Source of the DNA: Saprospiraceae bacterium
GTDB taxonomy: Bacteria; Bacteroidota; Bacteroidia; Chitinophagales; Saprospiraceae
DNA length: 40,403 nt
NCBI GenBank assembly: GCA_020436785.1
Contig: JAGQXC010000487.1
Span: 1 to 40,403, forward strand
Reading direction: 5' to 3'
The notes under the pieces were generated by a model. The model was not told the DNA's origin and made no database searches. It saw only the letters and a list, made by a program, of their open reading frames with translations. Position 1 is the stretch's first letter; each line of letters starts with the position of its first letter. The translations under genes were made by a program, and so were the position numbers. Shown piece by piece: positions 1 through 40,403 of the stretch.

Positions 1-980
1 CAGACAACTTTATCTACATCATACTCCTGGTAGCCCTGGCATTTTTGGCACTGATGCTAGGAAGAGTCATTATCAATACCCGCGGTATTCTGGAGGCCGA
101 AGCCAGCGGACAGATGCCGGTCAAACCTTCCTTTTGGAGTATGTTTACCAGCCGTGGGGTGGTTGGGTTTGCCATTTTTGCCCTCATCGTTTTAGGTAGT
201 TACACGACGGTCAAGAATGGTGTGGCACTGGGACGACAGCAAAATTACGCTCCGGAGCAGCCCATCAATTTCTCGCATGCGACACATGCCGGCGTCAATC
301 TTATCGACTGTCAATATTGCCACGATGGGGCTCGCCGTTCCAAACATTCCATCATTCCGGCGACCAATACCTGTATGAATTGCCACAAAGCCATCAAGTA
401 TGGCAGCACCTACGGGACGGCAGAATTAACCAAGATTTTTGTGGCTGCCGGATTCAACCCCAATACCGACACCTACATTGATCAATACGAAACACTGAGT
501 GAAGATGACATCGCCGCAATCTATAAGAAATGGATCGGCGATCAGTATATGAGTCAGGCCGGTACGGCATCACTGGACATGGAAGGTACCCGTACCGTAG
601 AAGATCAATGGAACAACATCGTTGAGTCCCTGACCAGCGAAACCAAGGAAAAATTGCAAGGCCCGATTGAATGGATTCGTATCCATAACCTGCCCGATCA
701 TGTTTACTTCAGCCATGCCCAGCATGTGACCGTAGGTAAACTGGAATGCCAGCAATGTCATGGTAAAGTGGAAGAAATGGAGACGGTCAGGCAGTATTCG
801 ACGCTCTCGATGGGGTGGTGCGTTAACTGCCACCGTCAAACGGAGGTATCCAGTTTTGGCGACAATAACTATTACCTGGAATCCTATAAAAAATACCATG
901 ATGAAATGGAAGCCGGTACCCGGAATGGTGTGACCGTGCAGGATATCGGTGGATTGGAATGCCAGAAATGCCACTATTAA
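1..980 (+). CDS. actA: ACIII pentaheme cytochrome c subunit ActA (5' partial)
   Basis: Electron-transfer subunit of alternative complex III, which oxidises quinol and reduces a periplasmic cytochrome c or an oxidase directly. Five CxxCH heme c motifs are visible: CQYCH (309-323), CMNCH (372-386), CQQCH (747-761), CVNCH (819-833) and CQKCH (960-974), the last one residue from the C-terminus. The frame is open from position 3 and already encodes a membrane helix there, so the true start lies upstream of the window; the TTG at 45 falls inside this helix and is not a credible start. Many Bacteroidota ActA proteins carry more sequence before the helix, which cannot be seen here. actB follows after 42 bp. 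Confidence 0.93.
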   Translation, partial: DNFIYIILLVALAFLALMLGRVIINTRGILEAEASGQMPVKPSFWSMFTSRGVVGFAIFALIVLGSYTTVKNGVALGRQQNYAPEQPINFSHATHAGVNLIDCQYCHDGARRSKHSIIPATNTCMNCHKAIKYGSTYGTAELTKIFVAAGFNPNTDTYIDQYETLSEDDIAAIYKKWIGDQYMSQAGTASLDMEGTRTVEDQWNNIVESLTSETKEKLQGPIEWIRIHNLPDHVYFSHAQHVTVGKLECQQCHGKVEEMETVRQYSTLSMGWCVNCHRQTEVSSFGDNNYYLESYKKYHDEMEAGTRNGVTVQDIGGLECQKCHY

Positions 981-1022
981 TCATTTGAAATCAGATTCTG
1001 TAAGCAGCGTATAAATTGCTCT

Positions 1023-4000
1023 ATGAAAGACAATAAAGTAGCCATCTGGATCGGAGAGAAAGATCTCAACCATGATCCCAAGTTTATGGAGGAAGCCGGC
1101 AATGAATTTGTCCGTATGCCTCTGGAGAAGATGGTAGAAAGATCGGCTTTGGAGAACGCAGGTTCTTCCCGTCGTGATTTTCTGAAATATCTTGGTTTTG
1201 GGTTGGGCGCCGCCACGGTTGCGGCCTCCTGTGAAATACCTGTGCGCAAAGCCCTGCCTTATGTGGTAAAACCGGATGCCATCGTACCCGGTATAGCCAA
1301 TTATTATGCTTCTTCCTTTGTAAAAGGTGGGGATTATTGTTCTGTACTGGTCAAAACCCGCGAGGGTCGTCCGATCAAGATTGAAGGCAACGACATGTCA
1401 CCGGTGACGAAGGGTGGTACTTCCGCCCGGGCCCAGGCCAGCGTTTTGGAGCTATACGACGTCAACCGGATAAAGGGTCCTGGTCGCATCGCTGACGGTA
1501 TGGTCAATGAGGGATCCTGGACAGCGCTGGATAAAGAAGTCCTGGGCGCTCTGCGGCCAAATTCCAACGTGCGCATTCTGACCAATACCATTCTCAGCCC
1601 GGCTTTGCACGCAGCCATCGGTGAATTTACCGGTGCCTACCCGAATACCAAGCTGGTGCAATACGATCCGGTATCCAGTGCAGCCTTGCTGATTGCCAAC
1701 GAACAGCAGTTCGGGCTTAAAAATGCACCCGATTACCATTTTGATAAAGCTCAGGTCGTCGTCGGATTTGAAGCTGATTTTCTGGGAACCTGGATCTCTC
1801 CGATTGAATACGCTAAAGATTACATCCAAAACCGGAAAATACACCATGAAGAGCACCCGGCCATGTCGCGTCACTACCACGTGGAGGCGCACATGTCACT
1901 GACCGGTTCCAATGCAGACAACCGTATATTGGTAAAGCCTAGTGAGCAAGGCGCCGCCATTGCCACGTTGTACAACGAAGTAGCCGCACAGACGGGAGGA
2001 AGCCGGGTAAATGTACCGGCCGGCTTGAATGAAAAGGCTGCCAGTGCGCTTAAAGCCGCCGCCAGGGACCTGGTGGCTCATCAAGGTGCTTCGCTGGTAG
2101 TTTCCGGTTCCAATTTGGTTGCCGAGCAATTATTGATCAATCAAATCAACTTGTTACTGGGTAATTACGGGAATACCATCACGTTCGCCCATGCATCCAA
2201 ACAACGACAGGGAGATGAGCGCGATGTTGCCCGGTTAATCCAGGAAATGCAGGGCGGCCAGGTAGATGTCTTGATCGTTTTAGGAGCCAACCCCGCCTTT
2301 GACCTGCCACAGGCAGCTGACTTTGTCGCTGCGCTTGCACAGGTGCCTTTGCGCATTTCGATGAATTCCCATGTCGATGAAACGACTGAACAATGTCAAT
2401 GGTCAGCTCCTGACCATCACATCCTTGAATCGTGGGGCGATGCGGAACCCAAGATTGGGCACTACAGCCTCATGCAGCCGACCATTAATCCTCTATTCGA
2501 TACCCGTCAAGCCGGATTGTCATTCCTGACCTGGGCGAAAAGTGATAAACTTCCGGCCAGTGATCAACCCTACCATGATTACATTCAGCAGTTGTGGCAG
2601 GAAAAAATGTTTCCACAGCAATCAGAATATTCGGTCTTCCAGGCCTTCTGGGATCACACCTTACACAATGGGGTATTCAGCGTCCCCGGCAATACCGAAC
2701 CTGCCTACAATGCGGTAGAAGTGAGTGGATTACAGGTTAGGAAACCGGGCGGGGAAGGCATGGAATTATCGCTTTTTGAAACCGTCAATCTCGGTGCCGG
2801 TCAATATTCCAATAATCCCTGGTTGCAGGAAATGCCCGATCCGGTCAGTCGCTGTGTGTGGGGAAATCACCTTGCCGTACCGGTTACTTACGATGGCTGG
2901 AAAACCATCGATGGTTTTGCCGGATTAAAAGATGGCGATGAAGTAAGTCTTAAAGCCGGAGAAGCCGACCTTACCGTACCTGTCATTCAGCAATTCGGCC
3001 AAATGGAAAATACCTTTGGCATTGCTCTGGGTTATGGCCGCACTGCCGCCGGACGTTGTGGTAATGGCATCGGAGTGAATGTCCAATCATTGGTTCAGGT
3101 TGATAACGGACTGTTCCAATATTACCGTTCTGGCATCGAAGTAAGCGGGAAGGCAGGTCGTGAAGAGCATTTTGCGTGTGTACAATACCACCACACCATG
3201 GGTGTGAAATCCATTGATAAAAACGGAGACCTGATCAATGCCGATGAAGCGGCCCTGGCTTCCGTTTCCATACCGTTCTTCAAAAAGACCCGCAGAGGGT
3301 TCCAGGGTGCTTTGACCGAGCGTTCGATTATCCATGGCACCCACGTATCCGAACTGGAATCATTTCTGGAGGAATTGCATGAGCAGCGGGAGGAGTTCCA
3401 GCATCTGAATGCCCAGACGCTCTATCCCGATTACTCAGACCAATACGGAAGAGGGCACCATTGGGGCATGCACATTGATCTGAATGCTTGCATCGGATGC
3501 GGAGCGTGTGCGGTTGCCTGTATGTCCGAAAACAATGTCCCGGTAGTCGGTAAGCGCAATGTGGCCCGTCATCAGGAAATGACCTGGCTGCGTATTGACC
3601 GGTATTTCTATGGGGATTTCGAAAATCCCAAAACGGTTTACCAGCCGATGATGTGTCAGCATTGTGATAACGCGCCTTGTGAAAACGTTTGTCCCGTGGA
3701 TGCGACCAACCACAGTTCCGAGGGCTTGAATCAAATGATCTATAACCGCTGTGTAGGAACCCGTTATTGCGCCAACAACTGCCCCTACAAGGTGCGCCGC
3801 CTGAACTGGGCCGATTATACCACGGCCGATTTGTGGCCGATCAATGAGCATAAGATCAACGAAGAACAAGTACAATTCTACGCCGATGACCTCACCCGAA
3901 TGGTACTCAATCCGGACGTTACAGTTCGGAGTCGCGGGGTGATGGAAAAATGCTCGTTCTGTGTTCAGCGTATTCAGGAAGGTAAACTCAATGCGAAAGA

Positions 4001-4220
4001 AGCGGGACGTCGCTTGCTTGATCGCGATGTTCGTACAGCCTGCCAAACGGCTTGTCCGACCGGCGCGATTACATTTGGGGATCAGAACAATCCGGAAGGA
4101 GAACTAACCGGCAAGTTCAAGTCACCTTTGAATTACATCGTACTGGAAGAAACCAACGTTAGGTCCAGTGTAAATTATACCGTGAAAGTGAACAATGCCA
4201 ATGAGGCACTGGAAGCCTGA
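1023..4220 (+). CDS. actB: ACIII molybdopterin-oxidoreductase-like / iron-sulfur subunit ActB
   Basis: Large periplasmic subunit of ACIII, a fusion of a molybdopterin-oxidoreductase-like half (cofactor normally absent in ActB) with a ferredoxin-like half; 1065 residues is normal. A twin-arginine motif SRRDFLK (R50-R51) is followed by a hydrophobic stretch and a lipobox-like AASC, so Cys70 is the likely lipidated residue. The C-terminal half holds four cysteine groups: C823/826/829/833, C878/881/886/890, C910/916/920 (the second position is Thr913) and C977/980/1007/1011. Fifteen cysteines fit three [4Fe-4S] clusters and one [3Fe-4S] cluster. The start ATG precedes the Tat signal by about 50 residues, as is usual in ActB. 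Confidence 0.95.
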   Translation: MKDNKVAIWIGEKDLNHDPKFMEEAGNEFVRMPLEKMVERSALENAGSSRRDFLKYLGFGLGAATVAASCEIPVRKALPYVVKPDAIVPGIANYYASSFVKGGDYCSVLVKTREGRPIKIEGNDMSPVTKGGTSARAQASVLELYDVNRIKGPGRIADGMVNEGSWTALDKEVLGALRPNSNVRILTNTILSPALHAAIGEFTGAYPNTKLVQYDPVSSAALLIANEQQFGLKNAPDYHFDKAQVVVGFEADFLGTWISPIEYAKDYIQNRKIHHEEHPAMSRHYHVEAHMSLTGSNADNRILVKPSEQGAAIATLYNEVAAQTGGSRVNVPAGLNEKAASALKAAARDLVAHQGASLVVSGSNLVAEQLLINQINLLLGNYGNTITFAHASKQRQGDERDVARLIQEMQGGQVDVLIVLGANPAFDLPQAADFVAALAQVPLRISMNSHVDETTEQCQWSAPDHHILESWGDAEPKIGHYSLMQPTINPLFDTRQAGLSFLTWAKSDKLPASDQPYHDYIQQLWQEKMFPQQSEYSVFQAFWDHTLHNGVFSVPGNTEPAYNAVEVSGLQVRKPGGEGMELSLFETVNLGAGQYSNNPWLQEMPDPVSRCVWGNHLAVPVTYDGWKTIDGFAGLKDGDEVSLKAGEADLTVPVIQQFGQMENTFGIALGYGRTAAGRCGNGIGVNVQSLVQVDNGLFQYYRSGIEVSGKAGREEHFACVQYHHTMGVKSIDKNGDLINADEAALASVSIPFFKKTRRGFQGALTERSIIHGTHVSELESFLEELHEQREEFQHLNAQTLYPDYSDQYGRGHHWGMHIDLNACIGCGACAVACMSENNVPVVGKRNVARHQEMTWLRIDRYFYGDFENPKTVYQPMMCQHCDNAPCENVCPVDATNHSSEGLNQMIYNRCVGTRYCANNCPYKVRRLNWADYTTADLWPINEHKINEEQVQFYADDLTRMVLNPDVTVRSRGVMEKCSFCVQRIQEGKLNAKEAGRRLLDRDVRTACQTACPTGAITFGDQNNPEGELTGKFKSPLNYIVLEETNVRSSVNYTVKVNNANEALEA

Positions 4221-4256
4221 TAACAACGAAAATTCAAACGAATTAATTAAGTCATA

Positions 4257-5669
4257 ATGAGTCATACTCCTGTTTCACCAATCCGAGCTCCATTAGTAAA
4301 TGGTCATAAGACGTACCATCAGATCACGGAGGATCTTTCTTCGCCTACGGAGAAAAAGCCGAATACCATGTGGTGGATCGCCTTTGCCGTGTCAGTCACT
4401 TTTCTGACTATTGGGGTAATATGCATCATTTTGACCATCTGGGATGGTGTCACCGAATGGAACTTGAACCGGACCATCGGGTGGGGCTGGGACATTACCA
4501 ACTTCGTTTGGTGGATTGGTATTGGTCATGCGGGAACCCTGATTTCCGCGATCTTACTGCTGTTCCGTCAAAAATGGCGGACCGGTGTTAACCGTGCAGC
4601 AGAAGCTATGACCATTTTTGCGGTTATGTGTGCCGCACTATTCCCGGCCATCCACGTTGGGAGGATCTGGGTTGTCTTCTTTTTCTTCCCTTATCCCAAC
4701 AGCCGAGGACCGGTTTGGCCCAATTTCAATTCCCCATTGCTGTGGGACTTGTTCGCCATCAGCACCTACTTTACGGTTTCATTGCTTTTCTGGTATACCG
4801 GCTTGGTTCCGGACTTCGCAACCTTGCGGGATCGTTCGAAAGGTATCCGTCGGAAACTGTATAATCTCGTATCCTTTGGTTGGACCGGATCGGCAAAGCA
4901 CTGGCAACGTCATGAATCCTTGTCACTGGTGTTGGCAGGACTGGCAACCCCGCTGGTCCTTTCTGTCCACACCATTGTAAGTTTCGACTTTGCCACGTCA
5001 GTGATACCGGGATGGCATACGACCATTTTCCCACCATACTTTGTGGCTGGGGCCATCTTTTCCGGTTTTGCCATGGTGCAAACCTTGATGGTGATTACCC
5101 GGAAGGTGCTGAATCTTAAGGAGTACATAACCCTGGAGCACATCGAATCGATGAATAAGGTGATTCTGCTTACCGGTACCATTGTGGGCGTAGCCTATTT
5201 GACTGAACTTTTCATTTCCTGGTATTCCGGCTACATCTATGAGCAATTTGCCTTCTTTAACCGCGCATTAGGACCGTACTGGTGGTCCTATTTCGGGATG
5301 ATGCTGTGCAATGTGGTATCGCCTCAGTTGTTCTGGTCTAAGAAAATTCGCCGCAGTGTTTGGTGGACATTCTTTATGTCCATTTTCGTAAACATCGGGA
5401 TGTGGTTCGAGCGGTTTGTCATCATTGCGACGACGCTGGCTCGTGACTACCTGCCCTCTTCCTGGAGTTATTATAAACCTACGATGGTAGAGATTGGAAT
5501 CTTCCTGGGCACCCTGGGCATTTTCTTTACCCTCTACCTGATCTTTACGAGGGTGGCTCCAGTCGTTGCAGTGGCCGAGATCAAGCATATTTTGAAAACG
5601 GCTGGGGACCAGTATGTGGGCAAAGATGCAACGCATCATCATTCGGCAGAAATCGCACATAAATCCTAA
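4257..5669 (+). CDS. actC: ACIII NrfD/PsrC-like membrane subunit ActC
   Basis: Integral membrane quinol-oxidising subunit of ACIII, of the NrfD/PsrC family. The 470-residue protein shows about ten hydrophobic helices. The region from WWIGIGHAG through FPAIHVGR and the loop around YPNSRGPVWPNFNSP is typical of ActC and contributes to the quinol site and the proposed proton path in homologues. The C-terminal tail is His-rich (DATHHHSAEIAHKS). It starts 36 bp after actB and is followed by actD after 18 bp, in the conserved ACIII gene order. Confidence 0.94.
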   Translation: MSHTPVSPIRAPLVNGHKTYHQITEDLSSPTEKKPNTMWWIAFAVSVTFLTIGVICIILTIWDGVTEWNLNRTIGWGWDITNFVWWIGIGHAGTLISAILLLFRQKWRTGVNRAAEAMTIFAVMCAALFPAIHVGRIWVVFFFFPYPNSRGPVWPNFNSPLLWDLFAISTYFTVSLLFWYTGLVPDFATLRDRSKGIRRKLYNLVSFGWTGSAKHWQRHESLSLVLAGLATPLVLSVHTIVSFDFATSVIPGWHTTIFPPYFVAGAIFSGFAMVQTLMVITRKVLNLKEYITLEHIESMNKVILLTGTIVGVAYLTELFISWYSGYIYEQFAFFNRALGPYWWSYFGMMLCNVVSPQLFWSKKIRRSVWWTFFMSIFVNIGMWFERFVIIATTLARDYLPSSWSYYKPTMVEIGIFLGTLGIFFTLYLIFTRVAPVVAVAEIKHILKTAGDQYVGKDATHHHSAEIAHKS

Positions 5670-5687
5670 TCATCAATCGCTGAGCAA

Positions 5688-6215
5688 ATGGCAAATCAAA
5701 AAGAAGTTTTATTCGGATTGTATTCAGATGAGGAGGTCTTGTTAAAGGCTATCCACAAAGCCAAAGCAGCCCATCTGGATATCATGGACGTCTTCACTCC
5801 ATTTCCGGTTCATGGTTTGGATGAAGCTTTGGATCTGAAGGAATCCCGGCTGCATATTGTCGGCTTTATCTTTGGACTGCTGGGAGCCTTGACTGCTTTC
5901 CTGGGGATGACCTGGATCTTTGTGGACGACTGGCCGATCATTATTGGAGGAAAACCTTATTGGTCGGTGCCCGCATTTATTCCGATCACCTTTGAACTCA
6001 CCGTATTGTTCGCATCCATCGGGATGGTGGTTGTTTTTTATGTGATCGGCGGATTAGGCCCTGGGGTCACCAATCCTACCCTGGACGACCGCATCACCGA
6101 TGATAAATTTTGCATTGCTTTCGATCAGCACGGTTTGAGTGAGAAAGATGTCGATAAGGTTAAGGCATTTTTGAAAGACAGTGGTGCCGAAGAAATACAT
6201 ACGAAAACCATCTAA
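5688..6215 (+). CDS. actD: ACIII subunit ActD (DUF3341)
   Basis: Small membrane subunit of ACIII, DUF3341 family, 175 residues as expected. The N-terminal soluble part starts with KEVLFGLYSDEEVLLKA, followed by a two-helix hairpin: one helix at about residues 60-85, then a loop containing GGKPYWSVPAFIPITFE, then the second helix. A short soluble tail closes the protein. No cofactor motif is present; in solved ACIII structures ActD is a peripheral two-helix subunit packed against the NrfD-like subunits. It lies between actC (18 bp) and actE (13 bp). Confidence 0.92.
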   Translation: MANQKEVLFGLYSDEEVLLKAIHKAKAAHLDIMDVFTPFPVHGLDEALDLKESRLHIVGFIFGLLGALTAFLGMTWIFVDDWPIIIGGKPYWSVPAFIPITFELTVLFASIGMVVVFYVIGGLGPGVTNPTLDDRITDDKFCIAFDQHGLSEKDVDKVKAFLKDSGAEEIHTKTI

Positions 6216-6228
6216 GCAACAAGATATT

Positions 6229-7023
6229 ATGCAATCAATAAAATATGGCGTTTTTGTCCTTGGGTTGATGTTCCTGGTCTACGCCTGTTCTCCGGCCAAA
6301 GGTAACCGTACCGGGCATGAATACATGCCGGATATGGTCCATTCGACTGCTTATGAGGCCAATGTCATGAACTATTATTACTTCAATACGTGGGGCAGCA
6401 AACAGGAATTGAAAGCTTTTGCATTGCCGCGTTTACCAGTCAAAGGCACCATTGCCCGAGGTTATGAAGGGGGTGGTGTTGAGCCTGGTAACATCAATAT
6501 TCCGCTTAATGGCGCGGTGCCATTCTATTACGGACCAAGTGAAGAAGAACGGATCCGTGCCACCGCCGAGATCATTGATAATCCATATCCGATCACGGCA
6601 GCCGGCCTGGCCGAAGGCAAAAAATTGTACGACATCTATTGCGCCATTTGTCATGGCCCGAAAGGGGATGGCCTTGGCTACCTGGTCCGCGATGACGGTG
6701 GTAAGTACCCTGCTCAGCCGGCGATCTTTACGTCAGACGACTTTATTAATTCTTCCAACGGACGGTACTATTTTGCAATCATGTACGGAAAGAATGTGAT
6801 GGGCTCGTACGACGATAAGTTGTCTTATGAAGAAAGGTGGCAAGTGATTCATTACATCCGATCGCTGCAAGCCGCCAAGACCGGAGCCAAATACTCCGAA
6901 GATGTAAATACGTTAAACGATGTTGATATTCCCGGTGCCGCATGGAAATCCGATAAGGAAATGATGCCTATGGAAGCAACCGGTATGGATGAATCGTCCA
7001 TGGAAAGTCATTCACAGCACTAA
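6229..7023 (+). CDS. actE: ACIII monoheme cytochrome c lipoprotein ActE
   Basis: Periplasmic monoheme cytochrome c subunit of ACIII, 264 residues. The ATG at 6229 gives a lipoprotein signal (hydrophobic stretch ending LVYAC); an in-frame GTG at 6181 would overlap actD by 35 bases and destroy the signal. Heme c motif CAICH is at residues 138-142 and the likely axial Met is Met191 in KNVMGSY. The mature N-terminus (RTGHEYMPDM) and the PVKGTIARGYE segment match the ActE family. The C-terminus is Met/His-rich (MDESSMESHSQH). Heme transfer probably runs from the ActA hemes to ActE or directly to the oxidase. Confidence 0.93.
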   Translation: MQSIKYGVFVLGLMFLVYACSPAKGNRTGHEYMPDMVHSTAYEANVMNYYYFNTWGSKQELKAFALPRLPVKGTIARGYEGGGVEPGNINIPLNGAVPFYYGPSEEERIRATAEIIDNPYPITAAGLAEGKKLYDIYCAICHGPKGDGLGYLVRDDGGKYPAQPAIFTSDDFINSSNGRYYFAIMYGKNVMGSYDDKLSYEERWQVIHYIRSLQAAKTGAKYSEDVNTLNDVDIPGAAWKSDKEMMPMEATGMDESSMESHSQH

Positions 7024-7042
7024 TTATTCGGAAAACAAGAGT

Positions 7043-8281
7043 ATGAATACCTTCACTTTTGAACGAAGCCAGCGCATGTTTTTTGGAGTCTTGATGGGCA
7101 TCGGACTTCTTTGCGCAATTATCTTATTTGCACAAAACGGTCCCCTGCATGCGCGATTTTGGTCGGATGTTTTGCACAACTCAGTCTTTTTTACCGGCAT
7201 CGCGGTGATGGCCCTGTTCTTTCTTGGTGCGAGTGTCACGGCTATGGCCGGATGGTACACGGTTTTCAAGCGAGTATGGGAAGCCTTCAGTTTGTTTCTG
7301 TTGGTAGGAATTATCTTGATGGTTTTCCTAGCCCTAGGCAACTACCTGGGATTTCATCACTTATACCATTGGAATGATGCTGAATCCGTTGCCGACGATG
7401 TGTTGCTAAAAGGAAAATCCCACTTCCTCAATCGCGGATGGTATTTATTCGGTACCATCATCATCATGGGCGCATGGATTTATTTTGCCCGTAAGATCCG
7501 AACGCTTTCCATACAGGAAGACGAAAATCCGGGTCCTGATTTCCAACAACACCGCAAAATTCGGGTATGGGCTGCCGCCGTTCTGCCCTTGATTGGATTT
7601 TCCAGTGCAGCAACCATCTGGTTATGGGTTATGTCCGTCGATCCTCACTGGTATTCGACGTTGTTTGCCTGGTATTCTGCGGCCAGCTGGTTTGTTGCAA
7701 TGGTCGCTTTGACAATTATGTTGATGGGATACTTGCAGTCCAAAGGTTACTTCCCCGATTTCAACCGGGATCATCTGCACGATTTGGGTAAGTTTCTTTT
7801 CGCTTTCAGCATTTTCTGGACCTACTTATGGTTTTCACAATTCATGCTGATCTGGTACGGCAACGTAGGTGAGGAAACGACCTATTTCTTGACGCGGCGT
7901 GAACAATACCCCGTCCTTTTCTATGGCAATCTGGTGGTGAACTTTGTTCTACCGTTCCTGGTTTTACTGCGTAACGATACCAAGCGGAAACTGGGTACGA
8001 TGTTCTTTGTATCCGGGATTGTTTTCTTTGGTCATTGGATCGATTATTTCTTGATGATCAAACCAGGCGTTCTCCATACGACCATGGAACTCAGTGGTGC
8101 CGAAGGGCATGGATCCCATGCGTTGGGCGCTGGATTTGCATTACCCGGATTTTTGGAAATAGGTCTGATGCTGGGCTTTTTAGGGCTCTTCCTTTATGTA
8201 GTTTTCTGGCAATTAAGTAAAGCTTCTCTGATGCCTAAGAATGATCCTTATTTGGCTGAGAGCATCCATCACCATGTTTAA
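7043..8281 (+). CDS. actF: ACIII NrfD-like membrane subunit ActF
   Basis: Second NrfD/PsrC-like membrane subunit of ACIII, 412 residues with about ten helices. The start is taken at ATG 7043 (MNTFTFERSQRMFFG), which avoids the 35-base overlap with actE that a start at 6989 would give. Family-typical segments include HHLYHWND, FLNRGWYL, MSVDPHWYSTLFAWY and HDLGKFLFAFSIFWTYLWFSQFMLIWYGN. ActF is a paralogue of ActC and is thought to contribute to proton translocation. The tail ends in SIHHHV. coxB starts 33 bp downstream, the ACIII-oxidase junction seen in many Bacteroidota. Confidence 0.93.
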   Translation: MNTFTFERSQRMFFGVLMGIGLLCAIILFAQNGPLHARFWSDVLHNSVFFTGIAVMALFFLGASVTAMAGWYTVFKRVWEAFSLFLLVGIILMVFLALGNYLGFHHLYHWNDAESVADDVLLKGKSHFLNRGWYLFGTIIIMGAWIYFARKIRTLSIQEDENPGPDFQQHRKIRVWAAAVLPLIGFSSAATIWLWVMSVDPHWYSTLFAWYSAASWFVAMVALTIMLMGYLQSKGYFPDFNRDHLHDLGKFLFAFSIFWTYLWFSQFMLIWYGNVGEETTYFLTRREQYPVLFYGNLVVNFVLPFLVLLRNDTKRKLGTMFFVSGIVFFGHWIDYFLMIKPGVLHTTMELSGAEGHGSHALGAGFALPGFLEIGLMLGFLGLFLYVVFWQLSKASLMPKNDPYLAESIHHHV

Positions 8282-8314
8282 TTTATTGAATTCGTAAAAC
8301 TTTAATCGCGAAAT

Positions 8315-9811
8315 ATGTCGACTCCGCTGATCATCGTTCTCATATCCATCCTGGTCATGGTGCTGATCGTCCAGATCGCCCGGCTTACCGAACTATCGGG
8401 CATCCTGCGTGGAGATGAGGAAACGGAAGCCCGCAACAACCGCTCTCAGGCAATGTGGTTGCTCATTTTTATGGTTCTTTTCCTGGTCTTTTGTATTGGC
8501 ACAGCCATTCATTATAAAGATTACATGTTGGGATTTGGCCCGCTCAAGTCCTCAAGCATTCATGGAGAAGAATTGGATAGCATCTTCTACATTACGCTGT
8601 TTTTCACCGGGATTGTATTTGTTGCAACCCAGGTAGCCTTATTCTGGTTCAGTTACCGCTATCGAGGCGAGAAGGGGCGTAAAGCCTTATTCCTGGCACA
8701 CAACAATAAACTGGAGATTTGGTGGTCCGTCATTCCTGCACTCGTGATGTGCGGATTGGTGGCCAAGGGACTGGTCGCCTGGAACAAAGTGATGGCTGAT
8801 GTGAACGAAGACGAGGATGCAATCGAAATTGAAGCGACCGGCATGCAATTTAACTGGATCCTGCGCTATCCGGGACCGGACGGTGCTTTGGGAACCCGCG
8901 ATTACCATAAAATCACTGCTGCCAACCCATTGGGGCAGGATTATACAGATGAAAAAAACCTCGATGACTTTTTACCTGACGAACTAGTGCTGCCGGTCAA
9001 TAAGAAAGTCAGGGTACGGATCATGGCACGGGATGTGCTGCACAATTTTTATTTGCCTCACTTCAGGGTAAAAATGGATGCCGTGCCCGGTATTCCTACC
9101 TATTTTGTTTTTACCCCCAAGGAAACCACCCAGGAATTCCGTGATCGCTTGCGTGCCAGTGGAAAATACGAATTCCTTTACGACGATACGGATCCGTCAC
9201 TCGGACCTTACTGGAAGAATGTGAACTTTGAACTTGCCTGCGCGGAATTATGTGGGAAAGGCCACTTTTCGATGCGTAAAACCGTACGAATTGTGTCCGA
9301 TGCCGAATACCAGGCCTGGCTGAGCAACCAAAAGTCCTATTACCTCAACAGCATCCGGAATTCTGATGAAGATCCTTACAAAGGGCAACTGTTGAATGTT
9401 GACGTGGAAAGTCGCAAGGCTGAATTCATGAATGCCTTCAGCAAGGCGGATACCGCCTCTTCAGCTGCCGACCGGATCGTCCAATTGAAATATGTGCAGT
9501 TCGAAACGGGGTCCGCGACCCTCACTGCCTTGTCCAGATATGAGTTAGGAAACTTGATCGATGTGCTGAATGATCATCCGGATCTGCGTATCGAACTGGC
9601 CGGACATACCGATAGCACGGGCGATGCAACCGCCAATCAGGAATTGTCCCAACAACGTGCTGAAGCCGTGCTGAATTACCTGACTGATCATGGTATCAAT
9701 GGTGACCGGCTACGTGCGGTGGGATATGGACAGAACCGGCCGATTGATACCAATGAGACGGAAGAAGGAAGACAAAATAATCGCAGAACCGAATTCCAAA
9801 TTTTAAATTAA
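8315..9811 (+). CDS. coxB: Cytochrome c oxidase subunit II fused to a C-terminal OmpA-like domain
   Basis: Cu-A electron-entry subunit of the aa3-type oxidase, 498 residues in one uninterrupted frame. Four hydrophobic helices (about 3-22, 47-64, 91-113, 133-155) precede the cupredoxin domain; the last two are the standard pair. Cu-A ligands are His243 (DVLHNF), Cys309, Glu311, Cys313, His317 and Met320 (CAELCGKGHFSM). After a linker (about 330-390) comes a full OmpA C-terminal domain (391-498), with AGHTDSTGD, LSQQRAEAV, GYGQNRPI and EGRQNNRRTEF. Asp433 and Arg448 occupy the positions that bind diaminopimelate in OmpA domains. Subunit II of caa3 oxidases carries cytochrome c here, so this fusion is unusual; it would tie the oxidase to peptidoglycan. 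Confidence 0.96.
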   Translation: MSTPLIIVLISILVMVLIVQIARLTELSGILRGDEETEARNNRSQAMWLLIFMVLFLVFCIGTAIHYKDYMLGFGPLKSSSIHGEELDSIFYITLFFTGIVFVATQVALFWFSYRYRGEKGRKALFLAHNNKLEIWWSVIPALVMCGLVAKGLVAWNKVMADVNEDEDAIEIEATGMQFNWILRYPGPDGALGTRDYHKITAANPLGQDYTDEKNLDDFLPDELVLPVNKKVRVRIMARDVLHNFYLPHFRVKMDAVPGIPTYFVFTPKETTQEFRDRLRASGKYEFLYDDTDPSLGPYWKNVNFELACAELCGKGHFSMRKTVRIVSDAEYQAWLSNQKSYYLNSIRNSDEDPYKGQLLNVDVESRKAEFMNAFSKADTASSAADRIVQLKYVQFETGSATLTALSRYELGNLIDVLNDHPDLRIELAGHTDSTGDATANQELSQQRAEAVLNYLTDHGINGDRLRAVGYGQNRPIDTNETEEGRQNNRRTEFQILN

Positions 9812-9827
9812 CAGTAAAATCAAGCAT

Positions 9828-11672
9828 ATGGCTGAGGTTATAAAGTATGAGCCTGAAGTATTGATCGAACAGCAAGGATTCGATGATCATTTTCATGAAC
9901 ACCATCATGGAGATAAATATCAATCCAATTTCATTACAACCTATGTGTTCAGTCAGGATCATAAAATAATCGCCCGGCAGTTCCTTATTACGGGAATGTT
10001 TTGGGCGATCGTGGGAGCAGCGATGTCTGTGATCTTCCGGTTGCAACTTGGTTTTCCGGAAGAAAGTATGACCTGGCTCAAACCTATATTAGGCCAGTGG
10101 ATCACCGTTGGTGATGATGGGGTAGGGCATCTTTCCCAGGAATTCTACTATGCCCTGGTGACCATGCATGGAACCATTATTGTTTTCTTTGTGCTTACTG
10201 CAGGCTTAAGTGGAACATTTTCTAATTTGTTGATCCCCTTGCAGATCGGCGCACGGGATATGGCCTCTCCATTCCTGAACATGTTGTCGTACTGGTTTTT
10301 CTTTTTAGCCAGTGTGGTCATGTTCCTCTCATTGTTTGTCAGTACCGGACCATTTGCCGGGGGCTGGACGGCCTATCCGCCGCTATCGGCATTACCCCAG
10401 GCTTCATCCGGTTCGGGGACAGGTATGACTCTTTGGCTGGTAAGTTTGGTCTTCTTCGTGGTTTCGGTTTTGTTGGGGGGCATTAACTACATCACAACCG
10501 TATTGAATCTCCGCACCAAAGGGATGAGTATGTGGCGCATGCCACTGACCATTTGGGCATTTTTGATAACAGCCATCATCGGTCTGCTGTCCTTCCCGGT
10601 CCTCGTTTCCGGGTTTCTGTTGCTGATGTTTGACCGGACTTTAGGTACCAGTTTTTACCTGAGCGATATTTACATTGCCGGCCATGCTTTGGATTTTTCA
10701 GGGGGTAGCCCCATCCTATACCAGCACATGTTCTGGTTCCTGGGCCACCCGGAAGTATACATCATCATTTTGCCTGCGATGGGAATCGTATCGGAAGTCA
10801 TGTCAGTACATGCACGCAAGCCGATCTTCGGTTACCGGGCAATGGTCTTGTCGATCCTGGCCATTGCATTCCTTTCTTTCATCGTTTGGGCACACCACAT
10901 GTTTATGGCAGGTGTCAATCCATTTATTTCCAATTTCTTCGTGCTTTTCACCCTGATCATTGCAGTTCCATCCGCAGTGAAAGTATTTAACTGGATTGCT
11001 ACTTTATTCGGGGGTAATCTCCGCTTGAACACACCGATGCTCTATGCCATTGGTTTCGTTTCGATGTTTATTTCCGGTGGTTTGACGGGTATTTATCTCG
11101 GTAACTCAGCCATCGATATCCAGATGCACGATACCTATTTTGTGGTTGCTCACTTCCACATTGTTATGGGTGTTGCGGCGTTCTTCGGAATGTTTGCTGG
11201 CATCTACCACTGGTTTCCCAAGATGTTTGGACGATTTATGAACGAGACGCTGGGGAAAGTGCATTTCTGGTTAACCATGATTGGTGCTTATGCAATCTTC
11301 TGGCCGATGCACTACCTGGGTATGGCCGGAGTGCCTCGGCGCTATTACAGCTTTGACCAATTCGATGCTTTCCGGCATTTTACGGAAATGAATAAATTTA
11401 TAACCATTGCCGCCATCATCGTCTTCCTGGCACAATTGCTTTTCGTATTCAACTTTTTCTATTCCATCTGGTATGGCCGTAAAATGAAAAGCAAAAATCC
11501 CTGGGGCGCCAATACCCTGGAGTGGACCACTCCGATCAAGCCTGATCACGGTAACTGGCCGGGTAAAATACCGACCGTTCACCGCTGGGCATATGATTAC
11601 GGAAAGGATGGAAATGAATTCATTCCTCAATATGTTCCATTAGCCGAGGGTGAAGAGGCTGGCGATCATTAA
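9828..11672 (+). CDS. coxA: Cytochrome c oxidase subunit I
   Basis: Catalytic subunit of the heme-copper oxidase, 614 residues with twelve or more helices. Ligands are all visible: His114 (TMHGT) and His444 for heme a, His442 for heme a3 (AHFHIVMG), and His307, His356 and His357 for Cu-B. GHPEVY supplies Glu309 and the cross-link tyrosine Tyr311, and Asp144 in GARDMASP matches the D-channel entry, so this is an A1-type enzyme. The N-terminus is longer than usual and His-rich (HFHEHHHGDK, residues 21-30). It follows coxB by 16 bp and precedes ctaB by 21 bp. Confidence 0.97.
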   Translation: MAEVIKYEPEVLIEQQGFDDHFHEHHHGDKYQSNFITTYVFSQDHKIIARQFLITGMFWAIVGAAMSVIFRLQLGFPEESMTWLKPILGQWITVGDDGVGHLSQEFYYALVTMHGTIIVFFVLTAGLSGTFSNLLIPLQIGARDMASPFLNMLSYWFFFLASVVMFLSLFVSTGPFAGGWTAYPPLSALPQASSGSGTGMTLWLVSLVFFVVSVLLGGINYITTVLNLRTKGMSMWRMPLTIWAFLITAIIGLLSFPVLVSGFLLLMFDRTLGTSFYLSDIYIAGHALDFSGGSPILYQHMFWFLGHPEVYIIILPAMGIVSEVMSVHARKPIFGYRAMVLSILAIAFLSFIVWAHHMFMAGVNPFISNFFVLFTLIIAVPSAVKVFNWIATLFGGNLRLNTPMLYAIGFVSMFISGGLTGIYLGNSAIDIQMHDTYFVVAHFHIVMGVAAFFGMFAGIYHWFPKMFGRFMNETLGKVHFWLTMIGAYAIFWPMHYLGMAGVPRRYYSFDQFDAFRHFTEMNKFITIAAIIVFLAQLLFVFNFFYSIWYGRKMKSKNPWGANTLEWTTPIKPDHGNWPGKIPTVHRWAYDYGKDGNEFIPQYVPLAEGEEAGDH

Positions 11673-11693
11673 CCGAAATCAGAAGAGAGAACG

Positions 11694-12605
11694 TTGAAAC
11701 AAACAAATCAGCATAGTACGCCGGCAGTTGGTACACTTGAGGTGAAGACCTATTCGAAGGTCCAGGATTTAAAACTGCTTTTTAAATTCAGGTTGACGTT
11801 GATGGTCGTTTTTACCTCTGTCATCGGGTACCTCATTGCCTCCGGGGGGGACATTCACTGGGGAAGCCTTGGATTGTTATTGCTGGGAGGTTTTTCCATC
11901 ACCGCAGCGTCAAATACGCTGAATGAAGTTCTCGAAAAGGATTACGATGCCTTGATGAAGCGCACCGCCAACCGGCCTCTTCCAGCCGGAAGGATGACGG
12001 TCTCTCAGGCTGTGATCATTGCTGGATTATTGGCTGCACTGGGCATTGTTGCTCTGGCGTTTTTTAATCCGCTCACCACGTTACTTGGTGCTTTGTCACT
12101 CGTGATTTATGCATTTTTATATACGCCGTTGAAGCGGATAACCTCGCTTTCGGTGATGGTCGGTGCTGTACCGGGAGCTTTGCCGGCATTGATTGGCTAC
12201 GTTGCCTATACGGGTTCTATTGGCCCGGTCGCATTGATTTTGTTTACCATTCAATTTATCTGGCAGATGCCCCATTTCTGGTCAATTGGCTGGTTGGGCT
12301 TTGAAGATTACCAGGAAGCCGGCTATAAATTATTACCCAATATGGCAGCCGGCAAGACCCGGGAGATCAGTAAATATGCGTTCATTTATACGTTGTATTT
12401 ATTGCCGGTCAGTGCCATTCCGGGATTTTTGGGATTATTGTCCTGGACCAGTTGCCTGGCCATAGGAGTGGCAAGCATGTATTTCATCTGGAAAGCTTAT
12501 CAATTTTATCAACACAATGATAAAGCCAGTGCGAAGGGACTTTTGTATGCTTCCTTATTGTACCTGCCATTTTCATTTATTGTGGTCCTTATAGATTCTT
12601 TATAA
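11694..12605 (+). CDS. ctaB: Protoheme IX farnesyltransferase (heme O synthase)
   Basis: UbiA-family prenyltransferase that farnesylates protoheme to heme O, the precursor of heme A for the neighbouring oxidase. The first Asp-rich motif lies at residues 77-95 (N77, D83, D85, R90-T91, R94-P95) and a second polar loop follows at GFEDYQEAGYKLLPN. About eight to nine helices, 303 residues. The start is TTG at 11694: the next in-frame ATG lies inside helix 1 and a purine-rich AGAAGAGAG sits just upstream. It ends one base before the next gene. No ctaA (heme A synthase) is present in the window. Confidence 0.94.
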   Translation: MKQTNQHSTPAVGTLEVKTYSKVQDLKLLFKFRLTLMVVFTSVIGYLIASGGDIHWGSLGLLLLGGFSITAASNTLNEVLEKDYDALMKRTANRPLPAGRMTVSQAVIIAGLLAALGIVALAFFNPLTTLLGALSLVIYAFLYTPLKRITSLSVMVGAVPGALPALIGYVAYTGSIGPVALILFTIQFIWQMPHFWSIGWLGFEDYQEAGYKLLPNMAAGKTREISKYAFIYTLYLLPVSAIPGFLGLLSWTSCLAIGVASMYFIWKAYQFYQHNDKASAKGLLYASLLYLPFSFIVVLIDSL

Positions 12606-12606
12606 A

Positions 12607-13185
12607 ATGCAAACATTGAATTATCAGCAAGAATACACGCAAAGCAAGATCCATCCGCATAAATTGGCGCTATGGATCTCACTGGCCAGTATACTGATGA
12701 TGTTCGCTGCGTTCACCAGTGCCTATATGGTCCGTAAGGGAGCAGGCAATTGGCTGGACTATGAAATACCTTCCATTTTTTACGTGAGTACGGCCGTCAT
12801 GCTAATGAGTAGTGTGGCGATACAATATGCATATCTGTCCTATAAAAACGGCAGGGAAATCGCTTACAAAGTTTGCTTGATTTTAACCTTTTTGCTGGGC
12901 ATTACCTTCGTCATCCTGCAATATCAGGGATGGACGGAGTTGTACGGACTGGGGATTGAAATTAATGGTAATCCTTCCGGGTCCTTTTTTTATGTGATCA
13001 GTGGTGTTCATGCTGCGCACGTACTGGGTGGATTGGCCATCCTGAGCGTTGCCATGATTCATGCCTTTGGATTGCCATTCACCTTTCTAAAAAATCGATT
13101 AACCCGACTCGAGTTGACAACAACATATTGGCATTTCGTTGATCTTCTCTGGGTCTATTTATTATTCTTTCTGTTAATACAATGA
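12607..13185 (+). CDS. coxC: Cytochrome c oxidase subunit III, short copy
   Basis: Five-helix subunit III of the heme-copper oxidase, 192 residues. Recognisable segments are FTSAYMVRKGAGNW at the end of helix 1, GVHAAHVLGG in the helix that carries the GxHxxHV signature, and TTYWHFVDLLWVYLLF at the C-terminus. The start ATG lies one base after the ctaB stop, so translation is probably coupled. A second, longer subunit III gene follows after 7 bp; paired subunit III genes are common in Bacteroidota oxidase operons. The short loop before the GVHAAHV helix is of normal length, unlike in the second copy. Confidence 0.92.
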   Translation: MQTLNYQQEYTQSKIHPHKLALWISLASILMMFAAFTSAYMVRKGAGNWLDYEIPSIFYVSTAVMLMSSVAIQYAYLSYKNGREIAYKVCLILTFLLGITFVILQYQGWTELYGLGIEINGNPSGSFFYVISGVHAAHVLGGLAILSVAMIHAFGLPFTFLKNRLTRLELTTTYWHFVDLLWVYLLFFLLIQ

Positions 13186-13192
13186 TGATCAT

Positions 13193-14131
13193 ATGGCTGA
13201 GACGTTATCTAGCGAAATAGTAGATCAGGACAAAAATTTGTGGTCCGGGGGAAAACCACCCATGAAAGTCAGTTATGGCAAACTCATGATGTGGTACTTT
13301 CTGCTTTCCGATGCATTCACCTTCGCCGGCCTTTTGATCGGATACGGTGCGCTTCGGTTTAGTATGCCCAACTGGCCGGTTCCGGAAAAGGTATTTAACA
13401 AATTCCCTTTTGCGGATGCCGAATTACCCTTGATCTTCGTAACCTTTATGACCTTTGTCCTGCTGGCCAGTTCCTTTACCATGATGAGGGCAGTTCAGGA
13501 AGGCCATGAAGAAAATCGTAAAGGAGTCATCAAATGGATGATATTAACCATCCTGGGAGGCTTTACCTTTTTAGGTTGCCAGGCCTGGGAGTGGACTACC
13601 TTGATCGCCAAGGAGCATGCATCCATCCATACCAATCCATTCGGCCGGCTAACGGAAGATGGGATCTACCTGAATGCGGATGGTAGTGAAGGTGAAGCTT
13701 TTGAAGCGGGGCAAAGTTACCTCATCCACAACATTAAAAGTCACGAAGCGGCCCACGGGGAAAGCCATGAAGGAGGCCATGAGGCTTCGGTTGGTCATAC
13801 CGAGCCGGGAGATTATCCGGATGCATTCATTGACCAGGAAGGTTACATTCATCGAAAGTTTAAAGTGACCTCCGGTGCGGACGCCGGTCAGATTCAATCG
13901 GAACCTTTTGGGCCGAAAGCATTTGGCGGGTTGTTCTTTTTTATAACCGGCTTCCATGGCTTTCACGTCTTTTCAGGCGTATTGTTTTTAACAATCATCC
14001 TGATTAATGTGATCAGCGGCATTTATGTAGCTCGTAAGAATGGCTACGAAATGGTTGAGAAAATTGGCCTTTACTGGCACTTCGTAGACCTGGTATGGGT
14101 CTTTGTTTTCCTTGTATATTATCTAATTTAA
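13193..14131 (+). CDS. Cytochrome c oxidase subunit III, long copy with His-rich insert
   Basis: Second subunit III of the same oxidase, 312 residues. The fold elements are MMWYFLLSDAFTFAGLL (helix 1), GFTFLGCQAWEW, FGGLFFFITGFHGFHVFSG and LYWHFVDLVWVFVFLVYYLI. Between the QAWEW helix and the GGLFFF helix lies an insert of about 85-100 residues (138-243) where standard subunit III has roughly 15-20. It is rich in His, Glu and Gly (SHEAAHGESHEGGHEASVGH) and, by subunit III topology, faces the periplasm. ACIII-associated aa3 oxidases are known to be modified for contact with ACIII, so a docking or metal-binding role is possible but unproven. Confidence 0.93.
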   Translation: MAETLSSEIVDQDKNLWSGGKPPMKVSYGKLMMWYFLLSDAFTFAGLLIGYGALRFSMPNWPVPEKVFNKFPFADAELPLIFVTFMTFVLLASSFTMMRAVQEGHEENRKGVIKWMILTILGGFTFLGCQAWEWTTLIAKEHASIHTNPFGRLTEDGIYLNADGSEGEAFEAGQSYLIHNIKSHEAAHGESHEGGHEASVGHTEPGDYPDAFIDQEGYIHRKFKVTSGADAGQIQSEPFGPKAFGGLFFFITGFHGFHVFSGVLFLTIILINVISGIYVARKNGYEMVEKIGLYWHFVDLVWVFVFLVYYLI

Positions 14132-14155
14132 CATCCATCCAAAATACATTATCGA

Positions 14156-14539
14156 ATGGCACACGATCACGAAGCTGGCAAAAAATTGGCCTTAAAGACC
14201 ATCCTGGTACTGGCTGCAATCACCGTCACCGAAGTATTGATTGCCTTGACCGCTAAAGGATATGTCATCAATGGATTTCACATGGCGGAGGCATTACTCG
14301 CGGTCATCATGATCGTCATGAGTGCTTACAAAGCTTATTTGATTGTCTTTGAATTCATGCATATGCGTCATGAAGTCAAAGGGTTGAGGTTAAGTGTACT
14401 ATTGCCTATGTTGTTATTGGTCTGGGCGGTAATTGCATTTTTCTATGAAGGCAACGATTGGATGGAACGCAGGGATCAGATCATCAAGAAAAACGAGCAA
14501 AAGCCAGCCATCGAAAGCATTGAGCCGATTACCAATTGA
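14156..14539 (+). CDS. Cytochrome c oxidase subunit IV-like protein (prokaryotic COX4 family)
   Basis: Small three-helix protein (127 residues) in the usual place of the prokaryotic subunit IV. Helices are at about 12-33, 42-65 and 80-100. The segment FMHMRHEVKGLRLSVLLPMLLLVWAVIAFFYEG matches the family, whose members stabilise the oxidase. The N-terminus is MAHDHEAGKK, one of several His-rich ends in this gene run, and the C-terminal tail is charged. The gene begins 24 bp after the second subunit III gene; a 104-bp gap without a recognised signal separates it from the SCO-like gene. Confidence 0.85.
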   Translation: MAHDHEAGKKLALKTILVLAAITVTEVLIALTAKGYVINGFHMAEALLAVIMIVMSAYKAYLIVFEFMHMRHEVKGLRLSVLLPMLLLVWAVIAFFYEGNDWMERRDQIIKKNEQKPAIESIEPITN

Positions 14540-14643
14540 CCCGATCTTGCCCTTCTGGCAAGGATTTGCCATGCGCAGGCCATCCGGTGGCGGATATTGT
14601 CAGGAGCGCCAAATCCGGGTAAAGTACTCTAATCCAAAATACA

Positions 14644-15171
14644 ATGCGTAAAATCATAACCGCCGCAGCGGTTGTTCTCATCCTCATTGTTCTACCGGTA
14701 GGAGCTTTCCTTTACCTCAGGAGTGGTTTCGAATTTCAGAAAAAGAACTTTTCGGAACTGCAAATGCTGGGCAGTATAACCTACGATTCATTGTTTCTTT
14801 GGGATCCGGCATTAAATGCAACCTGGCTGGCCGGAGATGTTCATTTGATCGCCTATTTTACGCCCGGTAACCGGATTGAGTTGGGCGAGACACTGTTGCA
14901 AATGCAGCAGCAATATGAACATGTCGGACATTTTCAAATCCTGGCCATTGCAAACACACCGGATGCCATGCCGGAACTCGCAACCTATCAAGTGGTAAGT
15001 GCTAACCCTAATTTCTCTTCCATCCGTTCCAGATATCCACAGTATTTCAGCCCGGAACTGTTGACTCTGGTGGATATGAAAGACGAAATCCGTAAAACGT
15101 ATCAATGGAAGGATCCGGAGCAAATGAAGAAATTGGTGACTCACATTGCCTTGTTGCTCCCTAAAAATTAA
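14644..15171 (+). CDS. SCO-like thioredoxin-fold protein lacking the copper-binding cysteines
   Basis: Membrane-anchored protein of 175 residues in the position where Bacteroidota oxidase operons carry SCO1/SenC, the Cu-A assembly chaperone. It has one N-terminal helix (about 4-25) and a periplasmic domain with SCO-like landmarks: YFTPGNR where SCO has the FxTxCxxxCP loop, ILAIANTPDAMPELATYQ where SCO has the DPxxDTP segment, and LLTLVDMKDEIRKTYQW where SCO has LxDxxGxIRxxY. There is no cysteine anywhere, so both Cu-binding cysteines are lost, and the conserved His is not evident. A copper-transfer role is therefore unlikely; it may be structural or regulatory. Assignment rests on pattern and gene order. 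Confidence 0.7.
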   Translation: MRKIITAAAVVLILIVLPVGAFLYLRSGFEFQKKNFSELQMLGSITYDSLFLWDPALNATWLAGDVHLIAYFTPGNRIELGETLLQMQQQYEHVGHFQILAIANTPDAMPELATYQVVSANPNFSSIRSRYPQYFSPELLTLVDMKDEIRKTYQWKDPEQMKKLVTHIALLLPKN

Positions 15172-15177
15172 TGACCG

Positions 15178-15711
15178 ATGAGCCTGCCGAATCTAGCCTT
15201 GGCTAAAAGACTGAACACCATTGCCTACATCGTGAGTGCGGTGGTATTACTGGTGGTGGCTATGATGCGTCAAATCAAACTGGATACCGCCGTTGACTTC
15301 TCCTTCCTGCCACCATTTCATGCGACCTTAAATGCCATCACGGCCGTTATCCTGATTGTGGCTTATCTGGCCATCAAACGTAAAAACATCGCTTTACACC
15401 GGCGGTTGATGATACTTGCTTTGACAACTTCATTGGTATTCCTGATCTCCTACGTATTGTACCACATCACCTCTGAAGAGACGCGGTTTTGTCAACCGGG
15501 CAATATTCGGTTGGTCTACTTTTTCTTTTTGATCACCCATATTTTGCTGGCAGCCGTTAGTTTTCCTTTGATTTTGTTCACATTCATCAGAGGATATACC
15601 GGGCAGTATGTCCGTCACCGTAAACTGGCCAGGTGGGTCTATCCCCTGTGGTTGTATGTCGCAATCACGGGACCGATTTGTTATGTGATGCTTAGGCCTT
15701 GCTATCCATAA
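15178..15711 (+). CDS. DUF420 family membrane protein (oxidase-associated)
   Basis: DUF420 protein of 177 residues with about five helices. Histidines typical of the family are present: PPFHATLN in the second helix, LHRRLM after the third, YHIT, and LITHILLA. A family member in Firmicutes (YozB/CtaM) is reported to be needed for function of aa3-type oxidases, and the gene commonly follows SCO in Bacteroidota oxidase operons, so a role in oxidase assembly is likely. It starts 6 bp after the SCO-like gene; its 3' end overlaps the upstream part of a candidate promoter for the next gene. Confidence 0.85.
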   Translation: MSLPNLALAKRLNTIAYIVSAVVLLVVAMMRQIKLDTAVDFSFLPPFHATLNAITAVILIVAYLAIKRKNIALHRRLMILALTTSLVFLISYVLYHITSEETRFCQPGNIRLVYFFFLITHILLAAVSFPLILFTFIRGYTGQYVRHRKLARWVYPLWLYVAITGPICYVMLRPCYP

Positions 15712-15729
15712 ACGCGTGTTTTATCTTTG
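15699..15729 (+). promoter_or_regulatory. Candidate Bacteroidota sigma-type promoter before the CxxC protein gene
   Basis: A perfect TAnnTTTG -7 element (TATCTTTG, 15722-15729) is preceded by TTG at 15699-15701 with a 20-bp spacer, matching the Bacteroidota -33/-7 pattern. The expected transcription start falls at or next to the ATG at 15734, so the transcript would be nearly leaderless. Confidence 0.45.
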
Positions 15730-15733
15730 CGGT

Positions 15734-16000
15734 ATGAGAAAGCTAATCCTCTCTATCCTCGTATTATTTCTGATTTTGATCATCCTTCCGGAGGCCGTAG
15801 CACAATGTCCGATGTGCCGGATGAGCGTTGAGTCAAACCTACAACAAGGTGGTACTGCCGGTAAAGGATTGAACGCCGGCATCCTCTACATGCTGGCGAT
15901 GCCCTATCTGCTCGTGGGAACCATTGGATACATCTGGTACCGCAACCGGATTAATAGCCAGAATGATTATCCCCCGGTAGGCCATGATCAATTGAATTGA
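15734..16000 (+). CDS. Small membrane protein with CPMC motif (oxidase operon end)
   Basis: Protein of 88 residues with a cleavable-looking signal (hydrophobic 4-20, ending AVAQ) followed directly by CPMCRMSVESN, then one helix (about 52-72) and a short polar tail. The mature N-terminus would therefore expose a CxxC pair plus two Met residues to the periplasm. A protein of this shape follows DUF420 in other Bacteroidota oxidase operons; its function is not known to me. The ATG at 15734 is preferred over a GTG at 15716. Copper handling or thiol exchange during Cu-A assembly is a reasonable guess, given that the SCO-like protein of this operon has no cysteines. Confidence 0.75.
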   Translation: MRKLILSILVLFLILIILPEAVAQCPMCRMSVESNLQQGGTAGKGLNAGILYMLAMPYLLVGTIGYIWYRNRINSQNDYPPVGHDQLN

Positions 16001-16042
16001 TCCGGCACCATATTTCCAATATCTGGCCAAGATTTAACAAAT

Positions 16043-16072
16043 TAATGCTGCACCGGAACCGATGCAGCATTA
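16043..16072. terminator. Bidirectional hairpin terminator between convergent genes
   Basis: Perfect 10-bp inverted repeat (TAATGCTGCA, 16043-16052; TGCAGCATTA, 16063-16072) with a 10-nt loop, lying between the end of the respiratory run (16000, +) and the end of the beta-barrel gene (16105, -). The flanks are A/T-rich but lack a long T tract. Confidence 0.7.
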
Positions 16073-16104
16073 TTTGATGATTTACCTGGACAAACCGATG
16101 GTGA

Positions 16105-16794
16105 TTACCGTAAAGGTATCTGGTAGCCGATATTTAGCCCCAATCCGTAATTGCGAACATGAACGTCAATGATCGGATCCCGGATAAAATCAGAGATCAT
16201 TTGCTGATATTGCCCTTCCAAAACGACCTTGCCCTGGCCGGCAGGAATTTCAACGCCGGCGACACCAACCCCACTTACGCCCCAGCGGTTGTAATTGTTG
16301 TTGTTCAGATTAATTTTGGTCTCACTGATGTTAAAGTCAAAGATCAGGCTGGCTTTGGTTTCGAGACGGGCATTGGTGGCATAAGAAACCGCCGGACCGG
16401 CTGCCACGTAGAAGTTAACCGGACCTTGGTTAAAACGGTATTTCAGTAGTAAAGGTGCCTGGGCAAAGCCGATTTTGGTTATGGCTTTCAATTCCACATC
16501 AATGGGAATTTGCAATACATTCATATTCCATCCTTCCTTGAGGTGGAATCCTTTTTCCTGGTAAAAGATACCGGGTAAAAAAGACCAGTTGGCGTTAATA
16601 GGTAAATCATAATACACTCCGGATTCATATCCGGTATAGAATGCCTGCTCCGGGATCAAGGCATCCATTACCCCTTTCACCTGTATATTGGAAAATAATA
16701 CGCCCGCCTTCACTCCCAGGGCTGGCTGAGCCTTAACAACATTTAATACTGCCATCAGGCTGATCATACCGAATACGAAGAAGTGCTTTTTCAT
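16105..16794 (-). CDS. Outer membrane beta-barrel protein (porin-family type)
   Basis: Secreted protein of 229 residues with a signal peptide (MKKHFFVFGMISLMAVLNVVKAQ). The mature part opens with PALGVKAGVLFSNIQV and shows alternating hydrophobic/polar strands with aromatic ends (FYTGYESGVYYDLPIN, WSFLPGIFYQEKGFHL, APLLLKYRF, FYVAAGPAVSYAT) and closes with YGLGLNIGYQIPLR. This is the eight-strand outer-membrane-protein pattern common in Bacteroidota. The ligand or role cannot be told. It converges on the respiratory operon and shares the terminator at 16043-16072. Confidence 0.82.
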   Translation of the reverse strand: MKKHFFVFGMISLMAVLNVVKAQPALGVKAGVLFSNIQVKGVMDALIPEQAFYTGYESGVYYDLPINANWSFLPGIFYQEKGFHLKEGWNMNVLQIPIDVELKAITKIGFAQAPLLLKYRFNQGPVNFYVAAGPAVSYATNARLETKASLIFDFNISETKINLNNNNYNRWGVSGVGVAGVEIPAGQGKVVLEGQYQQMISDFIRDPIIDVHVRNYGLGLNIGYQIPLR

Positions 16795-17028
16795 AATTCA
16801 ACTTTTTTCATGGTGAACAATTTGATGCTGCTCATTTTCCGGAAGAGCGGAGGGTAAATGTTAAATAGCGTTAAGCTGGATGTTAGGGATCTTTTAATGT
16901 TTCTGCATGGCTTTCCTCGCGACTATTTCGGACGAAACCTCCCTTTTCTGTGTATTTGGCACGAAAAATGTGGTTGAACTACTACCTCCACGCCAGCCAA
17001 TCCAGGAAATAAGTTTTCAATTCGTTGT

Positions 17029-17874
17029 ATGATGCATAGGTACACCAGTATGACTTGCGGTTTCTTTTTGTTGAGCAGTTTACTGTTCCAGGGATACCGT
17101 ACCAGTAACTGGGCTGAGCCTGACTCATTTTCGGATCAATGGGAGCTGGCCACCTGGATGGACTCTTATCAGTCAACCATAGACCAGGCAAAACAATACC
17201 TGAAAGCCACTTATCCGAACTTGCAATGCATACCCAGGGAATGGGTTTGCGTTCAACTGGCAACCTCAAGTTGGTATACCTATACCCTGGAAACAAAAGA
17301 AAGCGGTGGCTGCATTCAAACCATTTATCTGATCGACTCGACCGGATTGACCGATCCTCAGGATTTGGAAATAACCCCTGAGAGGGATGACTTTACGACG
17401 GCTATCCAAACGGCGACCGACATTATGTTTACCCAAAATGCCGACCCAAGGATTCATTTCGTGCCTTTTGTCCGCAGGAATGAGGACAATACCATTTCAG
17501 TGTGGATGCTTCCCGGGCAGGACGATGGTGAAGACAGCCTGGCCTATTATGGTCCGGAATACCACTATGTATTAAATGCGGCCGGTAATCATATGGTTGA
17601 CCAGGAAGTGATTAATCAGGACTTGGTTTGGGGGGTGCCGCTAAATCGTGGTCAGGAGATCTGGCTGAACTATCAGGATGAAGAAGAGGTGACTACCGGG
17701 GCTATGTATTTTGCCTGGCGGTACCGCAATCATTTTAAGCGGGTGTACATTGAAACGAAAAAACACATTACCGCCATTCAATACTATCCTGATGGAACGT
17801 ATAATTTTTCTCAGATGACCAAGAAACATCGGGGAGATAAATACACCTGCTTTGACCCGACCCGTCGTGGTTGA
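17029..17874 (+). CDS. Secreted protein of unknown function
   Basis: I do not recognise this 281-residue protein. It opens with a hydrophobic segment (CGFFLLSSLLFQG) that may be a signal peptide or lipoprotein-like leader, and the rest is soluble with no other helix. A helical part (about 45-65) is followed by strands, including HFVPFVRRN, TISVWMLPGQ and YHYVLNAAGNHMVDQEVI, and by a region rich in aromatic residues (MYFAWRYRNHFKRVYIETKK). Cysteines are few. It stands alone between two hairpins, about 234 bp from the divergent barrel gene; no clear promoter element is seen in that gap. Confidence 0.75.
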   Translation: MMHRYTSMTCGFFLLSSLLFQGYRTSNWAEPDSFSDQWELATWMDSYQSTIDQAKQYLKATYPNLQCIPREWVCVQLATSSWYTYTLETKESGGCIQTIYLIDSTGLTDPQDLEITPERDDFTTAIQTATDIMFTQNADPRIHFVPFVRRNEDNTISVWMLPGQDDGEDSLAYYGPEYHYVLNAAGNHMVDQEVINQDLVWGVPLNRGQEIWLNYQDEEEVTTGAMYFAWRYRNHFKRVYIETKKHITAIQYYPDGTYNFSQMTKKHRGDKYTCFDPTRRG

Positions 17875-17909
17875 TAGCGAATTCGATAAGGAGATATAAG
17901 ACCATAAAA

Positions 17910-17939
17910 AAAAGCCGGTTGCAATCAGCACCGGCTTTT
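17910..17939. terminator. Bidirectional rho-independent terminator
   Basis: Perfect 10-bp stem (AAAAGCCGGT, 17910-17919; ACCGGCTTTT, 17930-17939) with a 10-nt loop. An A tract precedes and a T tract ends the structure, so it works for both the + gene ending at 17874 and the - gene ending at 17963. Confidence 0.9.
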
Positions 17940-17962
17940 CCTTATGGTATTGGTTTTACTTT

Positions 17963-18400
17963 TTACCCAAATTTCTTAACCAGCCAGATCACCAAACTTA
18001 CGGTACCAAATAGCCAGCACAGATAGGAAAGGATCCACAGGATACCACCACCTGAGAATAAGGTAGCTGCTCCGAGGATGGACAAGAGCAAACCTGCTCC
18101 CCATCCGAAGATCCAAAACCACATCCACTTATTCACTGGATCCTGGAAGTCGATGCCAGCGTCGTATTTCTTTTTCATAATTTTTTGGACGAAGGCTAAG
18201 CGCTTCTCAAAACGGGCTTGCTTTCGCTCTGCACGCTTAAGGTCTTTGATCTCTGCTTTGGTTAAGGCTTTTGAAGTGGTCGAAGCGATTTCAATTTTAG
18301 AGGTCGCTTCTTTAGCCTTTTTTTCTCCGTGAGGCAAAGCCCACACCGAGTTGCTCAAAAGTGCCAATGTGAAGAAGCTTAGTAACAGTTTAAGTTTCAT
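17963..18400 (-). CDS. Small secreted/membrane protein with two C-terminal helices
   Basis: Protein of 145 residues: signal peptide (MKLKLLLSFFTLALLSNSVWA), a charged, Lys-rich, probably coiled-coil part (about 25-82; KAEIKDLKRAERKQARFEKR), then two hydrophobic helices (about 92-113 and 117-140) separated by SGGG. The family is not identified; small proteins with a Lys-rich stretch and a two-helix hairpin are frequent in Bacteroidota and unassigned. It ends next to the terminator at 17910-17939 and starts about 90 bp downstream of the DUF423 gene, so it may be a separate unit. Confidence 0.7.
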   Translation of the reverse strand: MKLKLLLSFFTLALLSNSVWALPHGEKKAKEATSKIEIASTTSKALTKAEIKDLKRAERKQARFEKRLAFVQKIMKKKYDAGIDFQDPVNKWMWFWIFGWGAGLLLSILGAATLFSGGGILWILSYLCWLFGTVSLVIWLVKKFG

Positions 18401-18488
18401 ATGGCTTTGTTTAGTTGTGAAATAATAAATCGGTGCTTAAATATAGAAAGAAATTCCATAAGTGCTCTTTTTGACTCAAGATCATTTT

Positions 18489-18875
18489 TTATCCTTCCAA
18501 CTTGGACTGGGTCGTTTTCCGGATCGCGAGAAACAAGCTAATCCAGCCTCCGATCATCAGCATTCCACCCAAAGGCGTGACAGCACCCAACCAACGGGCC
18601 TCCGTTAATGCCATGACGTAAAGTGAACCAGAAAAAAAAGCGGTTCCCAGCAGGAAAAGCAATGAAGCACGTTTGAGCCAGGCATCATTGAAATGGTATC
18701 CCAGGATGCCCGTAGCCAGAAGTGCAAAGGTGTGGATCACTTGATAATATTGAGCGGTGTTCCACCAATTCAGTTGATCCTGATTGAAATGATCTGATAA
18801 GGCATGTGCTCCAAAAGCACCCAGGATGACCGAAAGGGCTCCCAGTGCGCTACCCCATAACAAGGAAGATTTCAT
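18489..18875 (-). CDS. DUF423 family membrane protein (YgdD-like)
   Basis: Protein of 128 residues with four helices. The N-terminal SALGALSVILGAFGAHALSDHF is the DUF423 signature; the middle (WWNTAQYYQVIHTFALL, FLLGTAFFSGSLYVMAL) and the end (AVTPLGGMLMIGGWISLFLA) also fit. Biochemical role of the family is not established. The start ATG is 6 bp downstream of the ung stop, so the two genes are very likely one transcript. Confidence 0.9.
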   Translation of the reverse strand: MKSSLLWGSALGALSVILGAFGAHALSDHFNQDQLNWWNTAQYYQVIHTFALLATGILGYHFNDAWLKRASLLFLLGTAFFSGSLYVMALTEARWLGAVTPLGGMLMIGGWISLFLAIRKTTQSKLEG

Positions 18876-18881
18876 ATGCAG

Positions 18882-19568
18882 CTATTTCAGCTGCCAATCT
18901 ATGGGTTTTAAACCTTGTTTTGTCAGAATTTCATTGGTTTTTACAAAATGGCCGTTGCCCATAAACGCATTTCCAGCGAGGGGAGAGGGGTGAGCGGATT
19001 CAAGCACATAATGCTTCATTTCGTCGATCAGTTCGATCTTGCTTCGCGCAAATCGACCCCACAGCAAAAAGATCAGACCGGTTCGCTCATCCGATAGCTT
19101 CTGGATGACCGCATCGGTAAATTGCTGCCACCCAATCGTTTTATGTGATCCCGCCTGGCCGGCAGTCACCGTTAATATGGCGTTGAGCATAAACACGCCT
19201 TGTTCGGCCCAATAGGTCAGGTCACCATGGGCGGGTGGTACGAAACCCACGGAATTTTGTAACTCCTTATAAATATTTCGCAGGGAAGCCGGAATGGCAA
19301 TCCCTTTCGGGACTGAAAACGACAATCCCATCGCCTGACCGGGGCCATGGTATGGATCCTGGCCGATAACCACTACCTTGACGGCATTAAAAGGCGTCGT
19401 ATTAAAAGCATTGAAGATCAAAGAACCGGGTGGATAGACGACCACACCCTGTTTTTTTTGCTCCTGGAGAAATGATTTAATGCCCTGAAAATAGGGCTTG
19501 GAGAACTCGTCCGCCAGGGCCAGTTTCCAGGAATCTTCAATCTGTATATCATTCTCAGGCATGATCAT
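18882..19568 (-). CDS. ung: Uracil-DNA glycosylase (family 1)
   Basis: Base-excision repair enzyme that removes uracil from DNA. The water-activating loop GQDPYHGPGQAMGLSFSVP carries the catalytic Asp, and the C-terminal DNA-intercalation loop is HPSPLAGNAFMGNGHF. TYWAEQGVFMLNAILTV and LIFLLWGRFA are also family-typical. Length about 228 residues is normal. Start candidates are GTG 19571, ATG 19568 and ATG 19562; ATG 19568 is used here, and 19562 (MPENDIQIEDSWK) is equally possible. It is divergent from the FAD dehydrogenase gene, with about 65 bp between starts. Confidence 0.96.
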   Translation of the reverse strand: MIMPENDIQIEDSWKLALADEFSKPYFQGIKSFLQEQKKQGVVVYPPGSLIFNAFNTTPFNAVKVVVIGQDPYHGPGQAMGLSFSVPKGIAIPASLRNIYKELQNSVGFVPPAHGDLTYWAEQGVFMLNAILTVTAGQAGSHKTIGWQQFTDAVIQKLSDERTGLIFLLWGRFARSKIELIDEMKHYVLESAHPSPLAGNAFMGNGHFVKTNEILTKQGLKPIDWQLK

Positions 19569-19634
19569 CACCGGTCTTAATCTTTCGAATGGCTATCTTG
19601 TTTTCAAAATAGGGATTTTAAGCCAATTCGACCA

Positions 19635-22589
19635 ATGTCAACGCCTCAGCCTAAACATCGTCTTCCCCGCCCGGGGTGGGAGCAAGTCATCCGGCAACAA
19701 CTGGAGGGTGATTTGGCCACCGATGACCTGAACCGGACATTGTTTGCCACGGATGCCTCGGTCTACCGGGAAATACCCTTAGGAGTATGTTATCCCCGGC
19801 ACGATAAAGATGTAGGTAGGCTGATGCGCATTGCACATGAACATATGCTGACGTTGATACCTCGTGCAGCTGGAACTTCTCTCGGTGGACAATGTGTCGG
19901 AGATGGCCTTGTCGTGGATGTCTCAAGGCATATGCATCATGTACTTTCACTGGATGTGAAGAATAAACAAGTCACGGTCCAACCAGGGGTGATCCGCGAC
20001 GACCTGAACCGTTTCCTTGAGCCACACGGATTGTTTTTCAGTCCGAATACATCGACCTCCAATCGTTGCATGATAGGTGGAATGGTCGGCAACAACAGTT
20101 GCGGCTCCACTTCGATCGTTTATGGTTCCACCAGGGATCATGTACACCGGGTTACCGGTTATCTGAGCGATGGTTCGAAGGTCAGTTTCCAGCCCCAATC
20201 CGCGGACGAGCTGGCCGAAATCGCTCAACAGCAAACCCTCGCAGGGAAGATATACCGTCATCTGCTCGGAAAATTAGGCGATCCGGCAACTCAAAAGTCT
20301 GTCCGCCAATGGTATCCCAAACCATCCATTCGCCGTAGAAACAATGGTTATGCCATTGACACCATGTTGGAACAAAAGCCATTCCTGGCGGATGGAGCGC
20401 CATTCAACCTGGCATCAATGGTCTGTGGATCGGAGGGTACCCTCATGTTGGTGACGGAAATTACCCTGGACCTGGATGACCTGCCGCCACCCATTGGGGC
20501 AATGGTTTGTGTTCATTATACCGACTTGCTTGAAAGCATGGAATCGGTGGTTCCGATCATGAACCTGAGACCCTATTCCTGCGAGCTGATGGACAAGGCA
20601 ATTCTGGATTGCACCAAAGGATCCCGGGCCCAGGAAAAAAACCGTTTTTTTCTGGAAGGCGACCCCGCCGCGGTGCTCATGGTTGAGTTTCGCGCGGATT
20701 CCATTAAATCTGCCGTTGAACTGGCCGAATCGTTGATTGCAACACTAAAAGTAGCAGGTTATGGCTATGCATTTCCGGTGGTGACCGGTAAGGACATCCA
20801 ACGGGTGATGTCTCTGCGGCAGGCCGGACTGGGCGTTCTTAGCAACTTGCCTGGCCGGAAAAGAGCAGTAGCCTGTATTGAGGATACCGCTGTGGATATT
20901 GCGGATCTGAAGGATTACATCCGGGATTTCAGTGAATTGATGGCTTCCTTTCACCAACAATCCATTTATTATGCACATGCCGGTGACGGAGAGATCCACT
21001 TGCGGCCAATTCTCGATCTCAAAACAAACGGAGATGTTCAATTATTTCGTGCCATCAGCGCCGGTTCAGCCAAACTGGTTAAGAAATATCAGGGGTCATT
21101 AAGTGGTGAACATGGTATCGGAAGAGTCCGTGCGGAATTCCTTCCTGGCATGATTGGTCCGGATAATTATGCATTGCTTCAGGAGATAAAAGATACCTGG
21201 GACCCTGATCACCTGCTCAATCCCGGTAAAATCGTCCTGGCCCCACCAATGGACCAGTCCTTACGCTATGCGATTGACCAGGCAGAACCAAAAATAGACA
21301 CGGTGTTTGATTTTCCGGACTATAATGGCATGTTGGGAGCAGCCGAACGATGCAATGGTTCCGGCGATTGCCGCAAATCGATGCAAGCAGGAGGGACGAT
21401 GTGTCCCAGCTACCAGGCGACGCGGAATGAGATGCACACCACTAGAGCACGGGCCAATGCGCTCCGTGAATACATGACCCGGTCAGCGGGTGAGGCGCAT
21501 CCGCTTGACCATCCGGAATTGGCAGAAGTGCTCGACTTATGTCTGAGTTGCAAAGGGTGTACCGGTGAATGTCCGTCCAATGTCGATATGGCTGCGCTGA
21601 AGTCAGAATTTCAACATCATTATTATCAAGCCCACCCTCGACCCCGGGGGCATTATTTCATTTTGCACAACGATCGCTTAGCCCGGATGGCTGGTCAATT
21701 TGCAGGAATAGCCAATTGGGCTACGGAAAATGCAGTGCTGGGCAGAATTTTGCGATGGGTGATGGATATTGCGCCGAAACGCTCCATCCCTCCGGTGTCC
21801 GGGCAAACCTGGTGGTCATGGTTCCAATCACATCTTTTCACAAACGGGTCACACCGGACCGTATACTTTCTTATTGATGAGTTTACCAATTATTTTGAGG
21901 CGGAGATCGGGATCCAGGCCATGCAGTTGACCGCTCAATTAGGGTATGAAGTCAAAGCATTACCTCCATTGTCCAGTGGCCGGGCAGCCATATCTAAAGG
22001 GTACCTGGATGTTGCTAAATCCTTAGCCAGGCAACAGGTAGAACGGTATCAACCTCTTCTAAATGATCAGGTTCTGCTGGTGGGACTGGAACCATCGGCC
22101 CTCCTCTCGTTCAGGGATGAATATCCCCGGTTATTGCGGGGTAAAGAACAATTGGCAGCAAAATCAATCGCTTCACGGGCATTGCTTTTCGAAGAATTTA
22201 TTGTTCAAAGCTGGCATGCCGGAGAAATTTCTCCGGAGCAGTTCGACCGGGAAGTTCGACATTTGGTGGTTCATGGCCACTGCCATCAGAAAGCTTTGGT
22301 CGGGATTGAACCCACCGTGGAAGCACTGTCAATTGCGAAAGGCAACCACATCGAACTGATACCATCCGGATGTTGTGGCATGGCTGGGAGTTTCGGCTAT
22401 GAGCCGGAACATTATCCGGTCAGCATGGCCGTCGGCGAAATGGTTTTATTTCCATCCGTGCGAAAAGTCTCCGGAGCTCAGATCATCGTGGCGTCCGGGA
22501 CCAGTTGCAGGCATCAGATTCGCGATGGAACAGGAAGAAAAGCCCTGCATCCGGTGGAAGTATTGGCTTCCGCCTTCAAACATCAATGA
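19635..22589 (+). CDS. FAD-binding and Fe-S-binding dehydrogenase (D-2-hydroxyacid type, YdiJ-like)
   Basis: Fused flavin/iron-sulfur dehydrogenase of 984 residues. The N-terminal FAD-binding domain has PRAAGTSLGGQCVGDG and GMVGNNSCGS, followed by the FAD-oxidase C-terminal domain up to about residue 545 (YYAHAGDGEIHLRP, SGEHGIGRVRAEF). Ferredoxin-like motifs follow: CNGSGDC (C573, C579) with C590 in GTMCPSY, and CLSCKGCTGEC (C636, C639, C642, C646). The last part is a GlpC/CCG-type domain with HGHCHQKAL and SGCCGMAGSFG. Family members oxidise D-2-hydroxyacids such as D-lactate or D-2-hydroxyglutarate; the exact substrate cannot be read from sequence. Cytoplasmic, probably membrane-associated through the quinone side. 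Confidence 0.93.
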   Translation: MSTPQPKHRLPRPGWEQVIRQQLEGDLATDDLNRTLFATDASVYREIPLGVCYPRHDKDVGRLMRIAHEHMLTLIPRAAGTSLGGQCVGDGLVVDVSRHMHHVLSLDVKNKQVTVQPGVIRDDLNRFLEPHGLFFSPNTSTSNRCMIGGMVGNNSCGSTSIVYGSTRDHVHRVTGYLSDGSKVSFQPQSADELAEIAQQQTLAGKIYRHLLGKLGDPATQKSVRQWYPKPSIRRRNNGYAIDTMLEQKPFLADGAPFNLASMVCGSEGTLMLVTEITLDLDDLPPPIGAMVCVHYTDLLESMESVVPIMNLRPYSCELMDKAILDCTKGSRAQEKNRFFLEGDPAAVLMVEFRADSIKSAVELAESLIATLKVAGYGYAFPVVTGKDIQRVMSLRQAGLGVLSNLPGRKRAVACIEDTAVDIADLKDYIRDFSELMASFHQQSIYYAHAGDGEIHLRPILDLKTNGDVQLFRAISAGSAKLVKKYQGSLSGEHGIGRVRAEFLPGMIGPDNYALLQEIKDTWDPDHLLNPGKIVLAPPMDQSLRYAIDQAEPKIDTVFDFPDYNGMLGAAERCNGSGDCRKSMQAGGTMCPSYQATRNEMHTTRARANALREYMTRSAGEAHPLDHPELAEVLDLCLSCKGCTGECPSNVDMAALKSEFQHHYYQAHPRPRGHYFILHNDRLARMAGQFAGIANWATENAVLGRILRWVMDIAPKRSIPPVSGQTWWSWFQSHLFTNGSHRTVYFLIDEFTNYFEAEIGIQAMQLTAQLGYEVKALPPLSSGRAAISKGYLDVAKSLARQQVERYQPLLNDQVLLVGLEPSALLSFRDEYPRLLRGKEQLAAKSIASRALLFEEFIVQSWHAGEISPEQFDREVRHLVVHGHCHQKALVGIEPTVEALSIAKGNHIELIPSGCCGMAGSFGYEPEHYPVSMAVGEMVLFPSVRKVSGAQIIVASGTSCRHQIRDGTGRKALHPVEVLASAFKHQ

Positions 22590-22634
22590 CCTGGCATTGG
22601 TCGACTGAATAAGCAACTTCGCACAATCAATTTG

Positions 22635-22642
22635 TAATTTTG
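22635..22642 (+). promoter_or_regulatory. Candidate -7 element for the ECF sigma/FecR module
   Basis: TAATTTTG matches TAnnTTTG exactly, 39 bp before the ATG of the sigma gene. No TTTG -33 box is seen at the usual distance, so an ECF-type or degenerate promoter is possible. Confidence 0.35.
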
Positions 22643-22681
22643 ACCTGCTTCCTGTTATCCTTGTAGTCCCGACATGACCGT

Positions 22682-23233
22682 ATGGAACAATCATTACAAG
22701 GCGCCAATGAGATCCTCCAGCTCATTCTGTCTCAAGATCCTCGTGGGTTAACCTGGATTTATACCCATTATTACCAGGATCTGGTCCGGATTGCCTATCA
22801 GATCACCCGCGATGTGGATTTGGCTGAAGATGCCGTTCAGGAAAGTTTGATCTATTTCTGGGACCGGCGTGAAGCCATCCAGGTGAGTCAGTCGCTTTTT
22901 GGCTATTTACGCAGGATGTGTGTGCATCGGTCTTTGCGCAAAATGCAACAGGAAAACCGCCGTACGGAGTTGCCGGAATACAAACTCTCTGAAGAAGTAG
23001 ATCATGATCCATTGGAATATGATGAACTTCAATCCACCATCCAGGAAGCCATCGCCGCTTTACCTGACCGCTGTGAAGAGGTGTTTCGCTATTCCCGGGA
23101 AGATCAGCTGACTTATGTTGAAATAGCCGATCGGATGGGGATTTCCGTTAAAACGGTTGAAAATCAAATGACTAAGGCCCTCCGCCTGCTCCGCGACAAA
23201 CTGAGAGATCATTTGACAATCATTTTTTTATGA
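22682..23233 (+). CDS. ECF RNA polymerase sigma factor (Bacteroidota FecI-like)
   Basis: Sigma-70 family ECF factor, 183 residues. Region 2 spans about 22-88 (YTHYYQDLVRIAYQIT, DLAEDAVQESLIYFWDRR) and region 4 about 117-172, with ALPDRCEEVFRYSREDQLTYVEIADRMGISVKTVENQM as the helix-turn-helix. The type fits the sigma factors that Bacteroidota pair with FecR for outer-membrane signalling. The FecR gene follows after 39 bp, so the pair is one unit. Its targets probably include its own operon and possibly the receptor gene at 26865. Confidence 0.93.
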   Translation: MEQSLQGANEILQLILSQDPRGLTWIYTHYYQDLVRIAYQITRDVDLAEDAVQESLIYFWDRREAIQVSQSLFGYLRRMCVHRSLRKMQQENRRTELPEYKLSEEVDHDPLEYDELQSTIQEAIAALPDRCEEVFRYSREDQLTYVEIADRMGISVKTVENQMTKALRLLRDKLRDHLTIIFL

Positions 23234-23272
23234 GTTCGATAGGGGGACTGACCTTGTTTATGTATCCTGTCT

Positions 23273-24250
23273 ATGAAAGCTATGAATAGGGATTTATACA
23301 TCTGGGCTAAGAAATACCATCTCGGCCAGCTGGACGGTAAAGAATATGAGGAATTGCTGGCGATGCTGGAAGAGCATCCCAAGTCGGCCGATGCCTTTTA
23401 TTCCGCGTTGACCATCCTACGCGGTGAAGAATTGGAGGTGCCGCCGGTCGATACAGAGGCTGCTCTGCAAAGACATCTTGCCCGGGAACCGTCCAGATCC
23501 GCACGGAGAATTCAACTGATTTCCCAAAACTGGTGGAAAATTGCTGCTATGTTCGTCCCTTTATTAATCCTCATTTGGTTCCTGTGGCCTGCTACCGACA
23601 ACCGGCCAGATCTGGTCAGCACCATGACGACGGATAGTTTACAGCAGGAAGTTTGGTTACCGGACAGCAGCAAGGTAGTTCTGGCACCTTTCAGTAAACT
23701 AACCTGGCAGGACGAATTCGATTCCAGGGAAGTTAATCTTACCGGAGAAGCCTTTTTTGCGGTCCGTAGGGATACCAATCACCCGTTCATCGTTCAGGCC
23801 GGAACTACCAGTGTCCGGGTCCTGGGTACGGAGTTTTCAGTTACCGACAGACCGGATCAGCAGACCAAGGTTGAGGTCCTGCAAGGGAAAGTGGCCGTAT
23901 CCCGGATTAAATCAAGCAAACACATCATCCTCACTCCGCTGGAAAGCACCGTTTGGGATGATACGGACCAGAACTGGATAAAAAAGGAACTGATGGATGA
24001 GGGAGACTTGGCCTGGGCGACCAGGGTTTGGAGAATTGATCAAAAATCATTGTTTGACATTATTCCCGGACTTGAAAAAATGTACGGCATCCGGATTGGA
24101 GTTTCCGACGACGCATTGTTGCAGTGCCGGATCTCAATGACCCTGGATCATAAGTCCCAGGAAGAAATGTTGGCGATTCTGAAATTGGTTCTACGCATCG
24201 AAGTTCGGTATAATGACGACAAAATCATCCTGGATGGGCCGGGTTGTTAG
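23273..24250 (+). CDS. FecR-family anti-sigma factor
   Basis: Membrane-bound regulator of the sigma factor just upstream, 325 residues. N-terminal cytoplasmic part (about 1-85) with WAKKYHLGQLDGKEYEEL binds sigma; one helix follows (about 88-106, IAAMFVPLLILIWFLW); the periplasmic FecR domain (about 120-215) contains VWLPDSSKVVLAPFSKL, GEAFFAV and VRVLGTEFSV; the C-terminal DUF4974 domain (about 255-322) has SLFDIIPGLEKMYGIRI. A second ATG at 23282 is an alternative start. The 3' end overlaps the next gene by 38 bases in another frame, pointing to coupled translation. Confidence 0.93.
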   Translation: MKAMNRDLYIWAKKYHLGQLDGKEYEELLAMLEEHPKSADAFYSALTILRGEELEVPPVDTEAALQRHLAREPSRSARRIQLISQNWWKIAAMFVPLLILIWFLWPATDNRPDLVSTMTTDSLQQEVWLPDSSKVVLAPFSKLTWQDEFDSREVNLTGEAFFAVRRDTNHPFIVQAGTTSVRVLGTEFSVTDRPDQQTKVEVLQGKVAVSRIKSSKHIILTPLESTVWDDTDQNWIKKELMDEGDLAWATRVWRIDQKSLFDIIPGLEKMYGIRIGVSDDALLQCRISMTLDHKSQEEMLAILKLVLRIEVRYNDDKIILDGPGC

Positions 24251-25805
24251 CCTGACCATGATGGTCTGGTTGGCTGCCTATTCTTTCGGGCAGGACCTGA
24301 TCATTGAACGAACTACGGTCGTTCGGGTCCAGGGATTATCCATCGAAGAGACGATCCGCCGTTTGGAAAGCCTGTATGGAATGCAATTTGCCTACAGCCC
24401 TGACCGTCTGCCTCTGGAACAAACCGTTCAATGGAGCTTTCAGGAAAAGCCGACATCTAACCAGATGAAGGACTTTTGGTCAAAGTACGGTATCCAGCAG
24501 CAACAGATCGACAACCTGTACATTTTGACGGTCGACCAACAATGGGTGGCAACGCCAAAACAAATGCCTGAACTACAACAAACCATCGAATTTCATCAAC
24601 CTGAACCCAGAGAAACCTATCAAATGACTTCATTGGATAGAAGGCCCTTACCGGTATTTCTGTCTCTGAAAAATCCCAGAATCCAGGCGGAGCCACAGCA
24701 GATGAATGCCGTAAACATCCAGCCTGACAAATACCAGGTTACATTTATGCCAGGTCTTTCCAGTGCAGGTCCCAGGCCACAGACGACCGCCTATCACGTT
24801 TCCTTCAATATGCTGTGGGGTCAAACAGGATTAGTGGATGGATTGGAAGTCGGTGGATTGATCAATGAAGTGACGTGGGATGTGAAAGGATTTCAAATGG
24901 CCGGATTGATCAATCAGGTTGGTGAGACCATGGAAGGAGTTCAAGTGTCGGGAGGAATCAATGTAACCTATGGAGCCGTCTGGGGAGCTCAAATGGCATC
25001 GATCGCCAATGTTACAGGTGAGATGCATGGATTCCAGGTTGCCGGATTGGTCAATATTGCCAATGGCTCGGTGCATGGTGTTCAGTGTGCCGGTGGTGCA
25101 AACATCGCGAATGGGCCATCCAGTGAATACCAGTTGGCAGGGATGTTCAATTTGTCCCGGGGAGCTTCCAGATCCCAGTTCAGCGGGTTGTTTAATCGTT
25201 CAGGCAATGTAGATGGCTGGCAATTGGCCAGTTTTGGAAACCGGGCAGATACCGTTTACGGAAGTCAGGTGGGTTTGATAAACATTGCCGATTCGGTTTC
25301 CGGCGCATCGATTGGGCTTCTGAATTTTGTGACCCATGGACATAATCGCATGTCATTGGGGACTTCAGCCACTTTTCCGGTGGAATTTATTGGAAGTTTG
25401 GGCTCCCGGAAATTGCACAATTTATTCCAGATGGGTTGGCAACAGACCGCTGGAAATGATTTTTGGTCCCTGGGTTATGGCTTGGGTACGTTCCTGCCAT
25501 TGAAATCCTGGGGAGGGATCAATCTGGATGCATTGGCCCATTGGATTATTGCCGGTAATCAGGCTAATGACAACGGCGTATTGTATACGGTTAAAGCCGA
25601 TCTCGAAATCGCTTTGACTCCAAAAGTGGCCCTTTACGGTGGCCCCTCCTGGCGAATCTACGGACATCGGGATCCGGATTTGCCTGCCGAGGGACAGGAA
25701 GAATTTAAGCCCTGGACAGGGAATACCCATACCGTGAACCGTACCGGCTGGAACGTCTATCATTGGACCGGTTGGTCAGCCGGAATACGTTATGGTCTAA
25801 AATGA
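24213..25805 (+). CDS. STN domain plus GxQxAGLxN-repeat secreted protein
   Basis: Secreted protein of 530 residues with a signal peptide (SLTMMVWLAAYSFGQ), an STN-like domain at about 35-108 (VQGLSIEETIRRLESLYG, FAYSPDRLPLE, NLYILTV), a low-complexity linker (about 110-185), eleven ~16-residue repeats (210-373) and a C-terminal part of about 155 residues that looks like membrane-barrel strands (FWSLGYGLGTFLPLK, VALYGGPSWRIYG, WSAGIRYGLK). STN domains normally sit on TonB receptors or secretins; here it is coupled with sigma/FecR and followed by the lipoprotein gene. Best reading: sensor for the anti-sigma factor, possibly with an outer-membrane barrel. ATG 24234 is an alternative start. Confidence 0.8.
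   Translation: MTTKSSWMGRVVSLTMMVWLAAYSFGQDLIIERTTVVRVQGLSIEETIRRLESLYGMQFAYSPDRLPLEQTVQWSFQEKPTSNQMKDFWSKYGIQQQQIDNLYILTVDQQWVATPKQMPELQQTIEFHQPEPRETYQMTSLDRRPLPVFLSLKNPRIQAEPQQMNAVNIQPDKYQVTFMPGLSSAGPRPQTTAYHVSFNMLWGQTGLVDGLEVGGLINEVTWDVKGFQMAGLINQVGETMEGVQVSGGINVTYGAVWGAQMASIANVTGEMHGFQVAGLVNIANGSVHGVQCAGGANIANGPSSEYQLAGMFNLSRGASRSQFSGLFNRSGNVDGWQLASFGNRADTVYGSQVGLINIADSVSGASIGLLNFVTHGHNRMSLGTSATFPVEFIGSLGSRKLHNLFQMGWQQTAGNDFWSLGYGLGTFLPLKSWGGINLDALAHWIIAGNQANDNGVLYTVKADLEIALTPKVALYGGPSWRIYGHRDPDLPAEGQEEFKPWTGNTHTVNRTGWNVYHWTGWSAGIRYGLK
24840..25331 (+). repeat. Eleven ~16-residue protein repeats (GxQxAGLxN type)
   Basis: Tandem units of 14-16 residues within the STN protein: GLEVGGLINEV, GFQMAGLINQV, GVQVSGGINVT, GAQMASIANVT, GFQVAGLVNIA, GVQCAGGANIA, EYQLAGMFNLS, SQFSGLFNRS, GWQLASFGNRA, GSQVGLINIA and GASIGLLNFV. 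The regular alternation of hydrophobic and small residues suggests a beta-solenoid or repeated beta-hairpins. Confidence 0.85.
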
Positions 25806-25845
25806 GTTTGATTCAATGAACTAAACCTTATAAAATGTACAAGCT

Positions 25846-26577
25846 ATGAAAAAGACACTCAACACGGGGCTCTTGTTAATGACCCTGGCATTTAGTTCCT
25901 GCTTTATTGATTTCGGAAATACCGACATTTTTGGCTGCATCACTGCCCAGGGGGATTACATTGAAGAATCATTTAACCTGGAAGACTTTGCCCGCATTCA
26001 ATTGAGTTTGCCGGCAGAGGTAATCCTTGAGCAGGGTGACGACCAATCGGTCGTCGTGGAAGGTTATGAAAGCGTGATTGACCACTTGAATACCAACATC
26101 CGTAATGGCGAATGGGATATCAAACTGGACCGTTGCTCCAGGAATATTAAAGACCTCGTCATCCACATTACCTTACCCCATCTTGATGCGGTCAAAGTGA
26201 GTGGATCCGGAAGCGTTTTCTCCACCAACACCTTCACCGGAAGTGGGATAGATATCGATATCAGCGGTTCCGGAAAAGTAGATATGGCCATTGACGTACT
26301 AAGCCTGGATGGTCGGATTTCCGGTAGTGGGGACCTGATCCTGGAAGGGAATGGTGAAAATGTGGATTATCGTATTTCCGGTAGCGGAAAATACCGGGGT
26401 TTCAACCTGAATTCTAAAAATACAACCATGGATATTTCCGGCTCCGGCGATGCCGAAGTATTGGTCAGTGATCTGCTGGAGGTTCGAATTAGTGGTTCGG
26501 GGGATGTCTTCTACAAAGGCAAACCTCAGCTGGATGTACGGGTTAGTGGTTCCGGCCGGGTTATTGATGCCAATTAA
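25846..26577 (+). CDS. DUF2807 (head-GIN-domain-type) lipoprotein with SGSG repeats
   Basis: Lipoprotein of 243 residues: signal with lipobox LAFSSC (Cys19), then a DUF2807 domain (about 40-243) with FNLEDFARIQLSLPAEVIL and QGDDQSVVVEGYESVIDHL. The second half is a series of seven SGSG motifs at residues 119, 140, 159, 178, 198, 216 and 234, spaced 18-21 residues, which fits a right-handed beta-helix. Function of the family is not known. It starts about 40 bp after the STN gene and ends before a terminator, so it is probably the fourth gene of the sigma/FecR unit. Confidence 0.87.
   Translation: MKKTLNTGLLLMTLAFSSCFIDFGNTDIFGCITAQGDYIEESFNLEDFARIQLSLPAEVILEQGDDQSVVVEGYESVIDHLNTNIRNGEWDIKLDRCSRNIKDLVIHITLPHLDAVKVSGSGSVFSTNTFTGSGIDIDISGSGKVDMAIDVLSLDGRISGSGDLILEGNGENVDYRISGSGKYRGFNLNSKNTTMDISGSGDAEVLVSDLLEVRISGSGDVFYKGKPQLDVRVSGSGRVIDAN
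26200..26556 (+). repeat. Seven SGSG repeats, 18-21 residues apart
   Basis: Each unit has the form (I/V)SGSG(K/D/S/R) at a turn, with hydrophobic alternation between. The codons for SGSG vary (AGT/TCC/AGC, GGA/GGT), so the protein and not the DNA is conserved. Confidence 0.8.
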
Positions 26578-26646
26578 TCCGGTTTTTCAACCTCCGTGGC
26601 TCCAGCCCATATTCCTTAACAACATCTTGTTTATCATCCTATTTAT

Positions 26647-26675
26647 AAGAGGTACGCGCACAGTACCTCTTTTTT
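26647..26675 (+). terminator. Rho-independent terminator after the DUF2807 gene
   Basis: Stem of 9 bp (AAGAGGTAC, 26647-26655; GTACCTCTT, 26663-26671) with a 7-nt loop, followed directly by a T run. It closes the sigma/FecR/STN/DUF2807 unit 70 bp after the last stop. Confidence 0.9.
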
Positions 26676-26825
26676 ATTTTGAAAGAATTCCCAGAATCTA
26701 TGATCAATCTGCAACCTTTGCCCGGGTTAATACGTCTCACCACTGATCCGTATACAAATCACTGGCATTTCCATCGCTAATTCATGCGTTGGTCGATTTA
26801 AATGGATCACGATCCTGATGGAACA

Positions 26826-26833
26826 TACCTTTG
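26826..26833 (+). promoter_or_regulatory. Candidate -7 element for the outer-membrane receptor gene
   Basis: TACCTTTG matches TAnnTTTG exactly and lies 31 bp before the ATG at 26865, downstream of a terminator. A TTTG -33 box is not evident at the usual spacing. Confidence 0.4.
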
Positions 26834-26864
26834 GATCATCATTCAATCAACTAAACCAAACTAA

Positions 26865-29294
26865 ATGAAATCACTAAACCTGACATTCATTTGTCTACTC
26901 CTTTCTACCTTTGTATTTGCCGGCAAGGAGGGCGTAATTCAAGGAAAGATTCTGGATCCCCAAGGAGCCGGCGTTCCATTCGCCAATGTACTGTTGCTTG
27001 CCGCGCAGGACAGTCAATTGGTCAAAGGAGAAGTATCTGATGAGGTCGGAAGCTACACGATACCCTCCATCCATGCCGGTGAATATTACATTCAGGTAAG
27101 TTACATCGGCTTTGAGACCTACAATTCGCAAACCTTTGCTCTGAGCGAAGGACAGGAAATTACATTCCCAACCATCAATTTGGCCGAAGCAGCCAATGAA
27201 TTAACGGAAGTGGTGGTTAAAGCCACCAAACCATTGATTGAGGTAAAACCGGACAAGATGGTTTTTAACATTGAGGGCTCGATCAATGCCCAGGGGAACG
27301 ATGCCATGGAACTATTAAGAAAATCCCCAGGTGTCGTTGTTGACAACAACGATAATATTCTCCTGCAGGGGAAGTCCGGGGTCAAGGTTTACATTGACGG
27401 CAAACCTTCTCCGCTAAGTTCCGATGACCTGGCTGCCATGCTTAAGACCATGCAGTCAACCGAAATTGAAGCCATCGAGATTATTACCAACCCTTCTTCG
27501 AAATACGATGCCGAAGGAAATGCCGGAATCATCAATATCAAACTCAAGAAGGATAAGAATATGGGAGCGAATGCCAACGTAGACCTGGGATATTCGATCG
27601 GCCAGTTTGCCAATTACAATGGTAAAGTCAGCGCTAATTTGCGCCAGAAAGACTTCAATTTATATGGTAGTTATGGATATTTTGAAGGGAAGCATTACAA
27701 TTACATGAACCTTTACCGCGAACAGGTCGGAGGAGTCTTTGATCAACGTTCCAATCACCAGGGTACCAATACCAACCATAGTTTCCGGCTGGGAGGAGAT
27801 TATTTTCTCAATAAAAAGAATACGATAGGATTCCTGGTCAATGGTAATTTGTCGGATTACCAGTTTAATGCCGATAGCCGGATGGCGATTTCACGCATTG
27901 GCAGCGGGACCATTGACAGCTTCCTGATTGCGAATAGTACCAACATCGGAGGAAGGCATAATGTCAACGCGAACCTGAATTACCGTTTCGATGGAGGTAA
28001 TGGAAATACCCTGAACATTGACGCCGATTATGGGATGTACAATAACGATGGCAATGAACTGCAACCCAACTATTATTACGCCGGTGATGAGTCTTCCGTT
28101 CTGACACAGCGTACTTACCGGAATGTTACACCGACGACCATTGATATTTATACATTCAAGGTTGATTACGAGAAACCAATGTTGGGAGGCCAGTTCGGAG
28201 CCGGAATTAAAATGGCATTGGTAAAGACCGACAACACTTTTGATGTCTACAATGTCTACAACGGTGAAGATGAAATTCTCGATAAGAACCGTAGCAATAA
28301 ATTCTTTTATTCGGAAAATGTCAACGCTTTGTATGCCAACTACAGCAAGAAATGGAATAAATGGAATGCCCAGGTTGGATTGCGCGCTGAACAGACCAAC
28401 TCCGAAGGCGACCTACAGGCTTATAAGGAAGTCGATGATCAAAATGTGAAACGCCACTATATTGATCTGTTTCCATCGGGAGGCCTGACGTATCAGCTCA
28501 ATGACATCAATAGCTTGCAATTGACGTACAGCCGGCGCATACAGCGCCCGAATTACCAGGATCTGAATCCGTTTTTGGGTTATCTCGATGAGTTAACCTA
28601 TGAGAAAGGAAACCCATTCCTGAAACCCCAGTATGCACACAATGTCCAGCTGACACACACCTATAAATACCGGTTTAATACCTCTTTATCCTACAGTTAT
28701 ACATCAGATCTGATCACGCGTATCACAGATACTGCCGGGGTGGCTGCCAGCTTCATCACCTGGTTAAACCTTGCTGAACAGCACAATGTGAGTCTTACAT
28801 TCAGCGCACCATTCCAGATTACCAAATGGTGGAGTTCATTCAGTAACCTCAGTGGTTATTATACTAAAAACATCGCCGATTACGGAGATGGTAAGTTGGT
28901 TAACCTGGCTGCCACAACCTTCAATATCTACGCTCAGGAAACCTTTACATTACCATACGATTTTAGGTTGGAAGTCTCCGGCTGGTATAATTCGCCATCC
29001 TTGTGGGGCGGGACTTTCCGTATGGATGGAATGGGTTCATTGGATATCGGTATCCAGAAGAAATTGCTTAACAACCGGGCTAATCTGAAAGTTAGCGTGA
29101 GCGATGTCCTCAAGACCAATAAATGGCATGGAGTCAGTCAATTTGGTGCCCTGTATATGAACATTAACGGAGGTTGGGATAGCCGCCGTTTAAAAGTGAA
29201 CTTCTCCTATCAACTAGGGAACAACCAGGTTAAATCACGCAACCGGCGGACTGGCCTGGAAGATGAACAACAGCGTATCGGAGGAGAAAACTAA
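26865..29294 (+). CDS. TonB-dependent-receptor-type outer membrane protein
   Basis: Outer membrane protein of 809 residues: signal peptide (1-19), carboxypeptidase-regulatory-like domain (about 24-105; VIQGKILDPQGAGVPFANVLL, GSYTIPSIHAGEYYIQVSYIGFE), plug-like domain (about 115-230; ANELTEVVVKA, LLRKSPGVVVDNND, VKVYIDGKPSPLS, EAIEIITNPSSKYDAEGNAGIINI), then a long beta-barrel of the Bacteroidota outer-membrane-barrel family, ending in RRTGLEDEQQRIGGEN. No STN domain and no SusD-like partner follow. The substrate is unknown. It has its own candidate promoter and a strong terminator downstream. Confidence 0.9.
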   Translation: MKSLNLTFICLLLSTFVFAGKEGVIQGKILDPQGAGVPFANVLLLAAQDSQLVKGEVSDEVGSYTIPSIHAGEYYIQVSYIGFETYNSQTFALSEGQEITFPTINLAEAANELTEVVVKATKPLIEVKPDKMVFNIEGSINAQGNDAMELLRKSPGVVVDNNDNILLQGKSGVKVYIDGKPSPLSSDDLAAMLKTMQSTEIEAIEIITNPSSKYDAEGNAGIINIKLKKDKNMGANANVDLGYSIGQFANYNGKVSANLRQKDFNLYGSYGYFEGKHYNYMNLYREQVGGVFDQRSNHQGTNTNHSFRLGGDYFLNKKNTIGFLVNGNLSDYQFNADSRMAISRIGSGTIDSFLIANSTNIGGRHNVNANLNYRFDGGNGNTLNIDADYGMYNNDGNELQPNYYYAGDESSVLTQRTYRNVTPTTIDIYTFKVDYEKPMLGGQFGAGIKMALVKTDNTFDVYNVYNGEDEILDKNRSNKFFYSENVNALYANYSKKWNKWNAQVGLRAEQTNSEGDLQAYKEVDDQNVKRHYIDLFPSGGLTYQLNDINSLQLTYSRRIQRPNYQDLNPFLGYLDELTYEKGNPFLKPQYAHNVQLTHTYKYRFNTSLSYSYTSDLITRITDTAGVAASFITWLNLAEQHNVSLTFSAPFQITKWWSSFSNLSGYYTKNIADYGDGKLVNLAATTFNIYAQETFTLPYDFRLEVSGWYNSPSLWGGTFRMDGMGSLDIGIQKKLLNNRANLKVSVSDVLKTNKWHGVSQFGALYMNINGGWDSRRLKVNFSYQLGNNQVKSRNRRTGLEDEQQRIGGEN

Positions 29295-29326
29295 TCCCTG
29301 ATCTTCCTTCCCATAAAACAAATTGG

Positions 29327-29360
29327 AGGCGTCTTTTCCTTAGAAAGGACGCCTTTTTTA
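29327..29360. terminator. Rho-independent terminator shared by convergent genes
   Basis: Stem AGGCGTCTTTTC (29327-29338) pairs with GAAAGGACGCCT (29343-29354) with one G-U pair and a 4-nt loop, followed by six T. Its T run overlaps the stop codon of the convergent sigma gene (29358-29360). Confidence 0.88.
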
Positions 29361-30602
29361 ATCTTCAACCAAATGCTTTAATAATGAATGGCGCCTTTCC
29401 TGAAGCAAACGGCGTTCCGGGTCGGTGCCTGATAGAAGGATTGCCTGGTCCAAAAGCTGCAGGGAACGTTCTGGTTGGTCATCGGCATAGAGTGATGCAA
29501 GTAAACTGCAGTAATAGGGATTGTTGGTCAATCCGAGTTTCTCTGCTTCCATTCGCCCGGTAGCGTTTCCATAAACTTTCGCCACCGCATAAGTTCGGTT
29601 TAGGGCGGCAATGGGAGAGTAATGCAATGTTAACAGATGGTTGTAAAGTTGAAGGATGTTCTCCCATTTAAGCTGCGTATCTTCTTTCTGAGTATGCCAA
29701 TAGGCAATGCTTGCTTCCAGATGATACCGGGTTAGCCGATCTCCTTGCGCAGCCTGGTTTAGGAAATACATGCCCTGGGTGATCAATTCCTGATTCCAGA
29801 GCGATTCGTTCTGTAGGTGATAAAGGATAAAGTGTCCGTTCTGATCTTTGCGTGCCGGAAATCTTGACGCATGAAAACACATGAGCGCAAGCAATGCATT
29901 GGTTTCCGGAAGATTGGTTTCCGGATTTGTAATCAATAGATAACACAACCGGATCGCCTCCATAGCAAGATCTTCACGCATGATGCAGTCTTCACTCTCC
30001 GAATAATACCCTTCGTTGAAAAGGAGGTATAAGGTCGTCAATACCGAACCCATCCTGGCTCTGCGTTCATGCTGGCCAGGATATTCCAATTGTCCGGCTG
30101 ACGAACGCAAATTCTGTTTAGCGCGAAAAAGCCGCTTATTGACGGCCTCCCGGCTTGCCAGCAGCGCATTGGCGATTTCGTCAATTCCAAAACCACAAAG
30201 AATGCGCAAGGCCAGGCTGACCTGATCAAGCGTCCCAATGGATGGATGGCAGATGGCAAAAAGCATCCTTAATTGGCTGTCCTGGATATAGTCATCCGAA
30301 AGATTAATCTCCTCGGGAAGTTGGCATTGCTCCCGGATATTCAGGGAATGAAGAATGTGCCGTTGGTTCTGTTGTCGTTTAAGCCAATTCAGTGCCTGAT
30401 TTTTTGCTACCGCATAAAGCCACGCACGTGGATTTTCAGGTACACCCTGATGGGGCCAGTGTTCCAACGCTTTCGTAAAGGTTTCCATACTCAAATCTTC
30501 GGCAATGTCCAGGTGATCCATACCCAGGTAACGGGTTAAAACCACGGTGATTTTACCGAATTCGGTTCGAAACAGATGGGGTATCAGGATGCCGTTTTCC
30601 AT
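29358..30602 (-). CDS. ECF42-type RNA polymerase sigma factor with C-terminal extension
   Basis: Sigma factor of 414 residues, about twice the length of a simple ECF factor. Region 2 is at about 8-80 (LDIAEDLSMETFTKALEHW, ENPRAWLYAVAKNQALNWLKR), region 4 at about 110-170 (DQVSLALRILCGFGIDEIANALLASREAVNKRLFRAKQNLR), then the DUF6596-like part (LTTLYLLFNEGYYSE) and a helical TPR-like tail (about 280-410). This layout, and the YciI/DGPF gene just upstream, are the marks of the ECF42 group, in which the extension replaces an anti-sigma factor. The signal it answers is unknown. Confidence 0.93.
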   Translation of the reverse strand: MENGILIPHLFRTEFGKITVVLTRYLGMDHLDIAEDLSMETFTKALEHWPHQGVPENPRAWLYAVAKNQALNWLKRQQNQRHILHSLNIREQCQLPEEINLSDDYIQDSQLRMLFAICHPSIGTLDQVSLALRILCGFGIDEIANALLASREAVNKRLFRAKQNLRSSAGQLEYPGQHERRARMGSVLTTLYLLFNEGYYSESEDCIMREDLAMEAIRLCYLLITNPETNLPETNALLALMCFHASRFPARKDQNGHFILYHLQNESLWNQELITQGMYFLNQAAQGDRLTRYHLEASIAYWHTQKEDTQLKWENILQLYNHLLTLHYSPIAALNRTYAVAKVYGNATGRMEAEKLGLTNNPYYCSLLASLYADDQPERSLQLLDQAILLSGTDPERRLLQERRHSLLKHLVED

Positions 30603-30609
30603 AAATTAA

Positions 30610-30641
30610 CCGGCTTTCAGGCCTCACAGCTAGAAAGCCGG
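30610..30641 (-). promoter_or_regulatory. Hairpin in the spacer between yciI-like and ECF42 sigma genes
   Basis: Perfect 9-bp inverted repeat (CCGGCTTTC, 30610-30618; GAAAGCCGG, 30633-30641) with a 14-nt loop, 7 nt before the sigma start codon. The upstream arm also forms a 12-nt palindrome (30634-30645). There is no T run after the stem on the - strand, so an attenuating or start-masking role is possible, rather than a plain terminator. Confidence 0.5.
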
Positions 30642-30653
30642 CTTTGCATTTTT

Positions 30654-30998
30654 TTAGTGTCGTTTTGCAATTTTACGCACCTCTACACTGTTCCCTTCGC
30701 CCTGGAGCACCGGACAGCCTTTCGCAAACGCTACGGCTTCTTCCATGGAGTCTGCCTGTACGATGATGTACCCGCCAATGGTTTCTTTGATGTCACCAAA
30801 GGGACCGTTGGTTATTTGATTTTTAGGCCATACCACACAGGCGTCATCGTGGGGTAGACCGTTGCTGCTGACAAATTTGTTTTGTGCGGCAATGCTGCCA
30901 ATCCAATCCATGGTTTGTTTCATCCAGATTTGCATTTGTTCGGGAGATGCAATTTTGCTCCCGTCTTCATGCCGGAATATCAACATGTATTCATCCAT
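30654..30998 (-). CDS. YciI/DGPF-domain protein (ECF42 partner)
   Basis: Protein of 114 residues with the YCII-related fold: DEYMLIFRHEDGSK at the start, then NGPFGDIKETIGGYIIVQADSMEEAVAFAKGCPVL, where NGPF stands in place of the DGPF motif. Such proteins are regularly next to ECF42 sigma genes; their activity is not established. ATG 30998 is chosen over a TTG six bases upstream. The sigma gene follows after a 51-bp spacer with a hairpin, so both may be transcribed together. Confidence 0.9.
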   Translation of the reverse strand: MDEYMLIFRHEDGSKIASPEQMQIWMKQTMDWIGSIAAQNKFVSSNGLPHDDACVVWPKNQITNGPFGDIKETIGGYIIVQADSMEEAVAFAKGCPVLQGEGNSVEVRKIAKRH

Positions 30999-31040
30999 TA
31001 TCAAAAAATTTTGACCGGAAAATCCATCCCGGAAATTCTA

Positions 31041-31048
31041 CAAATTTA
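31041..31048 (-). promoter_or_regulatory. Candidate -7 element for the YciI/ECF42 unit
   Basis: On the - strand the sequence is TAAATTTG, a perfect TAnnTTTG, 42 bp before the ATG at 30998. TTTC, a near match to the -33 TTTG, lies 21 bp upstream. Confidence 0.45.
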
Positions 31049-31121
31049 ATATCGGTTATAAGACAATCGGAAACACAGAAATAGGACATGAATTTGGATA
31101 ATTATTCAGGTTTTCCCGGAA

Positions 31122-32459
31122 TTAGCGCCAATTCCTGGCTTTCACTTCCAGGTATCTGTTAATTAGTTTAATGGTGAGTTCTTCCGGTTTGGTGTAGAGG
31201 GTCTGGATGCCGTGCAAATTCATTCGGGAGATCATTTGTCTTTTTTCGGACAGGATCTTTTCAGCCATCGTATGTTGGTAGATTTCGCGTACTTGTCCCG
31301 GTTTATTATGGACATACGATTCCAATTCATTATTCTCAAAAAAGATGGCAACCATCAAGTGCCTTTTATTGATCAGACGAAGGATGGGTAATACCCGTTC
31401 GAAGGCAGGCATGCTTTCAAAATTAGAAAAGAGGAATAATACCGACCGCACCTTGAGATAACGTCGTAAGTTGGCGTAGAGCAACTGATAATCCGACTCA
31501 CCGGTACTCAGTTGAAGATCAAAGAGTCGCTCCACCAATTGGTTTTTCTGCGAGGCATTGGAGGTCGCCTTCAAAAATACGTCGGTGCGTTCAGCGAAAG
31601 ATAACAGGCCGATCTGATCATATTTGGCCAGGGCCATGTTTCCCAGTACCAATCCTGCATTGATTGAATGATCAAGCAATGTCAACCCGTGGAAAGGCAA
31701 TTGCATGGACCGGTTCCGGTCGATCAAAAGATAGATCGGTTGGGCACGTTCATCCTCGTAATGATTGACTTGCAATGCTTGCCCCCGGCTGGATGCTTTC
31801 CAATTGATGCGTTGATAATCATCACCAGGCACGTAATGTCTGACGTGATCAAATTCCTGGCTTTGTCCTACCCGGCGCACATGTTTGATGCCGTAATTGG
31901 CCGCCAGGGGAGTCGCCAGGATCGTTGCAACTTCCTTTACCAGTTTAACGGAAGGATAGACCGCAACCGAATGTTGTTCGCCAGTGACCACTCGCCGGTG
32001 TGCCAACTTCAGAGGAGATTGAATCATCAGGATCGTTTGACCAAACCGGTAGAGGCCCCGTTTTTCGGGAGTAAATGAATAACTCCAGGACTTTTGTTCA
32101 AAGGGTGCCAGAAACATATCATGACGCAGATCCCTCCGCTGGGTTTCTTCCGGTAGTTCATCCAGAATGGTTACTTGTAACGGCAGATTCAGATAGCTGG
32201 TCAGGGTAATCTGTACCTCTTCCGGGTGCCCCAGAGACAGGGGAGAGCTCATCTGGCGAGTGCTTGTAATCGGATGATGGTCACGAAATAGTAGCCAGAT
32301 GTCTCCAATGGTTATCAACAGGAGGACGACCAATGCCCAGGGGACAATGGTTACCAAGGGTGCAATAAAATATGCCAGTATAAAAAAGACAATAATTGCC
32401 GCCCAGATCTGAAAAAACCTGGCTGTGAGGTAAATGTTTCGCATCAAATCCCGGATCAT
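31122..32459 (-). CDS. DUF58 domain protein
   Basis: Membrane protein of 445 residues with two N-terminal helices (about 16-36 and 40-58), a beta-rich middle and the DUF58 signature HYVPGDDYQRINWKASSR (208-225). A vWA-like fold follows: IYLLIDRNRSM (Asp247, Ser251) at the place of the metal-site motif, and later VLFLFSNFES. DUF58 proteins nearly always accompany MoxR ATPases and are thought to be their clients or partners. It is 12 bp from the moxR stop and is the last gene of the cluster. Confidence 0.93.
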   Translation of the reverse strand: MIRDLMRNIYLTARFFQIWAAIIVFFILAYFIAPLVTIVPWALVVLLLITIGDIWLLFRDHHPITSTRQMSSPLSLGHPEEVQITLTSYLNLPLQVTILDELPEETQRRDLRHDMFLAPFEQKSWSYSFTPEKRGLYRFGQTILMIQSPLKLAHRRVVTGEQHSVAVYPSVKLVKEVATILATPLAANYGIKHVRRVGQSQEFDHVRHYVPGDDYQRINWKASSRGQALQVNHYEDERAQPIYLLIDRNRSMQLPFHGLTLLDHSINAGLVLGNMALAKYDQIGLLSFAERTDVFLKATSNASQKNQLVERLFDLQLSTGESDYQLLYANLRRYLKVRSVLFLFSNFESMPAFERVLPILRLINKRHLMVAIFFENNELESYVHNKPGQVREIYQHTMAEKILSEKRQMISRMNLHGIQTLYTKPEELTIKLINRYLEVKARNWR

Positions 32460-32471
32460 ACCATTATGTTT

Positions 32472-33461
32472 TTACCGGGGTACCGCAACCTGATCGATCA
32501 ATTGACCGATAATATCCTGGGTACGAATACCCTGAATTTCTTTTTCGGCCGTTAATAGTATACGGTGATTAAGGACGGGGAAAGCCATGGTTTTGATGTC
32601 TTCCGGTACCACATATGGCCTGCCATTGAGTGCCGCGGCTGCCTTGGCGGAGTTCATGATGGCGAGGGATGCCCGCGGAGACGCCCCCAGGAATAAATCA
32701 GCTGTCGTACGGGTCCGGTGGATAATTTCCGCAATGTAATCAAGCAACTCGGCTTTGATGTGGACGCGTTGAACGATCTGTTGAGCCCGTAACAGGGACG
32801 TGGCATCAAATACGGGACGGACTTCATTTTCCAGACTGAGGTTGGCTGGATTATTAAATCGATGTAAGATGGCTTTTTCTTCTTCCAGGGTTGGATAGTC
32901 CATTTCAATCCGGAAGTGAAAACGGTCCAACTGCGCTTCCGGCAATTTGTAGGTGCCTTCCTGTTCGATGGGATTTTGGGTAGCTAACACCAGGTATGGG
33001 AATTGCATCGGATAGGATACGCCATCGACGGTAACCTGTCGTTCCTGCATGACCTCAAACATCGCAGCCTGCGTTTTGGCCGGTGCCCGGTTTACTTCAT
33101 CAATGAGAACCAGGTTGGAAAACAAAGGACCGGGTTTAAATTCAAATTCCACGGTTTTGTTGTTGAAAACCATGGTGCCCAGAATGTCTGAAGGCATCAA
33201 GTCGGGCGTAAACTGGATCCGCTTGAAAGGGACCTGGATGGCTTTCGCAAACAATCGTGCGGTCAATGTTTTAGCAATCCCCGGTACCCCTTCCAAAAGA
33301 ATATGGCCATTGACAAGCAAAGCGTTCATTAACAGGTCGATCATGCTTTGCTGACCGACAATCACTTGCTGGATTTCCTGACGTAATGCTTCATTTTTCT
33401 GTTGTAACCAGTCCATATCAGGATCCGGCGGAGCGTACAAAGTTGATGGTGTTTCTTCCAT
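32472..33461 (-). CDS. MoxR-family AAA+ ATPase
   Basis: ATPase of 329 residues. Walker A is GVPGIAKT (58-65), Walker B LVLIDE (117-122), then VNRAPAKTQAAMFEVMQERQVTVDG, sensor 1 ATQNP (160-164) and the EGTYKLPEAQLDRF arginine-finger region. The C-terminal lid contains ASPRASLAIMNSAKAAA and DIKTMAFPVLNHRI. MoxR proteins act as chaperone-like ATPases on membrane or vWA-type partners; here the partner is most likely the DUF58 protein. 18 bp separate it from the DUF4350 gene. Confidence 0.96.
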   Translation of the reverse strand: MEETPSTLYAPPDPDMDWLQQKNEALRQEIQQVIVGQQSMIDLLMNALLVNGHILLEGVPGIAKTLTARLFAKAIQVPFKRIQFTPDLMPSDILGTMVFNNKTVEFEFKPGPLFSNLVLIDEVNRAPAKTQAAMFEVMQERQVTVDGVSYPMQFPYLVLATQNPIEQEGTYKLPEAQLDRFHFRIEMDYPTLEEEKAILHRFNNPANLSLENEVRPVFDATSLLRAQQIVQRVHIKAELLDYIAEIIHRTRTTADLFLGASPRASLAIMNSAKAAAALNGRPYVVPEDIKTMAFPVLNHRILLTAEKEIQGIRTQDIIGQLIDQVAVPR

Positions 33462-33479
33462 TGAAATACTGCATTTAGT

Positions 33480-34748
33480 TCAATTTCCTGTGCGATTCTT
33501 ATTGATGCGTTGCATGATTCGCTGCAATTTTTCCTCATAGTCGATCACCTGCCGGGTGGATAAACGTGGTCTCTGTAAATAAGCAAGGTAAATGTCCTTA
33601 ACCAAATCAATTTCAGACTGTGGGATTCCTGAACGCAGAGCTACTTCCCTGGTGAATTTAACAGAGTTGGGTGACAAGTGTATGTTTAACGTGTGGCGCA
33701 AATGTTGCCAAAACAATTCGGTCCTAATTTTGATCCAGGTAAGATGATCATTGGTAGAATGGTAAAGGTCTCCCAGGGTTTGAGCATATTGTATGGAGGT
33801 GTTCTCGACGTTTTTGTGCACGGGCATGGATCTTATTTGCCTGCGTACCTGGGTAATTACGTAAATGAGTGACCCTATGAGTAATAAATACCAGGCCCAG
33901 CGCAAAGCCTGGTGTTTCATGATGTAGTCCAGATAGGATTTGGCTTTCGGCGTAGAGGCCACCATGGGCAATTTACTGTGCTCATCCCAGTAGACCGGTC
34001 CTTCGGGTAACCGGGAGGCCAGGTATTCCAAATGGATTTTACCCTCCGTTTCCCGCATGAAAAAGTTAGTAAAGTACAGTGGGGAATGCTCGAGGATAAT
34101 TTTTCCGTTCCCATATTCTATTTGAATCATGACGGGATATTTCTGGCCGGATGCATCGACCGTCCAGGCCAGTGTATCGGTCACTCCGGAGATGGAATCA
34201 GAGATCAGGAACGTACTGCGAAATAAATCCGTAGTATCCAGGTTTTTGGGTTCGAAATACAAGGTGTCCAGGACATTGGTGCTGTCCCTGTGAGGCAAAA
34301 TAAGTGGCCAGCGCCTAGCGGTATCCGGCAAGGATTTGAGACCTACCAGCCAGTTTCCTTCATCATCCTGAAGCAGGTCGTAGATAAAATTCCAGTTTTC
34401 CATGGCCAGAAATAAGGTGCCTCCACCGGACATAAAATCGGTTAAAGCCCAACGGTCTGATACGGAATAATACGTTTGCCGGCCCAGACAGAGATAGGAT
34501 GAATTGGCAGGGTCTTCGATGGTAGGCAACAAGCTATCAAGGGATTGGTGGATGGTGTACAGGGTGTCCTGTCCGAGTAATTCACCGAACAGTTCGTGGG
34601 TTAACCAGAGGTCATATGGATTCTTGGTATAGGAAGAATATCCTTTTGACCAATGAATGGGATTAGACGGACGGAACCTGATGTACCATCCGGTCAGGAT
34701 GGCAACAAAGAGCAGGGCCACCACTAGGGCAATCGTTCGATTACGCAT
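33480..34748 (-). CDS. DUF4350 domain membrane protein
   Basis: Protein of 422 residues with an N-terminal helix (about 6-24), an extracytoplasmic part of about 250 residues, a second helix (about 278-296, WAWYLLLIGSLIYVITQV) and a cytoplasmic helical tail of about 125 residues. KGYSSYTKNPYDLWLTHELF and LTDFMSGGGTLFLAMENWNF fit the DUF4350 domain, which resembles glutamine-amidotransferase-like folds without a known active site. Its start overlaps the stop of the upstream gene by 8 bases (34741-34748). Function unknown; membrane partner of MoxR by context. Confidence 0.85.
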   Translation of the reverse strand: MRNRTIALVVALLFVAILTGWYIRFRPSNPIHWSKGYSSYTKNPYDLWLTHELFGELLGQDTLYTIHQSLDSLLPTIEDPANSSYLCLGRQTYYSVSDRWALTDFMSGGGTLFLAMENWNFIYDLLQDDEGNWLVGLKSLPDTARRWPLILPHRDSTNVLDTLYFEPKNLDTTDLFRSTFLISDSISGVTDTLAWTVDASGQKYPVMIQIEYGNGKIILEHSPLYFTNFFMRETEGKIHLEYLASRLPEGPVYWDEHSKLPMVASTPKAKSYLDYIMKHQALRWAWYLLLIGSLIYVITQVRRQIRSMPVHKNVENTSIQYAQTLGDLYHSTNDHLTWIKIRTELFWQHLRHTLNIHLSPNSVKFTREVALRSGIPQSEIDLVKDIYLAYLQRPRLSTRQVIDYEEKLQRIMQRINKNRTGN

Positions 34749-35475
34749 GCTGCTCCGTGGATTGAATGGATTGGATAAAGTGGTCTCCGAGCGACATCTG
34801 GGTCTGCCAGGAGTGATCTGCTACCTGTTGTTCACCGTACCATACCTGCTCATAGAAGCGGGCCTGGCGGGCAAATTCATCTTGTAATTCAGGATGCCCG
34901 GAAAGTTCCAGGGCATAATTCGTATTGGTTTTCTCCTTTCGCCATTTGATCATTCGGCGCTGATCCAACAACCATAATGCGTATAAAAACTGCATTCGGA
35001 TGACTTGTAAGGTATTGCCTGAATTCCGTGCCACTTCGATTTCACGGAGAAACCAGGGACCTGAATAGGTGGTAAGCTGGACCTCGGGTTCGACCAGTGG
35101 TGAGTCCTTTATTTGGGTGGGAAACAAATGACCTGGTTTCAATTGCCTGACCAATAAATAAATGATCACCATGCCTAATCCGACCATTAACAGCTGGAAA
35201 ATAGAATTTATCCAACCGGGGATTTGGATTGGACGCATGGACTCATTCTCCTCTTTGGATGCCGGGAGGGAATCTTCATGAATACGTTGACCCTTGGAAA
35301 GACGGGAGGAAGGCTGGTTTCGTTGCCAGCGGGTTGCCGGACCCTGGTAATCCGGCAGGGTCCTGATCTTGGCTTGCCAGGCTGCGGTATCCAGGGTCGG
35401 TTGGAATTGCGCATGACCGGTTGTCCAGGACAAAGTGACGGTTATGACCAGGCAGGTCAGCCATTTTCTATTCAT
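34741..35475 (-). CDS. Membrane protein in the DUF4129 position of the MoxR cluster
   Basis: Protein of 244 residues: signal peptide (MNRKWLTCLVITVTLSWTTGHAQ), a Pro/Arg-rich extracytoplasmic part, one helix (about 112-130, LLMVGLGMVIIYLLV) and a cytoplasmic domain whose end resembles DUF4129 (LYALWLLDQRRMIKWRKEKTNTNYALEL, FARQARFYEQVWYGEQ). The start ATG at 35475 overlaps the upstream stop by 8 bases (ATGAATAG), indicating coupled translation; a longer reading from 35529 would add 18 unlikely residues inside the neighbour. Function unknown. Confidence 0.82.
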   Translation of the reverse strand: MNRKWLTCLVITVTLSWTTGHAQFQPTLDTAAWQAKIRTLPDYQGPATRWQRNQPSSRLSKGQRIHEDSLPASKEENESMRPIQIPGWINSIFQLLMVGLGMVIIYLLVRQLKPGHLFPTQIKDSPLVEPEVQLTTYSGPWFLREIEVARNSGNTLQVIRMQFLYALWLLDQRRMIKWRKEKTNTNYALELSGHPELQDEFARQARFYEQVWYGEQQVADHSWQTQMSLGDHFIQSIQSTEQHA

Positions 35476-37255
35476 TATGAAAAAGCATTTGCACCTTTTT
35501 TTCGATTCCAGTCGCTTCATTGCGTTCACGAAATGACCAATACATCATCCGGCAAAGATGGTAATGGATACCCATGAATATGCTGGAAAGGAATGCAATG
35601 AAGATGCTGATCAATGCCTTACTGATCACATCACTCATTCCGATGTTCCAGGATATCATCATCTGTACTCCTTTGGCAATGGTGAAATAGGAGAGGAAGA
35701 ACACAGTGATTTCCATCAAAAATAAAGGCAAAAAGGCACCGGCAAAGGCCCCTGCATTGGGTGACAGAAGGTGTTTGGCCCGGATCATAACCTGCATCCA
35801 GGTCGTTTTCTCCTCCGACCAGATGGTGAGCATGAAATAATAGTACGAAGACATCAGGATCAACATCAATATTCCCAAAATGTTACTGGCATAGGAAAAG
35901 CCCCACCATCCCAGTATAAATAGTCCGGTTGCAATCCACAAGGCATTGGTACGTTTGTGGCAAACCTTGAATTGCGGAAGCAAAGGAACCGTTAAGTTAA
36001 GCCACCATAATAAGCCGGTAATCAGGTGCACATACCACGTCGATGCCGCCGATGGCGCCATGATTTCTCCCAGCAAATGCACCAATAGTATATCCGGATA
36101 GGGCGACTCTCCCTGCAAATAATACATAACACCTACCGCTAATCCTAGGGTAAGCCAGACGGGCCATTGAGCTTTAATATACGTTCCTAAAGACTGTCTG
36201 CCGGCGATCAAAGCATCTCCAATCAGCCGATCGGGTGTTTTGATTTGATGTAATTCAATGTCCGGATGAAAGAGTGGGGTGATGTCTTCCCGCAATTTTG
36301 TCATTTTGCCCCGGCGATGGAGTTGGTAGGGATACCAGACAAAATAGCCCAGTACAAAACTCAGGCATAGCAATATAAAGAGCAGACGCAATACATCCGG
36401 AACTCCGGTGTGCCGGGTGAAAAACCCTTCGATGAATGCGGCAAAACCAATCAGAGGTAAAATTCCCATTAATAGTTGTAAACCTCTGGTGCCGCCGATT
36501 TTGAATGATTGAAATCTACGGTAGGTCCCGGGAAACAAGAGGTGTTGTCCAACAACCAGGCCTGCCCCTCCGGCGATGATAATACAGGATATCTCAATGG
36601 TACCGTGCAGCCAAATGGCCAGGAATGAATCAACAAATAATTCATTTTGTACAAAAAAGTATTGGAAGCAGCCAACCATTATGCCATTGTAAAACAAGAT
36701 GGCCAGGCTCCCAAGTCCTGCCAACAGTCCCATCAGGAAGGTGCGGATCGAGACGGAAATGTTGTTAAGGGTAATGCCGAAAAACATATCCGTGGAATTC
36801 ATTGATTTATAAACAGCCATTGGGTCGCCCTTGGCAATATTCTCACGGGTCATCTGTACGTAATCACTGCCCAGAATGGACTCTACAAATGCCGGATCAT
36901 GGTGTGCTGAAAAAGCCCCAATAAGCAAAGCCAGCATAAATACCAATAACGATATCATCAGTGTGCGCCGGTAGGTGAATACCAGTGTAGGCAATTGCCG
37001 GGTCCAAAATTGGACCAAATCACTAAGGTTGAATGGCCGGGTATTGGACAATTGATAAAATATACGCTGGGCCAGGTTATTCAGGTAATATCGGACGGAC
37101 CGGTTAGGATAAAAAGTACGCGCGTAAGAGAGGTCATCGGTAATTTCTACGAAAGCCTGATGTAAGGCTTCAGGATCAATTTCCGGACGGGACAGCAATG
37201 TCTCGTAAGTTTTCCATTTTTGTTTATTTTGATCAATGAAGGAAGACTCCCGCAT
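35468..37255 (-). CDS. SpoIIM-family (stage II sporulation protein M-like) membrane protein
   Basis: Membrane protein of 595 residues. The first half is the SpoIIM/DUF95 domain: charged N-terminus (SFIDQNKQKWKTYETLL), YARTFYPNRSVRYYLNNLA, and helices with NNISVSIRTFLMGLLAGLGS and WLHGTIEISCIIIAGGAGLVVG. The second half adds about seven helices (about 360-560) beyond the core family. The organism need not sporulate; this family is widespread next to RDD and MoxR genes. It is the first gene of the - strand cluster and is divergent from the RDD gene with only 30 bp between the starts. Confidence 0.9.
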   Translation of the reverse strand: MRESSFIDQNKQKWKTYETLLSRPEIDPEALHQAFVEITDDLSYARTFYPNRSVRYYLNNLAQRIFYQLSNTRPFNLSDLVQFWTRQLPTLVFTYRRTLMISLLVFMLALLIGAFSAHHDPAFVESILGSDYVQMTRENIAKGDPMAVYKSMNSTDMFFGITLNNISVSIRTFLMGLLAGLGSLAILFYNGIMVGCFQYFFVQNELFVDSFLAIWLHGTIEISCIIIAGGAGLVVGQHLLFPGTYRRFQSFKIGGTRGLQLLMGILPLIGFAAFIEGFFTRHTGVPDVLRLLFILLCLSFVLGYFVWYPYQLHRRGKMTKLREDITPLFHPDIELHQIKTPDRLIGDALIAGRQSLGTYIKAQWPVWLTLGLAVGVMYYLQGESPYPDILLVHLLGEIMAPSAASTWYVHLITGLLWWLNLTVPLLPQFKVCHKRTNALWIATGLFILGWWGFSYASNILGILMLILMSSYYYFMLTIWSEEKTTWMQVMIRAKHLLSPNAGAFAGAFLPLFLMEITVFFLSYFTIAKGVQMMISWNIGMSDVISKALISIFIAFLSSIFMGIHYHLCRMMYWSFRERNEATGIEKKVQMLFHNE

Positions 37256-37285
37256 ACATGGGCTTGTTGGTCACCAGGGGAAGAT

Positions 37286-38017
37286 ATGCAAAAAATAGAA
37301 ATCGCTACGACGCAAAACGTGATCATCCAGTACGATGAAGCCAGGACCAGCGAACGCGTTTATGCGTTTGTTATTGATCTAATGCTGAGCTTTGCCATTT
37401 TTCTGGTTTTTGTTCTTTGCTTCAATCTCATTCCTTCACTCACCTCCATTGGTGCCGTAATGGGCATCGCGGCGGGATTCCTTTATCCTTTAGTGGCCGA
37501 ATGGACCGGTGCCGGACAATCTTATGGTAAGAAATGGATGAAGATCCGGGTCGTGAAGATGGACGGGAAAGACGCCCGGGGATTAGACTTTTTAATCCGC
37601 TGGTTTTTTGGTTTTATTGAACTTTATTTCACCCTGGGTATTCTCGCCTTCATTGTTATCAAGGTCACCAATCCCCACCAACGCATCGGGGATTTGGTTG
37701 CAGGAACCACCTGCATCAGCATCCGGCCGGATTACGACGTCTCCCTGCAGCAAATTCTGGACATGCACACAACCGAAAATTATGTGCCGGTTTATCCCCA
37801 GGCATCCCGATTTAGTGAAGAACAGATGTTGGTACTGAAGCAAGCGCTCGATCGCTGGAGCAAATATCCCAATGCGGCTTACCAGCAGTTGATCACGCAA
37901 CTCCATGCTGATGTACACCGGCAACTGGGTATTGTCGAGATCCCCGGGTCCATCTCCCAACAGGTTGAATTTTTAAGGCAGGTTCTTTCAGACTACATCG
38001 TGGTTACCCGGTCCTGA
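37286..38017 (+). CDS. RDD family membrane protein
   Basis: Protein of 243 residues with the RDD domain in its first 145: ARTSERVYAFVIDLMLSF (Arg-Asp signature helix), AGQSYGKKWMKIRVVK and NPHQRIGDLVAGTTCI. Three helices are visible; the C-terminal ~90 residues are soluble and helical (EEQMLVLKQALDRW, HRQLGIVEIPGSISQQVEFLRQVL). The ATG at 37286 (MQKIEIATTQN) is chosen; a start at 37220 would overlap the divergent SpoIIM-like gene by 36 bases. RDD and SpoIIM genes commonly occur together with MoxR clusters. Transport roles are suggested for the family but not shown here. Confidence 0.9.
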   Translation: MQKIEIATTQNVIIQYDEARTSERVYAFVIDLMLSFAIFLVFVLCFNLIPSLTSIGAVMGIAAGFLYPLVAEWTGAGQSYGKKWMKIRVVKMDGKDARGLDFLIRWFFGFIELYFTLGILAFIVIKVTNPHQRIGDLVAGTTCISIRPDYDVSLQQILDMHTTENYVPVYPQASRFSEEQMLVLKQALDRWSKYPNAAYQQLITQLHADVHRQLGIVEIPGSISQQVEFLRQVLSDYIVVTRS

Positions 38018-38074
38018 GTCAGGTAACGAAGTCTGGATCGACGTGTGATGCTGAGATGAAGCGGAATCAATGGC

Positions 38075-39769
38075 TTATTCTTTCCTGAAGAAAGGTTGCA
38101 GGATCAATGAAAATCCGATGACCAGCAGGCAACCGATGGGATTTAACCAAAGGAAGGAGAGGTCTGACTGGAAGAACAGCAGCAGTATGGTGGCTTCGGA
38201 TAAGATGGTTCCCAGAAATACGGGCCAGGCACTAATACGTTTTACATAAAATGCAGCCATGAAGATGCCTAATATGGTGCCATAAAACAATGAACCTACA
38301 ATATTGACAAATTGAATCAGGTTCTCTGCAAGGGAAGCAAAAAAAGCAAAACCAACGGCTACCATTCCCCAGAAAAATGTAAACGCTTTCGACATATATA
38401 GATAATGTCGGTCCGAAGCCTGTGGACGGATCAACCGTTTATACATATCTACGGTGGTGGTGGATGATAATGAATTCAACTCTGCGGAGGAGGAAGACAT
38501 GGCCGCAGAGAAAATCACCGCCAGGAGCAGTCCAACCAGACCTCTGGGGAGATGGTGAAGGAAGAAGTGCAGGAAAACGTAGTCGCGATCATTGGTCTCA
38601 ATGCTTGCATCCACTGCTTTGATCAGACTTTTAGTCTGTTCCCGCAAATCATTTTCCTGAATATAAAATTTTTGTAATTGTTCGCCGGTGGATTCCTGCA
38701 GCCCCTCATTCTGGTCATCCAGGGCTTGTTTGTAAATCGATTGAACCTGTGAACGTTCGGATACCAATGCGTCGTATTCTGCTTCGATTTGTCGTAATTG
38801 GCCGGCCATTTCCGTTTCGTAAACGTGATCCACGACATTTTCATTAAAGAAGATCGGAGCCCGGTGAAACTGGTAGAAGATGAAAACCATCACGCCAACA
38901 AGCAGAATAAAAAATTGCATAGGGATTTTTAAAAGCCCATTGAAGAGCAATCCCATACGGCTTTCGGCGATGCTTCTGCCTGTCAGATAGCGTTGGACCT
39001 GACTTTGATCTGTACCAAAATAGGCGAGGAATAAAAAGACACTGCCGAGGATGCCGGAGAAAACGGTGTACCGGTTATTCAGATCGATGGACGTATCAAT
39101 CACGTTCATTTTTTGATTTTCGCCGGCCAGGTGGAGGGCATCACTGAAAGACCAGCCATCAGGAATGTAATTTAGCAGCACCATAAAAACCACAAACATG
39201 CCACCCATGATGACCACCATCTGCAACTTTTGTGTTTGGTTGACCGCTTTCGATCCACCCGAAACAGTATACAGGATTACCAATGAACCGATAATGAGGG
39301 TCGTCCAACGCAGACTCCAGCCCATGATCGTCGTCAGGATAATCGCCGGTGCATAGATGGTGATCCCGGCTCCTAGCCCGCGCTGGATGAGAAAAAGAAA
39401 TGCGGCAATCAATCTGGTTTTAATGTCAAAGCGGGTCTCCAGGTATTCGTAGGCGGTATAGACTTTTAAGCGGTAATAGATGGGAATGAAGGTGATGCAA
39501 AGTATGACCATGGCAATGGGCATGCCGAAATAAAACTGAACAAATTGCATCCCATCGGCATAGGCTTGTCCGGGAGTGGAAAGAAAGGTGATGGCGCTGG
39601 CCTGGGTAGCCATGACCGAAAGACCGACCATCCACCATTTGGCTTGTTTGTCTCCCAGTAAATAAGAATCGATGTTTTGCTGACCTCGTGACTTCCAGAT
39701 TCCATAGACCACAATGAACAGGAGCGTTCCTATTAAGACAATCCAATCGAGTTGCTGAAGTTGCTCCAT
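38075..39769 (-). CDS. Sodium:solute symporter family protein with coiled-coil loop
   Basis: Transporter of 564 residues with about 13 helices. Family marks: LLGDKQAKWWMVGLSVMATQASAITFLSTPGQAYADG, GGSKAVNQTQKLQ, YFGTDQSQVQRYLTGRS and SAAMSSSSAELNSLSS. Between the helix ending at about 300 and the helix starting at about 405 lies a hydrophilic stretch of ~95 residues with heptad-like charge pattern (GQLRQIEAEYDALVSERS, QVQSIYKQALDD), a probable coiled coil. The substrate is unknown; relatives carry sugars, sialic acid or amino acids. A TATCTTTA sequence about 35 bp upstream resembles a -7 element. Confidence 0.92.
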   Translation of the reverse strand: MEQLQQLDWIVLIGTLLFIVVYGIWKSRGQQNIDSYLLGDKQAKWWMVGLSVMATQASAITFLSTPGQAYADGMQFVQFYFGMPIAMVILCITFIPIYYRLKVYTAYEYLETRFDIKTRLIAAFLFLIQRGLGAGITIYAPAIILTTIMGWSLRWTTLIIGSLVILYTVSGGSKAVNQTQKLQMVVIMGGMFVVFMVLLNYIPDGWSFSDALHLAGENQKMNVIDTSIDLNNRYTVFSGILGSVFLFLAYFGTDQSQVQRYLTGRSIAESRMGLLFNGLLKIPMQFFILLVGVMVFIFYQFHRAPIFFNENVVDHVYETEMAGQLRQIEAEYDALVSERSQVQSIYKQALDDQNEGLQESTGEQLQKFYIQENDLREQTKSLIKAVDASIETNDRDYVFLHFFLHHLPRGLVGLLLAVIFSAAMSSSSAELNSLSSTTTVDMYKRLIRPQASDRHYLYMSKAFTFFWGMVAVGFAFFASLAENLIQFVNIVGSLFYGTILGIFMAAFYVKRISAWPVFLGTILSEATILLLFFQSDLSFLWLNPIGCLLVIGFSLILQPFFRKE

Positions 39770-39918
39770 ATGATTCCGGTACCCTGCGCGAAGTGATTTG
39801 GTTAAAGATAGAAGAAATTAATGGTCGTGCGTGAGCCGCTGGTCGCATTAAGAAAATTTTAAAAGGCCCGGTAACGGCAGTTGGAAAAATGCAATGACCT
39901 TCTGCGAATTCACCTAAC

Positions 39919-40377
39919 TCAGTCGGATATTCCATATTGGATGCGTGCCCGGGCCATCTGTTCTTCTTCCGTCGTGCCCGGAAAGAACAAATACCGCGGC
40001 GCAATGATTGGTTTGGTCCGGGTAACTTTGATTTCAATGATGGTTTTAAATGGAAACTTCCCTTCTGTCATTTGCTCCAACCTTTTTTTCCGGGCGGCAT
40101 ACGATGGAGCATCCGGGTCCAGGATCGTGGCATCTCCATGCACCTGAAAGCCTTTTTGCACCAGGATATCAATGAAACTTAAACATACCCTGGCATTTAT
40201 ACGGATGTTTCTTTCCGTTTGCGGTGATGCGATTTGGGCTATAAGTATCCTGTCATCCTCATCGTAGACGAAAATTTCTTTTGGGGACACATTTGGGCTC
40301 CCGTCGGGAGAAATGGTGGCTAACCAGCAAAGCACGCTGCGGTCCAGGTATTTTTTTACATCAGACGTTAATCGCAT
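39919..40377 (-). CDS. Pyridoxamine 5'-phosphate oxidase-fold family protein
   Basis: Protein of 152 residues with the split-barrel flavin-binding fold: SVLCWLATISPDGSPNVSPKEIFVYDEDDRILIAQI, then ERNIRINARVCLSFID and GFQVHGDATI. FMN- or F420-dependent redox roles are known for the family, but a substrate cannot be named. The C-terminus (TRTKPIIAPRYLFFPGTTEEEQ) is typical of small members. The start ATG is 26 bases from the window end, so the promoter is not visible; the symporter gene lies 149 bp downstream on the same strand. Confidence 0.88.
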   Translation of the reverse strand: MRLTSDVKKYLDRSVLCWLATISPDGSPNVSPKEIFVYDEDDRILIAQIASPQTERNIRINARVCLSFIDILVQKGFQVHGDATILDPDAPSYAARKKRLEQMTEGKFPFKTIIEIKVTRTKPIIAPRYLFFPGTTEEEQMARARIQYGISD

Positions 40378-40403
40378 TCGATTGGAGAGTTATTTGGTTT
40401 TGA

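Follow-up and report, generated by a model that had tools for sequence, protein, structure and literature searches.

The window, i.e. the whole stretch of 40,403 nt from a Saprospiraceae bacterium that was analysed, contains a gene for subunit II of a cytochrome oxidase that continues in frame into an OmpA C-terminal domain of the peptidoglycan-binding type (coxB-ompA; Table 1). The fusion is conserved and has kept its pocket residues, the predicted fold is that of the domain type, a domain of the same type occurs alternatively on the cytochrome ActE, and no locus seen carries it on both proteins. The gene probably encodes a functional Cu-A subunit II for an ACIII-associated aa3-type oxidase that is tied to the cell wall by its OmpA domain. 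This suggests that a section of the respiratory chain is fastened to the wall in bacteria with these fusions.

Table 1. Genes of the ACIII-oxidase cluster in the window and features of the coxB-ompA product
Feature	Position (nt)	Strand	Remarks
actA, multiheme cytochrome c, 5′ part lost at contig start	45..980	+	five CxxCH in the window
actB, molybdopterin-like/iron-sulfur subunit	1023..4220	+	
actC, NrfD-like subunit	4257..5669	+	
actD	5688..6215	+	PF11821
actE, monoheme cytochrome c, without OmpA domain in the window	6181..7023	+	
actF	6989..8281	+	assigned by cluster position and conservation in relatives; no Pfam family above cut-off
coxB-ompA, oxidase subunit II with C-terminal OmpA domain	8315..9811	+	498 aa
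Subunit II membrane part, residues 1-160	8315..8794	+	model helices 3-70, 82-115, 131-159
Putative Cu-A ligand positions H243, C309, E311, C313, H317, M320	9041..9274	+	
Linker, residues 344-388	9344..9478	+	helix 361-379 predicted
OmpA C-terminal (peptidoglycan-binding type) domain, residues 389-497	9479..9805	+	PF00691 at 396-490
D433, N441, R448, counterparts of PorE D576, N584, R591	9611..9658	+	alignment and spacing
coxA, oxidase subunit I	9828..11672	+	
Heme o synthase	11694-12605	+	
Two COX3-family genes	12607-13185, 13193-14131	+	
COX4_pro	14156-14539	+	

The coxB-ompA frame is open over all 498 codons, and its Pfam matches comprise COX2_TM (residues 78-146), COX2 (172-260) and OmpA. 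Both COX2 domains exceed their curated cut-offs (PF00116, 40.7 bits with a cut-off of 22; PF02790, 25.2 bits with a cut-off of 22.8). The score for the NCBIfam CoxB equivalog TIGR02866 is below the cut-off (131.5 vs. 147.7 bits), which is a naming threshold only; the low score reflects divergence, and the protein agrees with subunit II in its domains, ligands, fold, and genomic neighbourhood. The six residues listed in Table 1, which correspond to the Cu-A ligands of the family (two Cys, two His, Met, and Glu), are all present and do not vary among 27 aligned fusions, so that the complete Cu-A subunit of the preliminary description was found again. The protein is a putative Cu-A subunit II, with a predicted copper centre and predicted electron transfer. 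It does not have the hallmark of caa3 oxidases, a cytochrome c at the C-terminus of subunit II: the OmpA domain sits at this place, the Pfam matches include no cytochrome c family, and the translation contains no CxxCH. The length of the linker ranges from 32 to 70 residues in 70 fusions, with a median of 45.

The oxidase genes directly follow actA to actF, which is the gene order of an ACIII-oxidase supercomplex. By analogy to Flavobacterium johnsoniae and Rhodothermus marinus, the two complexes would be expected to associate physically also in this organism. ActA contains six CxxCH motifs in the 12 relatives inspected, one of them near the N-terminus, in the part that is missing from the actA of the window. 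Long loop or tail stretches rich in His, Glu, and Asp were observed in ActF at four loci (L061, L069, L072, L093) and in the ActE linker at L088.

The genome encodes 18 OmpA domains, and that of coxB-ompA has the highest score (88.9 bits for PF00691; cut-off 27.2). Its predicted fold matches the OmpA C-terminal domain type. According to the available part of the report on the PorE domain, which was crystallised with a peptidoglycan fragment, the side chains of D576, N584, and R591 form hydrogen bonds to the fragment (PMC7192894). The counterparts D433, N441, and R448 are invariant in the alignment of 27 fusions and have the same spacing as in PorE, in accordance with the in-frame domain with D433 and R448 that had been described before. 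Each of the three residues is present in 59 of 59 different CoxB fusions and in 27 of 27 other OmpA domains. For the ActE fusions, the values are 13 of 16 (Asp), 13 of 16 (Asn), and 16 of 16 (Arg), and the three exceptions (L117, L118, and L119 of family f74) have Asp and Asn replaced and Arg kept. Binding of diaminopimelate, and hence of peptidoglycan, can be predicted for the domain of the window on the basis of these residues.

The distribution was determined with a profile of the fusion, which was searched over 298 genomes of the order, including 87 from the family of the window (f1, the Saprospiraceae group); the matches reach down to about E = 1e-114, so that strongly diverged fusions may have escaped detection. 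Among the matches listed, a full-length fusion without internal stops is present in 72 of the 87 f1 genomes, in one case (G203) on a single contig of 7.5 Mb. The other f1 genomes have an unfused subunit II (10 genomes), a broken one (G301), a match that reaches only to profile position 464-465 and ends in a decayed-looking tail (two), or no match (two), showing that the OmpA domain is dispensable. Beyond f1, full fusions were listed for six of 211 genomes (f4, f8, f18, and f19), and one further fusion is cut by a contig end (G107). The fusion is also carried by the isolates Membranihabitans marinus, M. maritimus, Lewinella sp. W8, and Neolewinella antarctica. The named records are filed under Saprospiraceae, Lewinellaceae, or plain Bacteroidota, and one MAG is titled Aureispira; both Haliscomenobacteraceae records (L158, L166) are devoid of an intact domain. 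An error of assembly or reading frame that joined two separate genes was rejected and has next to no probability, because the same stop-free fusion recurs across the genomes of the family and in cultured isolates. A stop or frameshift between the two domains, which the preliminary description had named as grounds for abandoning its reading, was not found in any of these 72 genomes or in the isolates. One fusion contig (L125) belongs to a MAG named Thermoanaerobaculia (Acidobacteriota) and falls within the Saprospiraceae in the tree, and is probably a binning error.

Outside the order, none of 286 genomes of the class (295 were surveyed) has a subunit II with an OmpA domain among the listed matches, which extend to about E = 1e-83. 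Draws of 365 genomes each from the phylum, which overlap the other samples and for which strict limits were set, yielded full-length CoxB fusions only in six f1 genomes (limit E = 1e-105) and no ActE fusion (limit 1e-60). Among the genomes surveyed, the taxonomic mapping proposed in the preliminary description places OmpA-fused subunit II mostly in f1 and in a few further families of this order. Of the long subunit II frames from other families of the class, twelve were fetched (L095-L106; 420-543 residues, 71-204 of them before the core), and none has an OmpA domain. The N-terminal extension contains CxxCH in the five that were inspected, and Pfam confirmed a cytochrome c in the one tested (L096); judged by sequence, frames of this type are N-terminal cytochrome c fusions. 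In caa3 oxidases the cytochrome c sits at the opposite, C-terminal end, as stated in the preliminary description. Ten of the twelve stretches show no ActD or ActF, and one of these ten is just 4.3 kb long.

The most informative evidence is that ActE serves as an alternative carrier of the domain, which the preliminary description does not mention. In several lineages with an unfused subunit II, the OmpA domain is located at the C-terminus of ActE, the gene of which lies between actD and actF. Such loci were found in f1 (L067-L070), in two other families of the order (L084, L086, L088), in Saprospiraceae MAGs (L161, L162, L163, L165), and in two further families of the class (L115-L119); at L084 a run of N interrupts the cytochrome part. 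Full-length matches to ActE-OmpA with E values of 1e-58 or better were obtained for 14 of the 298 genomes of the order (12 in f12 and one each in f1 and f2). Three of the 14 matched stretches hold one TAA, and at one of these, L086, a single frame of 393 codons spans both domains. A fifteenth genome (G063, f12) gave only a partial profile match, yet its locus contains the full fusion. In a further f12 genome (G160; L223), the ActE frame (967-2217) overlaps an OmpA frame (2061-2576) in a different reading frame, which may be an assembly slip, a split gene, or a frameshift. The model of an ActE-OmpA protein, built from six rows, has an overall pLDDT of 54; the blocks of the OmpA part have values of 65-91, and this part appears to be folded. 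Both genes are present at 120 of the fetched loci, some of which represent the same genome fetched twice; 65 of these loci have the domain only on subunit II, 13 only on ActE, 42 on neither, and none on both.

A tree of 105 rows was calculated from the subunit II core and subunit I, excluding the OmpA domain itself. Identical subunit II cores and cores of less than 230 residues were omitted (removing L115 and L116), and the stretches fetched for L117-L119 contain no subunit II. The rows comprise 59 subunit II fusions, 11 ActE fusions, and 35 cases without the domain. The starred branches force at least five changes of the ActE state, and three ActE clades lie inside f1. Independent pairs changed in the same way in 0 and in the opposite way in 1-3 of 11 cases (p = 0.25-1), numbers too small for significance. 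The chance that all ActE gains in f1 avoid the branches leading to subunit II fusions is 0.27 if there was one origin, 0.075 if there were two, and 0.02 if there were three, according to a crude estimate that places the gains on f1 branches by length.

Trees of the domains themselves, with about 110 columns, neither support nor reject a derivation of the ActE domains from CoxB domains. Free trees place most ActE domains among other OmpA domains, with weak support. A tree that holds the f1 CoxB and f1 ActE domains together is 42 log units better than the free tree, and therefore the domain may have been relocated inside the operon. AU tests, from which six divergent domain rows were left out, rejected none of three domain groupings (p = 0.27-0.84). 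In a tree of 55 of the 102 domain rows, the CoxB domains of f8, f18, and f19 form a supported group (99/95) with OmpA domains from two non-oxidase proteins, apart from the f1 domains; the two proteins were checked and are neither ActE nor subunit II. This grouping argues for a second, separate CoxB-OmpA fusion event in these families.

The dN/dS values of the OmpA domain are 0.07-0.21 in close pairs (computable in five of ten pairs, three of them near saturation), compared with 0.01-0.08 for the subunit II core (five pairs). Purifying selection acts on the domain, more weakly than on the core. These values, the conserved pocket, the separately grouped CoxB fusions in f8, f18, and f19, and the ActE fusions in several groups all speak against a harmless, accidental fusion that has no special function for the oxidase. 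We regard such a passenger as very unlikely, even though lineages without the domain or with a decayed-looking copy survive.

In one lineage, the tails of subunit II appear decayed at four loci (L113, L120, L156, and L158, two of which correspond to G275 and G247). They have retained their length, P and K replace Asp and Arg, and they reach only 6-9 bits with the OmpA profile and an hhalign probability of 20%. The tails likely represent a decayed wall-binding domain and offer a natural test case. Retention of length despite loss of the pocket residues is compatible with the main rival explanation, i.e. that the domain is a clamp between ACIII and the oxidase, which would bind ActA or ActE (or, where ActE is the carrier, subunit II) and strengthen the supercomplex with no contact to peptidoglycan. 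The arrangement in R. marinus fits as well, provided that ActE and subunit II are neighbours: in the available text on the 20 Å map of its supercomplex, subunit II borders on the ACIII cytochromes, in a position suited to electron transfer from ActE (PMC5928083). With such an arrangement both carriers could position the domain similarly, a point that also speaks for an anchor. In this group of bacteria ActE and subunit II need not be close to each other, because its six-heme ActA resembles that of F. johnsoniae, the supercomplex of which is arranged differently according to the same text (PMC5928083). A clamp would not need the pocket residues, which are kept in all 59 CoxB fusions compared, and we consider this explanation improbable, albeit less so than a passenger.

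Our preferred reading, which we favour by a small measure in its full form, is a wall-anchored supercomplex in Saprospiraceae-type bacteria, with one OmpA domain on either of two periplasmic subunits, placed there several times independently, so that the wall sets its position and mobility or the gap between membrane and wall. The domain would reach up on a flexible linker from subunit II and bind non-covalently to the diaminopimelate of peptidoglycan stem peptides, and the ACIII-oxidase complex would thereby be tied to the wall, like the flagellar stator via MotB. The anchor could be on subunit II or on ActE, and one would suffice. No cytochrome c would be needed on subunit II, because ActA, like that of F. 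johnsoniae, probably contributes a sixth-heme domain. As a consequence, the complexes would be held in place or the distance between membrane and wall would be set. Of the earlier proposal, a module of the wall-binding type on the oxidase finds good support in sequence, fold, conservation, and the ActE alternative, and wall binding, wall spacing, and limited diffusion are predictions.

The usual picture of respiratory complexes is that they diffuse within the membrane. An anchor to the wall that is conserved on the oxidase, and located on ActE elsewhere, would physically couple energy metabolism to the cell wall. One removable domain together with naturally unanchored sister species provides a genetic handle on the position and mobility of the respiratory chain. 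The domain on ActE also gives a lead on the role of this subunit, the deposited chain of which has 162 residues in F. johnsoniae. In the available part of the report on that species, deletion of ActE slowed growth and left aa3 activity unimpaired (PMC8552683).

The closest known systems are the aa3-ACIII supercomplex of F. johnsoniae (6btm) and the ACIII-caa3 supercomplex of R. marinus (6f0k), which share with the window the genes actABCDEF followed by oxidase genes and a Cu-A subunit II. The sixth CxxCH near the N-terminus of ActA in the relatives resembles ActA of F. johnsoniae, for which the available text describes a mobile sixth-heme domain (PMC8552683). In contrast to the window, where subunit II ends in an OmpA domain, neither a wall anchor nor the word "peptidoglycan" appears in the available parts of the reports on F. 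johnsoniae (PMC8552683) and R. marinus (PMC5928083). In the ActE-OmpA proteins of Bacteroidia, a domain of this type likewise forms the C-terminus of a periplasmic subunit, the gene of which belongs to the cluster of the oxidase genes; their host is the monoheme cytochrome ActE, and they never occur together with CoxB-OmpA in the loci seen.

Capnocytophaga OmpA (5wtp), PorE (6top), Pal, and YiaD resemble the window domain in sequence, fold, and diaminopimelate-pocket residues, but they are outer-membrane proteins or lipoproteins, whereas the window domain is attached to a respiratory enzyme of the inner membrane. Inner-membrane proteins with wall anchors of the OmpA type include MotB, PomB, and TssL, and structures of MotB, PomB, and TagL were among the matches to the window domain. 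Like the window oxidase, the stator proteins MotB/PomB and the type VI secretion proteins TssL/TagL are parts of inner-membrane complexes with a C-terminal OmpA domain; there, the domain holds on to the wall and resists torque or force, and the complexes are not redox enzymes.

An energy-converting complex with an OmpA-like C-terminal stretch is photosystem I of Gloeobacter violaceus, in which residues 772-863 of the 872 residues of PsaB (7f4v_aB) match the window domain (E = 1.1e-11). A peptidoglycan-binding motif was reportedly noted in this stretch in older work. The Gloeobacter case is photosynthetic and concerns PsaB, whereas the window case is respiratory and concerns subunit II. In the structure the stretch is unbuilt, and the available text lists residues 3-727 (PMC9000952). 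The statement of the preliminary description that no such system had been described does not hold in general, in view of Gloeobacter PsaB and of MotB, PomB, and TssL; it stands for respiratory oxidases and complex III, for which no description of a wall anchor was found among the matches listed, in a search that covered few subscription journals. A Cu-A subunit II, an OmpA domain, and anchored inner-membrane complexes are each known, and what appears to be new is a domain of the wall-anchor type on the respiratory chain.
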